Positions 1 to 64,000 of a stretch of 64,000 nt of DNA are shown piece after piece (positions within the stretch are counted from its first letter, which is position 1; each line of letters opens with the position of its first letter). The notes below the pieces were generated by a model. It searched no databases. It saw only the letters and a list, made by a program, of their open reading frames with translations, and was not told where the DNA came from. This stretch comes from Flavobacteriales bacterium. Lineage in GTDB: Bacteria; Bacteroidota; Bacteroidia; UBA10329. Made by a program: the position numbers and the translations under genes. Location: positions 62,001 through 126,000 of the forward strand of contig WGMW01000015.1 of the NCBI GenBank assembly GCA_016124845.1. The letters are read 5' to 3'.

Positions 1-1188
1 GTATCGGGGTCAGCAACCAATGGGGTGGATGTTTCCAATATCCCCAACTCCCTGACCTTTGCTCCTGGAGATTCAACGGTCACGGTCAGTTTTGATGTTC
101 TGGAAGATGGTCTCACAGAAGGAACGGAAGACCTGACAATAGAAGTTGTGCTCAACAGTCAATGTTCTTCTAATCCAAGTGCTTCGGTAACCGTAACAAT
201 TGAAGACGCGGAGCCATTTACTGTCCAGACCTCACCCGATGTGGTATTCACGTGCCCTCAGGAATATCAGATCGATGCAACGGCCAGCGGAGGGTATGGC
301 ACGCTTACCTATGATTGGTCCGTTTCGGGAGAAACAGGTTCATCCATCACGGTTTTTCCGCTGGAGTCCACGGCTTACACGGTCACGGTCACGGACGAAT
401 GTGGTTTCTCAGAAACGGCAACAACGGTTGTGAACACATCAGGGTATGAACCCTTGCAATTGGAAGTGGCTGATGTGGTGGTATGCGATGGCGAACTGGC
501 CCAACTGGTGGCAAATGTCGAAGGTGGCCAAGGAAACCGAACGTTTACATGGAACGGTGCCTCCGGGTCGGGCACGTACACGTTTCAGGCCACGCAAAGC
601 ACAGATGTTGCCGTAACTGTTACAGACGATTGTGGGTTGAGCACTTCAACCACAGCGAGTGTTCAGGTGGATGATGCCATGGCCTTATTCACGCAGCAAT
701 TGGTCCGTCATAATGCCATTGAGTTTACCAACACAACCCCCAATACGCAGTCGGTCTATTGGGATTTTGGTGATACGCTGACATCCGATGAGGAAATGAT
801 AACGCACTATTATGATACCGCTGGAACCTACACGGTCACTATGGTCGTGGTGAACACGAATGGATGCGTGGACAGCGTCATTCAGGATGTGACCGTTTAC
901 CCACCATTGCATGTTTACATTCCGAACGCGTTCACACCCAATGAAGATGGCATCAACGAGACATTCGGGGTGATGGGAGAAGGCTATCTGTATTACGACC
1001 TGGAGATTTTTGACCGTTGGGGAAACAAGATACTGAGCGGAAGATTTACGGACGAGAATGCTTGGGATGGAACGATACACGGCAATAAGGCACCACAGGG
1101 CATGTACGTTTACCGGGTCTGGGTGCAGCCACCCATCGGTATCGAGCACAAAGAATCGGATGTGCTGTATGTGTTGCCGGGCAAATGA
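1..1188 (+). CDS. CHU_C-type T9SS-sorted adhesin, C-terminal part (5' truncated)
   Basis: The reading frame is open from the first base of the window, so this is the last 395 residues of a larger protein; the GTG at 25 is internal. The visible part begins with a Calx-beta-like segment (GLTEGTEDLTIEV), continues with two Ig/PKD-like modules rich in Thr, Val and Cys, then a clear PKD repeat (VYWDFGD ... YYDTAGTYTVTMVVVN) and ends, from about nt 901, in the gliding-motility-associated C-terminal domain (YIPNAFTPNEDGINETF ... FDRWGNKI ... WDGTIHG). That domain is known as a type B sorting signal for the type IX secretion system, so the protein is probably exported to the cell surface as an adhesin. 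It is arranged like the next gene and is probably its tandem paralogue. Confidence 0.9.
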   Translation, partial: VSGSATNGVDVSNIPNSLTFAPGDSTVTVSFDVLEDGLTEGTEDLTIEVVLNSQCSSNPSASVTVTIEDAEPFTVQTSPDVVFTCPQEYQIDATASGGYGTLTYDWSVSGETGSSITVFPLESTAYTVTVTDECGFSETATTVVNTSGYEPLQLEVADVVVCDGELAQLVANVEGGQGNRTFTWNGASGSGTYTFQATQSTDVAVTVTDDCGLSTSTTASVQVDDAMALFTQQLVRHNAIEFTNTTPNTQSVYWDFGDTLTSDEEMITHYYDTAGTYTVTMVVVNTNGCVDSVIQDVTVYPPLHVYIPNAFTPNEDGINETFGVMGEGYLYYDLEIFDRWGNKILSGRFTDENAWDGTIHGNKAPQGMYVYRVWVQPPIGIEHKESDVLYVLPGK

Positions 1189-1228
1189 TGTCAGCCTAAG
1201 ACGTGTTTGTCAGTTATTTGACAGATAG

Positions 1229-1254
1229 CGGCAACCTCGGCTGAGTGATTGCCG
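1229..1254 (+). terminator. weak hairpin after the first adhesin gene
   Basis: CGGCAA and TTGCCG form an inverted repeat around a 14-nt loop, about 40 nt after the stop codon. A second, smaller dyad (TGTCA/TGACA) lies just before it. The T-run after the stem is short and interrupted, so intrinsic termination is possible but not convincing. The rest of the 1189-1348 gap holds only the promoter-like site of the next gene. Confidence 0.3.
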
Positions 1255-1326
1255 TCTTTCACCACAAACCGAAACAGTTCAATAACGTAAGAATTCGTGC
1301 ATCTTTATGTTCCGATAGCAATTAGG

Positions 1327-1334
1327 TAATTTTG
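1327..1334 (+). promoter_or_regulatory. Bacteroidota -7 element (TAATTTTG) for the adhesin gene
   Basis: TAATTTTG matches TAnnTTTG in all fixed positions and lies 15 nt before the TTG start at 1349. No clear -33 TTG is seen at the expected spacing; the best candidate is a TTTA near 1304. Confidence 0.5.
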
Positions 1335-1348
1335 CGCCCCCGAAAAAT

Positions 1349-4300
1349 TTGAGTTTGAGAAAACTATTTACAATCATTTTGTTGAGTGTGGCCTTTCTTT
1401 CGCAGAAGAGTTACGCCCAATTGGTTGTGACCACGGGTCAGACAGCGCAGGCATTGGCCAACATCATTGCAGGGCCGGGCGTGGTTGTTTCCAACGCAAG
1501 TATTACAGGTTCGCCACAGGCGATCGGGGCCTTTACCACAGGTGTTAACACCACGGGGCTTGGTGTTGCTTCGGGAGTTGTTTTCGGAACGGGTGACGTG
1601 AACGATTTCGCGCAGCCTCAGACCAGTTTTTCATCTTCCCCGCTGGGACAGCCCGGAAATCCGTACCTGGCCAATCTTGCCGGAATCACATCGTACGATG
1701 CGTTGACCTTGGAATTCGATTTCGTACCGAATGCCGATTGGGTCTCATTCGATTACGTGTTCGGTTCGGAGGAGCATCCAACGTTTTCGTGCAACCCCAC
1801 GTTCAATGACATTTTTGCCATTACGGTTCAAGGAGTTTCCGTTCCACTTACAGAAACACTCATTACGCTGGTGCCGGGAACGAGCACTCCGGTTTCTATC
1901 GGAAGCATCAATGATGGCGGCTGCGGCAACCCGAACTATTTTGTAGACAATACGGTTCAGAACAGCCAGTACGTGGTGTTCGGTGGATTCACCACGCTTT
2001 TGAGGGCCGAAATGGCGGTGATCTGTGGCGAGACCTATCATCTACGGTTCATGATCTCGGATGGTGGCGACTCATCTTACGATACAGGTTGCTTTGTGAA
2101 AGAGAACAGTTTGACAACGGGAAGTGTGATCGTTGAAACGGCCACTGCTGCGGCAGACTCCACGGCTTACGAGGGTTGCAATGATGCCACGGTTTCATTG
2201 ACATTGAACGGACCGCCCATCGCTCAGGATTTCCCGGTGCCGATCTGGATATCGAATTCCACAGCCGATTGGGGCGTGGATTACGACCCGATCCCGCAGT
2301 TGAATCTGGCCGACAGCAGCATCATTATCCCTGCCGGACAGAACACGGCAACGTTTACCATCACACCCATCAACGACAATATTCCCGAAGGAGTTGAGTA
2401 CATTGAGTTCATTGTGATCACATCTACCTGTGGATTGACGGACACGTTCCGGATCTACATCAGCGACCTGGCCCCGATCACAACCACTACCAGCAACGAT
2501 ACGACCATTTGTACGGGAAATGCTATTTCGTGGTGTGAGGCTTCCGGTGGAGGAGGTCTGTACACCTATACATGGGATAGCGGTTTTGGTGTGGCGGACA
2601 CCATTTTGCCAGCCCCCGCCCAGACAACCACATATCATGTTTCGGTAACGGACAATTGCGGCTCTGTGGCGGCTGAAGATTCGGTGACGGTCATCAAGGA
2701 TAGCGGCCCGATTCCGTTTGCAGGAAATGACGTTTCCGTTTGTATTGGTGGGAGTGTGCTTCTCAATGCGTCTTCCAATGCACCGAACTCCACATTTGAG
2801 TGGAATCCGGCCATCGACCTTTCGAACCCGAACATCTACAATCCGTTGTGCACGCCACAGGTGGACCGTCAGTATATCGTGACAGTTACGCGGCAAGATG
2901 GCTGCTCGAACGATGATACGGTGAATGTGACGATCACGCCCCCGCCAACCGCAGACTTCAACCTTCCTGCATTCGGTTGTGCGGGTACGCCATTGCTGGT
3001 CCATTACACGGGCAATGCCAATGCGGCTGCGCAGTATCAATGGGATTTTGATGGTGGCATTGTCACCAACGGGAGTGGCATCGGTCCGTTGGCGGTCAAA
3101 TGGATGCAGCCTGGTAGTTATGATGTGCAGCTTACGGTGGCTTGGGGCGGTTGCATCTCTACAACCGACACCAACCAGATCGAGATCATTGGGCCGCCAG
3201 CGGTCAATGCGGGAAGCGATGTTTCCTTCTGTTCGGGCGATTCTGCGGTCATTGGTTCTTCCTCTGCCGCAGGTATCAGTTATACTTGGATTCCATCTAA
3301 CGGGGTTGCCGATCCCACAGCATCGCAAACCATCGTCCAACCGATCAATTCAACGCATGCTGTTCAGCAATTGGATTATGTGTTGATGGCCGATCAGCAG
3401 GGCTGTAAGAACTACGATACGGTTCAGGTCACTGTTTTGCCGCTACCGACCGCAGAATTTCAGATTCCCGATGGCAAGTGTTTTGCCATGAATTCCTTTG
3501 ATCTGGAGGCGGGCGGCTATTTCGGTCCCAATGCAACCTTCAGCTGGGATTTTGGCCCTGTTGGATATCCTGCATCATCAACTGACCGGCAACCGCACGG
3601 CTTTATTTTCAACGAGCCTGGTTTACAGCCCGTAACGCTGATCATTACCGATAATTCATGCGTTAGCGAACCGTTTGTAGGTATGATCGATGTCTACGAA
3701 ATGCCTGATGCGCAGTTTGTTGCCGACACGCTAACCGGCTGCGAACCGCTTGGCATCAATTTTCTCGATCAGTCCGACAATGCAGGTAGTTCGCTTTACA
3801 GAACATGGTCGTTCGGAGATGGAGGTTCTGCCAATGGCGCGAGTCCTTCGCACGTGTATGCCGCAGGTGTTTACACAGTGCGGTTGGATGTGGTAACGGC
3901 AGAGGGCTGTGCCGACCATTTGACCAAGAACAGTTACATCGAATCCTACGCAAAACCGACCGCACTTTTTGCGGCAGAACCGCAGGTGGCAGACATCATC
4001 GACCCGAACATCACCTTCACCAACTTGGCGCAAGGCGTTGTCACCAGCGATTTTACTTTCTACCCGTTCAATCAGACGCTAAGCGGTATGGAAGTACAGT
4101 TCCAATATCCAGATACCGGAGTTTATTCCATCACGCAGATCGTGACCACCGAACATGGTTGCATGGACACGATCTCTGGTACGGTGGAGGTCGATCCGCA
4201 CTACACATTTTACATTCCGAATGCGTTTACGCCCGGTAATGATGGCCTGAACGAAGTTTGGATCCCGCAGGGTGAGAGCATCCGCTCGTTTGAGATGACC

Positions 4301-4474
4301 ATTTACAACCGTTGGGATCAGGAACTTTTCTATTCGGCAAGTCTCGATAACGGCTGGGATGGCACGTTCCACGGGCGTAAAGTGCCGCTTGGCGTTTACA
4401 TCTACAGCATTAGCGTCATCGATATTCTTGGCGAACCGCACAAGTATCGCGGTACGTTCAGCTTGGTGCGGTAG
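1349..4474 (+). CDS. choice-of-anchor L / PKD adhesin with CHU_C C-terminal domain
   Basis: A 1041-residue secreted multidomain protein. The signal peptide is about residues 1-23 (hydrophobic core, ending SYAQ). Residues of about 25-255 resemble the choice-of-anchor L domain (DYVFGSEEH, NDIFAI, LRFMISDGGDSSYDTGCF). A Calx-beta-like segment (PEGVEYIEFIV) follows, then several Ig/PKD-like modules (YQWDFDGG, FSWDFG, RTWSFGDGG ... GVYTVRLDVV), and from about residue 950 the gliding-motility-associated C-terminal domain (YIPNAFTPGNDGLNEVW ... YNRWDQELF ... WDGTFHG). This predicts T9SS type B export and surface display. The start is TTG; a second TTG two codons on (1355) would also give a good signal peptide, and no ATG is available nearby. 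Ligand unknown. Confidence 0.9.
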   Translation: MSLRKLFTIILLSVAFLSQKSYAQLVVTTGQTAQALANIIAGPGVVVSNASITGSPQAIGAFTTGVNTTGLGVASGVVFGTGDVNDFAQPQTSFSSSPLGQPGNPYLANLAGITSYDALTLEFDFVPNADWVSFDYVFGSEEHPTFSCNPTFNDIFAITVQGVSVPLTETLITLVPGTSTPVSIGSINDGGCGNPNYFVDNTVQNSQYVVFGGFTTLLRAEMAVICGETYHLRFMISDGGDSSYDTGCFVKENSLTTGSVIVETATAAADSTAYEGCNDATVSLTLNGPPIAQDFPVPIWISNSTADWGVDYDPIPQLNLADSSIIIPAGQNTATFTITPINDNIPEGVEYIEFIVITSTCGLTDTFRIYISDLAPITTTTSNDTTICTGNAISWCEASGGGGLYTYTWDSGFGVADTILPAPAQTTTYHVSVTDNCGSVAAEDSVTVIKDSGPIPFAGNDVSVCIGGSVLLNASSNAPNSTFEWNPAIDLSNPNIYNPLCTPQVDRQYIVTVTRQDGCSNDDTVNVTITPPPTADFNLPAFGCAGTPLLVHYTGNANAAAQYQWDFDGGIVTNGSGIGPLAVKWMQPGSYDVQLTVAWGGCISTTDTNQIEIIGPPAVNAGSDVSFCSGDSAVIGSSSAAGISYTWIPSNGVADPTASQTIVQPINSTHAVQQLDYVLMADQQGCKNYDTVQVTVLPLPTAEFQIPDGKCFAMNSFDLEAGGYFGPNATFSWDFGPVGYPASSTDRQPHGFIFNEPGLQPVTLIITDNSCVSEPFVGMIDVYEMPDAQFVADTLTGCEPLGINFLDQSDNAGSSLYRTWSFGDGGSANGASPSHVYAAGVYTVRLDVVTAEGCADHLTKNSYIESYAKPTALFAAEPQVADIIDPNITFTNLAQGVVTSDFTFYPFNQTLSGMEVQFQYPDTGVYSITQIVTTEHGCMDTISGTVEVDPHYTFYIPNAFTPGNDGLNEVWIPQGESIRSFEMTIYNRWDQELFYSASLDNGWDGTFHGRKVPLGVYIYSISVIDILGEPHKYRGTFSLVR

Positions 4475-4523
4475 TTTTCCGTTGGCAAACGCTGCCAAAC
4501 TGACAGTTTCTGTATATATTCTG

Positions 4524-4531
4524 TACCTTTG
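4524..4531 (+). promoter_or_regulatory. promoter of miaB (TACCTTTG)
   Basis: TACCTTTG is a perfect TAnnTTTG -7 element 17 nt before the miaB ATG. A TTTC near 4507 sits at about the right distance for the -33 box. The predicted leader is about 10 nt. Confidence 0.65.
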
Positions 4532-4548
4532 CGCTCCAATTTTTTGAG

Positions 4549-5991
4549 ATGCAGAATCAGGATATTCTTACCAAAGACATAGACGAAACCCGCCAGGGCG
4601 AGGCGTTGGAAATGGCTGCCAAAGGCGGTGAAGGCAAGAAGCTTTACATCGAATCGTATGGCTGTCAGATGAACTTTTCGGACAGCGAGATCATTGCATC
4701 CGTGCTGATCGATGAGGGTTTCGAGACCACTAAGAATCTTGAAGAGGCCGATGTGGTATTCGTGAACACCTGTGCCATTCGCGATAACGCGGAGCAGCGT
4801 GTGCGCGGCCGATTGGATGTTTTCCGTCAGGCCAAGAAAGCGAACCCAGACATGGTGATAGGCGTGATGGGCTGCATGGCCGAGCGTCTCAAAACCCAAC
4901 TTTTGGAAGAGGAGAAGATCGTTGACATCGTGGTCGGCCCCGACAGCTACCGCGATCTGCCGAACTTGGTGAAAGTGGCCGAAACAGGGCAGAAGGCTGT
5001 GAATGTGTTGCTGTCGCGAGAAGAAACGTATGCGGACATTAATCCCGTTCGTTTGGGTGGAAACGGGGTGACCGCGTTCATCTCTATCACTCGTGGTTGC
5101 GACAACATGTGCAGTTTCTGTGTGGTTCCGTTTACACGTGGCCGTGAAAGAAGCCGCGATCCGAAAACGATCGTTGAGGAAGCACGTCAATTGTTCGAGA
5201 ACGGTTACCGCGAGGTAACGCTTCTCGGTCAGAATGTGGACAGCTACCTATGGGGCGGTGGTGGTCTCAAAAAAGATATTCTTGCCAAAGGCGACCTTGA
5301 AGGAACCGTGAATTTCGCGGAGCTGTTGGTGATGGTGGCGGAGATAAATCCCGATCTGCGCGTACGTTTTTCCACCTCGCACCCGAAGGACATGACAGAC
5401 GAAGTGCTGTACGCCATGGCCAAGTACGAGAACATCTGCAGTTACATCCATTTGCCGGTACAATCGGGCAATACGCGAGTGCTGGACATCATGAACCGTG
5501 GCTATTCACGCGAGTGGTACTTGAAGCGCATCGACACAATCCGCGAGATCGTGCCCGATTGTGGCATTTCAACTGACATTATCACTGGTTTCTGCACCGA
5601 AACCGAAGAAGAGCATAAGGATACATTGACGTTGATGCAGCAGGTGAAGTACGATTTTGCCTACATGTTCAAGTATTCGGAACGGCCGGGAACGTTGGCC
5701 GCACGAAAGTTTGAGGATGATATTCCAGAGGAAGTGAAAGGAAGACGCTTGTCGGAGGTCATCGACATTCAGATGGACAATTCGCTGGAAAGCAACCGCA
5801 AGGATGTTGGGAAAGTACATCGCGTGTTGGTCGAAGGAACTTCACGCAAATCCGAAGAGAAATTGCAGGGAAGAAACCCACAGAACAAGGTGATCGTGTT
5901 CCCGCGTGAGAACTACAAAGTGGGCGATTATGTGAACGTTTTCGTGGAAGATTGCACTTCGGCCACGCTGATAGGAACCGCGGTCAAATAG
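4549..5991 (+). CDS. miaB: tRNA 2-methylthio-N6-isopentenyladenosine-37 synthase MiaB
   Basis: MiaB is a radical-SAM methylthiotransferase that adds the 2-methylthio group to i6A37 of tRNAs reading UNN codons, using two 4Fe-4S clusters. The 480-residue protein has the N-terminal UPF0004 domain with cluster cysteines C39 ([12 protein letters not shown]), C75 ([13 protein letters not shown]) and one in [11 protein letters not shown]. The radical-SAM CxxxCxxC (C184, C188, C191 in [13 protein letters not shown]) follows, and a C-terminal TRAM domain covers about 410-478. Length and motifs are normal for MiaB; the N-terminal 30 residues are a typical family extension. It has its own promoter and is followed after one base by the kinase-like gene. 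Confidence 0.96.
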
Positions 5992-5992
5992 C

Positions 5993-6574
5993 TTGAAACC
6001 GAATCTTTACATCATTGCAGGTTGCAACGGTGCGGGAAAAACAACCGCTTCCATGACCTTGCTGCCAGAGATTCTGGACTGCGATGAGTTTGTAAATGCG
6101 GATAGTATTGCTGCTGGACTTTCGCCTTTCAGGCCTGAAAAAGTGGCGTTTGAAGCAGGTAGGATCATGCTTCATCGCATTGATGAACTGCTCGAAACGA
6201 AGGTCGATTTTGCGTTCGAAACCACCCTTTCGACCAAGAGTTACAGGCACCGAGTTGAACGGGCCCAGAAGCTCGGTTACATGGTAACGCTGGTTTTTCT
6301 TTGGCTTCCAAGTAAGGAGCTGGCTGTTCAGCGGGTTGCCGAACGGGTTCTGGAAGGAGGACACGACATACCTGAAGATGTGATACGAAGACGATACACG
6401 CGTGGAATAAAGAATCTTCTGACCATATATCTGGATATTTGTGACCAGTTGGTGGTTGTGGACAATGCCGTTCCTAACATGGAAGTAATCGCTGAGAAAG
6501 TATCGGGTCGCCCTTTAGCAATCGTGAATCCTGATAAATGGTCACAACTAAAAACTACTGCCGATGAAAAATGA
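5993..6574 (+). CDS. zeta-toxin-like P-loop kinase
   Basis: This 193-residue protein has a Walker A loop at residues 10-17 (GCNGAGKT), the zeta-family stretch FVNADSIAAGLSPFRPEKVAFEAGR and an acidic FAFETTLS motif, then a lid-like arginine-rich segment (RRRYTRGIKNLL). It fits the zeta toxin/COG4185 kinase group. Members studied elsewhere phosphorylate UDP-N-acetylglucosamine, but many chromosomal relatives have no proven substrate. The start must be TTG at 5993: no ATG occurs before the Walker A loop, and only one base separates it from the miaB stop. Its 3' end overlaps the next ORF by 11 nt (ATGAAAAATGA), so the two are translationally coupled. Toxin activity is inferred, not shown. Confidence 0.8.
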   Translation: MKPNLYIIAGCNGAGKTTASMTLLPEILDCDEFVNADSIAAGLSPFRPEKVAFEAGRIMLHRIDELLETKVDFAFETTLSTKSYRHRVERAQKLGYMVTLVFLWLPSKELAVQRVAERVLEGGHDIPEDVIRRRYTRGIKNLLTIYLDICDQLVVVDNAVPNMEVIAEKVSGRPLAIVNPDKWSQLKTTADEK

Positions 6575-6746
6575 AAATTCGTGGTCAGATGACCGTTTAA
6601 AGAAAGTTGTAGAAGGACTGAAGCTTGTGTCTTCTCAGTTATTGGAAGAGAAACGCCTTAAAGGACAAAAGTTGGTTGTGATGATGGATGGAAAGATTCA
6701 ACAAATGACGGCAGATGAATATCTGGCCGCGACCAGAAATCGTTGA
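6564..6746 (+). CDS. 60-residue ORF coupled to the zeta-like kinase (candidate antitoxin or partner)
   Basis: A small basic and acidic protein (MKNENSWSDDRLKKVVEG...), predicted to be mostly helical, with no recognised domain. It begins inside the last codons of the kinase gene and ends 20 nt before the sigma-54 regulator. The overlap and the strand make it part of the same transcript. Epsilon-type antitoxins are larger and all-helical, and this sequence shows no visible match to them. A role as antitoxin or regulator of the kinase rests only on position. Confidence 0.65.
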   Translation: MKNENSWSDDRLKKVVEGLKLVSSQLLEEKRLKGQKLVVMMDGKIQQMTADEYLAATRNR

Positions 6747-6766
6747 ATTGTAATTTGGAAGAATAA

Positions 6767-8014
6767 ATGACAGTCGATCAGATAAAGCAGCGCTTCGGGA
6801 TCATTGGCCATTCGCCATTGCTCAACCATGCCATCAACACGGCCATGCAGGTGGCACCAACCGATATTTCGGTGCTGGTAACAGGAGAGAGTGGAACAGG
6901 TAAGGAGGTGTTTCCGCAGATCATCCACCAACTGAGTTCGCGCAAGCACGGACAATACATCGCGGTGAACTGTGGAGCCATCCCGGAAGGTACCATCGAT
7001 TCGGAACTTTTCGGTCACGAGAAAGGGTCATTTACCGGAGCGCATGAAGCGCGAAAAGGTTACTTCGAAGTGGCCGATGGCGGAACCATCTTCTTGGATG
7101 AAGTGGCCGAATTGCCCATGTCAACGCAGGTGCGTCTGCTTCGGGTTTTGGAAACAGGCGAATTCATCAAAGTGGGTTCATCCAAGCCGTTGAAAACGAA
7201 TGTGCGAACGGTTGCCGCCACCAACGTCAACATTCCTGAAGCCATCAGCAAAGGCAAGTTCCGAGAAGACCTTTACTACCGTTTGAATACGGTGCCGATC
7301 ATCATTCCGCCATTGCGTGAAAGACACGATGATATTCCGTTGTTGTTCAGAAAATTCGCGGGCGATTTTGCAGAGAAATACCGCATGCCGACCGTCCGTT
7401 TGGATGATAGTGCACGTGAGCTTTTGATGAACTACCGCTGGCCAGGCAACATTCGTCAGTTGCGGAACGTGACCGAGCAGATATCCATTATTGAGCAGGA
7501 ACGCGAGATCGGTGCAGATGCATTGCGGCATTATCTGCCAGACCACGGCAAGCCGAATTTGCCCGCCATCAGAACTGCAAATAATAGTTCAGGAAGTGGA
7601 GAATCGCAGACCGATTTTTCGGAGCGCGAGCTGATGTACAAGGTGCTGTTTGATATGAAGCGCGACATCAACGATCTGAAAAAATTGGTGTTGGACGTGG
7701 TCTCAGGTCAGAATGACGTGGAGATCAGCGAGCATCACGCTTCTACCATTCGTAGGTTGCATCAGGATGTGGACCCTGTGGGAGCATCCGATTTCAGTTC
7801 AGGTGTTCACGAAGTACAGATCCACCGACCCGGTGAACAACCGTACGAAGAACACGAAGAAGTGGAAGAGTCACTTTCTCTGGAAGACCGTGAAATAGAA
7901 CTCATCCGAAAGGCGTTGGAGAAGCATCGCGGAAAGCGCAAGGCGGCTTCGCAGGAATTGGGAATCTCCGAACGTACGCTTTACCGCAAGATCAAGGAGT
8001 ACAACCTCGGTTAG
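6767..8014 (+). CDS. sigma-54-dependent Fis-family transcriptional activator
   Basis: An AAA+ activator of RNA polymerase carrying sigma-54. The 415 residues begin directly with the AAA+ domain (no receiver, GAF or PAS input domain): Walker A GESGTGK at 40-46, the sigma-54 contact loop as GSFTGA at 87-92 instead of the classic GAFTGA, Walker [10 protein letters not shown] near 105-113, and the sensor stretch [10 protein letters not shown] variable linker (about 265-370) leads to a Fis-type helix-turn-helix ([25 protein letters not shown]). With no sensory domain it may be controlled by level or by a partner protein. It sits one base upstream of lptE, a gene order that is common in Bacteroidota. 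Confidence 0.93.
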
Positions 8015-8015
8015 A

Positions 8016-8588
8016 ATGGAAATTCGAAGTATGAAATTCGAAATTCGAAACAAAATTAATGTGCCAGCTTTGTTCTCACGGCCCAGTGTTTCGTGTTTAA
8101 AGTATTTCGTATTTCTGATTTTCCCGCTTTTCGCGGGATGTGGCGTTTACTCCTTCACAGGAGCGAGCATCTCGCCTGAGGTGAAATCCGTGAGTATCGA
8201 TTTCTTTCCATCGTATGCACCGTTGGCCCCGGCCAATATGCCGCAGGCGTTTACGGAAACATTGCGTCAACTGTTCATCACCCGTACCAACCTTGATCTG
8301 TTGACCAAGAATGGGGACATCCGTCTGGAAGGCTACATTTCGGATTACGGGACCAAACCCGTGGCGATTCAAGGAAACCAGACGGCCGCCAAAAACCGTT
8401 TGACGATTACCGTGAGCGTGACCTACACCGACACGAAAGATGACACCAAAAGCTTTGAGAAGAGTTTTACCCGATTTGCCGATTTCGATGCCACGCAGAA
8501 CCTTTCGGATGTGGAACAGGGATTGATCTCGGAGATCGATGACCAGCTGGTGCTCGATATTTTCAACGAAGCCGTAGTGAATTGGTAA
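8016..8588 (+). CDS. lptE: LPS-assembly lipoprotein LptE
   Basis: LptE is the outer-membrane lipoprotein that plugs the LptD barrel in the last step of LPS export. The sequence has a hydrophobic segment ending in the lipobox LFAGC, then the Bacteroidota LptE pattern (GVYSFTGASISPEVKSVSI ... GDIRLEGYISDY ... NRLTITVSVTYTD). The first 27 residues are an odd, long basic region coded by repetitive DNA (three ATTCGAA motifs at 8020-8050). The true start may therefore be GTG 8061 or TTG 8070, which would give a normal lipoprotein signal; ATG 8016 and 8031 are also in frame. The gene overlaps the next start as TAATG. Confidence 0.88.
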   Translation: MEIRSMKFEIRNKINVPALFSRPSVSCLKYFVFLIFPLFAGCGVYSFTGASISPEVKSVSIDFFPSYAPLAPANMPQAFTETLRQLFITRTNLDLLTKNGDIRLEGYISDYGTKPVAIQGNQTAAKNRLTITVSVTYTDTKDDTKSFEKSFTRFADFDATQNLSDVEQGLISEIDDQLVLDIFNEAVVNW

Positions 8589-9448
8589 TGACGCGCGACC
8601 AATTCCATACGTGGATGGACGATCCGTCAACCATGGATATTGCAAGCGCGTCTCAGCTTCGCGAAGTGATTCAGCGCTACCCGTATTTCCAAGTGGCACA
8701 GATGATGCTTGCCAAGAATCTTCGGCAGGAGAATCACATCGATCAACTGAAGCAATTGCAACTGGCGGCCGTGATGGTTCCAGACCGCAAAGTGCTGCAC
8801 GATTATTTGCATGACAGGCGTAAACCGAAAGTGGCGGTTGTGGAAGAAGAACCAACGGCTGAAGAAGTGGTTGAGGAAACTTCAATTGTTGAAGAGATTG
8901 CACCGCAGGAAACCGTTGCTGAGGAAGAAATGCAGGAACAGGAACAATCGGCCAAGATCGAGCATCTGTTGCCTGATGAATTGATTCCTGAACCGATCAT
9001 GTACCAACTGGAAACGGCCGATCTGCCAGAACTTCCACCGCGTGTCGAAGAAACTGAAGAAGTTGCCGAACCTGAGGAACTGAGTTTCAGCGAGTGGTTG
9101 GCCTTTACCGAATCGGGCAAGTTGGAGAAGAAGCCCGCAGTCGAACCGAAAAAGCAGACACCGCAGGAAAAGCGCAGTACCATCGACCTCATCGACCACT
9201 TTTTGACGCAGGCCGAGGAAGTGCCGAAAAAGCGTGCAGAATTCTTCAATCCGCAGAAAGCGGCTGCCAAGAGTTCGCAGGAGGATTTTACGGTGGTTTC
9301 GGAAACGCTGGCAAGCATTTATTTCCAGCAGGAGAAGTACGAATTGGCTAAGCAGGCGTATGAATCGCTGATGTTGAAAAATCCAGAGAAAAGCACTTAC
9401 TTTGCCGCCCGTTTAAAAGAAATAGACGACAAACTGAATTCAGACTGA
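8588..9448 (+). CDS. acidic TPR-like protein of the lptE-secG locus
   Basis: A 286-residue cytoplasmic-looking protein of unknown function. The N-terminus is a conserved helical region (SASQLREVIQRYPYFQVAQMMLAKNL) that reads like a half TPR. A long low-complexity acidic Glu/Val-rich middle (about 80-150) follows, and the end carries a TPR-like pair (ASIYFQQEKYELAKQAYESLMLKNPEKSTYFAARLKEID). ATG 8588 is preferred because it overlaps the lptE stop; the TTG two codons upstream would lie inside lptE. A gene of this kind between lptE and secG is common in Bacteroidota, but its job is not known. Confidence 0.85.
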   Translation: MTRDQFHTWMDDPSTMDIASASQLREVIQRYPYFQVAQMMLAKNLRQENHIDQLKQLQLAAVMVPDRKVLHDYLHDRRKPKVAVVEEEPTAEEVVEETSIVEEIAPQETVAEEEMQEQEQSAKIEHLLPDELIPEPIMYQLETADLPELPPRVEETEEVAEPEELSFSEWLAFTESGKLEKKPAVEPKKQTPQEKRSTIDLIDHFLTQAEEVPKKRAEFFNPQKAAAKSSQEDFTVVSETLASIYFQQEKYELAKQAYESLMLKNPEKSTYFAARLKEIDDKLNSD

Positions 9449-9449
9449 A

Positions 9450-9785
9450 ATGATTTACACACTCATCATCATATTGATCATCCTTGTGTGTCTGTTGCTC
9501 ATTGCTGTGGTGATGGTGCAGAACAGTAAAGGTGGTGGTCTTGCATCCGATTTCTCATCATCGAACCAAATTATCGGTGTTCAGAGAACGGGCGATTTCT
9601 TGGAGAAGGCCACATGGTACCTCAGCATCGGACTGATCGTATTGACGCTCGGTTCCAACTTCTTCATCAACAGAGGTGAAGTTGCCAAAGAGGAATCGGC
9701 CATTCAGGAGCAGATCGATAACGCGGCTCTGCCTGGAGCAGAAAGCGTTGGAGAGCCACTTCCTGTGGAGGAGCCAGCACAGTAA
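9450..9785 (+). CDS. secG: protein translocase subunit SecG
   Basis: SecG is the small third subunit of the SecYEG channel and helps SecA-driven protein export. The 111-residue protein has two membrane helices (about 2-22 and 54-71) joined by the characteristic loop VQNSKGGGLASDFSSSNQIIGVQ. Its acidic C-terminal tail of about 35 residues is typical of Bacteroidota SecG. It starts one base after the upstream gene, so it is the last member of the transcript, and a strong terminator follows. Confidence 0.95.
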   Translation: MIYTLIIILIILVCLLLIAVVMVQNSKGGGLASDFSSSNQIIGVQRTGDFLEKATWYLSIGLIVLTLGSNFFINRGEVAKEESAIQEQIDNAALPGAESVGEPLPVEEPAQ

Positions 9786-9808
9786 TTCGGAAAAGGCATT
9801 GAAGAAAA

Positions 9809-9842
9809 TGTCAGGATGTCACTTCATCCTGACATTTTTTTT
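9809..9842 (+). terminator. intrinsic terminator after secG
   Basis: A perfect 10-bp stem (TGTCAGGATG pairing with CATCCTGACA) with a 6-nt loop is followed by eight T residues. It lies 24 nt after the secG stop and separates the regulator-lptE-secG transcript from groESL. Confidence 0.93.
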
Positions 9843-9872
9843 GCCCGAATGTCAACCTTTCAGTCACAGTTA

Positions 9873-9891
9873 TGCCAAACGTGCGTTGGCA
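9873..9891. promoter_or_regulatory. dyad upstream of groES (TGCCAA / TTGGCA)
   Basis: TGCCAA and TTGGCA form an inverted repeat with a 7-nt spacer 60 nt before the groES ATG. It is not the CIRCE operator (TTAGCACTC/GAGTGCTAA), which is absent here. The right arm is also part of TTGGCACAGAATTCGA, which resembles a sigma-54 -24 box with a poor -12 box. It may be a heat-shock control site, but the sequence alone does not prove this. Confidence 0.35.
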
Positions 9892-9950
9892 CAGAATTCG
9901 ACAGGCGGGAAGCATCAAACTAAAATTCACTAATCAATAAATAATCAAAA

Positions 9951-10229
9951 ATGGGAGCTTTAAACATCAAACCATTGGCTGATAGAGTAGTTGTTCAGGC
10001 TGCTGCGGCCGAAGAGAAGACAGCTTCAGGAATCTATATTCCAGACACGGCAAAGGAAAAGCCACAGAAAGGAACCGTGGTTGCTGTAGGAACCGGAAAG
10101 AAAGACGAACCGATGACCGTAAAAGTAGGAGACACCGTGCTGTACGGTAAGTACTCTGGCACGGAGGTTAACGTTGATGGAACTGACGTGCTCATCATGC
10201 GTGAGTCTGACATTTTCGCAATCGTTTAA
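9951..10229 (+). CDS. groES: co-chaperonin GroES
   Basis: GroES forms the heptameric lid of the GroEL folding chamber. At 92 residues it has the usual length and motifs: PLADRVVVQ at the N-terminus, a mobile loop ([21 protein letters not shown]), then [23 protein letters not shown] and the C-terminal [11 protein letters not shown]. It lies 27 nt before groL, so the two form the classic bicistronic operon. The upstream gap (9843-9950) holds a dyad but no clear TAnnTTTG box, which suggests that a promoter other than the usual housekeeping type may be used. Confidence 0.97.
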
Positions 10230-10244
10230 TCATCAAACCTTTAA

Positions 10245-11897
<1,653 letters not shown>

Positions 11898-11922
11898 GCC
11901 TCCCCCGTTACTGATTACAGAA

Positions 11923-11969
11923 GGCCCCGCTGATCCCTGAGCATTTCGAAGGGTGGCGGGGCTTTTTTT
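11923..11969 (+). terminator. intrinsic terminator after groL, built from a repeat
   Basis: GCCCCGC (11924-11930) pairs with GCGGGGC (11956-11962), an inner CCCT pairs with AGGG, and seven T residues follow. A near-identical element ends the next gene on the same strand (13726-13771). The loop contains GAGCATTTCGAAGGGTGG, similar to a dispersed intergenic repeat family. Confidence 0.85.
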
Positions 11970-12119
11970 GTTTCAAAATCCCATTCAGAGGACGGTCGTT
12001 TCGGGTGTGCCATCAGAGATGTTCAACACTAAGTCATATGGTGTTGTCGGTGTGAGGAGGTTATACTCTGTAACTACCAAAAATTGCGATATTGTCCGCC
12101 TAAACTAATTACCTGCTTC

Positions 12120-13697
12120 ATGTTCAAGGCGTACAGATTGATCCTCGCTTTTATTGGCATATCATCATTGGTTTCGGCACAGACCAAACTCACTGACAAC
12201 AAGTATTTCACGGTTACCGTTTCCGAAGAATACAAAAAGGAGAAGTTCCCCTATTCGATGGTATCCGGTGGTTCACCGTTCCAGATTTTCGGTGCGGGCG
12301 AAAATGGTTTTTCCTATCACGAGGCTGACCGCAAGAAAAGTGTTTACGGAACCTTTGACAATACCCTGAAACGTACTGAATACAAGGTGACGGATCATGA
12401 TTTTGACGGCTCGGAAATGAGTGTTGAGAAAACCGTGGCCATCGGTGGGTTTTTCAGAGAATACATCAATGTGTTTGATGGTAGAGAAAAGAAACAGACC
12501 CTTTACTACCGGGAGTTGGACGCAAAAACGTTGACACCATCCAAGGAGAAGACAAAAGTTCTCACGAGGTCTGGCAAAAGCTATAAAAGTGGAGGGTTTC
12601 AGGTATTGGCTGCCTATTCTCCCAATAGAACAAAACTGCTTGTGGTAACGGATGCCCCAGACAATGGCGATGGTTACCAATTTTCAGTTTTTGACCAGAA
12701 TTTCAACCTCCTTTGGGAAGGTGTGCCTCAACTGACTGTGGACGGCAATAGTCTTTCACTAAATCTAACAGGTGCTTATGGAAGCGACCTTGTCAATTTA
12801 CAGGTAGATGATCAAGGGGTGGCCTATTGTCTTGGAGGAAGCTATAGTTCCACGGATGGGAAAGAGCAAAAAGTGTACTATGGAGTACGCTTAGAAAACG
12901 GAACGATCAATTACAGTTTCATAGAGTCACCTAAGGAGGATATGCTGACACCTTATCTATACCTGTCACTGTCAAAAAAGGGAGTTCCAATGGTAATGGG
13001 CTTTTTCGATTCTAATGCGGGCGACAAAGAGATCAAACAAAATGGGGTCAGTTATGGTGTGCTCAATTTTGATGGTGGAAGCACAACATTGAGGTCAGGT
13101 CAATTCTCAGATGAGTTCATCAAATATTGGTGGACGGTTGATGAGATACAGATGTCCGATATGGAAATGGCGATGGGAAAGCCTGCAGGATTTACCTTCT
13201 TGATCATGAAGAATATTGCCATGCATGATGATGGGGGCTTCACCATGGTGGGACAGAACAGCTCGCCTTTTAGAAGTGTTGGCAATATTGTGCTCATCAA
13301 TATTGATAAAGAAGGGAATGTGAACTGGATGAATAAGGTGCCCGTGGCACAAACGGGTGTTGGAGACCAGTACATGGGATTTGCCCTGGCCCAGAGTGAG
13401 CGCTACCTCTACTTCCTCTTCAATGACGAGAAAAAGAATGCCGACCCCAATTGGAACCGGGAGAAGCTTTACACATTCGACCAGTTTGCCAACGTAAAGG
13501 ACCACGTGGCAACCATAGCTGTTTGCGATATGAATGATGATGGAAACGTCATTCGCCAAATGGCCTGGACCCCGAAGGATGTTGGAGGTACCGTGTCTCC
13601 AATGGATCACACCGTACAGGTGAGAAATAGTTTTTACGTGTATGTTTCCGACAACGGAAATAAGGAACGTGTGGTAGAGGTTAAACTCAAAGATTGA
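12120..13697 (+). CDS. secreted protein of unknown function, paralogue of the gene at 13923
   Basis: A 525-residue protein with a clear signal peptide from ATG 12120 (MFKAYRLILAFIGISSLVSAQ); the in-frame ATG at 12084 adds 12 unlikely residues before it. The mature part is beta-rich with no recognised enzyme motif. The C-terminal half has the order NIVLINIDKEGNVNWMNKVPV, YFLFNDEKKN and MAWTPKDVGG. The convergent gene downstream shows the same order (MNMVWSQVIPV, VYVVFNDNYKN, LWDSKDVGG), so the two are divergent paralogues. No T9SS or lipoprotein signal is seen; it is probably periplasmic or outer-membrane associated. Function unknown. Confidence 0.85.
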   Translation: MFKAYRLILAFIGISSLVSAQTKLTDNKYFTVTVSEEYKKEKFPYSMVSGGSPFQIFGAGENGFSYHEADRKKSVYGTFDNTLKRTEYKVTDHDFDGSEMSVEKTVAIGGFFREYINVFDGREKKQTLYYRELDAKTLTPSKEKTKVLTRSGKSYKSGGFQVLAAYSPNRTKLLVVTDAPDNGDGYQFSVFDQNFNLLWEGVPQLTVDGNSLSLNLTGAYGSDLVNLQVDDQGVAYCLGGSYSSTDGKEQKVYYGVRLENGTINYSFIESPKEDMLTPYLYLSLSKKGVPMVMGFFDSNAGDKEIKQNGVSYGVLNFDGGSTTLRSGQFSDEFIKYWWTVDEIQMSDMEMAMGKPAGFTFLIMKNIAMHDDGGFTMVGQNSSPFRSVGNIVLINIDKEGNVNWMNKVPVAQTGVGDQYMGFALAQSERYLYFLFNDEKKNADPNWNREKLYTFDQFANVKDHVATIAVCDMNDDGNVIRQMAWTPKDVGGTVSPMDHTVQVRNSFYVYVSDNGNKERVVEVKLKD

Positions 13698-13725
13698 CCG
13701 GCTGAAGAATGCCAATTTCACAGAA

Positions 13726-13771
13726 AGCCCCGCTGATCCCGAAGCATGTCGAAGGGTGGCGAGGCTTTTTT
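13726..13771 (+). terminator. second copy of the groL-type terminator
   Basis: GCCCCGC (13727-13733) pairs with GCGAGGC (13759-13765) with one mismatch, followed by six T residues. Sequence from the left arm through the loop is nearly the same as the terminator at 11923. The rest of the gap to 13922 has two ACGTTAG motifs and a TACATCC/GGATGTA dyad but no ORF. Confidence 0.75.
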
Positions 13772-13922
13772 GTTTAACGGTTTCTGCGTAAGATGTACGT
13801 TAGGCAACTACATCCTTCTCTCCATGCAACGGACAGCATAACTCCTGACCTAGACCCTTCAGGCGCACGTTAGCATCGGATGTATGAGTTTTGGAAATGC
13901 TGATTGCACCCTCCAATATTAT

Positions 13923-15461
13923 CTAATTCACGCCAAATTCAATCTTAATTAGGCATTCCTTTAGGTGTCCGCCTTGAATGTAAGCCACTCCAAAATGATC
14001 GTTATCGTTGTGAAAGTACTTTGATAGAGAGAACATTCCTCCAACATCTTTAGAGTCCCAAAGTTGTTTCCGTGAATAAGTTCCTTCGGGGTCATTGATG
14101 TCAAAATGAACCAATACCACAGGATTGTCTGGTCCAGAGAATACACTCGGATCGGAGGATTTTTCATCCCAGGATACGTTCTTGTAGTTATCATTGAAGA
14201 CAACATAAACGTCATCTCCAATAACTTGGAGGAAATACCCCAATCCCTCATCCGTGCCTCCATGAATCTGTCTTACAGGGATTACTTGACTCCAGACCAT
14301 GTTCATGTCCTTGTCCAAGCAGAAAAAGTGAATTGGTCCAGCATTGAAATCATCTGCTAACCACCGCTCTTGGCCATGTATGATCAATCTTCCATCAGGT
14401 AGTTTTTTTACCCCGCGGATTTTCAGTTCATCGATTACCAGCGGCTTCCCTTTCTCATTGTCCTTGTTCAGTTTTTTTGCCTTTGATTCGACAACCTTTT
14501 TTGTCAAATGGTCAATTCCGTATGCAACTTTTTTAACGTTTGGCTCCTGCTCGAGATTCCAATCGACAATCAGTAAACCCTCTGAAGACCGAAGGCCATA
14601 TGTGCAGATGGCCAATATTCCCCGTTCTTGATTTTCGGCAAGTGCAAGCAGAACTTTCCCCGATGATGGAAATCCCGTCTTCTCAATTCTTTCGGCATTA
14701 ATATGATATAATCGTTGTTCAAACCGTTGTTCTTCTCCGAATCCTCGCCCTTTATCTATTCTTGTCAAAGAAAGCATGGCCCCGTCATTCAGCGGAATTT
14801 CATTCTCTAACCTTTGAATGCCTTCAGAATGATCATATTTCATCTGCCTGTTCCAAACCACTTGCATATCTGGCCCAAACATCACGTACTGATGGGTAAA
14901 AACAGCTGGGTCGGAATTATCAGGTTCTGGCAATTTCATAGCCAGCAAGGCATAAGACCCATTATCAGAAATGAGAATGCTAGGCCTTTGGTACTTGAAA
15001 TCTTTGAATGCATTCTCTTTTGGGAGTCTGAGAAATTCAGTTGGTTCAGACTTGTTCAATCCATCATTTCCCACTTCGGCAATTGTAAAAATGTTCTCTC
15101 CATTGTCTACATATATACTCAGTGCATACTTCTGACCATTAACACTCAAGTATCGAAAGTAGTCAGCGTCTTTTCGTTCTTCAGATTTGGACGTTCCAAG
15201 TTTAACCGATTCAGAATTCGTCAGTTTAAGGTTGCCATCGTACGTCTCTACCTTCGAATCTGTATCCGATTTAATGTAAATGTTAAACGATGAACTGTTT
15301 AAGTCACTGATATTGAACACGGTCTCCTTGGCTTCGCGAGGCTTAACATCTGTTGCCGTTACTTTGACACCTGATACTTCTGCAAGAACTCTCTGAGCCA
15401 TAAGGTCAGTAGTGCCGGCAATCGATAGCAGAAAAGCTAAAAGTGAAATCTGTTGTTTCAT
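13923..15461 (-). CDS. secreted protein of unknown function, paralogue of the gene at 12120
   Basis: A 512-residue protein with a signal peptide (MKQQISLLAFLLSIAGTTDLMAQ). Its mature part is rich in short repeated beta-strand motifs (SILISDNGSYALLAM, IHGQERWLADDF, FFCLDKDMNMVW) that look like propeller blades, but no family is recognised with certainty. The C-terminal 130 residues parallel those of the upstream convergent gene (VFNDNYKN, then DINDPEGTY, then WDSKDVGG). The 150-nt gap to that gene carries only its terminator. Codon use is more AT-rich than in the surrounding housekeeping genes. Confidence 0.85.
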   Translation of the reverse strand: MKQQISLLAFLLSIAGTTDLMAQRVLAEVSGVKVTATDVKPREAKETVFNISDLNSSSFNIYIKSDTDSKVETYDGNLKLTNSESVKLGTSKSEERKDADYFRYLSVNGQKYALSIYVDNGENIFTIAEVGNDGLNKSEPTEFLRLPKENAFKDFKYQRPSILISDNGSYALLAMKLPEPDNSDPAVFTHQYVMFGPDMQVVWNRQMKYDHSEGIQRLENEIPLNDGAMLSLTRIDKGRGFGEEQRFEQRLYHINAERIEKTGFPSSGKVLLALAENQERGILAICTYGLRSSEGLLIVDWNLEQEPNVKKVAYGIDHLTKKVVESKAKKLNKDNEKGKPLVIDELKIRGVKKLPDGRLIIHGQERWLADDFNAGPIHFFCLDKDMNMVWSQVIPVRQIHGGTDEGLGYFLQVIGDDVYVVFNDNYKNVSWDEKSSDPSVFSGPDNPVVLVHFDINDPEGTYSRKQLWDSKDVGGMFSLSKYFHNDNDHFGVAYIQGGHLKECLIKIEFGVN

Positions 15462-15709
15462 ATTGGTTTATTGGAATTGTTTCAAACTTGTCCTATTGTC
15501 TGCAACATAAACATAAGTTCAATGTCATGAACTCAATTTCATCGAAAAGTATCTTCAAACCCCTCACTTCACTCTTTCGGTCACCCACCCGCTTCCACCC
15601 ATTAGTACGAAAGTAGCAAACTGCTTATGGGTTCTGCCTTGTTGTTCGTGTAATTGATTGTACTTCAGTTCATTAACGAATGTAAGACAGCGTTGGATAA
15701 CGATAATGG

Positions 15710-15719
15710 TATCTTTAGC
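15710..15719 (+). repeat. TATCTTTAGC motif before the first cassette-like ORF
   Basis: TATCTTTAGC occurs 22 nt before ATG 15742 and again 38 nt before ATG 16402 (16354-16363), each preceded by a TAACG. It may be a shared cassette boundary or simply a -7 promoter element (TAnnTTTa). The rest of the 15462-15741 gap has no other gene that I can support. Confidence 0.5.
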
Positions 15720-15741
15720 CAGTAGTTGTAAGCAAGTTAAA

Positions 15742-16236
15742 ATGGGGACACTGATACAAGACATTAAACAGCAATCGAAGTGGGCTGTAAGAGCTTTTGA
15801 AGCAGACGGTTATGAACTGGACTACTCAATAGAAAGCCTCTTAGAAATTGACCGCTTTATTCAGCGGCATACGAAGGACGGACAGCCAGTTAAAGGTGGA
15901 CGACTTTCCAAGAATTACGGAGGAATAATTTTTTCCCTGTCGGCTTACGTTGGCGAAACACTCATTAAAAACGTACCTAAGTCAAAGTGGGTAACGGACG
16001 ACAAAGACCCGATGGGAGAAATAAACATCGCGGTGAAACTGGGAGACGGAACGACATGCTGGCCTGCGCAACGAATGATCAAGCGAATTCAAAATGGACT
16101 TGAGGACGGCATCTATCCGTATGGACACAAACTCGCTGAGAATAGCATTAAGCAACCTTTCGACCAAGACTTTTGGAAAATTGATGAGGAGGTCAAGCCA
16201 ATTGAGCCAAAGTCATGGTGGCAATTCTGGAAATAA
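15742..16236 (+). CDS. hypothetical protein, first ORF of a cassette-like pair
   Basis: A 164-residue soluble protein without signal peptide, in an AT-rich stretch. It contains an acidic helical N-terminus (IESLLEIDRFIQRH), a glycine-rich GGRLSKNYGGIIFSLSAYVGETLI core, and ends in a Trp-rich tail (PKSWWQFWK). It is not recognised. The overall look (small, single domain, charged, with a conserved central Y-G-G-E) is like many stand-alone immunity or stress proteins, but no function should be assigned. ATG 15742 is chosen over the upstream TTG 15658 and ATG 15706 because it follows the TATCTTTAGC motif; the alternatives would run through it. Confidence 0.7.
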   Translation: MGTLIQDIKQQSKWAVRAFEADGYELDYSIESLLEIDRFIQRHTKDGQPVKGGRLSKNYGGIIFSLSAYVGETLIKNVPKSKWVTDDKDPMGEINIAVKLGDGTTCWPAQRMIKRIQNGLEDGIYPYGHKLAENSIKQPFDQDFWKIDEEVKPIEPKSWWQFWK

Positions 16237-16254
16237 AAGAAAACCTGCTTACAA

Positions 16255-16365
16255 CACCCGCTAAAATCAAATGCTTGTGACGGTGCGTCAGTCGGTCTCA
16301 GTTCTGTTCTGCGCTGTCCGTGCATGGCGAAAGGACGGCAGTTTCTAACGCATTATCTTTAGCGG
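16255..16365. repeat. structured element between the two cassette-like ORFs
   Basis: CCGCTAAA (16258-16265) and TTTAGCGG (16358-16365) are perfect inverted arms about 100 nt apart. Inside them lie a smaller dyad (CTGTCC ... GGACGGCAG) and a CTAACG. The left end, ACACCCGCTAAAATCAAATG and beyond, recurs right after the second ORF (16830-16857). The layout resembles recombination or processing sites found after cassette genes, but it matches no named site that I can confirm. Confidence 0.6.
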
Positions 16366-16401
16366 AAACCGCAGTAAGTATTCAAGGAAGCCCAAAATTG
16401 T

Positions 16402-16827
16402 ATGAATCTAATTTTTGCAAAACTTTTCGAGGAATATAGGCGAAAGAATGATTTACCGAAGTACAGTATTACAATTTACATCAGTGTGGTTTACTTCTTC
16501 CTGTCATTTGTGATTCTGTTACCAATTAAAATATTCATCGACAAGAAATTATTAGATGGACAAATAGAATATGAAAAGTCTACAATAATGATTCTTGTAT
16601 TCGGACTCATGGCTTTTATCCTGTCATCTGTTTATCTGGTATACATTAAATACGAACGAATATTCCGGTTATTGGAAAGGTACGAGGGAGTAAAATTGAA
16701 TAAAGCTCTACTTTACCTAATAGTTGTTCTGACACCTTTAACGCTGCTACTGCTGGCAGGTACAATTACGGTGTATTTGAACGGTGGAGAACTCCTGGGG
16801 AATGAATTAACCGGAATATTGGAGTAG
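16402..16827 (+). CDS. small membrane protein, second ORF of the cassette-like pair
   Basis: A 141-residue protein with three predicted membrane helices (about 24-46, 60-80 and 105-127) and basic loops (KYERIFRLLERYEGVKLNK). No family is recognised. It is strongly AT-rich compared with its flanks. It is followed within three bases by a truncated copy of the repeat that also follows the first ORF, which supports a common origin of the two units. ATG 16402 is the first start of the frame. Confidence 0.7.
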   Translation: MNLIFAKLFEEYRRKNDLPKYSITIYISVVYFFLSFVILLPIKIFIDKKLLDGQIEYEKSTIMILVFGLMAFILSSVYLVYIKYERIFRLLERYEGVKLNKALLYLIVVLTPLTLLLLAGTITVYLNGGELLGNELTGILE

Positions 16828-16829
16828 AG

Positions 16830-16857
16830 ACACCTGCGAAATCAAATGCTTGTGATA
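16830..16857. repeat. second, partial copy of the cassette 3' element
   Basis: ACACCTGCGAAATCAAATGC and the next seven bases match the start of the element at 16255, including a 17-nt identical block (AAATCAAATGCTTGTGA at 16264-16280 and 16839-16855). The inverted right arm is missing here. Confidence 0.7.
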
Positions 16858-16883
16858 GTAAGGCAGTTGATACCATAAGACCC

Positions 16884-16904
16884 TCAAGGTTGTGGAAACC
16901 TTGA
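16884..16904. repeat. palindrome TCAAGGTT / AACCTTGA
   Basis: TCAAGGTT and AACCTTGA are perfect 8-bp arms around a 5-nt loop, with imperfect extension on both sides (AAGACCC / GATCTCTT). It lies downstream of both the cassette ORF and the imelysin operon and could serve as a bidirectional hairpin. Confidence 0.7.
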
Positions 16905-16940
16905 AGATCTCTTGTCAGAAATCGAAGGGCAACCGTCCAA

Positions 16941-18047
16941 TCAATCCCCATCATTCTCATTGAAGGTAAGTGTGGCGGAAAGCGCGTAAATGGCATCTAC
17001 TTTCAGCAGGCCCAATACGGTTTGGAGTTCTGTGCGGATGGCTTCCAACTGCTGCGGCTGGGAGGTGATGCCATCTTCCAGCGTTCCGTTGAAGGCATCG
17101 ATAAGTTGAAGTGTATTGTCCAAGCCGTTTTTGATGTTCTGCGCGGCCTCCGCAGCATCGTTGTAAATGAGGTGATTCTCCAAGGAGGCTGATGAACTTC
17201 CTGCGCCATTCTCCACATTTCCCACAAACGTTTCGCGAAGTGAGGCCACGCCCTCGCGCACGCATTGCAACGACCGCTGGCTTCGGAATGCTTCGGCCAG
17301 TTCGACATTGGCAACACCCGAACCTTCCGCGCCAAGCGGAGCACCCAGTTCGGTATGAACGATGCGTTCGGTCTGCGCGATCATTTCATTCAGCAGCATC
17401 TCTACAGGACTTCCAATTCCATTTGTGGGTTCGGTGGTGGCCAAAAAGTTGGCGTAATCATCTCCGCTTGGGAGCCAAAGATCATTGAGGAAATATGCTT
17501 TGAAATAGAGGTCTTCCGCGTAAGCGAGCAACAGATCGAGCCTGCGCTGGGCATCGGTTGCCATGGTAAAATCATTCAGCATATCGCTTTCCGCCCGTGC
17601 GGGATCAAAAAGCAAATATTCCATGGCGGCCAATCCTTTGGAGGTGGAACCTTTGCTATCCACATACACTTGATCAAGTGTGACGGTATCGGCCAAGAAC
17701 CCATCGATAAAATCGGTGTTGCATGGCCATTTGTTCATCTTATTGTGAACGACCGATTCGGCAATCTGCCCAAAATTGAACACCGAAGTATGCTTGTATG
17801 CCTGCTTTGCCGAAAGCCACTTCGACCGCACTTGCTGGAAATTGGTAAGCGTTGGCTGCGCATGAAAATTCTGAACAGATTGGTAGAATGCGTTGGCCGT
17901 ATCCTGCAATTGTTGGTGGCGTGGCAGAATGACCTTTTCAGTCAGCTGCGACATGAGCAGTTTTCGGTCGAACGGGTCTTCATCTGCCACGTTGCACACG
18001 TTGAGCAGCATGGAGAGAATGAACAGAACGGGTAGGATTCGTTTCAT
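16941..18047 (-). CDS. imelysin-family protein lacking the canonical histidine
   Basis: The 368-residue protein has a hydrophobic leader (MKRILPVLFILSMLLNVCNVA, possible lipobox Cys) and the imelysin fold pattern: early FQQVRSKWLSAKQAYKHT, then KGLAAMEYLLFD, then a long helical C-terminus. Imelysins are periplasmic or surface iron-related proteins; many carry the metal-site motif GxHxxE. Here the motif reads GLAAME (138-143), so the His position is Ala140. The partner imelysin at 19470 keeps the His. It is the last gene of a three-gene operon and begins in the final base of the di-heme gene (one-base overlap). Confidence 0.88.
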   Translation of the reverse strand: MKRILPVLFILSMLLNVCNVADEDPFDRKLLMSQLTEKVILPRHQQLQDTANAFYQSVQNFHAQPTLTNFQQVRSKWLSAKQAYKHTSVFNFGQIAESVVHNKMNKWPCNTDFIDGFLADTVTLDQVYVDSKGSTSKGLAAMEYLLFDPARAESDMLNDFTMATDAQRRLDLLLAYAEDLYFKAYFLNDLWLPSGDDYANFLATTEPTNGIGSPVEMLLNEMIAQTERIVHTELGAPLGAEGSGVANVELAEAFRSQRSLQCVREGVASLRETFVGNVENGAGSSSASLENHLIYNDAAEAAQNIKNGLDNTLQLIDAFNGTLEDGITSQPQQLEAIRTELQTVLGLLKVDAIYALSATLTFNENDGD

Positions 18048-19438
18048 CAGAGTGAGTTTAGAAAGTCAAGAAGTTCCTGACGTTGCGTGGAGGAAAGCTG
18101 TTTGTATTGCTCGCGCGATGATTCGGCCTCGCCCCCGTGCCACAGCACAGCTTCTTCGATGTTCCGGGCGCGGCCATCGTGTAGGTAATTCGTGTGGTTG
18201 TTCACGGTTTGGAACAGGCCGATGCCCCAAAGCGGAGGGGTTCGCCATTCGTTTCCACTTGCCAGAAAATCAGGGCGGCCATCGGCCAGATCATCGCCCA
18301 TATCGTGCAGTAGCATGTCGGTGTACGGGAAAATGGTCTGACTGGAAAGTGCTGGCACCTTCGGGTGGTTTCCCGTCACCATTTTGGAGCGATGGCAGTT
18401 CTCGCAACCTATTTGGAAGAAGACCTCTTTGCCTCGAAGCACGTTCTCGGCCTTGTAATTCCTTCGGGTTGGAACGGCCAATGTCGAGGAATAAAGTTCC
18501 ACCTTGTAGAGGTCGTCATCTTCAATTTCGGGGGTGCCGCCATTGGGTGCATTTTGGCAATCGAATTCCATTGCGCTACAGTTCTCGCTTGGAAACATGA
18601 AGGACGTGATTCCCATGTCGCCATGGAATGCCCCGGCCGATTGCTGCAACAAGGTCGGTTGATTGGCTTTCCAGCCGAAACGGCCAATCTCGTTGGTTTG
18701 ACCGATCTGATCCCACACATAATTGGCACGGCCCGAAATGCCATCTCCGTTGGCATCCATCTCATCGACCCGTTCCAGAATAGTGGATTCTGAAAGGGCT
18801 TCCAACAGGCCAAGGCCGATTATCTGGTTGGCCACGCGTGGCGAGAACAGCACGCCTGAACCATCACCATAACCTGAAAGATCAAGGAAGTAATCGGGTT
18901 TCCGTAGCGAGTAGGAAGTGCCATCGGCAAACTGACCGGAAACCTCAGTATAGGAGATGCTGAAGTTTCCTTCGGTGGTAACGTTGGGGATGGATTGATC
19001 CTGTAGCTGGCCTCCGTAGGTCGGGTGCGGCAGCGGTTCGCCATGCGGCCCAACGCCCGCAACACTCAAGCGGATGAGGAGACCGGAGGAAAGTTCGCCT
19101 GTGTATTCCGGTGCGCGACCGCGGCCATCTTGGAAGTGACATCCAGAACAGGAACGTGCATTGAAAAGCGGTCCCATACCATCGCGTGCGGTGGTGCTGG
19201 AAGGTGCCACCACCCAATTGGAACGGAAAAATGAGTTGCCGACCGCAAACAGCAGCTGGTCGGAATTGCTCAATCCGGGTATGGGTTTGGAGAACGCCAA
19301 AGGCGAAGCATCGTAAACCGATGCTTCGCCTCCAGAGAGTTCCTCTTTCTCATCGAGGTATTCCCAAAAGCTTTCTTCGTCTGGGCGGCAGGACGAGAAG
19401 AGTCCGATGACCGAAAGGAGGAGTAATGTCCGTTTCAA
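18047..19438 (-). CDS. di-heme oxidoreductase (DUF1111 / thiol oxidoreductase family)
   Basis: A 463-residue periplasmic lipoprotein-like c-type cytochrome: signal ending LFSSC17, heme motifs CSGCH (97-101) and CENCH (345-349), a typical DGMGPLFNARSCSGCHFQDGRG block and the C-terminal RTPPLWGIGLFQTV ... YLHDGRARNIEEAVLWHGGEAE signature. The family is distantly related to di-heme peroxidases; members are often encoded beside imelysins and are thought to work in iron handling, but the reaction is not established. It lies between two imelysin genes with 31 and -1 base spacing, so they are probably co-transcribed. Confidence 0.93.
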   Translation of the reverse strand: MKRTLLLLSVIGLFSSCRPDEESFWEYLDEKEELSGGEASVYDASPLAFSKPIPGLSNSDQLLFAVGNSFFRSNWVVAPSSTTARDGMGPLFNARSCSGCHFQDGRGRAPEYTGELSSGLLIRLSVAGVGPHGEPLPHPTYGGQLQDQSIPNVTTEGNFSISYTEVSGQFADGTSYSLRKPDYFLDLSGYGDGSGVLFSPRVANQIIGLGLLEALSESTILERVDEMDANGDGISGRANYVWDQIGQTNEIGRFGWKANQPTLLQQSAGAFHGDMGITSFMFPSENCSAMEFDCQNAPNGGTPEIEDDDLYKVELYSSTLAVPTRRNYKAENVLRGKEVFFQIGCENCHRSKMVTGNHPKVPALSSQTIFPYTDMLLHDMGDDLADGRPDFLASGNEWRTPPLWGIGLFQTVNNHTNYLHDGRARNIEEAVLWHGGEAESSREQYKQLSSTQRQELLDFLNSL

Positions 19439-19469
19439 TTCAGTTGAAATTGGTCTGTAAAAGTGTCAT

Positions 19470-20654
19470 TTATTCGGGCAGCGTTGTGCTTACGGTCAGT
19501 CCGAGTGCATCTGCCGCTTCCGTTATCAGGTCGCCTTGGTCCTGCAAGGCACGGATCGCTTGCATGATCGGTCCGTTACCACCGGCCGTTTCGGCCATAA
19601 TGGCCTGATCAAACGGGTCGGAGATCAAGTTCACCTTGGCGATGACATCATCCGAAAGCGCGTCCAATTCAGCACTCAGCGTGGCATCTTTCTCGGCAAG
19701 CAATTGGATGAGCGAATAGCCCGAAACCACGCTTCCATCGGTGCGCGTGTATGTACCTTGGATCACATTGTGAATTCCCATTGCATCTGTTACAATGTCG
19801 CGGTCGGTGTTGTCAGAGAAGCAAGACTGCTCATCTTCCTGATCCTGGTTGTCGAGCGCGGTGAACATGCGCTCTCCGGCCAACTCACTCTTACTCAATG
19901 TACCCAGTCCGGTGAGAATATGCGTAATCGCCACATCATTGTCCGTGGCCAAAAAAGTTGTGCGGTAGGAACCACCCGCCTGCCACTCGTCCACCAGACC
20001 GGAAAGGTCTTCCTCCAGTAATTGTGCGCAGGCTGCGAGGTAATCTCCGCGTCTATCCTGATTGTCGGCTGTGCCACCGCTTGTCACATAGTCGGTGTAT
20101 GGGCGCATGCCCGCAGAGCTGGCACTCAGATCCTGTCCCCAAAGCAGAAATTCGATGGCGTGGTAGCCCAGACTGATGTTGGTTTCACCACCTACCTCGT
20201 TCAGTGTTCGAAGAACTTCGGCTGTGATGGTCGGATAATTTATCGGGTCGTTGATGATGCCTGAGTTGGGCGCGCCCTGCACGTAATCGATGTAATTCTC
20301 ATCCAGCGGCCAAGAGTTCAATTCACCTTCGGGGCCATCCTCATCATCGATCGGGCCACCCGAAAAACGGAACGCTTCGGTCTGTCCGTAAGGCTCGCGA
20401 GCGGCCAACCAGGCGTTCTTGGCTGCGGTGAAACCCGCTTCGGAAGGTGCTGCCAAGAAATCGTTGACAGCTGTTTGAAGTTCCGCAGCCTTTGCGTGGC
20501 TGTCTTCGTAGCCAGCAAGTACAATGTCTGCGTAGTTGGCTATGAACTGTGCTTTTTGGTCTGCCAGCGGATTGGTATCATCGTCTTTCTTACAACCGAC
20601 AATGGCCATAGCAAGGGTGATTATCAGAATGGATGGTTTCAGGAAGTGTTTCAT
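19470..20654 (-). CDS. imelysin-family lipoprotein (IrpA-like) with GxHxxE
   Basis: The 394-residue protein has a lipoprotein signal (MKHFLKPSILIITLAMAIVGCKK) and the full imelysin core. The helical N-terminus is FTAAKNAWLAAREPYGQTEAFRF, followed by GPEGELNSWPLDENYIDYV and the hallmark GYHAIEFLLWGQD with G163, H165 and E168. The C-terminal repeat half is GERMFTALDNQDQEDEQSCFSDNTDRDI. This is the canonical iron-regulated imelysin of the operon and the first gene, with its own Bacteroidota promoter and NarL-like dyads upstream. Iron or heme binding is known for relatives; the ligand here is inferred. Confidence 0.93.
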   Translation of the reverse strand: MKHFLKPSILIITLAMAIVGCKKDDDTNPLADQKAQFIANYADIVLAGYEDSHAKAAELQTAVNDFLAAPSEAGFTAAKNAWLAAREPYGQTEAFRFSGGPIDDEDGPEGELNSWPLDENYIDYVQGAPNSGIINDPINYPTITAEVLRTLNEVGGETNISLGYHAIEFLLWGQDLSASSAGMRPYTDYVTSGGTADNQDRRGDYLAACAQLLEEDLSGLVDEWQAGGSYRTTFLATDNDVAITHILTGLGTLSKSELAGERMFTALDNQDQEDEQSCFSDNTDRDIVTDAMGIHNVIQGTYTRTDGSVVSGYSLIQLLAEKDATLSAELDALSDDVIAKVNLISDPFDQAIMAETAGGNGPIMQAIRALQDQGDLITEAADALGLTVSTTLPE

Positions 20655-20687
20655 ACGTCTTATTTAGAATTGGTTTAAATAGTGCCG

Positions 20688-20719
20688 CAAACGTATGGTG
20701 CGGACCTGTTTCGTGTCAA
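20688..20719 (-). promoter_or_regulatory. promoter of the imelysin operon
   Basis: On the minus strand TACGTTTG (20695-20688) is a perfect -7 element, and a TTG (20719-20717) lies 21 nt upstream as the -33 box. The predicted leader to ATG 20654 is about 27 nt. Confidence 0.7.
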
Positions 20720-20736
20720 TACCCAACATGAGGTAT
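20719..20736. promoter_or_regulatory. NarL-like dyad 1 (ATACCCAACATGAGGTAT)
   Basis: The core TACCCAA-CA-TGAGGTA (20720-20735) has the 7-2-7 layout of NarL-type sites; both heptamers fit TACYYM. It abuts the -33 box of the imelysin promoter, centred near -43. Confidence 0.55.
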
Positions 20737-20766
20737 AGAAAGTGCTTTGGATGTAAATTGAAAGGA

Positions 20767-20784
20767 ATACCCAGAATAGGGTAT
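20767..20784. promoter_or_regulatory. NarL-like dyad 2 (ATACCCAGAATAGGGTAT)
   Basis: A perfect 6-bp palindrome around six bases. The core TACCCAG-AA-TAGGGTA (20768-20783) again has the 7-2-7 layout. It is 48 nt from dyad 1, centre to centre, and starts 5 nt after the stop of the response-regulator gene. Confidence 0.55.
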
Positions 20785-20788
20785 CGGT

Positions 20789-21424
20789 TCAGATGAGCGC
20801 AGTTTTGAGCGCGTAACGCACCAGTTCGGTGGTGGAATTGACACCGAGTTTCTTGAAGATGTTCTTGCGATGCGTGTTGATGGTGTGAACAGACAGGCAC
20901 ATCTTATCGGCCACTTCGGCAGCGGTCAACCCTTGCGCGATGTATTCCACCACTTCAATTTCGCGCTGCGAGAGCGAGGTAGGGGAACAATCCTGACCTG
21001 CGCCCTCCTTTTCAGATTCGGTGACCACATCCAAAATGCGGTTGCAGTAGAACTTGTCGCCTTTGGCTGTGGCATGTATCGCATCCAGAATCTCGGCTTC
21101 GCTGCACTCTTTGGAAAGCAGTCCTTTAACAGGTTGGCGGATGATGCGGTTTATGGTGGTCGCGTCTGTGTGTGCGGAAATAACCAAGACCTTGGTGTCC
21201 GGAGCTACGCGAAAAACCTTCTGAAGATCCTCGAATGAGATGTAATCCGCGTGGTCGTAATCAAAGACCAGCACGTCCAGTTTTTCCTTCAGGAGCTTTG
21301 GAATGTCCTTTCCATCGGCACATTCGCCCGCCACTTTTATCTGCTTATCATGTGAGAAAACGTACTTCAAGCCTTCTCTCACCACAAAGTGGGCATCAGC
21401 TATTCCTACACGTATCTCGCTCAT
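20789..21424 (-). CDS. NarL/FixJ-family response regulator
   Basis: A 211-residue two-domain regulator. The receiver domain (1-125) has Asp10, the phosphoacceptor Asp55 (VLVFDYD), Ser83 and Lys105 (GLLSKE); the usual second acidic residue next to Asp10 is displaced (IADAH). The LuxR-type helix-turn-helix is at about 147-205 (LSQREIEVVEYIAQGLTAAEVADKMCLSVHTINTHRKNIFKKLGV). No histidine kinase gene is adjacent, so its partner is elsewhere. It lies directly upstream of the imelysin operon on the same strand, and the gap carries NarL-like dyads. It may therefore control that operon, which is an inference. Confidence 0.94.
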   Translation of the reverse strand: MSEIRVGIADAHFVVREGLKYVFSHDKQIKVAGECADGKDIPKLLKEKLDVLVFDYDHADYISFEDLQKVFRVAPDTKVLVISAHTDATTINRIIRQPVKGLLSKECSEAEILDAIHATAKGDKFYCNRILDVVTESEKEGAGQDCSPTSLSQREIEVVEYIAQGLTAAEVADKMCLSVHTINTHRKNIFKKLGVNSTTELVRYALKTALI

Positions 21425-21494
21425 TATTTAGACAGATTCTAAACAAGCGCAAAGTAACGGGGAACTCGGCAACAAAACAAGTGGCCGATGCGAA

Positions 21495-23888
21495 TCATTT
21501 GCCTGCTTCGAAGGCTTTCTTGCCTGAATCCAGCCAGTTGATGAATTTCTCAATGTCGGGGTCGTACGCGGCATGCGGTCCAAGCTGTTCCTCTCCGTGA
21601 TCAAGGATGACATAGTACGGTTGAGAGTTGGTGCCGAAACGGTCGGCCTGCATGTAGCTCCACTTGTTGCCAACGGTTTTCAGCTTCTTGGTCTTCCCAC
21701 CGATCTCCACGTCCACCTGCTGTTCTTTCGGAAGCTCAAGCTTCTCGTCCACATACAGCGAAATAAGAACGAAATCTTCCCGAAGTCGCTTTAATACGGC
21801 AGGGTCGCTCCAAACCTGTTCCTCCATTTTTCTGCAATTGACACATGCCCAACCCGTAAAATCGAGCATGATCGGTTTGTCCGATTCTTTCGCGTAAGCA
21901 AGCCCTTCTTCATAATCGTGGAAACAAGGCAATCCGTGCGGGCAATGCTCTGGCTCACCGATCACATCGCCTTTGGCGGAAAGAGCAACCGTTGATGGTA
22001 CGGATGAACTGGCACCAAAGCCGTTCGGACTTTCGCTGTAAAATTTCGGAGGCGGGAAACCGCTAATAATTTTCAAAGGTGCGCCCCAAAGTCCAGGTAC
22101 AAGGTAGATGGTGAAAACCAGTACCACCAGCCCGAACAGATAACGCGGAATGGAAATGGTATCGGATGGAGAATCGTGCGGGAAGCGGATAAATCCGAAG
22201 AGATAAAGCGCAAGTGTTCCGAAAATGCCGATCCAAAGTGCCAAAAACAATTCGCGCTTCAGCAAACCTGCCTGAACAACGAGATCGGCATTGCTGAGGA
22301 ACTTCAGCGCGAGTGCCAATTCCAGTAGTCCAAGAACCACTTTCACAGAGTTCAGCCATCCGCCCGATTTCGGCATGGAATTCAGCCATCCTGGGAACGC
22401 GGCAAACAGCCCGAAAGGCAGCGCCAGCGCCAAGGAGAAGCCTGTCATTCCCATGATCGGCCCCATGACGCCACCGTTCACCGCAGCTTCCACAAGCAGA
22501 GTTCCGATGATCGGTCCTGTGCAGGAGAATGAGACCAACGAAAGCGTGAACGCCATAAAGAAGATGCCGATGAGCCCGCCTTTGTCTGATGCTTGATCGG
22601 CCTTGTTGACCCACGAACTGGGCAGCGTGATCTCAAATGCTCCCAAGAATGAAATGGCGAACACCACGAGTAGCACAAAGAAGAACAGGTTGAACCAGAC
22701 GTTGGTACTCAGCGCATTCAGCGCATCGGCACCGAATGTGACCGTTACGGCAAAACCAAGTACGACATAAATGAAGATGATAAACAGGCCATAAAGAATC
22801 GCGTTGCTGATTCCCTTTGCGCGGTCTTTACTCCGTTTGGTGAAGAATGAAACTGTCAACGGGATCATCGGGAAAACGCAAGGTGTGAGCAATGCGAGAA
22901 ATCCGCCAAGAAAACCTGCGATGAAAATTCCGATCCACGATTTATCAAAGGCAGCATCTGCGGACGCATCCTGCAAACTGAACTCGAATTCCACCCATTC
23001 GGGTGCAAGGCATTGTTTATCATCACAGGCCATGAAATTGACCGCACCTTTCACTGATCCACTTGGTTCAGTCAGCTTCACTTTTTGTGTGAAAGTCACC
23101 TCATTCTCGAACCAAGCGAGTTCTTCTTCATTCACAGGGTCAAACTGAATGATCGGTTCGTGTTCTGTCACTCCCCCAACCAGTTCAATTCCCTTCAACG
23201 AATCGAACTGGAACTCCGTTGGAAGCGTCATCGTTTCATCGGGCAGATGCATGGAATAGACATGCCAATGCTCCTCAATGGACGCTTTGAACTGAAGTTC
23301 ATATTCTCCGTCTCCAAGTTCTTTCTTGGAGAATGTCCATGTTACAGGTTCAAGCAGTTGTGGCGCATCAGAACCCTGTTCGATCGGCTCTGTTTCGGCT
23401 GGCACGGGTTCAATCTCTTGTGTGTTTGTCGGTTTGGATTCAGGAATCTTGAACTCAAATTCCTCCAAGCTCGGTGGCAGACAGCGTTCATTATTGCAGA
23501 CCATGAATTCCAACTCACCTTTTATCGTGGTGGTCGAAGCATCAACCGCAACTTTCTGAACGAATTTGGCCTTCTTCTCAAAATATTTCACTTCCATTTG
23601 GAAGTTCGGATCCATTTCCGTGTGTCCCTTGTCTTCCGAAACCTCGCCTTTCAACTTCGCTGTTTCCAGTTCGGTGAATGTGAAAGATGTGGCAACGGGA
23701 CCGCCTTCGTCCAAATGCTGCGAGTAGAGATGCCACGTATCTTCAATGGCTGCGGTAAAGATTAGTTCAGCTTCAGTCGCACTGGTACGCTCCGCTTCGA
23801 ACGACCACTTTACTGGGTCGAATATCTGGGCAATGGAACTGGAAATTGACAATGCCATCAGCACCGTCATCATCATTGATCTCATCAT
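21495..23888 (-). CDS. dsbD: thiol:disulfide interchange protein DsbD with duplicated N-terminal domain
   Basis: DsbD passes electrons from cytoplasmic thioredoxin through the membrane to periplasmic proteins. The 797-residue product from ATG 23888 has a signal peptide (MMRSMMMTVLMALSISSSIAQ). Two successive DsbD-alpha-like domains follow (both with WxFxxE/HWHVYS-type motifs and a Cys pair: CNNERCLPP and CDDKQCLAP), then an eight-helix membrane domain (GGFLALLTPCVFPMIPLTVSFF ... SCTGPIIG) and a C-terminal thioredoxin domain with the redox motif CVNC (Cys682, Cys685). Two N-terminal domains instead of one make it longer than E. coli DsbD. The frame is open upstream to 23993, but that part overlaps the next gene and lacks a signal peptide. 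Confidence 0.95.
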   Translation of the reverse strand: MMRSMMMTVLMALSISSSIAQIFDPVKWSFEAERTSATEAELIFTAAIEDTWHLYSQHLDEGGPVATSFTFTELETAKLKGEVSEDKGHTEMDPNFQMEVKYFEKKAKFVQKVAVDASTTTIKGELEFMVCNNERCLPPSLEEFEFKIPESKPTNTQEIEPVPAETEPIEQGSDAPQLLEPVTWTFSKKELGDGEYELQFKASIEEHWHVYSMHLPDETMTLPTEFQFDSLKGIELVGGVTEHEPIIQFDPVNEEELAWFENEVTFTQKVKLTEPSGSVKGAVNFMACDDKQCLAPEWVEFEFSLQDASADAAFDKSWIGIFIAGFLGGFLALLTPCVFPMIPLTVSFFTKRSKDRAKGISNAILYGLFIIFIYVVLGFAVTVTFGADALNALSTNVWFNLFFFVLLVVFAISFLGAFEITLPSSWVNKADQASDKGGLIGIFFMAFTLSLVSFSCTGPIIGTLLVEAAVNGGVMGPIMGMTGFSLALALPFGLFAAFPGWLNSMPKSGGWLNSVKVVLGLLELALALKFLSNADLVVQAGLLKRELFLALWIGIFGTLALYLFGFIRFPHDSPSDTISIPRYLFGLVVLVFTIYLVPGLWGAPLKIISGFPPPKFYSESPNGFGASSSVPSTVALSAKGDVIGEPEHCPHGLPCFHDYEEGLAYAKESDKPIMLDFTGWACVNCRKMEEQVWSDPAVLKRLREDFVLISLYVDEKLELPKEQQVDVEIGGKTKKLKTVGNKWSYMQADRFGTNSQPYYVILDHGEEQLGPHAAYDPDIEKFINWLDSGKKAFEAGK

Positions 23889-23973
23889 CTTTCCGTCTGC
23901 GTCAAATTTCGGAGTACGAGGATACAAAATTGTGATCTGTTGGAATGTGATCTGTCTCACTACCGACCCAAGG

Positions 23974-24666
23974 TCAGAATTCGATTTCTTCAACGCCAGT
24001 TATTCCCAGATGTTTTCGAATTCCCCACGTGCCAAGATACATGAACGGTGTATCGAATGCAGCCACTATTACTTTGAACAGCCAGCCCGCAATGAGCAGA
24101 TCCCAAAAACGGCTCCAGTCGATGGCACCGACCGAGCACAGCAGACCGACCACCAAGGCCGTGTCTGCCAATTGCGAGGTCATGGTAGAGAAGTTGTTCC
24201 GAACCCACAGGTGTTCGCCTTTGGTCACCCTTTTCCAGAAATGATACAGACGGATGTCGATGTATTGTGCTGCCAAGTACGCGGCCATGGAAGCACCTAC
24301 GGAAACAGAGGTGAGTCCGAAGACCTTGCTGAACTCTTCGTTCTGTACGGGCGACCACGAAGTTGCTGGGACCATATCGGCCAAGCTGACCACACCCAGC
24401 ACGAAAATGCTGGCAAAGAGTCCCGCCATTACCACACGGTCAGCGCGTTTCTTGCCGAAAATCTCGGAGATAAGATCGGTAACCAGAAAAGTAACTGGAT
24501 AGGGCAGAATTCCGACAGAGATCTCGAACGTGTACCAACCGAATGGACTCCATGTGAAGAACTTCTGGAAGATGAGATTGCAGGAGACCAACGAAGCGAT
24601 GAAGATCCCCGCAAGGATCAAATAGATGCGTTCGGCCTTTTTCTGGTGTTCAGCGGAAAGTTGCAT
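23974..24666 (-). CDS. yhhQ: queuosine precursor transporter (YhhQ / VUT family)
   Basis: A 230-residue membrane protein with about six helices and the family signature PYPVTFLVTDLISEIFGKKRA near residue 60, plus SWSPVQNEEFSKVFG and the polar NNFSTMTSQLADT helix. YhhQ-type transporters import queuine-type precursors for tRNA modification. No other queuosine gene is in the window. It lies upstream of dsbD with an 85-nt gap and may be co-transcribed with it. The substrate (queuine or preQ) cannot be told from the sequence. Confidence 0.93.
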   Translation of the reverse strand: MQLSAEHQKKAERIYLILAGIFIASLVSCNLIFQKFFTWSPFGWYTFEISVGILPYPVTFLVTDLISEIFGKKRADRVVMAGLFASIFVLGVVSLADMVPATSWSPVQNEEFSKVFGLTSVSVGASMAAYLAAQYIDIRLYHFWKRVTKGEHLWVRNNFSTMTSQLADTALVVGLLCSVGAIDWSRFWDLLIAGWLFKVIVAAFDTPFMYLGTWGIRKHLGITGVEEIEF

Positions 24667-24770
24667 TTCGGGAAGTTACGCGGAGGATTTATTGCTCAGA
24701 AGCCCTCTACCTTCGGCATCTCCAAAGGGGAGTGAGTTCACCTTTTTCATATTCGTATGTCATTTGTAAC
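24667..24770. repeat. gap with a dispersed repeat fragment (24690-24735)
   Basis: GCCCTCTACCTTCGGCATCT followed by CCAAAGGGGAG is an imperfect hairpin of the CTCCCC...GGGGAG kind often found between genes in Bacteroidota. There is no ORF here. It may terminate the TPM operon on the minus strand. Confidence 0.4.
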
Positions 24771-25532
24771 CTACCAGCTTCCGCCAGCGCCACCGCCTCC
24801 AGAACTTCCACCACCGAAACCACCGAAGCCGCCACCGCCTCCAAAGCCACCGCCACCAGAGAAGTTTGACCACGAGCCCCCATGGCTTCTCCTCGAGGCA
24901 TTGAGCAGCATCCAAGCTGCCCAAAAACCCATGTTATTGAGGCGAGCGTACCGTCTGACCTGCATGGCTTTGAAAAACCAGATAATGCCAAAGATGGCCA
25001 GGATGATGAAAAAACTTCCTACGGGAGCCTCTTGCTTCCCACCATGGCCTTTCCCTTCATATTCGCCTCGTGTGGCCTGAATGATCGCGTCTACACCTGC
25101 GTCCAGTCCACCAGAATAATCTCCTTGCTTAAAGCGAGGAACGATCTCATTCTCGATGATCCGCTTGATGATCGCATCAGGCAGACTGCCTTCAACGCCA
25201 TATCCTGAAGTGATCCACAGTTTGTGCTCCTTGTAGGACATGAGGATCATGACGCCATTGTCATACTTTGCATCTCCTACTTTCCATTTATTGAAAAGTG
25301 TAACGGTGTAATCATCGATCGGATAACCGTCCAACGTTTTAAGGATAACGACCGCGATCTGAATGGAGGTCTCGTTATCCAAAGTGACCAGTTTTGTCTC
25401 CAGCGCGTTTTCCTCAGAACTGGAAAGCGCTCCAGCGTAATCGTTTACAAGTCGGTCGGGTTTTTCAGGAAAATCCTGCGCGAACGAAACGAACGGAACC
25501 GCCAACAGCCATATGAACAACAGATTTCTCAT
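24771..25532 (-). CDS. TPM-domain protein with glycine-rich tail (YgcG-like)
   Basis: A 253-residue protein with a signal peptide (MRNLLFIWLLAVPFVSFAQ), a TPM domain (residues of about 25-150, with RLVNDYAG, QIAVVILKTL, DNGVMILMSYKEHKLWITSGYG and GLDAGVDAII), and one membrane helix near 170-185 (SFFIILAIFGIIWFF). The low-complexity C-terminus is almost only Gly, Ser and Phe. TPM-domain proteins form an operon with LemA in many bacteria; family members have been linked to membrane-protein quality control and phosphatase-like activity, but the function is not settled. Its start overlaps the stop of the second TPM gene as ATGA. Confidence 0.92.
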   Translation of the reverse strand: MRNLLFIWLLAVPFVSFAQDFPEKPDRLVNDYAGALSSSEENALETKLVTLDNETSIQIAVVILKTLDGYPIDDYTVTLFNKWKVGDAKYDNGVMILMSYKEHKLWITSGYGVEGSLPDAIIKRIIENEIVPRFKQGDYSGGLDAGVDAIIQATRGEYEGKGHGGKQEAPVGSFFIILAIFGIIWFFKAMQVRRYARLNNMGFWAAWMLLNASRRSHGGSWSNFSGGGGFGGGGGFGGFGGGSSGGGGAGGSW

Positions 25533-25963
25533 TTCACAATGATGTCATCGGGTAGTTCGTTCACGTCATCATCCTGATAAGGAAAATGTTCGGCCAATGC
25601 TTTTCCCGCCATCAGAATTCCTTTTTCCAAACCTTGGGCGAATTCTCCTTGCTTGAAGGAATTGAGCATCTCAGCCTTTATTCCATCCCAGAAATCCTTT
25701 TCCACTTTGGCGTTGATGCCGCCATCTCCCAGAATGGCGAATTTCCGATCCTGCATGGCGAGGTAGAACAGCACGCCATTTCGGAGTTCGGTCTTGTGCA
25801 TTTCGAGTTCACCGAACAGGAAAGCCGCGCGGTCGAGCACATCTTCCTTGCATCTGTCTTCCACATACAGGCGTATTTCGCCCGATGTCGCTTTCTCGGC
25901 TGCTTTGATGGCGCTGCCGATGGCGGTCAGTCGTGCTTCGGTAAAGTATTCGGAAGCCTTCAA
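25529..25963 (-). CDS. TPM-domain protein without signal peptide
   Basis: A 144-residue TPM protein (SGEIRLYVEDRCKEDVLDRAAFLFGELEMHKTELRNGVLFYLAMQDRKFAILGDGGI ... FAQGLEKGILMAGKALAEHFP). It starts with TTG at 25963, directly after the lemA stop (25965), which avoids an 80-nt overlap needed by the upstream start at 26047. It ends in an ATGA overlap with the next TPM gene, so lemA-TPM-TPM is one operon. It lacks a membrane anchor and may be cytoplasmic or interact with the neighbours. Confidence 0.88.
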   Translation of the reverse strand: MKASEYFTEARLTAIGSAIKAAEKATSGEIRLYVEDRCKEDVLDRAAFLFGELEMHKTELRNGVLFYLAMQDRKFAILGDGGINAKVEKDFWDGIKAEMLNSFKQGEFAQGLEKGILMAGKALAEHFPYQDDDVNELPDDIIVK

Positions 25964-25964
25964 A

Positions 25965-26540
25965 TCAGAATTCCACTTTTGGTGCTTCGTCAGCTCCTTC
26001 TTTGGCTTCGAAGTAGTCCATTTTCTCGAAATCGAACATGCCAGCAATCATGTTGTTCGGAAACTTGCGGATGTAGGTGTTGTATTCCTGAGCCGCTTCA
26101 TTGAACTTCTTGCGCTCCACGGCAATGCGGTTTTCGGTTCCTTCCAGCTGCGCCTGAAGTTCCAAGAAGTTCTGATTTGCCTTCAGGTCAGGATATTTTT
26201 CCACAACCACCATCAGCTTCGATAGCGCGGAGGTCAGTCCATCCTGTGCCTGCTGAAACTTCTGAATGCTGCTGGCATCCAGTTTGGATGGGTCGATATT
26301 CACGCTGGTGGCCTTGGCGCGGGCTTCCACCACAGCGGTGAGTGTTCCTTCTTCGTGGTCGGCATAGCCTTTAACGGTGGCAACGAGGTTCGGAATAAGG
26401 TCCGCTCTGCGCTGATACACGTTCTCCACCTGCGACCATTGCGCGGTGACAGCCTCCTGTTTTTCAACCATGGAGTTGTACTGACAGCTTTGCAAACTCA
26501 TCGCGCCCGCAATCAGAAATAAATAGAATAGTCGTTTCAT
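25965..26540 (-). CDS. lemA: LemA family lipoprotein
   Basis: A 191-residue lipoprotein (from ATG 26540: MKRLFYLFLIAGAMSLQSC). The LemA helical core is complete: QWSQVENVYQRRADLIPNLVATVKGYA, VVEARAKATSV, QDGLTSALSKLMVVVEKYPDLKANQNFLELQAQLEGTENRIAVERKKFNEAAQEYN, and RKFPNN near the end. LemA proteins are mostly uncharacterised membrane-associated helical proteins that are commonly encoded with TPM genes. It is the first gene of the lemA-TPM-TPM operon, starting 143 nt downstream of tilS. Confidence 0.94.
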   Translation of the reverse strand: MKRLFYLFLIAGAMSLQSCQYNSMVEKQEAVTAQWSQVENVYQRRADLIPNLVATVKGYADHEEGTLTAVVEARAKATSVNIDPSKLDASSIQKFQQAQDGLTSALSKLMVVVEKYPDLKANQNFLELQAQLEGTENRIAVERKKFNEAAQEYNTYIRKFPNNMIAGMFDFEKMDYFEAKEGADEAPKVEF

Positions 26541-26614
26541 TTTCAGTTGATGTTTAGGCAAATGTAACTAAGCTGTTCGACCTTTGTTCAGAATCTGTGA
26601 TGGATTTGGTGTTG

Positions 26615-26687
26615 GTAGAGACGCGATTCATCGCGTCTGGTCAGATGCGGTCTGGTCATTTTGAGACGCGATGAATCGCGTCTCTAC
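26615..26687. repeat. perfect 24-bp inverted repeat with internal GACGCGAT palindromes
   Basis: The arm 26615-26638 is the exact reverse complement of 26664-26687; each arm is itself nearly palindromic (GACGCGATTCATCGCGTC). The spacer is 25 nt. The right arm includes the tilS stop codon. Repeats with this GTAGAGACGCGAT theme are familiar between genes in Bacteroidota and other phyla. Confidence 0.9.
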
Positions 26688-27961
26688 GTATCGGAAATGT
26701 GGACACGGAGAATTTTTTGTGTTGAATCAGTGACCTTAAATCGGTCGTCCAATCGCATTCCAACCACCCAGACAATTTCGTTTCGATGGGTGAGGAGCCA
26801 AACATTTCCTTTCTCCGTAACGGAAAGTTTTTCATCAATGAAAAAATCGCTCAGCAGTTTCCACCCTTTCATGCCAAGCGGTTTGAAGCGGTCGCCCTGC
26901 TGCCAATGGCGAAGTTTAAAGTTTTCCTGTTTGATGGTTGCTGCATCGATCAACGCCACATTCGGTTCGGTATTCAGCGATTTGACTTCGCTTCTGTCCA
27001 GAACCTCGAACTGAAGTTTTGGTGGGTTTTCGTGTGTGTTGAGCTCCGAAATGATCAGCGTTTCGCGGTCTTTCAGTACACGATGCGTATCGGAACAAAC
27101 CTCACTACCCGACATTGAATTGAGAATATCCAAAACCTCAAACACCTGATCGGACGAAAAACCATTTGGCTCCAACAGTTCCTTCAGTAATGTGAAAGGC
27201 GCATTGGATTCTTTCAGCTTGTGGATGGAAATTCCGTTGTCCGATTCCAATTCCGAAAGGTTCATTTGAACCCACCGTTCGTAGTTCGGAAGTTGATTCT
27301 CCGCCCGTTCGCAGAGTTGCAGCAACTTGCTGAAAGCCGTTTCATCCTTTGCCGCAAGCATGGGAAGCAATCGCAGCCGCACCCAATTGCGCTGATAATA
27401 GGTTTGGGCGTTCGAGGCATCTTCTCGGAACGGAACTCCTTTCTCCTTAGCATAATCGCGGATCTCATCCTTCGTCAATCCAAGCAACGGACGGATGTAA
27501 CCGACACGTTTGGACGGCATGCCTTGCAATCCACGGAAACCCGTGCCGCGCAACACGTTCAGGATCAACGATTCCACGCGGTCGTTGGCATGATGCGCCA
27601 AAGCCGTGGCCGCGTAACCGTACTCATCCGTCAATTTCTGGAAAAAACGGTAGCGTTCTTCCCGCGCCACCATCTGAATGGATGCCTTGGATTCCTCTGC
27701 CAGTTTCTGGGTTTCAATTCGTTTGGAATGGAATGGGACATTTCTCTGCGCGCACCAATTTTTTACCAAGGTCTCATCCGCATCTGAAGCCTCGCCACGC
27801 AACTGATAATTGCAATGCGCCACGGCAATGGCGTAACCGTTTTCCAACAGCATGGAGGCCAAAACCATCGAATCCACACCACCGCTTACGCCCACCAGAA
27901 TCGGGTTTCCGCTATTCGGGAAACCAAATTTCTGCATCGATTCGGAGAATCTATTTTGCAT
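26684..27961 (-). CDS. tilS: tRNA(Ile)-lysidine synthase TilS
   Basis: TilS converts C34 of the minor tRNA-Ile to lysidine so that it reads AUA. The 425-residue protein has the PP-loop SGGVDS near residue 26-31 (ILVGVSGGVDSMVL), the AHCNYQLRGEASDADE segment, ALAHHANDRVESLILNVLRGTGFRGLQGMP, and a C-terminal TilS domain ending FKPLGMKGWKLLSDFFIDEKL. It overlaps pabB by 11 nt, so it is translated from the same transcript. Its stop codon TAG lies in the right arm of the palindromic repeat downstream. Confidence 0.95.
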   Translation of the reverse strand: MQNRFSESMQKFGFPNSGNPILVGVSGGVDSMVLASMLLENGYAIAVAHCNYQLRGEASDADETLVKNWCAQRNVPFHSKRIETQKLAEESKASIQMVAREERYRFFQKLTDEYGYAATALAHHANDRVESLILNVLRGTGFRGLQGMPSKRVGYIRPLLGLTKDEIRDYAKEKGVPFREDASNAQTYYQRNWVRLRLLPMLAAKDETAFSKLLQLCERAENQLPNYERWVQMNLSELESDNGISIHKLKESNAPFTLLKELLEPNGFSSDQVFEVLDILNSMSGSEVCSDTHRVLKDRETLIISELNTHENPPKLQFEVLDRSEVKSLNTEPNVALIDAATIKQENFKLRHWQQGDRFKPLGMKGWKLLSDFFIDEKLSVTEKGNVWLLTHRNEIVWVVGMRLDDRFKVTDSTQKILRVHISDT

Positions 27962-29216
27962 GGTTGAGCAGCACGTTTCGCATGGCCTCGGCTTTCAACA
28001 TGCATTCTTCGTATTCCTTTTCGGGGTCGGACTGAATGGTAATGGCACCGCCTGTTGGAAACGTCACCACCTTCTTTTCCTCGTTGTAAAGAATGCTGCG
28101 GATGACCACGTTGAAGTCGAAATCCAGATCGGGTGTGAAATAACCGACCGCGCCCGAATACAGTCCGCGCGAAAAATCCTCAAACTGATCGATAAGTTCC
28201 ATGGCGCGGATCTTCGGTGCGCCCGTCATCGAACCCATCGGAAACGCATTGAGCAATGCATCCAGCGGGTGAACATCTTCGCGCAACTCAGCCGAAACCG
28301 TTGAGATCATCGTGTTCACATGTTCAAACGAATACACGCCACAGAGTTCGTCCACCTTCACGGTTCCTTTTTTTGCGCTTCGCGAAAGATCATTGCGTAC
28401 AAGGTCGGTGATCATTACGTTCTCAGCCATCTCCTTGGCATTGTTCCGAAGTTCCTCTTTCTGTTTCTCATTGTCGGAAGTTCTTCGGTTGGTGCCTTTC
28501 ATCGGTTGTGAAACGATGCGATTCCCATCTTTCTTCATAAAACGCTCAGGGCTCGAACTAATCAGATAGTTACCGTTGTCGGCAACGTAGCACGAGAATG
28601 GAGCGGGAGAATTTTCCTGAAGTTCCTGATACAAGCGATACGGTTCCACAACCGTGTTCTCAAATCCGTGCTGCACGCAGTAATTCACTTCGTAAATATC
28701 TCCGAACTGAATGTGCTGCTGAAGGTTCTCTATCTGGTGGCAGTACATTTCTTTGGAGATCGGCCGCATCTCGTTTCCAAGACAAGCAGGTTTGTTTTGA
28801 CGTTCGGTCTCACATTTGGAATTGGAATGTGAATAGTTCATCCAACCGTCTTCTGTCAATAGAAAAACCTCGTCAGGAACGAAAAAATGAAACATTGGAA
28901 ACCTGATGACATCAGTATTTCTGCTTGTCACATCCTCCAACACGTTCTTGGTGTCATAGCTGAAGTAGCCTACAATAAGGTCATTCTGTTTCGATAACCA
29001 GGCTCTCAGCTTTACGATGTCTTCTTTATTGTGACCTGTTATTTCTGAGTGGCTTCCATTGCAAACAAGTCTTGAGAACTTAAGCGAGTCTTTGTTTGAA
29101 CCGATCGACAGTTCGCCTTGCCAATCAAGGCATATTTGAAATTCGGAGTACCTCGGAACTCGATTCGGCTGCTCATCTCCGTCCAATTTCCGCAGTATTC
29201 TGTCAGTCCAGGCCAT
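27951..29216 (-). CDS. pabB: aminodeoxychorismate synthase component I (PabB-like)
   Basis: A chorismate-utilising enzyme of 421 residues from ATG 29216. The chorismate-binding domain has the hallmarks QFGDIYEVNYCVQHGFE, YLISSSPERF, IVSQPMKGTNRR, MITDLVRNDLSRSAKKGTVKV, VNTMISTVSAELRED and PMGSMTGAPKIRAMELIDQFE. PabB makes 4-amino-4-deoxychorismate for folate. Anthranilate synthase TrpE is the main alternative; the single gene next to tilS, without trp neighbours, and the short N-terminal region favour PabB. The glutaminase partner PabA is not in the window. Upstream start codons (29243) are possible but less likely. Confidence 0.9.
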   Translation of the reverse strand: MAWTDRILRKLDGDEQPNRVPRYSEFQICLDWQGELSIGSNKDSLKFSRLVCNGSHSEITGHNKEDIVKLRAWLSKQNDLIVGYFSYDTKNVLEDVTSRNTDVIRFPMFHFFVPDEVFLLTEDGWMNYSHSNSKCETERQNKPACLGNEMRPISKEMYCHQIENLQQHIQFGDIYEVNYCVQHGFENTVVEPYRLYQELQENSPAPFSCYVADNGNYLISSSPERFMKKDGNRIVSQPMKGTNRRTSDNEKQKEELRNNAKEMAENVMITDLVRNDLSRSAKKGTVKVDELCGVYSFEHVNTMISTVSAELREDVHPLDALLNAFPMGSMTGAPKIRAMELIDQFEDFSRGLYSGAVGYFTPDLDFDFNVVIRSILYNEEKKVVTFPTGGAITIQSDPEKEYEECMLKAEAMRNVLLNHAK

Positions 29217-29403
29217 GGTTGCAAATTTCGATAAACGACACAACGCAGCACGTCAGTTGACGTAAATATGTCTGTTTGAAGGCTGCACTTCAAGGTTGAA
29301 AATTAATTGAGAATGGAATTTTAGCGACCTTTACAAAGCAAAAGCATTAGCTTTAAGGTTCGCTTCAAGTAGTTTTGAAACGGAAATTGAAAACACGACT
29401 TAA

Positions 29404-31062
29404 ATGAAGAAGTTTATCTACGCTGAGTTCGGATTCCTGCTGACGACCGCATTGGTTTTGGGAACCATTGATGCAAATGCGCAGGGCGTGGTCAACAATG
29501 GAGCCAAGATGAACATTGCCGCTGGCACCTACCTCAACATTGATAATGGTGGGTTTACGAACCAAAGTGGCGGAGGCGTTACCAACGCTGGCACCATGCA
29601 GGTGGAAGGTGACTGGGAAAACAATGATGCCGGAGGTGTTTTTGATACCAATGACGGAGTGGTTGAACTTGACGGTGCGGCCCAAGACATTACCGGTAGC
29701 CAACTTACCGATTTTCATGACCTTACAGTAAAAGGTAGCGACCATAAGACCTTGAACGGGGTTGATGCCAACGTATATGACGTTCTGACCTTGACCGGCA
29801 AGAGCCTTCGGCTGAACACCAATACCTTGAATATTGAGAACTCGGCCACTGCGGCCATTACAGGTACGGGCAAGATCATTTCTGAGACCGGCCCAGCGGA
29901 AGGTGGTTATGGTGTGCTCCGTTGGAAGATCGGAACGAACACAGGTAATTACACCATTCCATTCGGTACAGATGTGGCCAGTCCGGCAGACCTTTCTTTC
30001 GGATACAACATTACAACGGCCGGAGGTCCAACATCCATGTACAAGACCTTCTCTACCTACGAAACGGATCCTCAAAACTCATTTACTGGAACAAACATTA
30101 CGGTCAATCCACTTCCATCTCAATGGACGGATCTTCCTTATACCGTAAATAACCTTACTGATGATTACATTCAAGCGGCACACTACTGGACCGTTGACCG
30201 ATTCTGGATCATTGATGCTGAAAACATCGGTGAAGGACAAGGCGGTTATACGGTTAAGCCTCGAATGGAATATGTGTTCAAGTATCTGGATTCAGAGATT
30301 GCTTCTCCAAACCACATTACAGAGGCCAATCTTGTGCCACAGCGTTATAATCATACGTTAGACAAATGGGGCGATTGGCTCTATGGTGTGCCATCTGCCA
30401 TTACCAATACATCTACGAACAAAACAACTATACAGATCGCGCAGGATGCGGGTACTTGGACAGAGGACATGTATCCGGTTTGGACACTTGTAGATAACAG
30501 TGATCCGCTTCCGATCGAGATCACCCGTTTTGCGGGAACTTGTATGAACGGTGAAGTGGAAGTGAGTTGGACAACTTGGACAGAGACGAACAACGATTTC
30601 TTTACGCTGGAACGCAGTAGTAACGGAACGGATTTCGAGAAGGTAGATGTTGTGGATGGTGCCGGTAACAGCAACGAACCGCTGAATTATCATGTGACCG
30701 ACATGGATGCCAATGGTGGGACTTCCTATTACCGTTTGAAGGACACGGATTTTTCAGGAAAATCATCTTACTCGGAGGTCATCGCGGTTACCTGCGGTGA
30801 GAATGCCAATGAGTTCGATTTTGTGAATGCGTATGATGTCGATCATACATCCGTGGTGGTTCAGTTCACGGCCGTTGATGGTGAGGATTTCGTTATCCAG
30901 TTGTTTGATGGAAGTGGACGTTTGGTATTGGATCATGCAGGTGTTGCTTATGAAGGTATGAACAAGGTCAATCTTGCAACACGAGATCTTTCCCAAGGAA
31001 TTTATATTATTAACCTGTCAAATTCGACAAAGAAATTCAGCAAACGAGTAATGCTGAAATAA
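29404..31062 (+). CDS. secreted protein with T9SS type A sorting domain
   Basis: A 552-residue protein with an N-terminal signal (MKKFIYAEFGFLLTTALVLGTIDANAQ). A long N-terminal region of short Gly/Asn-rich beta repeats follows (NIAAGTYLNIDNGGFTNQ, TNAGTMQVEGDWENNDAGG, NALDLTV-like strands), typical of beta-helix or adhesin-type proteins. A fibronectin-like segment (EVSWTTWTETNNDFFTLERSSNGTDFEKV) comes next, and the last 75 residues are the type A sorting domain (QLFDGSGRLVLD ... LSQGIYIINLSNSTKKFSKRVMLK). It should be exported by the T9SS and anchored or released at the surface. The 187-nt gap upstream shows no clear promoter box. Confidence 0.9.
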   Translation: MKKFIYAEFGFLLTTALVLGTIDANAQGVVNNGAKMNIAAGTYLNIDNGGFTNQSGGGVTNAGTMQVEGDWENNDAGGVFDTNDGVVELDGAAQDITGSQLTDFHDLTVKGSDHKTLNGVDANVYDVLTLTGKSLRLNTNTLNIENSATAAITGTGKIISETGPAEGGYGVLRWKIGTNTGNYTIPFGTDVASPADLSFGYNITTAGGPTSMYKTFSTYETDPQNSFTGTNITVNPLPSQWTDLPYTVNNLTDDYIQAAHYWTVDRFWIIDAENIGEGQGGYTVKPRMEYVFKYLDSEIASPNHITEANLVPQRYNHTLDKWGDWLYGVPSAITNTSTNKTTIQIAQDAGTWTEDMYPVWTLVDNSDPLPIEITRFAGTCMNGEVEVSWTTWTETNNDFFTLERSSNGTDFEKVDVVDGAGNSNEPLNYHVTDMDANGGTSYYRLKDTDFSGKSSYSEVIAVTCGENANEFDFVNAYDVDHTSVVVQFTAVDGEDFVIQLFDGSGRLVLDHAGVAYEGMNKVNLATRDLSQGIYIINLSNSTKKFSKRVMLK

Positions 31063-31088
31063 TCCACCTCGGTGGCAGCTGTAAATGG

Positions 31089-31115
31089 GGGAGGACTTCG
31101 GTTCTCCCTTTTTTT
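31089..31115 (+). terminator. intrinsic terminator with TTCG loop
   Basis: GGGAGGAC and GTTCTCCC pair (one G-T wobble) around a C(TTCG)G tetraloop, followed by seven T residues. It ends the T9SS cargo gene and overlaps the stop codon of hemH on the other strand. Confidence 0.92.
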
Positions 31116-32124
31116 ATTTGGTGCGGATGTAGTTTGCGAAGAAAGCAACCCAATCTGGGTCGTCATTCAAGCTTGGAACCAGATCGACCTTCTCGCCTCC
31201 GTGCTCCTTGAAAATCTCATCGTACTCATGACCGATCTCAATCAGTGTTTCGAGGCAATCGGCCACAAAAGCAGGGGAGAAGATGAGCATGCGCTTGGCA
31301 CCGCCTTTTGCTTTTTCAGCTACTACTTTGTCTGAATAAGGCTTGATCCACTTATCATCCAAACGGGATTGGAATGAGGTTGTATATCTGTCTTCCGATA
31401 GCCCCAGTTTCTCAGCAATTCGCTTGGTAGACTCATAGCACGCGGCCTTGTAGCAATACTGGTTTTCGCCCGTTACGCCATGCTCGCAATTGCGGTCATC
31501 GCACAGGCCTTCGTCATAAACCTTATCCAACTGTCGGATTGGAAGCCCGTGATAACTGAACAGAATATGATCGTATGAATCGAGGTCGAACTGCTTGGCG
31601 CGTTTCACGAAACCATCAATGTATCCATCCAATTCATAGAACTGGCTCACAAAAACCATTTCTGGAATAACCCACCATTTGGAGGCGATGCGCATCACTT
31701 CCTCAATGCACGTTCCCGTAGATGAAGACGCATACTGCGGATACATCGGCACCACAATGATCTTCTTCGGGTTATTCTTGCGAAGCTTCTCCAAACCTTC
31801 TTCCACCGAAGGAGATTGGTAACGCATGGCTATCTCTACTTGATACTTCTCGCCAAGATCTGCCTGCAATCCATTCTTGAAATTCTCGGAGTGAATGAGC
31901 AGCGGAGAACCTTCAGGCGTCCACATCTGCTGATAGATCTTGGCCGATTTCGGTGCGCGAAAAGGAACGATGATGGCATTCACCAGAATCTTCCGCGCCA
32001 ACCAAGGAATATCAATGACACGAGGGTCATTGAGGAACTCGGATAGGTACTTCCGAACATCACCCACTTTGGGTGAGTCGGGCGTTCCGACATTCATGAG
32101 GAGAACTCCTATTTCTGGCTTCAT
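31114..32124 (-). CDS. hemH: ferrochelatase HemH
   Basis: HemH inserts ferrous iron into protoporphyrin IX, the last step of protoheme synthesis. The 336-residue protein has GVLLMNVGTPDSP at the N-terminus, VVPMYPQYASSSTG, the metal-site motif FSYHGLP with catalytic His, the Cys-rich stretch CDDRNCEHGVTGENQYCYKAAC and the C-terminal PAFVADCLETLIEIGHEYDEIF. Length is normal. The next gene downstream on this strand is pabB, but it is separated by the convergent T9SS cargo gene. The gap upstream (32125-32228) holds repeated CAATAAC motifs. Confidence 0.96.
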   Translation of the reverse strand: MKPEIGVLLMNVGTPDSPKVGDVRKYLSEFLNDPRVIDIPWLARKILVNAIIVPFRAPKSAKIYQQMWTPEGSPLLIHSENFKNGLQADLGEKYQVEIAMRYQSPSVEEGLEKLRKNNPKKIIVVPMYPQYASSSTGTCIEEVMRIASKWWVIPEMVFVSQFYELDGYIDGFVKRAKQFDLDSYDHILFSYHGLPIRQLDKVYDEGLCDDRNCEHGVTGENQYCYKAACYESTKRIAEKLGLSEDRYTTSFQSRLDDKWIKPYSDKVVAEKAKGGAKRMLIFSPAFVADCLETLIEIGHEYDEIFKEHGGEKVDLVPSLNDDPDWVAFFANYIRTK

Positions 32125-32136
32125 GGAGACTGGTTC

Positions 32137-32193
32137 TTGGTTATTGGGTTATTGAGTAAACCGTCATATGCCAATAACTAATAACTCAATAAC
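32137..32193. repeat. CAATAAC / GTTATTG repeat cluster
   Basis: Two GTTATTG copies (32140-32156) face two CAATAAC copies (32172-32193); GTTATTGAG (32148-32156) and CTCAATAAC (32185-32193) are perfect arms. It sits between lpd and hemH, both on the minus strand, and could form a hairpin there. Confidence 0.55.
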
Positions 32194-32228
32194 TGACAGG
32201 AAACCGTGGACAGGACCATTTGTTCCGA

Positions 32229-33632
32229 TCACATGTGCAACGAACGGTTGTCCGTAGCAGCCAAACAGGCTTCTTTAATGGCTTCTGTATATGTTGGGTG
32301 AGCGTGCGAGATGCGCGAAACATCCTCAGCAGACGCACGGAATTCCATGGCAACAACCGCTTCCGCGATCATATCTGCAGCTCGTGCTCCGATCATGTGT
32401 ACACCCAAAATCTCATCGGTGTTCTTATCGGCAAGAACCTTTACCAATCCATCAAGGTCCATACTGGCGCGAGAACGGCCCAACGCGCGCATCGGGAACG
32501 AACCAACTTTGTATTCAACACCTTCTTCCTTCAGTTGCTCTTCGGTTTTACCGACAGCGGCAACTTCTGGCCACGTGTAAACCACGCCAGGAATCAGGTT
32601 GTAATCCACATGCGGTTTCTGACCAGCCATGGTCTCAGCAACGAAAACGCCTTCTTCCTCGGCTTTGTGTGCAAGCATCGCGCCTTTAATGACATCGCCA
32701 ATGGCGTAAATGCCCGGCACTTTTGTCTGTAGGTGGTTGTCCACTTCAATGCGGCCGCGGTCATCGGTTTTCAGACCGATCTTATCCAAACCAAGCCCTT
32801 CGGTGTATGGCTTACGACCCACCGAAACAAGGCAGTAATCGCCTTCCAACACCAACTCCTTGCCCTTAGCGTCATCGGCCTTCAGCGTTACGGTCTTGCC
32901 TTTGGCAGAAACTTCCTTCACCTTGTGGCTCAGGTAGAACTTCATGCCTTCCTTCTTCAGCACTTTCAGCAACTCCTTGCCCAAGGTCTTGTCCATGGTC
33001 GGGATGATGCTGTCCATGTATTCCACCACCGAAACTTCGGCACCCAAACGGGCATACACCGAACCCAATTCGAGGCCGATAACGCCACCACCGACCACGA
33101 TCAGGTGCTTCGGTACTTCGGTAAGGTTCAACGCTTCGGTGGAGGTGATCACACGCTTCTTATCAATGGTGATGAACGGCAATGATGACGGCTTGGAACC
33201 CGTGGCAATGATCACCTTGTCGGTGTCAATGCTTTCTGTCTTGCCATCGGCTTTGGTCACCGTGATCTTGTTCTTGGTCTCGAAACTTCCCACGCCTTCA
33301 TACACCTCGATCTTGTTCTTCTTCATCAGAAAACTGATGCCGTCCACATTCTGCTTCACCACATCAGCCTTGCGATCGATCATCTGTTTGATGTTGACCT
33401 TCGGTTCCGGGATGTCTATGCCGTGGGTCTTGAAAGTATGCTTGGCGTTGTGAAAATGCTCGGATGAATCGAGCAGTGCCTTTGACGGGATGCAACCCAC
33501 GTTGAGACACGTTCCGCCAAGGGTCGGATACTTCTCAATAATGGCTGTTTTCATACCCAATTGCGCACATCGGATGGCTGCCACATAGCCACCTGGGCCC
33601 GAACCGATAATCGTTACATCATACTTTGCCAT
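32229..33632 (-). CDS. lpdA: dihydrolipoyl dehydrogenase
   Basis: The E3 flavoenzyme of 2-oxo-acid dehydrogenase and glycine-cleavage complexes, oxidising dihydrolipoamide with NAD+. The 467-residue protein has the FAD GxGxxG (G10, G12, G15), the redox disulfide CLNVGC (Cys42, Cys47), an NAD-binding GGGVIGLELGSVYARLG, and the C-terminal catalytic His-Glu pair (HAHPTYTEAIKEAC). It stands alone rather than beside E1/E2 genes. It has its own promoter and a leader of about 24 nt. Confidence 0.96.
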   Translation of the reverse strand: MAKYDVTIIGSGPGGYVAAIRCAQLGMKTAIIEKYPTLGGTCLNVGCIPSKALLDSSEHFHNAKHTFKTHGIDIPEPKVNIKQMIDRKADVVKQNVDGISFLMKKNKIEVYEGVGSFETKNKITVTKADGKTESIDTDKVIIATGSKPSSLPFITIDKKRVITSTEALNLTEVPKHLIVVGGGVIGLELGSVYARLGAEVSVVEYMDSIIPTMDKTLGKELLKVLKKEGMKFYLSHKVKEVSAKGKTVTLKADDAKGKELVLEGDYCLVSVGRKPYTEGLGLDKIGLKTDDRGRIEVDNHLQTKVPGIYAIGDVIKGAMLAHKAEEEGVFVAETMAGQKPHVDYNLIPGVVYTWPEVAAVGKTEEQLKEEGVEYKVGSFPMRALGRSRASMDLDGLVKVLADKNTDEILGVHMIGARAADMIAEAVVAMEFRASAEDVSRISHAHPTYTEAIKEACLAATDNRSLHM

Positions 33633-33655
33633 AGCTCTTCTTTTTTGAACGGCCG

Positions 33656-33663
33656 CAAAGGTA
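33656..33663 (-). promoter_or_regulatory. promoter of lpd (TACCTTTG)
   Basis: TACCTTTG on the minus strand is a perfect -7 element 24 nt before the lpd ATG. A good -33 TTG is not obvious; the closest T-rich triplet is in TTCACATCTTCG. Confidence 0.6.
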
Positions 33664-33699
33664 GGTTTTGCTTACGAAGATGTGAAGTGATGAGGGAGA

Positions 33700-35460
33700 C
33701 TATTGCTGTTCCAACTCTGGGCAATTGAATGAACCGAGGTTATCCACGCCAAGTTTTTCAAGCACGGACTGATTCCATCTTACCATGGCCTCTTTGTTTG
33801 TTCCATGCGCTGTTTCACTTACAAATTGATGGAGTGTTTTCTGTAGCATGGTCTGATGCTGCCGATGGAGCGATCTGGCATCATCCATCGATAATCTTTT
33901 CGAGCGCAATTCTTGGTCAAGTTCCCGCCTTTGAATCTCCACCAGATCGAAATACATGTTGATGAAAATCTGTGCGCTGCAGGTAACAGGTAGATGGAAG
34001 AAACTCTCGTAGGGGTCGAACATGGCGAATGTGCGGAACTGGATGGAGTCATTGATCCGCCATGGATCCATCAGGATGAAGGCATTGAGATGGAACTTTT
34101 CGTTGGGCATTTCGCTCAGTTTTCGGCTGCGCTTATCAGGCGAGAATTCGGCAAAACGGATGCGTTTTTCTCCGCTCCAGAACATGTGCGATGCTTCGAA
34201 GAATCGGCCATCATCAAATGCATGGTGGTCTTTGGCCACATCATTCAGTTCATTCATAGACGTTTGGAGGAAGCGTGACCGTTCCGCATTCTGATCTACC
34301 AACGAAAACGGCCTGGATTGTTGCCAGAACCCTTCATTTTTTGGCAAGGCACTCAGATTGCGATAGTCGGAAAGATGCTTCAACCCTTCGGTCGGAAAAG
34401 GCATGAGAAACGGTTGTCGCTTCCAACTTGGTTTCAGAACCGCGTATGAGACAACCGATTGTTTGCGTTGTACCGAATCGCGAATGCTCAGATAGCTGAA
34501 ATCGTAGGCAAAGTCGATGCTATTGAGTCTGTAATTCCCATCGCGCACATCGAATGTCCGCGTAATGGAAAGGTTCACCTTCTCCAGACCATCATCGGGC
34601 CACAAGGGTACAAACGGGTACACCGAGGCATTCTCCACCTCGAACTTCACTTTGATGAGCGCATTGCTGGCCGAATCTATCCAAGCCTTGCCAGCAAACA
34701 TGTCGTTGCGTTGGTCGCGGGGCGAGAACGAGATGATGTAAACGTTGCCACCATCAGCAGACCGATTGATGCCATCGAGACTCAGATCGTACGACCGCTT
34801 CAATTTCTGGCGTCCCAATTGGAACGGATTGGTCGGAAAGGCCGCCTGCGGAACGAACAGTAATTGCCCGTTGATGGCCTTGGAGATGTCGGTGGAAATG
34901 AAGTAGCCGTTGTTCCATTTTTGCAACCCCAGCCTGCCTGTTTTCATACGCAGTTCGGCCACGTCATAGCCTCGGTAAACGCCATTGTAATAGAGTTCGA
35001 GAAGTTCGGTGCGAACGCTGTCAACAAAGGTTTCGAGAAAGAGATAGGACGGAAGGGTATCGGTCTGGCGCGATGCCGTTTCCCGCACCTTCCAAAGCAG
35101 GGTGTAGAGCAGTTCGTTATTGGCCATCACCACCACTTCAGATAGGAGATTCTGCTTCGGTTTCAGGTTCACCACCATACTGTCATACGCTGTAAGCGTG
35201 ATGGTCTCATACCCTATGAACGAGAACTGGAGCTTCTCATCCGAACCGATTCCCGAAATGCGGAATTGCCCTTCCACATCGGCAATGGTGCCCGTCTCGG
35301 TTCGGGCCGCGTAGATGTTGGCAAACGGAAGTGGGGCTCCGCTGCCACCGTCCAATACGGTTCCCCTGATGGCCGTGGTCTGCCCTTGTGCCGATAACAG
35401 CCCCAACAGAAGCTGAGAGCACAGTAAGACGACCGTTCGTATTGCTGGGTTTGCTACCAT
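33700..35460 (-). CDS. carboxypeptidase-regulatory-domain outer-membrane-associated protein
   Basis: A 586-residue protein with a signal peptide (ending LLGLLSAQGQ), then a CarboxypepD_reg-like beta sandwich (residues of about 30-105: AIRGTVLDGGSGAPLPFANIYAARTETGTIADVEGQFRI). The remainder is a long unclassified region of the kind that follows this domain in Bacteroidota surface proteins, similar in order to the DUF5686 protein at 46996 but without its final barrel. It is a probable outer-membrane or periplasmic protein; function unknown. Confidence 0.87.
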   Translation of the reverse strand: MVANPAIRTVVLLCSQLLLGLLSAQGQTTAIRGTVLDGGSGAPLPFANIYAARTETGTIADVEGQFRISGIGSDEKLQFSFIGYETITLTAYDSMVVNLKPKQNLLSEVVVMANNELLYTLLWKVRETASRQTDTLPSYLFLETFVDSVRTELLELYYNGVYRGYDVAELRMKTGRLGLQKWNNGYFISTDISKAINGQLLFVPQAAFPTNPFQLGRQKLKRSYDLSLDGINRSADGGNVYIISFSPRDQRNDMFAGKAWIDSASNALIKVKFEVENASVYPFVPLWPDDGLEKVNLSITRTFDVRDGNYRLNSIDFAYDFSYLSIRDSVQRKQSVVSYAVLKPSWKRQPFLMPFPTEGLKHLSDYRNLSALPKNEGFWQQSRPFSLVDQNAERSRFLQTSMNELNDVAKDHHAFDDGRFFEASHMFWSGEKRIRFAEFSPDKRSRKLSEMPNEKFHLNAFILMDPWRINDSIQFRTFAMFDPYESFFHLPVTCSAQIFINMYFDLVEIQRRELDQELRSKRLSMDDARSLHRQHQTMLQKTLHQFVSETAHGTNKEAMVRWNQSVLEKLGVDNLGSFNCPELEQQ

Positions 35461-35481
35461 GGGAGGTTACGAATTTAATGA

Positions 35482-35829
35482 ATGGACAATGTCAACCATT
35501 TCAAAGAGCTCTTGGGAGGCGATGCCTGTTTCCACGGTCATTTCCACTCCTTCTATGGCTCGTATCGGCTCTTCTACGGAAGGTTACCTCCCTTCTACGG
35601 CTCGATAGCTCCCTTCTACGACTCGTTACGGTCGGTGAAATTTATGGACAAGACGGTGAAATTCTCGGACAAGCCCGTTCAATTCCCGGACAAGACGGCT
35701 TGGTTCTCGGACAAGACGGCTTGGTTCTCGGACAAGACGGCTCGGTTCTCGGACAAGACGGTTCAGTTCCCGTACAAGACCGCGAAATTCATGGACAAGG
35801 CCGCTTGGTGCATGGACAAGGCCCCATAA
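35482..35829 (+). CDS. candidate 115-residue heptad-repeat protein
   Basis: From ATG 35482 one frame reads through two in-phase 21-bp arrays. The first gives four heptads FYGSYRL, FYGRLPP, FYGSIAP and FYDSLRS; the second gives eight of the type F(S/P/M)DKT(A/V)x and a final MDKAP. The array is also open in the other two forward frames and on the minus strand, which any 21-bp array can do, so openness alone is weak evidence. Against a gene: no promoter, no known domain, and no signal peptide. For a gene: changes between units keep the Phe, Asp and Lys positions. I regard it as uncertain. Confidence 0.4.
   Translation: MDNVNHFKELLGGDACFHGHFHSFYGSYRLFYGRLPPFYGSIAPFYDSLRSVKFMDKTVKFSDKPVQFPDKTAWFSDKTAWFSDKTARFSDKTVQFPYKTAKFMDKAAWCMDKAP
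35551..35634. repeat. four 21-bp tandem repeats (array 1)
   Basis: Units start at 35551, 35572, 35593 and 35614 with the theme TTCTAYGGMWSG. They are contiguous with no spacers and in phase with array 2. Confidence 0.9.
35644..35825. repeat. eight and a half 21-bp tandem repeats (array 2)
   Basis: Units start every 21 nt from 35644 to 35812 with the theme TCGGACAAGACGGCTTGGTTC in its most common form; units 4 and 5 differ by one base. There are no spacers, so this is a minisatellite and not a CRISPR array. Confidence 0.97.
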
Positions 35830-35949
35830 AACCTGCAAGGGTTAAAAAACAAGGTGTTGAAATGCCGGTTCTGTGAATGAATCCATTGCTTCTTATTAAA
35901 AAGAAGAAGATGTGGAAAATGGTTGAAACCATTCCCGAACATGTTGATT

Positions 35950-35987
35950 CCATCATAGCCCACGATTTAAATCGTGGGCTATGATGG
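35950..35987. repeat. perfect 38-bp palindrome
   Basis: Each arm is 19 nt (35950-35968 and 35969-35987), with no spacer; the centre reads CCACGATTTAAATCGTGG. Palindromes with GCCCACGATTTAAATCG are a familiar intergenic repeat of Bacteroidota. Confidence 0.95.
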
Positions 35988-36300
35988 ACGGCAAGGCACC
36001 AGCCGTTTTAATGGTTTTGAAGACAGGTCTATCAATGGCGAGTGTGATTCTGTTTTTCAGACGCCCCTGTTTTCAAAACCTCGCAGGTTTGGTTTGGGGA
36101 GGTGCTGGAAGATTATCAGACACCAAGAAGCAGGCGATATGAACTCACCCACTGCTACAATCCATTTAGTACGCCATACGGAAACGGTTTTTTATCGACC
36201 TGTAATCGCTGTTTGTCATTCCGAGTGTGCGAGGAATCTTTGAGATGCTTCCTTCGTCAGCACGACAAGCGGAAGAGTTGAGAGCTGGCGCGGGGATTGA
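35988..36300. repeat. gene-free stretch with two repeat fragments
   Basis: No supported ORF. 36060-36105 has GTTTTCAAAACC followed by TCGCAGGTTT, a fragment of an AAACCTGCGAGG-type hairpin repeat. 36213-36262 has TGTCATTCCGAGTGTGCGAG followed by GAATCTTTGAGATGC and GTCAGCACGACA, an imperfect inverted repeat of the TGTCATTCCGAG family. Nothing else is recognised. Confidence 0.6.
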
Positions 36301-39300
36301 TCACCTGATCAACATCATCTTCCCAAAGCCGCTTTCGATCCATTTGTCGGCTCCGCTATCGCGATGTTTGATGTAGTCGCCATTGAGTTTGGCCACCACG
36401 CGGTAGAGGTATACGCCATTGGCCAGTTGATCCCCGTATGTGTCTTTGCCATCCCACGCGTACTGCGTCATGTTGCGACCAATGTTCATGGGGCCGAGTT
36501 CATCGCTGGTGATCTCCTTCACCACCTTGCCTGAGATGGTCATGATCTGGATCTTGAAGTAATCGGGTTGGTCGCCTCCTGTAAGCGTGAAGACGAAATG
36601 CGTGGCCGTGGAGAACGGGTTCGGATAGTTGAGCACATTGGTGACCGTGGCCTCGTTGATCACCTCAAAGCTGATGCGGAAGAACTGGTCCCCGGCCGCG
36701 TTGTTCGACTTGTCGTAGCCCTGCACCCACAGTTCGTGTATGCCATCGACCGGGAATTTGGCAGGCCATTCGATGCGCGCCTTATTGGTGGGCGCCTGCC
36801 CCGGATAGAACTGCATGTTGGTGAAGTTCTGGAACCAGATGCGTTGGAGGTTCTGGCTGTTCGGTTCTTTGAGGAACACCTGGAAATCGGACGTATCGTT
36901 CAGCAATCGGAACTGGCTCTCGTCATCCAATTCAATAACGATCATCGGCTTGGCCGAAACGATGTCGCCATCGAGAATATGAATGCCATCGAAGGTCACA
37001 TCCATGATGGGGTTGACGCTCTCTCCGCTCACATCGAATTTCACACTTGCGAGGTTGTTGAAGTGGTACTGTTCCAGCTGGTCGTAACCGAAGGTCTGGT
37101 CGGGCCTGCGGGGGTTCACCTCCACCCAAAATACGTTGCCACCAAGAAAATCGATGGGGTTGGTGGTGATGGTATCGATGAGGATGTCTCCCGATAGGAG
37201 CGGAGCCTGCCTCGGATACGGAATGTAGTTCTTGTTTCCGGCCGCGTCCTGGATCCAGTAATGCACCAGCAGGCTGTCCATATCGAAATCGGAGACGTTC
37301 TCAATGGCCACCACGAATTTCAGCAGTTGGCCATCGTGGATGGTATCGCTCTCAAAATGATAAGAGATGTGCGGGTTGAGGGCGGCCTCGGGCACGCCAG
37401 CGAACAGTACTTGCCAGCGGTCCATCTGCGGAGGTGTGCTGGCCGAGCTGTCATCAAGGCAGAAGGCGTTGAGTTTTAAACGCGGATAGATGGAAGCATC
37501 GATGGAATTGTAGAGGTCGAGAATGTCGGTGCTGTTGCCATCAATGCCACTCATCACCACTTCTTCCACACCGCTTGGGCGTATGCCTATCACGTTGATG
37601 GCAATGCTGTCCAACGTGGGCGTTTCTTTCGGATGCGAACGTACGTGTAAGGATTTCCATTGCGAAGTGGGTCCGATGTACTTGGTGGTAATGGTTCCCT
37701 GATTGTAGCAGCCCGTCATGGTGGCGGTAAGCGTAATGTGGTCGCTGAGCTGCGAACCGAACACTTCGATGGCCGTGCTTGGGTCGCCTTTCTTGCAGAA
37801 GAAGGCGTACGGTACGCCAGAAAGCGTGTCGATGGCCGTGGCACCGAGGTCGTGGAACACGTCAAGGACAGATTGAGGCAGTCCCGCCAGGTTCACATTC
37901 AGCCACGTGACCACGCCTATATAATTGCTGTCGGGAACGGTGGAGGAAAGGAAAGTCACCATGTTGCTCATGGATGTGCTGTTGGGCGTGGCCCATTGAT
38001 ACCAGCCTTCGGGTCGGGTTCGGCAGGGTTCCAGTTGTCCTTGCGCGCCTCCGCCAGGAAGGAATTCGCCTGTTACCACATCATAGCCTGGGGTTTTCCA
38101 TGGCTCCAAGGTGCAGCCGTCCATCACAGCCGTAAGCAACTGTGGCGTGTACACGTTTCCGCCCGTACAGCCGAGATATTCCTCACGCCCGTTGTCAATG
38201 AAGTAATTGATGGCCTCGGCCTCGGCCAATGTGGTCGGGTTTCCGAACGTGTGGAGTTCCAACTGCTTCAGTGTCTGCACGAAATCCCAATCGCGCTCAG
38301 GACGGTCGTAGATGATGTCCGTGTATCGGTCGTTCTTGTACTGGAAATAATGCGCCTGCCCCCAGCCGTACTTGTCAATGATGTACTGGAACGAAGTTTC
38401 GCGCCATTTGTAGTAGCCGTACGTGGCCGAATCCACACTTGCCCGCCAGAAATACACCGTGCTGTCGGCCATATTTGCAAGGAGGTTCGGAGTCCAATTC
38501 ACCACGCCACCACCTTGCGTAATGGTGGTAAATTCTTTGAGCGGACTGTTGAAACGGTCGGTGGTGTCCACTTCGATCCGATACGTTTTTACAGGCGCAA
38601 ACGGGTTTCCGGTCGAGCATTTCAAGGTCGGTCCCTGATCGGGGATGACCGCAAACTCGTAGGGCCATATCGGAACGATGTCGGGCGAAAGCACATTCAC
38701 ATCCACACACACATCGTTGTTCGTTTCCAGCATCTCGTCAATGATCTGCGTATTGTCCAACGAGATGCAGAGCGTGTTGATGCCAAGTCCATCGATCAGG
38801 TCGATGGGAATGAAGACCACGGCCGTGTCCAAATAGTTCACGGGCGGATGATAAATGCTGATGGTCGTATCAATTTCGCCCGTGGGCAATTGCCGCGCGA
38901 TCTCGATCACGAATGTATCGGTGAATGCCGCCCCAAGGTTGGTGATCTGGATGTCCATCTCAAACTCACTCATCTCGGTGGTGATCTCCTCGGGTTCGAA
39001 CCACACGCTCTGCTGGTTTACCATCAGATCGGGCAGCGGCCTGTTGGTGATGTTGATGGCAGGGTCGCCATGAAGCGTGTATTCCAGATCGTGCATCCGC
39101 GTGATGTCGTTCTGCGGTTGCGCATTCTCGCGAATGGCCCGTTTCATTTGCCAGCCGATCGTATTCCCGTAAGCCAAATGACTCAGGCTGTGGTAGAAAT
39201 TCGTGCAGTAATTGTTGAGATAGAACTTGCTGCCAGGACCGATGGTGGCCAAAAAGGCCAAAGCACCTCCCTGCGGCTCCAGCACCCAGTTCTCCGAAAT

Positions 39301-41343
39301 GGAAGACGGGACGCTTGATGGCTGATGGATGTCTCCCGCGTAGCACGAGTTGGCCATCATTACCGGATACTTTCCGTTATCGTTACTGAAGAATGAAGGC
39401 TGATCGATCTGCACATCGAACCCGACAGCCGAACCATGACCGAAGAAATTGATGAGCTGCACACCAGAATTGATCAGCTCGGTGATGGAATCGACCTGCG
39501 TGATCTGGAACGGTTCCGAACTCGTTTTCTGGAAGGTCTGCACGCTTCCACCGTAAAGCGTGTCTTCAATAATGTACTTGTACGAATCCATGAACGCTCG
39601 GATCTGCAACAGTTCCACACCAGGGCTTCCGCCCGAGAAATGCAGGATCTTCTTCATCCAGAACTCATTGCCCAATGCCTCAAATTCCTGCACTTTCTGC
39701 ATGTAACCGCTCACCTGTTGCGGGGTTTTAGCGGCCAAGCGCCCAACAGGAATTCCCGTTTCCTCCAAGTAGGTTCCTTGTCCGAGGAAAGCGGTTAGCA
39801 TATTATCGCTTGGTGGATAACCGAACGATGGCACCAGTATCTCCGCGAAAAGCGCGGGATTGTTCCGTGCAGAAACATGATTCACGGCCTTGCCGATGAG
39901 GAAAATATGCTTTGGGGCATCAAGGTTGGCCAGCGCCCAAGCGGCAAACTTGCGAATGGCCAGCGGATGCTTGTTAATGCCCCAACCGAACTGGTTGTAG
40001 AGCTCATCCACATCAATTCCGATGGCGTTGTGACCCGAAATATTCCGATACGAAGCGTACTGTTGCACCTCGGTGTAAAAGGCTTTCGGTCCAATGGCGA
40101 AATAATCGGTGCTCGGGTCGAGTGCATTGAAATCGGTGAAGTATAACGAACCGTTCGGCCCTGCCGGAGTGATCTCGGAAACACTCGCCACCTGCGATTC
40201 GCTGGTGAGGTAACATTCCTTCACGTTGCCGTTGTCGGGCACCAGAAATTCGTAGTTGCCCGAAGAGCCGCCCACCGTTATCCTTTTGCCATTGGTCAAA
40301 TCGTAAAGCAGAGGTGAGGCAGCAGCAAAACCACCCATCTGAATACGGCTTTTGGTCTGCGTTGGATAACCCGGATTATCATCCAACAGGAATTTGAAAG
40401 CCGCCACATTGCCGCTGGTGGGTGTTTGCGGATAGCGGATGCGGATGAAACCGATGGTTGCCCGGTAAGCACCTGCCGCAGGCGTGTTCGACATGGAGAA
40501 CGTGAAGCTCGAACTGTTGTTTCCCAAGGCCGAAGTGGGGGTGGTGAGGTTGTAGCGGTAACCGTTCAGCCCCGACATTACATCGCTGTAACTGATGGAG
40601 GGTCCCTGAATGCTGATGTTCTTGTCGTCAAAGGTCTGCCCCACAACAGCGATCTCCACCTCCGCATCGGGTCCGTTCATATACCTGTTCGGGGTATTCA
40701 CGTTCCAGGTCTTGGCGGCCGATGGGCTAAAATCGCCATTGCCGTTGCCATAATACCCTTCTCCACCCGAATACATGGGGCTTGTGCTTTCGGTCTGCAC
40801 GTAGGTGGGGCCATAGCGGTACGTGCTGTGATCTTCCTTCACCACATCTTTAAGAATGTAGGGCGATGCGGTGTAGGCCGAAAAGTTGACATCGGTCTCC
40901 AAGGCCATCCGCAGGTTGGTGGTGGAACTGTTCCATGTAAGGAAGTAACGGATGGTGTCGTTGATCAGACTGTAATACGGATTGGCATTGTCCAGCGGGT
41001 TCTCGATATACACATCCGAATCGAACTCGCCATCGTTGCCGCGCGCATAGAATTCAATGAAATCGGTGGGGTCGAAACTGCCGTCCAGTTCTCCCTCCAC
41101 GTAGATATACTGTTCCTGCCCTCGGGCAAAGATCTGTAGGCTTCGCGGGTCGATGGTAGCAAGGCTGATGCCCTGCGAGGCCAGCGCATCGTTCAGTACC
41201 TGATAGTTGATGCGGTAGATGCCTTCATTAAGTATCTGAAATTTGAAATACGGCTGAGAAGCACTCACCCACTCATTGCCGTACGGCTGCGAGAATGCAG
41301 TAAAAGTTTGGAGAAGAAGCGCGAAAAGTAAAAATCTCCCCAT
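36301..41343 (-). CDS. porU2: PorU2-like C25 peptidase of the type IX secretion system
   Basis: A 1680-residue protein with a signal peptide (MGRFLLFALLLQTFTAFSQ), a large N-terminal beta-rich region, and a gingipain-type C25 peptidase domain. The catalytic His636 lies in FFGHGSAVGF and the catalytic Cys667 in MANSCYAGD. CARDB-like modules follow (DLMVNQQSVWFEPEEITTEMSEFEMDIQITNLG), then further beta domains and a C-terminal FlgD/Por-like module (NYPNPFSTATHF ... WDGKDTYGDQLANGVYLYRV). PorU cleaves C-terminal signals from T9SS cargo and links them to LPS; at about 1100-1300 residues it is usually shorter, so the long variant called PorU2 fits better. It is immediately downstream of the porV2 gene. 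Confidence 0.88.
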   Translation of the reverse strand: MGRFLLFALLLQTFTAFSQPYGNEWVSASQPYFKFQILNEGIYRINYQVLNDALASQGISLATIDPRSLQIFARGQEQYIYVEGELDGSFDPTDFIEFYARGNDGEFDSDVYIENPLDNANPYYSLINDTIRYFLTWNSSTTNLRMALETDVNFSAYTASPYILKDVVKEDHSTYRYGPTYVQTESTSPMYSGGEGYYGNGNGDFSPSAAKTWNVNTPNRYMNGPDAEVEIAVVGQTFDDKNISIQGPSISYSDVMSGLNGYRYNLTTPTSALGNNSSSFTFSMSNTPAAGAYRATIGFIRIRYPQTPTSGNVAAFKFLLDDNPGYPTQTKSRIQMGGFAAASPLLYDLTNGKRITVGGSSGNYEFLVPDNGNVKECYLTSESQVASVSEITPAGPNGSLYFTDFNALDPSTDYFAIGPKAFYTEVQQYASYRNISGHNAIGIDVDELYNQFGWGINKHPLAIRKFAAWALANLDAPKHIFLIGKAVNHVSARNNPALFAEILVPSFGYPPSDNMLTAFLGQGTYLEETGIPVGRLAAKTPQQVSGYMQKVQEFEALGNEFWMKKILHFSGGSPGVELLQIRAFMDSYKYIIEDTLYGGSVQTFQKTSSEPFQITQVDSITELINSGVQLINFFGHGSAVGFDVQIDQPSFFSNDNGKYPVMMANSCYAGDIHQPSSVPSSISENWVLEPQGGALAFLATIGPGSKFYLNNYCTNFYHSLSHLAYGNTIGWQMKRAIRENAQPQNDITRMHDLEYTLHGDPAINITNRPLPDLMVNQQSVWFEPEEITTEMSEFEMDIQITNLGAAFTDTFVIEIARQLPTGEIDTTISIYHPPVNYLDTAVVFIPIDLIDGLGINTLCISLDNTQIIDEMLETNNDVCVDVNVLSPDIVPIWPYEFAVIPDQGPTLKCSTGNPFAPVKTYRIEVDTTDRFNSPLKEFTTITQGGGVVNWTPNLLANMADSTVYFWRASVDSATYGYYKWRETSFQYIIDKYGWGQAHYFQYKNDRYTDIIYDRPERDWDFVQTLKQLELHTFGNPTTLAEAEAINYFIDNGREEYLGCTGGNVYTPQLLTAVMDGCTLEPWKTPGYDVVTGEFLPGGGAQGQLEPCRTRPEGWYQWATPNSTSMSNMVTFLSSTVPDSNYIGVVTWLNVNLAGLPQSVLDVFHDLGATAIDTLSGVPYAFFCKKGDPSTAIEVFGSQLSDHITLTATMTGCYNQGTITTKYIGPTSQWKSLHVRSHPKETPTLDSIAINVIGIRPSGVEEVVMSGIDGNSTDILDLYNSIDASIYPRLKLNAFCLDDSSASTPPQMDRWQVLFAGVPEAALNPHISYHFESDTIHDGQLLKFVVAIENVSDFDMDSLLVHYWIQDAAGNKNYIPYPRQAPLLSGDILIDTITTNPIDFLGGNVFWVEVNPRRPDQTFGYDQLEQYHFNNLASVKFDVSGESVNPIMDVTFDGIHILDGDIVSAKPMIVIELDDESQFRLLNDTSDFQVFLKEPNSQNLQRIWFQNFTNMQFYPGQAPTNKARIEWPAKFPVDGIHELWVQGYDKSNNAAGDQFFRISFEVINEATVTNVLNYPNPFSTATHFVFTLTGGDQPDYFKIQIMTISGKVVKEITSDELGPMNIGRNMTQYAWDGKDTYGDQLANGVYLYRVVAKLNGDYIKHRDSGADKWIESGFGKMMLIR

Positions 41344-41414
41344 TCAGAATTCAGTTAGGAATTGAGAACGATAAGTTAGGAATTTCCGCCATTGGAAGAC
41401 TTAACGGGTCATTA

Positions 41415-42542
41415 TCAATTGCTTGCTCCCGCATCTGTTTTCGCTTTCTTCTTGAACATGTCTTTGTAGATGTCAACCTTCAGCGAGAAAACGTTGCTGA
41501 ACAGCGCCACGGATTGGTTGCCGACATCCGTCAGCGCATAATCGATGTAAAAATCTTTGATGCGGACACCGATGCCCACGTTCGGCTGCCATGTCCAAAT
41601 GTGTTTGCCGTTGTCATCGGTGTAATCCTGAATGTTGGTGACACCGAAGCGCACATACACGATATTGGAGTAGAAAAGCTCCAAGCCCCAATGCGGCTCA
41701 ATGCTTATCGGGTCTCCTTTTATGAGTACCGAACGCTTGCCATCGAACGTGAAATCGAAGTCGAATTCTGTATAGAGACCGAATTTCTTGTACACGTTGA
41801 ATTTTCTGCCAGCGGCAAGGATGACCTTTGGAAGTGTGACCTCCAATGAGTTTTTTGGAATATCGTTACCTGTCTGTTGCCAAACGGTTTTGGTCTCATC
41901 GTTCAATGTGAAATTCCACGCATTGAAGGTGGAGGTCACATCTCGCGCCATCAACCCGAATTTCCAGTTCTTGCGATCGTACTGCACACCACCATCGAGG
42001 CCAAAACCCCACGAATGCGCGAAACTTCCTACGTGTCGGTACACCACTTTCACCGTTCCACCATAACGCAAACCGGGAATTTTCGGGCTTTTACGACCTA
42101 CGCTGAAAAGGAAACCGTAATCCGCAGCAGTAAATGAGGTTACCTTATCGTAATTGATGTTGCCTTCGTCATCGATGAGTTGCGTGGTGTTCGGAATATC
42201 ATCCACGCCAAAGCGGATAAAACTGACAGCAGCCTGCGTGTATTGATCCACAATAGGTGCGGAAACAGCCGCATAATCGTACTTGGCAATTCCTGCAAAA
42301 TACTCGGAGTGCATCAGCGATACCTGCCATTTCTGGTCGGCCAGCGGAAGCGCGGCAGGGTTCCAGTAACCGCCCGTTACATCATTAACGCTTGCCACCA
42401 TGGCATTGGCCATGCCCATGCCGCGTGCGCCCACACCAATAGAGAGGAATTCGTTACTGTACTTTGGCGCCTGGGCCAGAGCTGTATTCCCAACAAAAAG
42501 CAGCGAAATGAAAAGGAAGGAGACGAGACGGAATCCGGTCAT
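41415..42542 (-). CDS. porV2: PorV2-like outer-membrane protein of the type IX secretion system
   Basis: A 375-residue FadL-type beta-barrel with a signal peptide (MTGFRLVSFLFISLLFVGNTALAQ) and the PorV motif block EFLSIGVGARGMGMANAMVASVNDVTGGYWNPAAL. PorV is the shuttle that brings cargo from the SprA translocon to the PorU attachment complex. Adjacency to the C25 gene 71 nt downstream supports a functional pair. The end is hydrophilic (FKKKAKTDAGASN). The 160-nt upstream gap is shared with a divergent acyltransferase gene. Confidence 0.9.
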   Translation of the reverse strand: MTGFRLVSFLFISLLFVGNTALAQAPKYSNEFLSIGVGARGMGMANAMVASVNDVTGGYWNPAALPLADQKWQVSLMHSEYFAGIAKYDYAAVSAPIVDQYTQAAVSFIRFGVDDIPNTTQLIDDEGNINYDKVTSFTAADYGFLFSVGRKSPKIPGLRYGGTVKVVYRHVGSFAHSWGFGLDGGVQYDRKNWKFGLMARDVTSTFNAWNFTLNDETKTVWQQTGNDIPKNSLEVTLPKVILAAGRKFNVYKKFGLYTEFDFDFTFDGKRSVLIKGDPISIEPHWGLELFYSNIVYVRFGVTNIQDYTDDNGKHIWTWQPNVGIGVRIKDFYIDYALTDVGNQSVALFSNVFSLKVDIYKDMFKKKAKTDAGASN

Positions 42543-42558
42543 GTTGTTTCAAGCGTGT

Positions 42559-42566
42559 TAAAGTTA
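42559..42566 (-). promoter_or_regulatory. possible promoter of porV2 (TAACTTTA)
   Basis: TAACTTTA on the minus strand matches seven of eight positions of TAnnTTTG and lies 17 nt before the porV2 ATG. The -33 box is weak, so this is tentative. Confidence 0.35.
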
Positions 42567-42702
42567 TCAAAAACGGCTTTTGTAATACTTGCCGACCCTG
42601 CCAACGGAAGACGTTTCTGAAAATTGTGTCGAATGTAATGCTTCGAAGCAAAGCTATTGGGCAGATGTTTCCAATTTGTACACAACTTAGTGGTCAATAA
42701 AA

Positions 42703-43833
42703 ATGGGACAGAAAGTTTTCTTCAAAAATCTGGATGCGCTTCGTTTCGTGGCGTTTCTGTTCATTTTTCTCGGACATGCGCTCGATACGGATAGCGACAT
42801 CATCCGCCAATCTGCCGCGTATGGTTGGGTAAAGAATTACGTTTACATCTTTGGGAAAACAGGTTTCAGCTTTGCCTTCGTCCTGTCGAGTTACATTAAC
42901 ACATGGGTCATTTTGGAGGAACGCCAGCAGGCAGGGCACTTCAAGCCATGGCTTTACTACGTGAGGCGCGCCATTCGCATTTGGCCGCTGTATTTTCTGG
43001 TGCTTTTCATTGGGTTTGTGCTTCTGCCGCTGTTCATGCAATGCATGGGCGAACCATACCAAGAGGTTGGAAACCCATGGTATTTCATTCTTTTCGTGGG
43101 TAACTTCTACCTCATCGAACACGGTTGGACGCATTCACCCATCATCAGCGTGCTGTGGAGTGTTTCGGTGGAGGAACAGTTTTACATCTTCTGGCCGTTT
43201 CTGCTCATTCTTTTCAGGAGGAGTGAAAAATGGCTGTTTGCGCTGCTGTTGCTCATTTTCGGTATCACCACTTGGCATTATTACGGAACGGATGTGAACC
43301 TGTGGTTCCACACGCTTTTCCTACTTGGAGACATCGCACTCGGAGTACTGTTCGCGTTCATTTCCTTCAATAGGAATTGGGGATTTTCCTCTTTGCAGAG
43401 GTTGAGCCGCAAAGCCATCATTGCCATTTACACGAGCTTCATTTTTTCGCTGCTGTTCTACCATTTTCTGTTCGATAGCGACATGCTTCCGGGTGCCATC
43501 AACCTCATTGTAGAAAAGCTGTTCTATGCCGTGATTCTCTCCTTCTTCATCTTTGAGCAGAATTTCTGCGAGAACAGCTTCTATAAGTTTGGAAGGTTGA
43601 AGACCATTACTTACTTGGGTATGATCAGCTACGGACTTTTCTGCTTCCACGAGATAGGATTGCTGGCAGGCAATCGTTTTCTGTTGCATTTCGGGTTGGA
43701 GGAGAAGGTTTGGGCGTTCCTTATTCTGAAACCGTTGGTAGCGTTTGCATTGATCGCCCCATTTGCCGCTTTGAGCTGGCATTATTTCGAGAAGCCGCTG
43801 TTGGGATTGAAGCGGTATTTCTACACCAAGTAA
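42703..43833 (+). CDS. acyltransferase 3 family membrane protein (OafA/YrhL-like)
   Basis: A 376-residue protein with about ten membrane helices and the acyltransferase-3 signature: LDALRFVAFLFIFLGHALD at the N-terminus with the catalytic-type His, then YYVRRAIRIWPLYFLV, and HSPIISVLWSVSVEEQFYIFWP. The C-terminus ends SYGLFCFHEIGLL ... SWHYFEKPLLGLKRYF. These enzymes acetylate or acylate sugars of LPS, capsule or peptidoglycan. It is alone on its strand and overlaps nothing; the target glycan cannot be told. Confidence 0.93.
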   Translation: MGQKVFFKNLDALRFVAFLFIFLGHALDTDSDIIRQSAAYGWVKNYVYIFGKTGFSFAFVLSSYINTWVILEERQQAGHFKPWLYYVRRAIRIWPLYFLVLFIGFVLLPLFMQCMGEPYQEVGNPWYFILFVGNFYLIEHGWTHSPIISVLWSVSVEEQFYIFWPFLLILFRRSEKWLFALLLLIFGITTWHYYGTDVNLWFHTLFLLGDIALGVLFAFISFNRNWGFSSLQRLSRKAIIAIYTSFIFSLLFYHFLFDSDMLPGAINLIVEKLFYAVILSFFIFEQNFCENSFYKFGRLKTITYLGMISYGLFCFHEIGLLAGNRFLLHFGLEEKVWAFLILKPLVAFALIAPFAALSWHYFEKPLLGLKRYFYTK

Positions 43834-43837
43834 AAAG

Positions 43838-44809
43838 TTACTTGCGTTGCAGTTCGCGGATCATCTGCCGCTGGCGGAACTGTTCATTCTTCCGCTTCAC
43901 ATTCAGCTGATTTTGCTCTTTCTGCCCGTCCATATACAATCTGAGGTATTCGCTGGACTGTTCCTCCTCTCCAAGATCGGAACAAACTTGGCTCAGATGC
44001 TTCAGAATTTCATATTCCATGAACTTCAGTCCAATGGAACGGGAGTAGTTCAGGGCGCTTTTCAGTTCGGCCTTTGCCTGTTCCGATTTTCCCATGCGGT
44101 GCAACGAAATTCCGATGTTCATCATGGAAGTTGCAACACCTCGCTTGTGCTTGGCCTGTCGATGCAATACAAGGGCGCGCCTCACCAGCTCCAACCCTTT
44201 ACTGAACTCGCCTTGAAAAACGTGTACACCGGCCATGCCACCCAACATGTTGGCCGTGCCTTCCATGTCGTTGGATTCGCTGTAAAATTCCAAGCCGTGC
44301 TGGAAACAGCTCATTGCATCTTGGTATCGCCCCAGATTGAAGTAGACGTGTCCGATGTTTCCTGTGATGGTAGCAGCCAGATGGTGATTGCCCGCCCTTC
44401 TGGCAGCAGAAAGTCCCTCATCGAAATGATCCAATGCCACCCTGTATTGTTCCATTGTTCCCGAAATGATGCCCATACCGCTGTAGCAGCGCGCCACTCC
44501 GTACAGGTCGCCCAGCCCGAGGTATTTATCCAAGGCCTGTTCAAAGTACTCGATGCTCTGCGAGTATTCGGCCAGCTTCCAAAGAATGTTGGCGAAGCTT
44601 TCGCGCGTACGCGCATTGGCGGCCCGGTCGTTCAGTTTTTCGGAAAGTTCCAATGCCTCATCGGCACGTTTCCATCCCTCCACAAAATCATCGTTGTTGT
44701 GGTGCTTCAGCAATTGGAGAAGAATTTCCAATCGTTCGGCATCATCCTTCGCTTCCTCAAGCGAACGTTCCAATCTGTTTATCTCTGCTGTCATTCCGGT
44801 TTCGGTCAC
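43838..44809 (-). CDS. TPR-repeat protein
   Basis: A 323-residue soluble protein built of about seven TPR motifs (for example AGNHHLAATITGNIGHVYFNLGRYQDAMSC and KRGVATSMMNIGISLHRMGKSEQAK). It has no kinase, HTH or membrane domain, and ends in a basic, Gln-rich helix (NVKRKNEQFRQRQMIRELQRK) like those that precede a signalling domain in larger proteins. In this layout it looks like a truncated or stand-alone form of the TPR sensor proteins common in Bacteroidota. It converges on the acyltransferase with only 4 nt between them. Confidence 0.85.
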   Translation of the reverse strand: MTETGMTAEINRLERSLEEAKDDAERLEILLQLLKHHNNDDFVEGWKRADEALELSEKLNDRAANARTRESFANILWKLAEYSQSIEYFEQALDKYLGLGDLYGVARCYSGMGIISGTMEQYRVALDHFDEGLSAARRAGNHHLAATITGNIGHVYFNLGRYQDAMSCFQHGLEFYSESNDMEGTANMLGGMAGVHVFQGEFSKGLELVRRALVLHRQAKHKRGVATSMMNIGISLHRMGKSEQAKAELKSALNYSRSIGLKFMEYEILKHLSQVCSDLGEEEQSSEYLRLYMDGQKEQNQLNVKRKNEQFRQRQMIRELQRK

Positions 44810-44892
44810 GTTTTATGAAGTAGCTGGCAAAAGGTTTCAGCAATGGAAAGGAAATATTGCATTTCGCGAAAAATGCATCAAAGCTGCTTTGC

Positions 44893-44900
44893 TACCTTCG
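44893..44900 (+). promoter_or_regulatory. promoter of pssA (TACCTTCG)
   Basis: TACCTTCG differs from TAnnTTTG at one position and is only 5 nt before the pssA ATG, which would give an essentially leaderless transcript. Confidence 0.45.
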
Positions 44901-44904
44901 GCAA

Positions 44905-45657
44905 ATGAATCCATTGAAACACATTCCGAACGCGCTCACAAGCCTTAATCTGCTCAGCGGTTGTTTGGCCATTGTCATGCTTTCGGTAGGCGACCCGCTA
45001 ACGGCCGCATTCCTTGTCATTGCTGCTGCAATATTTGACTTCTTCGATGGTTTCGCTGCGCGGATGCTGAAGGTCTCAACTCCCATTGGTGGCGACCTCG
45101 ACTCATTGGCCGATATGGTCACCTTTGGTGCTGTGCCAGGGTTGATGTTGCTGCATTACTTGGAAGGTGGCTTGGGCAACCATATCACCGGATTGAATTC
45201 GTTCTTGGAGCACCCTGTGCTGTTGATCCCTTTTCTTGTTCCCGTGTTTTCGGCCTTACGCTTGGCCAAATTCAATGTGGATACGCGGCAGACGGACAGT
45301 TTTCGCGGCCTGCCGACACCTGCCAGCGCCATGTGGGTGGTTTCCATTCCCCTGATGATCGAATACATGCCTTACCATATCTGGTGGGATCCAAGCAATG
45401 TGATCGTTGCACCGTGGTTTGTGATCGTTTCGGCCATTGGCCTCTCGGTAATAATGGTGAGCGATATTCCGCTGATGGCCATGAAGTTCAAGCACTTTGG
45501 GTGGAAAGGAAACGGGGTGCGTTACGTGTTCTTGATAATTTCTGCGGTTCTGTTGATAATTCTGCGGCCGGTTGCCATTCCCATCATCCTATCTTTGTAC
45601 GTGCTTATTTCAATCATCAATAACCTGTTTCTATCCAAAAATGAAGTACATAGCTGA
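44905..45657 (+). CDS. pssA: CDP-diacylglycerol-serine O-phosphatidyltransferase
   Basis: PssA makes phosphatidylserine, the precursor of phosphatidylethanolamine. The 250-residue membrane protein starts at ATG 44905 (MNPLKHIPNALTSLNLLSGCLAIVMLS) and has the full CDP-alcohol signature D-G-x2-A-R-x8-G-x3-D-x3-D (DGFAAR ... GGDLDSLAD). About seven helices follow, and the TRQTDSFRGLPTPASA segment is typical of Bacteroidota. A longer upstream frame exists but lacks a promoter. The gene overlaps purS by 17 nt. Confidence 0.95.
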   Translation: MNPLKHIPNALTSLNLLSGCLAIVMLSVGDPLTAAFLVIAAAIFDFFDGFAARMLKVSTPIGGDLDSLADMVTFGAVPGLMLLHYLEGGLGNHITGLNSFLEHPVLLIPFLVPVFSALRLAKFNVDTRQTDSFRGLPTPASAMWVVSIPLMIEYMPYHIWWDPSNVIVAPWFVIVSAIGLSVIMVSDIPLMAMKFKHFGWKGNGVRYVFLIISAVLLIILRPVAIPIILSLYVLISIINNLFLSKNEVHS

Positions 45658-45892
45658 GATCGATGTGATGCCCAAAAAAGAACTGCTTGACCCACAGGGA
45701 AAAGCGGTGAGTTCGAGCATGAAGAACCTCGGATTGCCAGAGATCGGCAATGTGCGTATCGGGAAGCACATCTCTTTGGAGGTGGAAGCGGATGATGAGG
45801 CTGCGGCCAAAGTCAAAGTGGAAAAGGCCTGCAAGGAGCTTCTTTCCAATCAGATCATGGAAAACTTTGAGTTTGAGCTGAGCGAGGCTTAA
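45641..45892 (+). CDS. purS: phosphoribosylformylglycinamidine synthase subunit PurS
   Basis: PurS is the small subunit that joins PurL and PurQ in purine synthesis. The 83 residues (MKYIAEIDVMPKKELLDPQGKAV ... LEVEADDEAAAKVKVEKACKELLSNQIMENFEFEL) fit the family in length and pattern. It starts inside the end of pssA, which suggests translational coupling of an unrelated pathway gene. PurL and PurQ are not nearby. Confidence 0.93.
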   Translation: MKYIAEIDVMPKKELLDPQGKAVSSSMKNLGLPEIGNVRIGKHISLEVEADDEAAAKVKVEKACKELLSNQIMENFEFELSEA

Positions 45893-45895
45893 AGG

Positions 45896-46996
45896 TTACT
45901 CATTAGGGTCTGAAATCGTTAGGCCACATACCTGACAAATGACTTTGTCAGCTAACGGTAATTCGCCTGATAAATAGCCATCCATGCTGTCATATTTCTT
46001 GGTTCTGTAAAACTGAACTTTCTCAATTATTAGTTTGGTTGAACCACAACGAGGACAGTTTTTGTCTGATATTGGGATTGGATTTGAAGAACCCTCCTTG
46101 TAAATCGCTGCTAACGCGGATTGATTTAAGTTCTTTCTTTTCAGGAACAGGTCGATTTTTTCTTGAGTAGCTGACGAATAAGTGGGATACATGTAATGGT
46201 ACATGATGGCCAGCTCGTATGGCTCATATCTTTCAAGTTGTGCCTCTATTCCATCTGCGGACTTACCTGATGTCTTTCTTAATTCGAAGTTCTGCCCCAG
46301 ATAAACCCTTCTCACTTGCTCGTCATTGGCGAGGTCTTCGGCTGTGCCAGCCTTTAAAATGTCGCCTTCAAAAAGCAGGTAGGCGCGGTCGGTGATGCGA
46401 AGCGTTTCGTGAACGTTGTGGTCGGTAATGAGAATGCCGATGTTCTTGGTTTTGAGTCGCGCCACAATTTCCTGAATGTCTTCCACCGCAATCGGGTCAA
46501 CACCGGCAAATGGCTCATCCAGTAGAATGAAATGCGGATCCACGGCCAGGCAACGGGCAATTTCCGTTCGTCTTCTTTCTCCGCCCGAAAGCAGGTCTCC
46601 ACGGTTGGTACGCACGTGCTGCAGACCGAACTCATCCAAGAGCGATTCGAGTTTGCGGTGCTGTTCCTGCTTGTTCGCTCCTACCATTTCCAGCACGGCC
46701 AGAATGTTGTCCTCCACGCTCAATTTTCTGAAAATGGAGGCTTCCTGCGGCAGGTAACCGATGCCCAACTGTGCGCGCTTGTACATCGGTAGTGCAGTAA
46801 TGTCCTTTTTGTCAAGATAGATGTGGCCTTCGTTCGGGCGGATGAGCCCCACGATCATGTAGAACGAAGTGGTTTTCCCTGCTCCGTTGGGGCCGAGAAG
46901 TCCCACAATTTCGCCTTGGCTCACCTCAATGGAAACACCTTTTACCACCGTTCGGGTGCCGTATTTCTTCTTGATATGTTCTGCGCGTAGTTTCAT
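45896..46996 (-). CDS. lptB: LPS export ATPase LptB fused to a C-terminal zinc-ribbon region
   Basis: Residues 1 to about 240 are a complete LptB ABC ATPase: Walker [16 protein letters not shown]-loop YLPQEASIF, signature [14 protein letters not shown], Walker [15 protein letters not shown]-loop ITDHNVHET and the LptB ending [18 protein letters not shown]. LptB powers LPS extraction from the inner membrane. A 120-residue extension follows without a stop, with helical [26 protein letters not shown] and a zinc ribbon (Cys314, Cys317, Cys354, Cys357: CPRCG and CQVCG). LptB normally ends near 245. The extension is more AT-rich than the ATPase part. ATG 46996 forms an ATGA overlap with the upstream gene, so this start is firm. 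Confidence 0.92.
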
Positions 46997-49605
46997 CAGA
47001 AACGGATTCCTGCTCTTACCCGGAAGCCCCATCCGCGTGCCGAACCGAGTTTGGACACGTTTGGATTGTCGAGATATGTGAAGCGTTTGACGAGGTCAAC
47101 GCTCACGATCTTGAAAATATTTTCTATCCCCACACTTGCTTCCACATAAGGCATGCGTTCAAGCGTAAAGGTAACCTGCTTGTATTGTTCGTTGCCGTAC
47201 TGATCGAGGATCGGGTCTCCGTTCTTGTCTTGCAACCTGCGCGTAGGGAACTGGAAAATGCGGCTGTCATTGGTCATTCCGGGCGTGTTCTGCACCGAAA
47301 CACCACCCCAAACAGCTTTGGCGCCTGCGGTCATACGCCATTTCAATTTCTTCAGGAACGGAATCTTATTGAACACGAATCCATTGAAATGGTGATACCA
47401 GTCGAGCGAAATGTACTTGTCGCTCACGAACTCGAACCAGTTCATCATGTTGAATGTGTTCGGGTCGTGGAAATAGGTTTGGTTACCACGATGGATGAAC
47501 AATAGTGGGAACGGAACGCGCCCCAGCATGTAGCCGCCTTCCCATTGCGTGTCGGAAAAACCGAACGGACTCATGTAGAAACGCTTGAATACGCGCACCC
47601 CGAATTTGTGATATTGGTACTGTGCGCCCAAAAGATTTGGGATGGCGTATGAATAACTCACATCAAGGATCGGATACTTGTTGAGCATCGGCACGCGCGA
47701 AGAACGGCCTTCGTAGTAGCGCAAATTGGGCGAATAGCGGAGCGAAACACCCACCTCGTTGGTGATCACATGGCTTGGATCTTTAACCGATGGGTCTATC
47801 GGGTCGAAGGTCAGAGCCCCGGCCGCCTGTCGTCTTCTGTGTTCGAGGTGAAGCCCAACACCAAGCCCGAAATTCCATTCTTTCAGGTAGTTGAGCCGGT
47901 ACGAATCGTAGTAGATCATGAGGTTGGCCAGACCACGTCTGAATGAAAGGAAGATGTTGTCATCGCTTGCTAACAGTAATGCCTGTCCAGGCATTTGGAT
48001 GTCGCGCTGAAACTCGGCTGTGATCTGATGATACGGCCGCTGCTTTATGAAGAAGGTGACACCCGCGCCTCCTTTCAAGCGTTTGTCTTTCCTGTCATCC
48101 AGGCCGTAGGCCAAATAGGTTGAAAGTCGCCAACGCTCACTGAATTTCTTGTTGGTCCGCACACTCATCCGGAAGCGCCAATGCTCCACGGCATTCAAAC
48201 TCACAATTTGGTAAAGCGGTCCAATATCAACCGGACCGACCTCGTAATATCCAGAAATGACGAGGAAAAGGATGTTCATGGCGCGTTTGAAGGCGGGCAG
48301 ATCCTTCATTTCCTTGGTCATGTCGTACACGCCCTGTTCGTTCTTGGTCAGTTCCTCGTGGCGCGTTTCCGTCCAGAATGTGTCCGGTTTCAGTTTCGCA
48401 TCCTCATTCACAACAAATCGTGCCGGGTCGGACCAAATGGAATCGGGTGCGGGCTGATTGACCACAATATCGCGGTAAGTGACCGTTTTGGTGCCGTACA
48501 TGCCCATGTTGTTGGTCAGCAGGTTGTAGTCAATGGTCATCTGATCCTTCACTATGTGCCATTTCAACTCATCCGAATAATCGAATTCCTGCTCAATTTC
48601 CAAAGCACTTACGAAGTTGATGTTGGCGCTTCGCGTGATGCCCATCTTCACCTTTTTCACAGCATAGGATGAATCGAGCGCCACCCACAGGTCGCCACGG
48701 AAAGCGAGGTCGGCACTATTGCGCGGCTGGAAGGCCATCTTCACACACTGAATGCCGCTCACATCCACCGTGTCGAGTATGAAGTATTTGTAAGAGACGG
48801 GCGCAATATTGGAGATCGGACTCTTGAACTGCTTCTCCATCAACAAGATGGTATTGTCGTAGATGTCGATGTCCTGATAGATCTTCTCCATGAAGTAGTC
48901 GATGCCCTGCTCATCCATGAAATCCTCGAAACCAACGGTTTTCATGCCGTAGATGATCTCTTTTTTATCCTGTGGAGATTTCCGCAGATAGACCTTCGAT
49001 TTGGTTTCGGTGAAATACAGCGGCAGGTAAGGTTTTCCGTTCACCTCCGAAGTATCGACATACTGCCACATGAACTCGAACTTCTTGAACATCTTCCGGT
49101 CCATGAACTTATCGGTGATGTTGTTGAGGTCGATCTCCAGTTTCTCGTATTTGTCGAACTCGTAATGGTCGAAACCTTCCTTACGGTTCTGCTCGCGGTG
49201 ATCGACCACTTTCTGAATCAACTGAACGGCCGGATTCTCCCGGTTCTTGTAGCGACCTTTTTCGGCTTTTACCGTTACTTCCTGCAGTTTGATCTGCGTG
49301 GGTTCCAATGCAAAGTCAATGGTCTGATTCTCTCCCTGAATCACCGATTTTATCAAGGGGTCGTAACCCATGAATGAGGCCTGAAGCTGATCGGAGCCCC
49401 ACTTGGTATCGAGTTGGTATTTCCCGCTGAAATCAGTGGTCGTTCCAACGGCCTTCCCCACAAACGACACATTCACGAATGGCAATGGCTCGCCCGTTTG
49501 GGCATCGGTAATGGTGCCCTTCACCTTGGTCTTTTCCTGACCGTAGGTAAACCCGATAACGAAAAGCAGGGCGACAGAAAGGTAATATCTCACGTAAGTC
49601 ATCAA
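46996..49605 (-). CDS. DUF5686 / carboxypeptidase-regulatory-like outer-membrane protein
   Basis: An 869-residue protein with a signal peptide (ending FVIGFTYGQ) and a CarboxypepD_reg-like domain (residues of about 27-110: [39 protein letters not shown]). A long central DUF5686 region follows ([47 protein letters not shown]), and a C-terminal beta-barrel ends in RVRAGIRF with the terminal Phe of outer-membrane barrels. The family is widespread in Bacteroidota and of unknown function. It is coupled to lptB by an ATGA overlap, so a role in LPS export or barrel assembly is conceivable. Confidence 0.92.
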
Positions 49606-49635
49606 AAGCTGGCTTGCCCTCCCGTCATTGAGGCG

Positions 49636-50478
49636 TCAAATATCGGTATTTGCTTTCGCTTCGTTTCTAAGTACAATTGCTGATACCCAAATGCTGACCT
49701 CGTAGAGGAGCATCAGCGGAACGAATACCAATATCTGGCTCGACACATCCGGTGGTGTGATGACAGCGGCCAGAATGAGAATACCAACTACGGCATGCCT
49801 ACGATATTGTCTGAGAAGTTCGGGAGTTACCAGTCCGATCTTGGTGAGGAAATAGATGAGTACAGGCAGTTCGAACACGCCACCGCTGGCCAAAACCAAC
49901 GTGGCAATGGTGCTGAAATAACTGTTCAGATCGATCTGGTTATGAATGGCCTCACTCACACGATAAGAGCCGAGGAAGTTGACCGAAAGCGGTGCGATGA
50001 TGTAGTAACCGAACAGCACGCCCATGATGAAAAGCACGGATGTGTAGAACACCATTCCAGAAGCATATTTGCGCTCCTTATTATAAAGACCGGGTTTGAT
50101 GAACCGCCACATTTCGAATATGATGTATGGGAATGCCACGACTACTCCTGCAATAATGGACACGAAGATGTGCGTGCTGAATTGACCAGCCATCGAAATA
50201 TTGATGAGGTCGAACGGGATCTCGGTGATGCAGAGCAGATCCGAGAGGTTGAATTTCTCAGACAGTTCGCACAGCATCCGATAGGTCCAGAAATCAGGGT
50301 TTTTTGGACCGAGCAGCAGCGTATCGAAGATGAAGCCTTTGGCAATGAATGCAGCAATGGCCACAATGAAAATGGCCGCAGCCGAACGGATGAGATGCCA
50401 GCGCAGCACCTCAAGATGTTCGAGAAACGACATTTCGCCTTCTTCGGGCAGATCTGCTTCGGGAAGCTCTTTGCTCAT
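49636..50478 (-). CDS. tatC: Sec-independent protein translocase TatC
   Basis: TatC is the receptor subunit for twin-arginine signal peptides. The 280-residue protein (start ATG 50478) has the N-terminal EMSFLEHLEVLRWHLIRS, six membrane helices, the PYIIFEMWRFIKPGLYNKERKYA signature and TPPDVSSQILVFVPLMLLYE. TatA is not in the window. It lies 31 nt upstream of the DUF5686 gene and heads the tatC-DUF5686-lptB strand. Confidence 0.95.
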   Translation of the reverse strand: MSKELPEADLPEEGEMSFLEHLEVLRWHLIRSAAAIFIVAIAAFIAKGFIFDTLLLGPKNPDFWTYRMLCELSEKFNLSDLLCITEIPFDLINISMAGQFSTHIFVSIIAGVVVAFPYIIFEMWRFIKPGLYNKERKYASGMVFYTSVLFIMGVLFGYYIIAPLSVNFLGSYRVSEAIHNQIDLNSYFSTIATLVLASGGVFELPVLIYFLTKIGLVTPELLRQYRRHAVVGILILAAVITPPDVSSQILVFVPLMLLYEVSIWVSAIVLRNEAKANTDI

Positions 50479-50484
50479 GGGCTG

Positions 50485-50492
50485 CAAATGTA
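50485..50492 (-). promoter_or_regulatory. promoter of tatC (TACATTTG)
   Basis: TACATTTG on the minus strand is a perfect -7 element 6 nt before the tatC ATG, predicting a leaderless or nearly leaderless transcript. Confidence 0.6.
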
Positions 50493-50553
50493 AGACCCCG
50501 GCCGCAGTAATGTCGGTGTGTTCTTCCTATTTTGTGCACGAACGAAAGTCGGT

Positions 50554-51534
50554 ATGAACAAGCTCGGTTCGGGATTCATTTTTGCACTTGCTGCCGCGAT
50601 CTTCTTTTTGGTGGTTTGGTTCACGTTCAAGGATGTGAATCTGGGGCAATTCGTACAGAATACGGCTTTGTCAGACGTGCTCAAACTTTTCGGTCTGGGG
50701 CTCATTTTTCACCTTTCGTTCGGTGTCATCATGTGGGTGGCGTTCTGGCTGCATTACAAACTACGGTTGCCAGCCATCGAAATTCTCACCCTCCCGTTGA
50801 TGATGCACCTTTTCCTCTATCTCATGCCAATGAAAGGAGGAATGCTTTTCCAAGTGTTCTATTCCAAACACAAGTATCACCTCGATATGAGCAAAGGCTT
50901 TTCGTTAGGATTGATGGTCTTTCTGAACAGCTTGCTGCTCACCATTTTCCTTGGTCTGGCCATGATCTATCTTCTTCCTGTGGATTCATTGCGACTGAAA
51001 CTCATCATTTGGGCAATGGGCGCAGGATTGGTCGGTATGGTGGTTTCAATGGGTTTTCTTCCGTCTGCAAACATCGTGGGAGAAGGTCTGCTGAACCGAT
51101 TCCTAAACTTTCTGATCAACGTCCGTGTGCAGTTGATGGAGCAGTTCAAGAATATCCGACTGTTCTTCGGACTGTTGATCACCACATTGGTTTCGGTGAT
51201 CATACAGGCATTCTGGTTTTGGCAAACGGCTTTGGCATTGGATTTTCCATGTGCGTTTGCACCTGTGCTTCTGGTGGTACTGATCCTTCGAATCATTCTG
51301 CTGGTTCGCGTCCTGCCAGGGAATTTGGGCGTGCAGGAACTGATGATCGGGGTGGTTTTCGCCACAGCGGGTTTTCAGATGGAAGAAGGTCTGATGATCG
51401 GAGTTATTACACGACTGATATCGGTTTTTTGGTCTGCCATGATCGGACTGCCAGCTCTTTACGCTAATCTCAAATATTTCGATTCGCATAGCCTCAAAGG
51501 TCTGCTGCAACGCGTTTCAAGGGCCGATCGATAA
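50554..51534 (+). CDS. lysylphosphatidylglycerol synthase TM-domain / UPF0104-like protein
   Basis: A 326-residue membrane protein from ATG 50554, with about eight helices and the family pattern (LVVWFTFKDVNLGQFV, MMHLFLYLMPMKGGMLFQVFYSKHKY, RVLPGNLGVQELMIGVVFATAGF). It corresponds to the membrane (flippase-like) part of MprF, without the catalytic domain. Such proteins are commonly found beside glycosyltransferases and may flip or modify polyprenyl- or lipid-linked substrates; this role is inferred. It overlaps the next gene as TAATG. Confidence 0.88.
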   Translation: MNKLGSGFIFALAAAIFFLVVWFTFKDVNLGQFVQNTALSDVLKLFGLGLIFHLSFGVIMWVAFWLHYKLRLPAIEILTLPLMMHLFLYLMPMKGGMLFQVFYSKHKYHLDMSKGFSLGLMVFLNSLLLTIFLGLAMIYLLPVDSLRLKLIIWAMGAGLVGMVVSMGFLPSANIVGEGLLNRFLNFLINVRVQLMEQFKNIRLFFGLLITTLVSVIIQAFWFWQTALALDFPCAFAPVLLVVLILRIILLVRVLPGNLGVQELMIGVVFATAGFQMEEGLMIGVITRLISVFWSAMIGLPALYANLKYFDSHSLKGLLQRVSRADR

Positions 51535-53465
51535 TGGAACTACCTCAAAAACAACTGCTCGGATCTGCAGCAATGCTGATGGTTGCATTGACGGCCGTTT
51601 ACTGGAATCATTTCGATAATGGCTTTCATTTTGATGACAGTCATACCATCATCAGCAACAGCTACATTCGAGATTTGAGCAATATTTCGCTCTTTTTTCA
51701 AGATGCACGAACCACCAGCACGTTACCTCCCAATCAGGCATATCGACCGATGGTCACTTGCTTGAACGCCATTGATCTTTGGCTTGCTGGCGCGATGGAA
51801 CCGAGGGTATTCCATCAGCACATCTTCCTGGAGTTTCTTCTCTTATTGATGTTGTTCTACTTCTTGCTGGTAAAGCTTTTTTCGATGGCCGATGGCAGGA
51901 AACACCGATTGGTGGCGTTGCTTTCCACGGCCTTTTTCGCGTTCCACGCGGCCACGGCCGAAACCATCAATTACATCATTGCCCGCTCCGATGGATTCAG
52001 CACGCTGATGGTGCTGGCAGGAATGCTCATTTACGTTTCTGCCAGCAGATGGAAAAAGACTTTGGGATTGATTCCGTTTGTGCTTGGCTGTTTGGCCAAA
52101 CCGACTGCCCTGATGCTGGCTCCGCTGCTCTTCGTTTACGAACTGTTGATGGAGCAACCCCCCGTTCTGGTCCGAAACGAAAAAACCACTTTGGTTTCCA
52201 AAGAGACGGACGCGTTCAAGAAGACAGGTGTTTATTTTCTGATCGGAATCTGCATGTACTTTTTCACGCAGTCTATGGCCTCCGAAACGGCTCTATCCAT
52301 GTCTCATGCATCTGCCACAGATTACCTCATTACACAGATGGCCGTTATTGCATTTTACCTTCGGATATTTCTCATCCCTACTGGCCTTTCGGCCGATTCT
52401 GATATGAAACTGCTGCATTCGGTCGATGCTACTGTCATTGTAGGTGTTCTGATCATCCTTTCGCTAATTCTTGTGGGGTACCTTGCCGCACGGAAAAAAG
52501 AAACCCTGCCGATTTCATTTGGCATTCTTTGGTTCTTTATTGCGCTTGCGCCCACCTCAAGCATTGTTCCACAGGATGATGTAATGAACCACCATCGCAC
52601 ATTCTTTCCCTATCTCGGACTGACAATTGCGTTGGGCTGGAGCGTGCGTCTGGTTTTCGCCAAGCTCACCGACAACCTACCCTCTGCTTTAGCACGATCT
52701 GTATTGGCTACCACGGTTTTTATTGTGATCGGTGCAAATGCCTTTGGAACCTATGAACGCAACGAGGTTTGGGACAACGAAGAATCGCTGTGGAAAGATG
52801 TAGCGGAAAAAAGCCCGAATAATGGGCGTGGTTTGATGGCTTACGGCATGCAACTGCTGCAAAAAGGAGATAATGAAGGCGCGTTGAAATACCTTGAAAA
52901 AGCCAGCAAGACCTCTTTTGGAACACATCCGTATCTGGTTGCAAATTTGGCCCGATGCTATGCTGCTTTGGGACAGAATGACCTTGCCAAGCAGTATTTT
53001 GAACTCAGTTTGACGGGGGGCGATAATTTTCCGGAATGTCATTATCACTATGCCATCTGGTTGGCCGCGCAGGGCGATCTTCAAATGGCGCATCAGCAAA
53101 TATCAAAGTTGTTGCAGATCAGTCCTTCGCATGGTGACGCTAAACGAATCCGCGATGCCCTTGAAGCGGAAATGACCAAGCGGGCAGAACAAAAAAGCAT
53201 TCAAGAAGCTGCGGAGAAATACGTTGCATTAAGTTTGCAGTATTATCACGCAGGTCGGTTTTCGGAGTGTGTGGTCCTTTGCCAAAAGGCCATTGAACTT
53301 CGACCCGATTACGCAGATGCATACAATAACATGTGTTCGGCATACAACGAGTTGAAGCAGTATGAATTGGCGGTCAAGGCATGCGAAAAGGCGCTTTCCA
53401 TCAAACCTGATTTTGAATTGGCCAAGAACAATCTGAACTGGAGCAAGCATCAATTGAAGCAATGA
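51534..53465 (+). CDS. GT-C membrane glycosyltransferase with C-terminal TPRs (copy 1)
   Basis: A 643-residue protein with about ten membrane helices (1-410), including the acidic first-loop motif NHFDNGFHFDDSHTI typical of GT-C enzymes that use polyprenyl-phosphate sugars, then a soluble region of about five TPR motifs (LMAYGMQLLQKGDNEGALKYLEKASK ... ADAYNNMCSAYNELKQYELAVKACEKALS). The layout is that of TMTC-type or bacterial O-mannosyltransferase-like proteins. It starts by overlap with the preceding gene and ends by an ATGA overlap with its near-identical neighbour. Confidence 0.88.
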   Translation: MELPQKQLLGSAAMLMVALTAVYWNHFDNGFHFDDSHTIISNSYIRDLSNISLFFQDARTTSTLPPNQAYRPMVTCLNAIDLWLAGAMEPRVFHQHIFLEFLLLLMLFYFLLVKLFSMADGRKHRLVALLSTAFFAFHAATAETINYIIARSDGFSTLMVLAGMLIYVSASRWKKTLGLIPFVLGCLAKPTALMLAPLLFVYELLMEQPPVLVRNEKTTLVSKETDAFKKTGVYFLIGICMYFFTQSMASETALSMSHASATDYLITQMAVIAFYLRIFLIPTGLSADSDMKLLHSVDATVIVGVLIILSLILVGYLAARKKETLPISFGILWFFIALAPTSSIVPQDDVMNHHRTFFPYLGLTIALGWSVRLVFAKLTDNLPSALARSVLATTVFIVIGANAFGTYERNEVWDNEESLWKDVAEKSPNNGRGLMAYGMQLLQKGDNEGALKYLEKASKTSFGTHPYLVANLARCYAALGQNDLAKQYFELSLTGGDNFPECHYHYAIWLAAQGDLQMAHQQISKLLQISPSHGDAKRIRDALEAEMTKRAEQKSIQEAAEKYVALSLQYYHAGRFSECVVLCQKAIELRPDYADAYNNMCSAYNELKQYELAVKACEKALSIKPDFELAKNNLNWSKHQLKQ

Positions 53466-55435
53466 ATCTCAATTCGAAATCATTTACGGGCGCTTTGGCC
53501 GCGTTCCTGATCGTAGCGCTCACAGCGGTTTATTGGAATCATTTCGACAACGGTTTCCATTTTGATGACAGCCACACCATTGTAAACAACGGTTTCATTA
53601 CCGATATCCATAATCTGCCGCTCATTTTCAAGGATGCAAAGACCACGAGCAGTTTGCCGCTCAATCAAGCCTATCGGCCTGTGGTTACCAGCCTCAATAC
53701 CATCGATTATTGGATCGGTGGAAAGTTGAATCCGAAGGTCTTTCATTGGCACATCTATTTGGAGTTTCTGGTCCTGCTGTGGCTGTTCTATTTGCTGTTG
53801 TTGCGCATTTTCAAAATGGCCGATGGCGAGAAACATCGCCTCTTGGCGGTTCTTGGAGCAGGATTTTTCGCGTTCCACACCGCAACGGCCGAAACCATCA
53901 ATTACATCATTGCGCGTTCAGATGGTTTCAGCACGCTGATGGTGGTGGCTTCCATGCTTATTTACATCAATACGAAAGGGTGGAAAAAGCAGTTGGGACT
54001 GATTCCATTTATCATTGGATGTCTTGCCAAACCGACCACGTTGATGTTGGCCCCGATCCTGTTCCTGTATGATCTGCTGCTTGAGGATCCATCACTTTTC
54101 GTGAAACAGGAAAAACCGAAGTTCATTTCGAAGATCGTTGAAGCACTGAAAGGCACGGTTTCATTCTTCATACTTGGCGCGGTGATGTATTTCTTCACAC
54201 GCTCCATGTTCTCCGATACATGGAAACCCAGTGATGTGAAAATGCTGGATTACCTCAATACGCAACCATATATCTTTTGGGTTTACATCAAAACGTTCTT
54301 CGTCCCAACGGGACTTTCGGCCGATACGGACCTTACCCTCATCAAAGAGTATTTCGCACCCAAAGTGCTTTGGGGTCTGTTGGTCATTCTGGCTTCGCTT
54401 GCTTTGGCCTGGAAGACGGCTCTGAAACGAAACACGCTTCCCATCACATTCGGAATCCTTTGGTTCTACGTGGCTTTGGTGCCGAGTTCAAGTGTGGTTC
54501 CGCTGGCGGAGGTCATGAATCATCACCGAACATTTTTTCCTTACATGGGATTGGTGATGGCGGTGGTCTGGGGCGGTTATCTGCTCATCCAGAAAGCGAC
54601 CAAGGGCAGACCATCAACCGCAACAAAAGGCGTTGTGGCAGGCGTGCTTCTGGTCATTTTTGGATTGCACGCGTACGGAACGTACCAGCGCAATGAGGTT
54701 TGGGACAATGATGAGTCGCTTTGGTATGATGTGACGGTGAAAAGCCCGAACAATGGCCGCGGTCTTATGAACTATGGTCTGACCGAAATGCGCAAGGGAA
54801 ACATGGAAGTGGCCATCAGCTACTTTGAGCGTGCGCTGAAAACGGGTTATGGTCGCCATCCGTATCTCTACATAAATCTTGGAATTGCCAAGAATGCGTT
54901 GGGAATGCGGAATAACGATGCCAAGTTGAAACAGGAGGCCGAAAGGTATCTGAAATTGGCAGTTCAATCGGGGCCAGGATACCCTGATTGCCATTATCAT
55001 TACGCCCAATGGTTGGCCAACAATGGCCGAAATGATGAGGCGGTGAAGCATCTGAACAAGGCGCTGCAATTGAGTCCTGCGCATCAACAGTCGCAGATGC
55101 TGTTGGCCAAGTTGACGGTTTCGGCCGAGGATCAGATCAGGCAATTGGAGGAATCGGCTGTGCGGGACAATACGCCCGAAGCTTATTTGGACCTGAGTTT
55201 GAAATACTACAACCTTGGGCAATATGAGAACTGCATCAAAGCTTGTGATCGCGCGTTGCAGTTGAAACCTGATTATGCCGAAGCGTACAACAATATCTGT
55301 TCAGCATACAATCAACTGAAGTTGTATGAGGATGCGCAGAAAGCATGCGAAAAGGCGTTGGAATTCAAACCTGGCTACCAATTGGCGCAGGGAAATTTGA
55401 ACTGGGCCATTCAACAACAGAAGAAAGGTCAGTAA
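53462..55435 (+). CDS. GT-C membrane glycosyltransferase with C-terminal TPRs (copy 2)
   Basis: A 657-residue tandem paralogue of the previous gene. Whole-length similarity is plain: NHFDNGFHFDDSHTI, NQAYRPVVT, AATAETINYIIARSDGFSTLMV-type helix, VMNHHRTFFPY and the TPR EAYNNICSAYNQLKLYEDAQKACEKALEF. The duplicated pair suggests two acceptors or two linkages for one sugar donor. It begins inside the last codon of copy 1, and its 3' end overlaps the convergent sulfotransferase by 7 nt. Confidence 0.88.
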   Translation: MNLNSKSFTGALAAFLIVALTAVYWNHFDNGFHFDDSHTIVNNGFITDIHNLPLIFKDAKTTSSLPLNQAYRPVVTSLNTIDYWIGGKLNPKVFHWHIYLEFLVLLWLFYLLLLRIFKMADGEKHRLLAVLGAGFFAFHTATAETINYIIARSDGFSTLMVVASMLIYINTKGWKKQLGLIPFIIGCLAKPTTLMLAPILFLYDLLLEDPSLFVKQEKPKFISKIVEALKGTVSFFILGAVMYFFTRSMFSDTWKPSDVKMLDYLNTQPYIFWVYIKTFFVPTGLSADTDLTLIKEYFAPKVLWGLLVILASLALAWKTALKRNTLPITFGILWFYVALVPSSSVVPLAEVMNHHRTFFPYMGLVMAVVWGGYLLIQKATKGRPSTATKGVVAGVLLVIFGLHAYGTYQRNEVWDNDESLWYDVTVKSPNNGRGLMNYGLTEMRKGNMEVAISYFERALKTGYGRHPYLYINLGIAKNALGMRNNDAKLKQEAERYLKLAVQSGPGYPDCHYHYAQWLANNGRNDEAVKHLNKALQLSPAHQQSQMLLAKLTVSAEDQIRQLEESAVRDNTPEAYLDLSLKYYNLGQYENCIKACDRALQLKPDYAEAYNNICSAYNQLKLYEDAQKACEKALEFKPGYQLAQGNLNWAIQQQKKGQ

Positions 55436-56352
55436 CCGTAAACGGCCATTTCCTCTCCGCAGATGTTCTCAAACTGGCGCTTCTGCTCGGAACTCCAATC
55501 AGGATATTTTGGAAATGTATAGCGTGGAGTAGAATTGTACACCTGATCGATCTCCGCACGCCAATCGTCTGGATTCATTTCCAGAGCCAGGAATTTCAAC
55601 ACGTTCTCATCAAAGTAGTCGAAGTCCTTCCGAAGTTTTTCAAAGAGAATTGTGTGGTTCGTGTTCTCGCGGATGAAGCGATTGTCGGCAGCCCAAAGCC
55701 AGCAGAGTTTTTCAAACCGCGACATGGATTTCCAATTTTCAGAATACGGATCATCTTTTGGCGGGAAGATCACATCGCCCATCGGGTCTTTACGGTCAAA
55801 GAGCTCGCGCGACATGAGTGAGCGCAGCACATTTTTCGGGTCGCGGACAATGAGAAACTGCTTCGCTTCTGGGAAAGCCAATTTCATGGCCGCGCAATGT
55901 CTTCTTAAAAACGGGTTGATCTCTCCGTAAACTTCAAAATCGAGTTCCTTGGTCCGGAAATAGATCTCGGCCTTTCGGTATTCGGTGGCGTAGTTGGCAG
56001 CTTCAGTTTCAGAATGGATCGCCTTGGCGTAGTACCAATAGTCGTTCACGTTGGCTTCGTGCTGAACAACGGCACGTTTTGCATGGCGGTTCAGGAAATC
56101 AGCCAAAAAGGTGGTTCCACTTCTAAAAACTCCGAAACCGAAAAAGAACCGTTTTGAATTTACCCAATCGTTGATCTCCTTTTCGTGCGCCTTTCCTTGT
56201 TTGGAAATGCTTGCCACATGCGATTCGGCCTTGGCGCGCAGCATGGAGCGCGTCACGAAATTGAAACCGGGAATGTAAATGTCGTTGTGGCGGTAGATGT
56301 CCATCAACCGCGTGTACAACCGCTTCTTTACCTGCGGATTTCCGTCACTCAT
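55429..56352 (-). CDS. sulfotransferase family protein
   Basis: A 307-residue soluble protein with the PAPS-binding loop FGVFRSGTTFLADFLNRH (5'-phosphosulfate motif) near residue 70 and the 3'-phosphate motif FLIVRDPKNVLRSLMSRE. It should transfer sulfate from PAPS to a carbohydrate or lipid hydroxyl. It is coupled to the GT2 gene upstream by an 8-nt overlap, which suggests that it acts on the same glycan or lipid. The acceptor is unknown. Confidence 0.9.
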   Translation of the reverse strand: MSDGNPQVKKRLYTRLMDIYRHNDIYIPGFNFVTRSMLRAKAESHVASISKQGKAHEKEINDWVNSKRFFFGFGVFRSGTTFLADFLNRHAKRAVVQHEANVNDYWYYAKAIHSETEAANYATEYRKAEIYFRTKELDFEVYGEINPFLRRHCAAMKLAFPEAKQFLIVRDPKNVLRSLMSRELFDRKDPMGDVIFPPKDDPYSENWKSMSRFEKLCWLWAADNRFIRENTNHTILFEKLRKDFDYFDENVLKFLALEMNPDDWRAEIDQVYNSTPRYTFPKYPDWSSEQKRQFENICGEEMAVYGY

Positions 56353-57223
56353 CCACGCTGTCCTTACGGATTTGAGAAAGTTGCTCAGCGATCAATCCAA
56401 GGAAGAAAAACAACAGCCCTGTGGTGAAACCGAGCATGGCACCTGTACTTACACCGCGGCCTCGCAACGCAATTGGAATTCCCCAGGTCAGCGCAGCTAC
56501 AATACTGAGAATGGCAATTGGGAAGAACACGCGCATGGGGTTAAAGAGAATAACGATGTTCAGGATCTCTTTTACCGTATCGATGGCCGTAAGCGTGCTG
56601 ATGGTACTTACGCCCGCGGTCCTTGGTTTGATGTTGATCGGAGTTTCGAGAACCAGATGCCGTTTGCTGATGAACACCATGGCAATGATGTCGCTGTAGG
56701 CCATGTGATCGGGACACAGACGGATGTAGCGTTTGGCCATTTCCGCATTGTAGATCTTCATGCCCGAGTTGATGTCCTCAATGTGAATTGGCAACAGGAT
56801 CTTCGCAAACGAACGGATCAACCATTTTCCGAGACCTCTATATAAGGATGCATTTTTGTGCGCCATGCGACTGCCCACGATCATGTCCGCATCGGTCTCG
56901 ATGATCTGTTTGTGCAGCGCCAACACATCATTCAGGTCGTGCTGTCCGTCTGCATCAATGGTGATCACATATTTGGTTGTGGCATTGCGAACTCCCGTTT
57001 TTATGGCACCGCCATAACCCCGGTTCACTTTATGTGAGAAGAACTGGAACCGTTCCGCGCCTTGGTGCGCTTTCAACACCTCCAACGTTCCATCCTTCGA
57101 ACCATCATTCACAATAATGAGCTGCAACCCGTTTGTTTGGACGAACTCCAAAAGCTCAGGGAGCAGCACCTTCAGCGAGTCTTCCTCGTTGTAGGCAGGT
57201 ATGATGATGGAAAGGTCGTTCAT
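56345..57223 (-). CDS. GT2 glycosyltransferase (polyprenyl-phosphate sugar synthase-like)
   Basis: A 292-residue GT-A enzyme: LSIIIPAYNEEDSLKVLL at the N-terminus, the metal-site DAD in YVITIDADGQHD, a catalytic-type region near HMAYSDIIAMVF, and two C-terminal membrane helices (about 228-247 and 259-280). The order matches dolichol-/undecaprenyl-phosphate sugar synthases (DPM1-like, GtrB-like). It could make the donor used by the GT-C pair nearby; that link is inferred. Confidence 0.93.
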   Translation of the reverse strand: MNDLSIIIPAYNEEDSLKVLLPELLEFVQTNGLQLIIVNDGSKDGTLEVLKAHQGAERFQFFSHKVNRGYGGAIKTGVRNATTKYVITIDADGQHDLNDVLALHKQIIETDADMIVGSRMAHKNASLYRGLGKWLIRSFAKILLPIHIEDINSGMKIYNAEMAKRYIRLCPDHMAYSDIIAMVFISKRHLVLETPINIKPRTAGVSTISTLTAIDTVKEILNIVILFNPMRVFFPIAILSIVAALTWGIPIALRGRGVSTGAMLGFTTGLLFFFLGLIAEQLSQIRKDSVDE

Positions 57224-57437
57224 CGATCAGCTTTCAGTTCAAAGGTCTCTTACTTGAGTTCAGTTCATTTTGTTCCGAAGCAATAAATGTAGTCTTCGTT
57301 GCAATATTCATAAAAGAATACGTTTCTCACCTGCGGAGGGTATGAAAAAGTGGAGTTCAATGAGCATATTCGCGTTCCCAAAATCGGGGGTTTGTCGGGC
57401 AAAATCGCCCCTTCGGATAAAAACTCAGATTATCACG

Positions 57438-57466
57438 TTGCACTTATTGGCAAATCCCTATCTTTA
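57438..57466 (+). promoter_or_regulatory. promoter of recQ
   Basis: TTG at 57438-57440 and TATCTTTA at 57459-57466 are spaced by 18 nt, a good Bacteroidota layout with one mismatch in the -7 box. The remaining part of the 57224-57488 gap shows nothing else. Confidence 0.5.
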
Positions 57467-57488
57467 AGAGGAATACAAGGGAAATTGA

Positions 57489-59696
57489 ATGGAAATAGAA
57501 GTAGGATCGGATCTTAAAGAAGCGCTGAAAAAGCACTTCGGGTTTAACAAATTCAAAGGAGAACAGGAAAGCATTATCCGTAGTGTTCTCGATGGTAACG
57601 ATACGTTTGTGATCATGCCAACCGGTGGCGGCAAATCGCTGTGCTACCAGTTGCCCGCATTGCTTTCGGATGGCACGGCCATCATCGTCTCTCCGCTTAT
57701 CGCGTTGATGAAGAATCAGGTCGATTCCATCCGCAGTTTCGGGGCAGATGATGGCATTGCGCACTTCCTCAACTCATCGCTCAACAAAGGTGAGGCTGAC
57801 CGTGTGCGAACCGACATCAAAGAAGGTAGAACGAAGCTGCTTTACGTGGCACCCGAATCATTGAACAAGCAGGAGAACATTGATTTCTTCAAGGATGTGA
57901 AGATCTCTATGGTGGCCATTGATGAAGCACATTGCATCTCGGAGTGGGGGCATGACTTCCGCCCTGAATACCGCAGGCTACGCCCGATGATTGAGTCGAT
58001 CGGAAGCGTGCCGGTCATGGCATTGACCGCCACGGCTACGCCAAAGGTGCAGCAGGACATTCAGAAGAATCTGGGAATGACCGATGCGAATGTCTTCAAG
58101 TCGTCCTTCAATCGCGAGAATCTCTATTACGAGATCCGTCCGAAGACGAAGAACGTGGCGCGCGACATGATCAAGTTCATCAAGCAGCATCCTGGTAAAT
58201 CGGGGATCGTGTACTGCCTCAGCCGCAAGAAGGTGGAGGAAATGGCCGAAACGCTGCAAGTGAACGGCATCAAGGCGTTGCCTTACCACGCAGGATTGGA
58301 TGCGGCCACACGCGCCAAGCATCAGGATGCATTTCTGATGGAAGATGCCGATGTGATCTGCGCTACCATTGCTTTCGGAATGGGAATTGACAAACCAGAC
58401 GTTCGGTTCGTCATTCATCATGATATTCCGAAGAGTTTGGAAGGATATTATCAGGAAACAGGCCGTGCCGGCCGTGACGGTGGCGAAGGAAACTGCATCG
58501 CGTTCTACAGCTATGACGACATCATCAAACTGGAGAAGTTCATGCAGGGCAAACCCATCTCCGAGCAGGAAATTGGCAAGCAACTGCTTTCGGAGGTGGT
58601 GACCTACGTGGAGACCTCCGTGTGCCGAAGAAAGTTCATCCTCCATTATTTCGGTGAGGAGTTTGATGCCAAGCAATGCGATGACCATTGCGACAACTGC
58701 AAGCATCCGAAAAAGCAGGAGGAGGCCAAGGACGAAATGGTCATGGTGCTTCAGACCGTACTCGACATCAAAGAGAAATTCAAGATCAAGCATGTAGTGA
58801 ACATCATGCTCGGTGTCAATTCCAGCCAGATCAAATCATACAAGCACGATACGCTCGAAACATTCGGGGCTGGGGCAGAGCAGGGCGAGCGTTACTGGCA
58901 GTCGCTGGTGCGGCAGGCCATCATCAACGGTTTCCTTTCCAAGGACATTGAGAACTACGGGTTGCTGAAAATGACCGATGCAGGCCACGCGTTCCTTGCC
59001 AAGCCGACCTCGTTCATGATGACCATTGATCACGATTATGAGACGGCCACAGAAGAGGAGGAATCCATGCCTGTGGGAAATATGAAGGGCGGTGGCGCGG
59101 CAGACGATGTGCTGCTCAAGATGCTGAAAGACCTCCGTAAGGACATTTCGAAGGAAGAAGGACTGCCTCCGTTCGTCATTTTCCAAGACCCATCGTTGGA
59201 AGACATGGCGTTCCGCTATCCGATAACCATGGATGAGCTGAAGGACATCACCGGTGTGGGTGCCGGAAAGGCCAAGAAATACGGGGAACCGTTCTTGGAA
59301 CTCATTCAGGAGTATGTGGAGGAGAACGAGATAGAGCGCGAGCAGGACATGGTGGTGAAGACCGTGGTCAACAAGTCGAGCAATAAGGTGTACATCATCC
59401 AAAGCATCGACCGCAAACTGGATCTGGAGGATATTGCCGATGCCAAAGGACTGAGCATGGACGACCTGCTGACCGAGATCGAGCATATCGTGAGTTCGGG
59501 CACCAAGGTGAACATCGACTATTACATTGATGAGGCCGTGGATGAGGACAAGCAGGACGAGATCTACGAGTACTTTCAGGAAGAGGCCGAGACCGACAGC
59601 ATTGAGGAGGCCTTGGCCGAACTTGGCGAGGACGACTACACCGAAGAGGAGATTCGTTTGGTACGCATCAAGTTCATTTCCGAGTTCGGGCATTGA
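57489..59696 (+). CDS. recQ: ATP-dependent DNA helicase RecQ
   Basis: RecQ unwinds DNA 3' to 5' in recombination and repair. The 735-residue protein has Walker A PTGGGKS, the DEAH box in AIDEAHCISEWGHDFRPEYRRL, helicase motif LTATATPKV, the QETGRAGRDGG motif, a four-cysteine zinc site (CRRKFILHYFGEEFDAKQCDDHCDNC) and an HRDC domain (about 540-612). A C-terminal acidic region follows (about 613-735: LLTEIEHIVSSGTKVNIDYYIDEAVDED), which is a common extra in Bacteroidota RecQ. The stop lies at the edge of a repeat cluster. Confidence 0.96.
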   Translation: MEIEVGSDLKEALKKHFGFNKFKGEQESIIRSVLDGNDTFVIMPTGGGKSLCYQLPALLSDGTAIIVSPLIALMKNQVDSIRSFGADDGIAHFLNSSLNKGEADRVRTDIKEGRTKLLYVAPESLNKQENIDFFKDVKISMVAIDEAHCISEWGHDFRPEYRRLRPMIESIGSVPVMALTATATPKVQQDIQKNLGMTDANVFKSSFNRENLYYEIRPKTKNVARDMIKFIKQHPGKSGIVYCLSRKKVEEMAETLQVNGIKALPYHAGLDAATRAKHQDAFLMEDADVICATIAFGMGIDKPDVRFVIHHDIPKSLEGYYQETGRAGRDGGEGNCIAFYSYDDIIKLEKFMQGKPISEQEIGKQLLSEVVTYVETSVCRRKFILHYFGEEFDAKQCDDHCDNCKHPKKQEEAKDEMVMVLQTVLDIKEKFKIKHVVNIMLGVNSSQIKSYKHDTLETFGAGAEQGERYWQSLVRQAIINGFLSKDIENYGLLKMTDAGHAFLAKPTSFMMTIDHDYETATEEEESMPVGNMKGGGAADDVLLKMLKDLRKDISKEEGLPPFVIFQDPSLEDMAFRYPITMDELKDITGVGAGKAKKYGEPFLELIQEYVEENEIEREQDMVVKTVVNKSSNKVYIIQSIDRKLDLEDIADAKGLSMDDLLTEIEHIVSSGTKVNIDYYIDEAVDEDKQDEIYEYFQEEAETDSIEEALAELGEDDYTEEEIRLVRIKFISEFGH

Positions 59697-59697
59697 G

Positions 59698-59780
59698 TTC
59701 TCGATACGCTTCGCACTCGAACTGACCAACCGCGCCAGTCACTTCGAGTGATTTCGAAGAATGAGAAATCGTATCGAGAA
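59698..59780. repeat. palindromic repeat copy A
   Basis: Outer arms TTCTCGATAC (59698-59707) and GTATCGAGAA (59771-59780), inner arms CACTCGAACTGAC and GTCACTTCGAGTG. The repeat starts two bases after the recQ stop codon. Copies B (59798) and C (60227) share both arm pairs. Confidence 0.95.
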
Positions 59781-59797
59781 GTCATTCCACGCCACAG

Positions 59798-59889
59798 TTC
59801 TCGATACACGCTCGTTCCTCGCGCACTCGAACTGACGCTTGCGTTTGTCACTTCGAGTGATCTTGACGAAGGAAAGATCGTATCGAGAA
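59798..59889. repeat. palindromic repeat copy B
   Basis: Same arms as copy A (59798-59807 and 59880-59889), exactly 100 nt after copy A, with a diverged interior (ACACGCTCGTTCCTCGCG). It ends 27 nt before the GIY-YIG start. Confidence 0.95.
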
Positions 59890-59916
59890 GTCCCGCAAGT
59901 AATCTATCTTCCAACC

Positions 59917-60207
59917 ATGAAGACCATGTTCGTATATCTGCTGCGATGCAGCGATGGAACGTATTACACGGGCGTTACAAACGATGTGGATCGCAGATTA
60001 AACGAACATCAGAACGGACAAAATCCAAATGCATACACATTTCGGAGACGACCAGTTGAGTTGGTGTATGTGCAGATGTTTCTCGACCCCATGAATGCGA
60101 TTGAGTTTGAGAAGCGATTGAAGAAGTGGTCGAAAGCCAAGAAGGAAGCGTTGATAAACGGTGAATTCAATGAATTGCCAAAGCTTTCCAAGAAAAAGTT
60201 CCGTTAG
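59917..60207 (+). CDS. GIY-YIG nuclease-domain protein (UPF0213-like) flanked by repeats
   Basis: A 96-residue single-domain GIY-YIG protein: FVYLLRCSDGTYYTGVT (the GIY-YIG Tyr pair), NDVDRRLNEHQNG with the catalytic-type Arg, FLDPMNAIEFEKRLKKWSKAKKEALI. The Glu of EFEKRLKKWSKAKK fits the metal-binding Glu of the family. ATG 59917 is preferred: upstream frame extension would run through repeat copy B. Family relatives are small DNA nucleases of unproven role. Here it has repeats A and B on one side and C on the other. Confidence 0.9.
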   Translation: MKTMFVYLLRCSDGTYYTGVTNDVDRRLNEHQNGQNPNAYTFRRRPVELVYVQMFLDPMNAIEFEKRLKKWSKAKKEALINGEFNELPKLSKKKFR

Positions 60208-60226
60208 CTTTTTTGCCTACACACGG

Positions 60227-60313
60227 TTCTCGATACGCTTCGCACTCGAACTGACCAACCGCGCCAGTCACTTCGAGTGATTTTTTGACGAAGGAGAAAA
60301 ATTGTATCGAGAA
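60227..60313. repeat. palindromic repeat copy C
   Basis: Arms TTCTCGATAC (60227-60236) and GTATCGAGAA (60304-60313). From the left arm through the inner palindrome it is nearly identical to copy A. It lies between the GIY-YIG gene and the convergent T9SS cargo gene. Confidence 0.95.
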
Positions 60314-60325
60314 GTGGTAGAAGAG

Positions 60326-61777
60326 TTACTCCTTAATCACCTTCACCGAAAAGCTGCGGCCCTTTTCATCACAGCCTTGGAGAATATACAGGCCGCTCGG
60401 CCAACTGGAAACATCAATGCGCAGCCGCTCCGATTCTGAAAAGGAGGGGCTGGAGGAGGTCATAAGCCTTCCATTCACATCAAAAACCGTCATTTCGAGC
60501 GAAGCCGAGAAATCTGCCTTTTCAATATTCAGCACATCATTCACAGGGTTGGGCCACACATCTACCATCACGATCTTTTCCTCTTCCTCAATGCCTACCG
60601 TGCAGTTGGGGTACGGGCAGCCGATGCTATCCACCTTCAATAGCCAGGCATCCTGCGAGTTATTATCCAAATTGATGGCCTGACCGCTCAACAGAAAACC
60701 ACCATCATCCGTGGCAAGAACACCATAGAAAAGGTCGGTGTATTGGTTATGATTGTATTTCCGCTGCCATAGTAGATTGCCTTCGCTGTCTGTTTTCAAA
60801 AGCCAGCCTGCATTTCCTTCACCTGAGTTATCAGTTACGCCTGTTCCAACAAATGAGCCTTCTTCCAGTTCAAGGATTTGGTTGATTTCAGTTGCATCAC
60901 TTCCTGGGTAGAGATACTCTTCCTGCCAAATTATAGTACCACTGCCATTTACTTTGATCAGCTTTCCTTTATCGACACCATCAATGATCTGTGCACCAGC
61001 TAAGAGGTAATTTCCATCAGAAAGTCGAATAATGTCGGTGCCAGTTTCCATATTCGAGGTTCCATACGTTTTATGCCATATCTCATCACCTTGCGGGTCG
61101 GTTTTGACCAGATAGAAATCCCGCTGTCCGTGACCATAACTTCGGGTCCAGCCGAGAAGGAAGAAATCACCGTTGGGCAGTTCAAGCAGGTCATAGGCTG
61201 CTTCCCAGTTTCCACCACCATAAAACTTCCGCCATTGTTCTGTACCAGAAGAGTCGGTCCTTATGAACATGTTATTTGCCGAATTGCCACTCGTATCTGC
61301 AGCTTGAGCATACATGGCATAACCACCATCAGCACATTGAATCCCAGCAATTCCGAAATCATCTCCATCTCGCGGGTATTCCACAGTCCATATGGCTTCG
61401 CCTATATCATTGAATCTGATCAGCTGTAAATTCTGGCCTACTCCACTTGTGTCTTCAATGGAATTGAAAAATACGTACCCACTATCGGGATGCGTGATCA
61501 AGGTTCCAGCCCTCATGCTTCTTGCCCTTGGGTTAAAAACATTTGTGAGGAGTTCATTTCCTTCTTGATCCATTCGAACGAAGTATAATACTGCCGTATC
61601 AGCATATACATCTCTTGATCTTGCCACAAACACCAGATTTCCTTCGTTTGAAACCGCGTTCAGTAGTATTTCTGTTTGGTGATCGTAGTCAAACAGCTTG
61701 TCAAAATAGATCGGTTGCGCCCAACCACCCAGCGCGGTCAGTAGAAACGGAAGAAGGAACAGCAGCCGTTGAAACAT
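60326..61777 (-). CDS. secreted repeat protein with T9SS type A sorting domain
   Basis: A 483-residue protein with a signal peptide (MFQRLLFLLPFLLTALGGWAQ). Seven or more propeller-like repeats follow, with the pattern GGY...KTDxxGDEIWHKTYG (for example FYLVKTDPQGDEIWHKTYG, WLLKTDSEGNLLWQRKYN). The type A sorting domain is at the C-terminus (VWPNPVNDVLNIE ... VFDVNGRLM ... WPSGLYILQG ... FSVKVIKE). It is a probable T9SS cargo. The C-terminal side faces repeat copy C. Confidence 0.9.
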   Translation of the reverse strand: MFQRLLFLLPFLLTALGGWAQPIYFDKLFDYDHQTEILLNAVSNEGNLVFVARSRDVYADTAVLYFVRMDQEGNELLTNVFNPRARSMRAGTLITHPDSGYVFFNSIEDTSGVGQNLQLIRFNDIGEAIWTVEYPRDGDDFGIAGIQCADGGYAMYAQAADTSGNSANNMFIRTDSSGTEQWRKFYGGGNWEAAYDLLELPNGDFFLLGWTRSYGHGQRDFYLVKTDPQGDEIWHKTYGTSNMETGTDIIRLSDGNYLLAGAQIIDGVDKGKLIKVNGSGTIIWQEEYLYPGSDATEINQILELEEGSFVGTGVTDNSGEGNAGWLLKTDSEGNLLWQRKYNHNQYTDLFYGVLATDDGGFLLSGQAINLDNNSQDAWLLKVDSIGCPYPNCTVGIEEEEKIVMVDVWPNPVNDVLNIEKADFSASLEMTVFDVNGRLMTSSSPSFSESERLRIDVSSWPSGLYILQGCDEKGRSFSVKVIKE

Positions 61778-61874
61778 CGCCCTAAGTTAACCAACGGTGT
61801 TATGTGTTGTCAACTTTCTGGGAGCTGATGGCCGTTTCTGTTGCGTGGTTTTCATTTTCCGATCTCCGATTCAG

Positions 61875-61882
61875 TAGCTTTG
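61875..61882 (+). promoter_or_regulatory. promoter of ctaA (TAGCTTTG)
   Basis: TAGCTTTG is a perfect -7 element and only 5 nt separate it from ATG 61888, so the mRNA would begin at or very near the start codon. Confidence 0.6.
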
Positions 61883-61887
61883 CGCCC

Positions 61888-62956
61888 ATGGGAATCAGCG
61901 AAACGCGCAGAAAACAGAACCGCTTCAGAAGCCTGCTGAAGATTTCCATCTTTCTTACCTACTTGGTCATTTTGGCTGGTAGCGTGGTGCGCATGACGGG
62001 GTCGGGCATGGGCTGTCCCGACTGGCCCAAGTGCTTCGGCAGCGTTATTCCGCCCACCGACATCAGCCAACTTCCCGAAGGCTACGAGCAACATTATATT
62101 GAGGTGCGCAAGGCCAAGAACCAGAAATTGGCCAAGATGCTGCGCCCACTCGGTTTTGATGAACTGGCCACGCAGATAAGCGAAGACCCGAGCGTGTATG
62201 AGGAAACGCAGTTCGTGTGGGAGAAGACCTGGACGGAATACGTGAACCGACTGGCTGGCGCGTCTTTGGGAATTGCGCTGCTGGCCTCTTTTTTCGCTTC
62301 GCTCATCTACTGGAAGAAGCGGAGAAAGATTCCATTGCTGGTGCTGGGCGTTATCGTTATCACGGGTTTTCAGGGCTGGATGGGCTCGGTGGTGGTCAGT
62401 ACTAATCTGCTGCCAGGCGTGCTGACGGCACACATGGTTTTGGCCTTTGCGCTCATCGCGGGGCTGATGTATCTCTACGTGAAAACCGCTCCAGGAATCC
62501 GCACATCCACCAGTTTCAATATCGATAATACCATGCGGTATGCCTTGGGCGTGCTCATCGTCATTACGTTGGTGCAGGTGTTTTTGGGCACGCAGGTGCG
62601 CCAACAGATGGACGTCATTTCCAAGAGTTTCAACCTTCAGCACCGCGAACTGTGGGTAGCTGCGCTGAACTGGGTTTTCAAGGTGCATCGCTCATTCTCG
62701 CTGCTGTTGGTGTTCGGCAATGCGTGGCTCTGCTACCAGATATACAAGTACCTGAACCATTATTTCGCGGTGTTCCGCGCCAGCATCTACCTGGCTGTTT
62801 TTGTCAGTATCACCACCATTTCGGGCATCATTATGGCCTACTTGGATGTGCCAGCGTGGGCGCAACCATTACACTTGCTATTGTCCTGTATGATATTCGG
62901 GGTGCAGGTTTATCTGTTTGTGGCGTTGGGCCGCAAAACGCGTATTCAGACGGTGG

Positions 62957-62982
<26 letters not shown>
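61888..62982 (+). CDS. ctaA: heme A synthase (CtaA / COX15)
   Basis: CtaA oxidises heme O to heme A for cytochrome oxidase. The 364-residue protein from ATG 61888 has about eight helices with the first-half signature LAGSVVRMTGSGMGCPDWPKCFG, then WTEYVNRLAGASLG, the central GFQGWMGSVVVSTNLLPGVLTAHMVLAF with its heme-ligand His, and QHRELWVAALNWVFKVHRSFSLLLVFG. The 3' end overlaps the convergent gldD by 26 nt. The in-frame ATG at 61804 lies before the promoter and adds a non-conserved stretch. Confidence 0.95.

Positions 62983-64000
<1,018 letters not shown>

Follow-up and report, generated by a model that had tools for sequence, protein, structure and literature searches.

The question raised by the locus described here is whether a small nuclease gene and the inverted repeats that surround it belong together, and what the nuclease might do with the repeats. 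The locus is part of a window of 64 kb, by which we mean the whole stretch of DNA that was analysed. A sequence-only reading of this window had described three copies of an inverted repeat with the same outer arms, two before and one behind the gene, and all of the coordinates check out: the arm pairs TTCTCGATAC / GTATCGAGAA are found at 59698-59707/59771-59780 (copy A), 59798-59807/59880-59889 (copy B) and 60227-60236/60304-60313 (copy C). The claimed spacing of 100 nt between the starts of A and B is measured as 100, and the first copy does touch the recQ stop, with TGA at 59694-59696 and copy A directly after it. Each copy had been taken for a single palindrome, but is in fact made of two tagged hairpins in opposite orientation. 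The features of the locus are as follows.

57489-59696, plus strand: recQ, the upstream neighbour, with its stop codon TGA at 59694-59696
59697-59726, minus strand: tagged hairpin A-, GTCAGTTCGAGTGCGAAGCGTATCGAGAAC, left half of copy A; its left-hand partner is missing
59738-59781, plus strand: tagged hairpin A+, GTCA-CTTC-GAG...CGA-GAAG, right half of copy A
59738-59836, unstranded: gene-less unit GTCA...TGAC made of A+ and B-, 99 bp, one long hairpin (z = -2.8)
59797-59836, minus strand: tagged hairpin B-, left half of copy B
59847-59890, plus strand: tagged hairpin B+, right half of copy B; the gene begins 26 bp downstream
59847-60255, plus strand: gene-bearing unit (GTCA-hairpin, nuclease gene, hairpin-TGAC), 409 bp
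59917-60207, plus strand: GIY-YIG nuclease gene, 96 aa, UPF0213-like
60226-60255, minus strand: tagged hairpin C-, left half of copy C, same sequence as A-
60267-60314, plus strand: tagged hairpin C+, right half of copy C; its right-hand partner is missing

The hairpins at the locus have the form GTCA-NNNN-GAG-...-CGA-N'N'N'N', which occurs six times, arranged as three inverted pairs with TGAC-(10 or 11 nt)-GTCA at the centre of each. Copies A and C have 58 nt in common without a single difference. The exact sequence TTCTCGATAC is found at six sites in the 64-kb window, and these are the six arms of copies A, B and C; if one mismatch is allowed there are 12 matches where 3.1 are expected, and 12 or more were reached in 0 of 100 shuffles. 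Read as blocks that start with GTCA and end with TGAC, the locus contains two, one of 99 bp without a gene and one of 409 bp with it. The nuclease gene is placed between the second and third hairpin pair, i.e. between B+ and C-, so that 59847-60255 makes up one such GTCA...TGAC unit. When folded with standard DNA energies, the single hairpins are weakly stable (z between -1.3 and 0.5), and the 99-bp dimer at 59738-59836 is the sole fold that is clearly more stable than its shuffles. There are eight GTCA-tagged hairpins in the window, six of them at the nuclease locus. Of the other two, the one at 60489-60512 is of another sub-type (GTCATTTCGAGCGAAGCCGAGAAA) and stands alone inside a T9SS-type gene (60326-61777, minus strand), making it a repeat within a reading frame, and the one at 36215-36236 (GTCATTCCGAGTGTGCGAGGAA) is distant from the nuclease locus.

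The 96-residue protein matches PF01541 over residues 4-76 (E = 5e-19) as well as the UPF0213 proteins 1zg2 (E 2e-23) and 1ywl in the PDB. It consists of a single GIY-YIG domain within the 80-100 residues or so that are typical of UPF0213 / COG2827, and has the catalytic Tyr, Arg and Glu; Y7, Y17, G19, R27, H31 and E65 are kept in 109-110 of 110 relatives. Modelling gave a GIY-YIG fold (pLDDT 87) that has 1zg2 as its best structure match and resembles UPF0213 and Slx1-type GIY-YIG structures. GIY-YIG enzymes hydrolyse DNA, and joining of strands by the enzyme itself is not expected.

In the same genome, which has a size of 4.36 Mb, there are five matches to the nuclease protein. The closest paralogue, on contig C5, is 59% identical and lies amid at least eight hairpins of another family, GTCATCCTGAGTG...GTATCGAAGGATG and GTCATGGTGAGTGATC...GTATCGAACCATG, while the paralogue at C15:243353 has hairpins of a CCCCGAG...CGAGGGG type on either side. 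Single copies of the window's own repeat family are scattered elsewhere in the genome. The fifth match (C51:114) lies between the copies of a direct repeat, GGGGCTTCGTAGCGAGAGGGAGATTTGAACTCCCG, that resembles the 3' end of a tRNA (L007:1-36, 345-381); insertion into a tRNA gene was considered for this paralogue, and ARAGORN detected no tRNA gene there.

Is the association seen in the window more general? Among 79 related genomes, 53 have a match to the nuclease at E <= 0.001. The gene is patchily distributed, often present in several copies and sometimes interrupted by stop codons. When 29 loci from relatives were each compared with themselves, flanking repeats were visible in most of them; their sequences differ between genomes, and they reduce to one motif, stem-GAG-...-CGA-stem'. 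This motif was fixed on the 29 relatives (L032-L060) and then tested on 80 other GIY-YIG loci (L061-L140), which were collected by an alignment-based contig search, come mostly from Bacteroidota with some records named Ignavibacteria, Nitrospinota and others, and include one duplicate of an earlier locus (L072). Within 400 bp of the gene the motif has 276 matches, distributed over 77 of the 80 test loci, and in 66 of the 80 it is found at most 100 bp away. Per kb, the test loci have 7.3 motifs at 0-100 bp from the gene, 5.7 at 100-200 bp and 0.13 at 5-10 kb, making the density near the gene 57-fold higher than at the largest distance. An overall surplus of hairpins or terminators around these genes can be rejected as the cause, since 17 permutations of the two trinucleotides, with equal base composition, give 1-5 matches against 276 for the real motif. 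Together with the window shuffles and a scan in which the GTCA tag and a 4-bp stem were fixed and the inner trinucleotides left free (GAG/CGA 229 times, the next pair 4 times), these permuted cores also rule out chance repeats, and the relatives' loci with gene and repeats rule out an oddity specific to the window. With the tag left free instead, GTCA was recovered in 224 of 278 hairpins near the genes.

In general form the repeat is written YGTCA-NNNN-GAG-(loop or second hairpin)-CGA-N'N'N'N', with copies as inverted hairpin pairs. C or T precedes GTCA in nearly all of the gene-bearing units listed, and adjacent hairpins are mostly inverted with respect to each other (-+ 53, +- 51, ++ 21, -- 14). 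The GAG/CGA core would permit two G.A pairs next to each other, along with one G-C pair. The commonest layout, found at 32 of the 80 test loci, is GTCA-hairpin / gene / hairpin-TGAC, and the 27 gene-bearing units that were measured are 354-629 bp long.

Repeat and enzyme have also diversified together. Repeats were scored as having a 5-nt loop, a 6-nt loop or a long second hairpin, and on a tree of 110 nucleases the repeat type changes 18 times, compared to 39-56 times when labels are shuffled (300 trials). The tree is based on 95 columns and has many weak forks; the shuffle test is independent of any single fork. The type with the long second hairpin dominates one nuclease group of 31 sequences, and both a nuclease group whose repeats are without the GTCA tag and a pair with a GCCA tag are found on starred branches. 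In Chryseobacterium and in Flavobacterium, more than one repeat type occurs, and the types track the nuclease group and not the host. Proximity in an independent test set, this co-diversification, and the dispersed copies and empty sites described below strongly support that the pairing of nuclease and repeat, as judged from sequence comparison, is real and general.

In three congeners (G004, G002 and G007), recQ is followed by a ctaA/COX15-like gene within about 60-100 bp, and the nuclease-repeat block is absent there; in the window, the recQ-ctaA interval (59697-61803) is about 2.1 kb long and contains the repeats, the nuclease gene and the T9SS-type gene. G007 has a nuclease gene of its own, 79% identical and accompanied by repeats, at another place. 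A terminator-like hairpin stands behind recQ in the congeners, and none is seen in the window. A second example is the interval between fabH and cutC in Flavobacterium: it measures 84-144 bp where the gene is absent, 179 or 223 bp where it holds an inverted unit that lacks a gene, and 615-1171 bp where both gene and repeats are present. Empty sites, for which the sequence-only reading had called, are available at two places, in the second case alongside repeat-only and gene-bearing versions. On a tree of the fabH-cutC flanks at least nine changes between gene and no gene are needed, some of the forks being weak. Four of the genes from the fabH-cutC site are included in the protein tree and are closely related to each other, so that recurrent gain is no more likely than a single ancient insertion that was lost several times. 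In the same interval a different palindrome, AAACCTAACAGGTTTTAAAAACCTGTTAGGTTT, is seen in L203, L204, L207 and L209, which are from species without the nuclease gene; it is shortened in L188.

Away from the gene, pattern searches, on which all genome copy numbers are based, find up to 239 exact matches to the repeat per genome, compared to 0-1 for a reversed control pattern. In G064 the dispersed units have unrelated flanks and start precisely at GTCA, and most also end precisely at TGAC. Several of them (L268-L276, a small sample) are located between short inverted A- and T-run flanks, as if in the loop of a terminator hairpin. G064 thus hints at insertion into such loops, but in a larger set no more than about one further terminal position pairs, as a reflection of the same C or T that both members of a pair carry before GTCA.

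It had further been proposed that repeat number should go along with presence of the gene, and here the correlation is moderate. A good gene match is present in 19 of 23 genomes with at least five repeats and in 27 of 56 others (p = 0.006, with cut-offs that were set after the tables had been seen); against this, G047, G054 and G070 have 16-239 repeats and no detectable nuclease gene, so that repeats outlast the gene or have other helpers. In G047, whose genome is complete in a single contig, there are 239 tagged repeats and no UPF0213-type gene was detected; the enzyme may have been lost recently, or a different helper may be at work.

A similar partnership has been described elsewhere. Neisseria meningitidis has a family of site-specific single-stranded nucleases, Ssn, of the GIY-YIG, UPF0213 type, that acts at a repeat with hundreds of genomic copies, reportedly cuts this repeat as a single strand and reportedly modulates transformation. 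The likeness, at the level of the family, is that of a GIY-YIG/UPF0213 protein with a multi-copy repeat; the phylum and the repeat architecture are different. The locus had been announced as a new pairing of nuclease and repeat. As a kind, such a pairing is probably already known, given that Neisseria Ssn and its repeat have been published; what is new here is a variant that is broad in Bacteroidota, has a distinctive core and shows co-diversification. None of the papers found in a literature search joins GIY-YIG/UPF0213 to REP, REPIN, MITE, RAYT or dRS3. GIY-YIG homing endonucleases share the catalytic domain and its setting in a candidate mobile unit, but they differ in residing in an intron, an intein or a conserved coding site, and the protein described here is a stand-alone domain of 96 residues without a known DNA-binding extension. 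A homing element in a coding site can be ruled out, as the unit is intergenic both after recQ and at fabH-cutC.

On the side of the repeats, Di Nocera et al. (2013) have described REPs with a CGTC tag, among them dRS3 of Neisseria and RPE-4 and RPE-6 of Rickettsia, with Bacteroidetes among the hosts; they concluded that this class has no transposase of its own, and found no tyrosine transposase gene with CGTC repeats at its flanks (PMC3733652). The Bacteroidota repeats share with these an unpaired terminal YGTC tag (CGTC or TGTC), a short hairpin, mostly inverted dimers and dispersal in intergenic DNA. They fall outside the class in its narrower definition, a stem of 8-9 bp, a loop of 4-5 nt and mostly a CCA tail, as they have a 4-bp stem, a GAG/CGA internal loop, often a second hairpin, 5-40 nt in between and no CCA tail. 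It is very probable that the nuclease partners a widespread bacterial repeat family for which that 2013 survey knew no enzyme. In its layout the system resembles REP/REPIN and RAYT, with a gene flanked by its own tagged hairpins, dispersed gene-less dimers and joint diversification; unlike these, it has a 96-residue GIY-YIG hydrolase where they have an HUH tyrosine transposase, and a YGTCA tag where theirs is GTAG.

We consider it probable that this is a partnership of the REP/RAYT kind, in which a UPF0213-type nuclease cuts its own YGTCA-tagged hairpins and the GTCA...TGAC block is gained, lost and dispersed. The stand-alone enzyme would recognise its own hairpin family, with the hairpins flanking its gene as cognate sites, and would nick or cut them, probably as folded single strands exposed in replication or DNA uptake. 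After such cuts, the block from GTCA-hairpin to hairpin-TGAC, about 0.4 kb with the gene or 0.1 kb without it, could be removed, duplicated or transferred by host repair and by recombination between repeats, and this block would be the unit that comes, goes and spreads. Hairpin binding and cutting, the preference for single strands, and the copying or deletion of units via host repair are what we infer for this enzyme. That the hairpin is the substrate or binding site of the nuclease would be the simplest account of the tight flanking and the co-diversification. A folded single strand is the likely substrate given short imperfect hairpins with an unpaired tag, and given the single-strand cutting reported for Ssn. 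The original proposal, that the nuclease acts on the repeats and moves them, fares well as far as a RAYT/REP-like pairing is concerned (proximity, co-diversification, dispersal and empty sites), and movement of the repeats by the nuclease is plausible; in its simplest form it does not agree with the three gene-less genomes with repeats, nor with E. coli yhbQ, which has no such repeat.

Other explanations start from the same observations. It is quite possible, if somewhat less than an even bet, that the nuclease has been domesticated as a host factor in the manner of Neisseria Ssn and would cut incoming or lagging-strand single-stranded DNA at the repeats and so limit or shape recombination without any selfish movement, the repeats being maintained as its sites. 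Membership of the same UPF0213 family, the CGTC-type repeat in Alphaproteobacteria (see below), the long co-diversification and the reported effect of Ssn on transformation would all fit this. A patchy, multi-copy distribution with broken copies, absence at orthologous sites, and repeats that crowd around the gene itself and are not merely spread genome-wide would fit a selfish pair better. There is little to recommend the idea that the gene has inserted or survived in repeat-rich terminator regions, with hairpins that serve as RNA terminators or stabilisers and not as substrates: the repeats are indeed intergenic, directly behind the recQ stop here and behind the fabH terminator in Flavobacterium, and some G064 units are found within terminator-like inverted flanks, but motif density is near background within about 1 kb, which shows that these regions are not generally repeat-rich, and hitch-hiking does not predict that tag, stem and loop track the nuclease phylogeny inside one genus. 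Equally improbable is that another enzyme, e.g. a RAYT or an IS200-type transposase elsewhere, mobilises the repeats with the GIY-YIG gene as cargo, for although some genomes are rich in repeats without a detectable GIY-YIG gene and known GTAG REPs are tied to RAYTs (PMC3733652), Di Nocera et al. saw no tyrosine transposase gene between CGTC repeats and cargo would not co-diversify with the repeat.

The REP/RAYT-like reading names a candidate enzyme for a class of repeats long described without a dedicated transposase, together with its recognition element (tag, 4-bp stem and GAG/CGA core). Bacteroidota and other phyla contain scattered repeats of types such as GTCATTCTGAGCGAAG... and CCCTGAGCTTGTCGAAGGG, and how these arise and persist can now be put to a direct test with small proteins and short oligonucleotides. 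Different clades offer dozens of natural pairs of enzyme and site, and these could yield single-strand, sequence-specific nucleases. More tentatively, and with some doubt on our part, small GIY-YIG nucleases may be the missing enzymes of the whole YGTCA/CGTC-REP superfamily, with a block GTCA...TGAC of about 350-450 bp and one gene of less than 100 codons that spreads itself via cutting and host repair and not via a transposase. If true, this would be among the smallest autonomous mobile elements known.

Outside Bacteroidota, a UPF0213-type gene is present in 48 of 142 alphaproteobacterial genomes, in up to 11 copies. At 19 of 30 alphaproteobacterial UPF0213 loci no recognisable tagged hairpins were found nearby, and such repeats were not seen near E. 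coli yhbQ or near one S. meliloti, one Methylobacterium and two Sphingomonas loci. The other 11 of the 30 have GTCA-tagged perfect hairpins within 300 bp, one or two of which look like chance. Hairpin density is 2.4 per kb within 300 bp of the gene vs 0.28 per kb beyond 600 bp, nested stems being counted more than once in both. As Di Nocera et al. (PMC3733652) use the term, the alphaproteobacterial repeats next to UPF0213 genes are CGTC-REPs, and those of Azospirillum and others have the stem, loop and tail of that class. In Azospirillum lipoferum 4B, the UPF0213 gene is located between sufB and sufC and is accompanied by three copies of CGTCATCCCCGCGAAGGCGGGGATCCAG or its TCGTC form.
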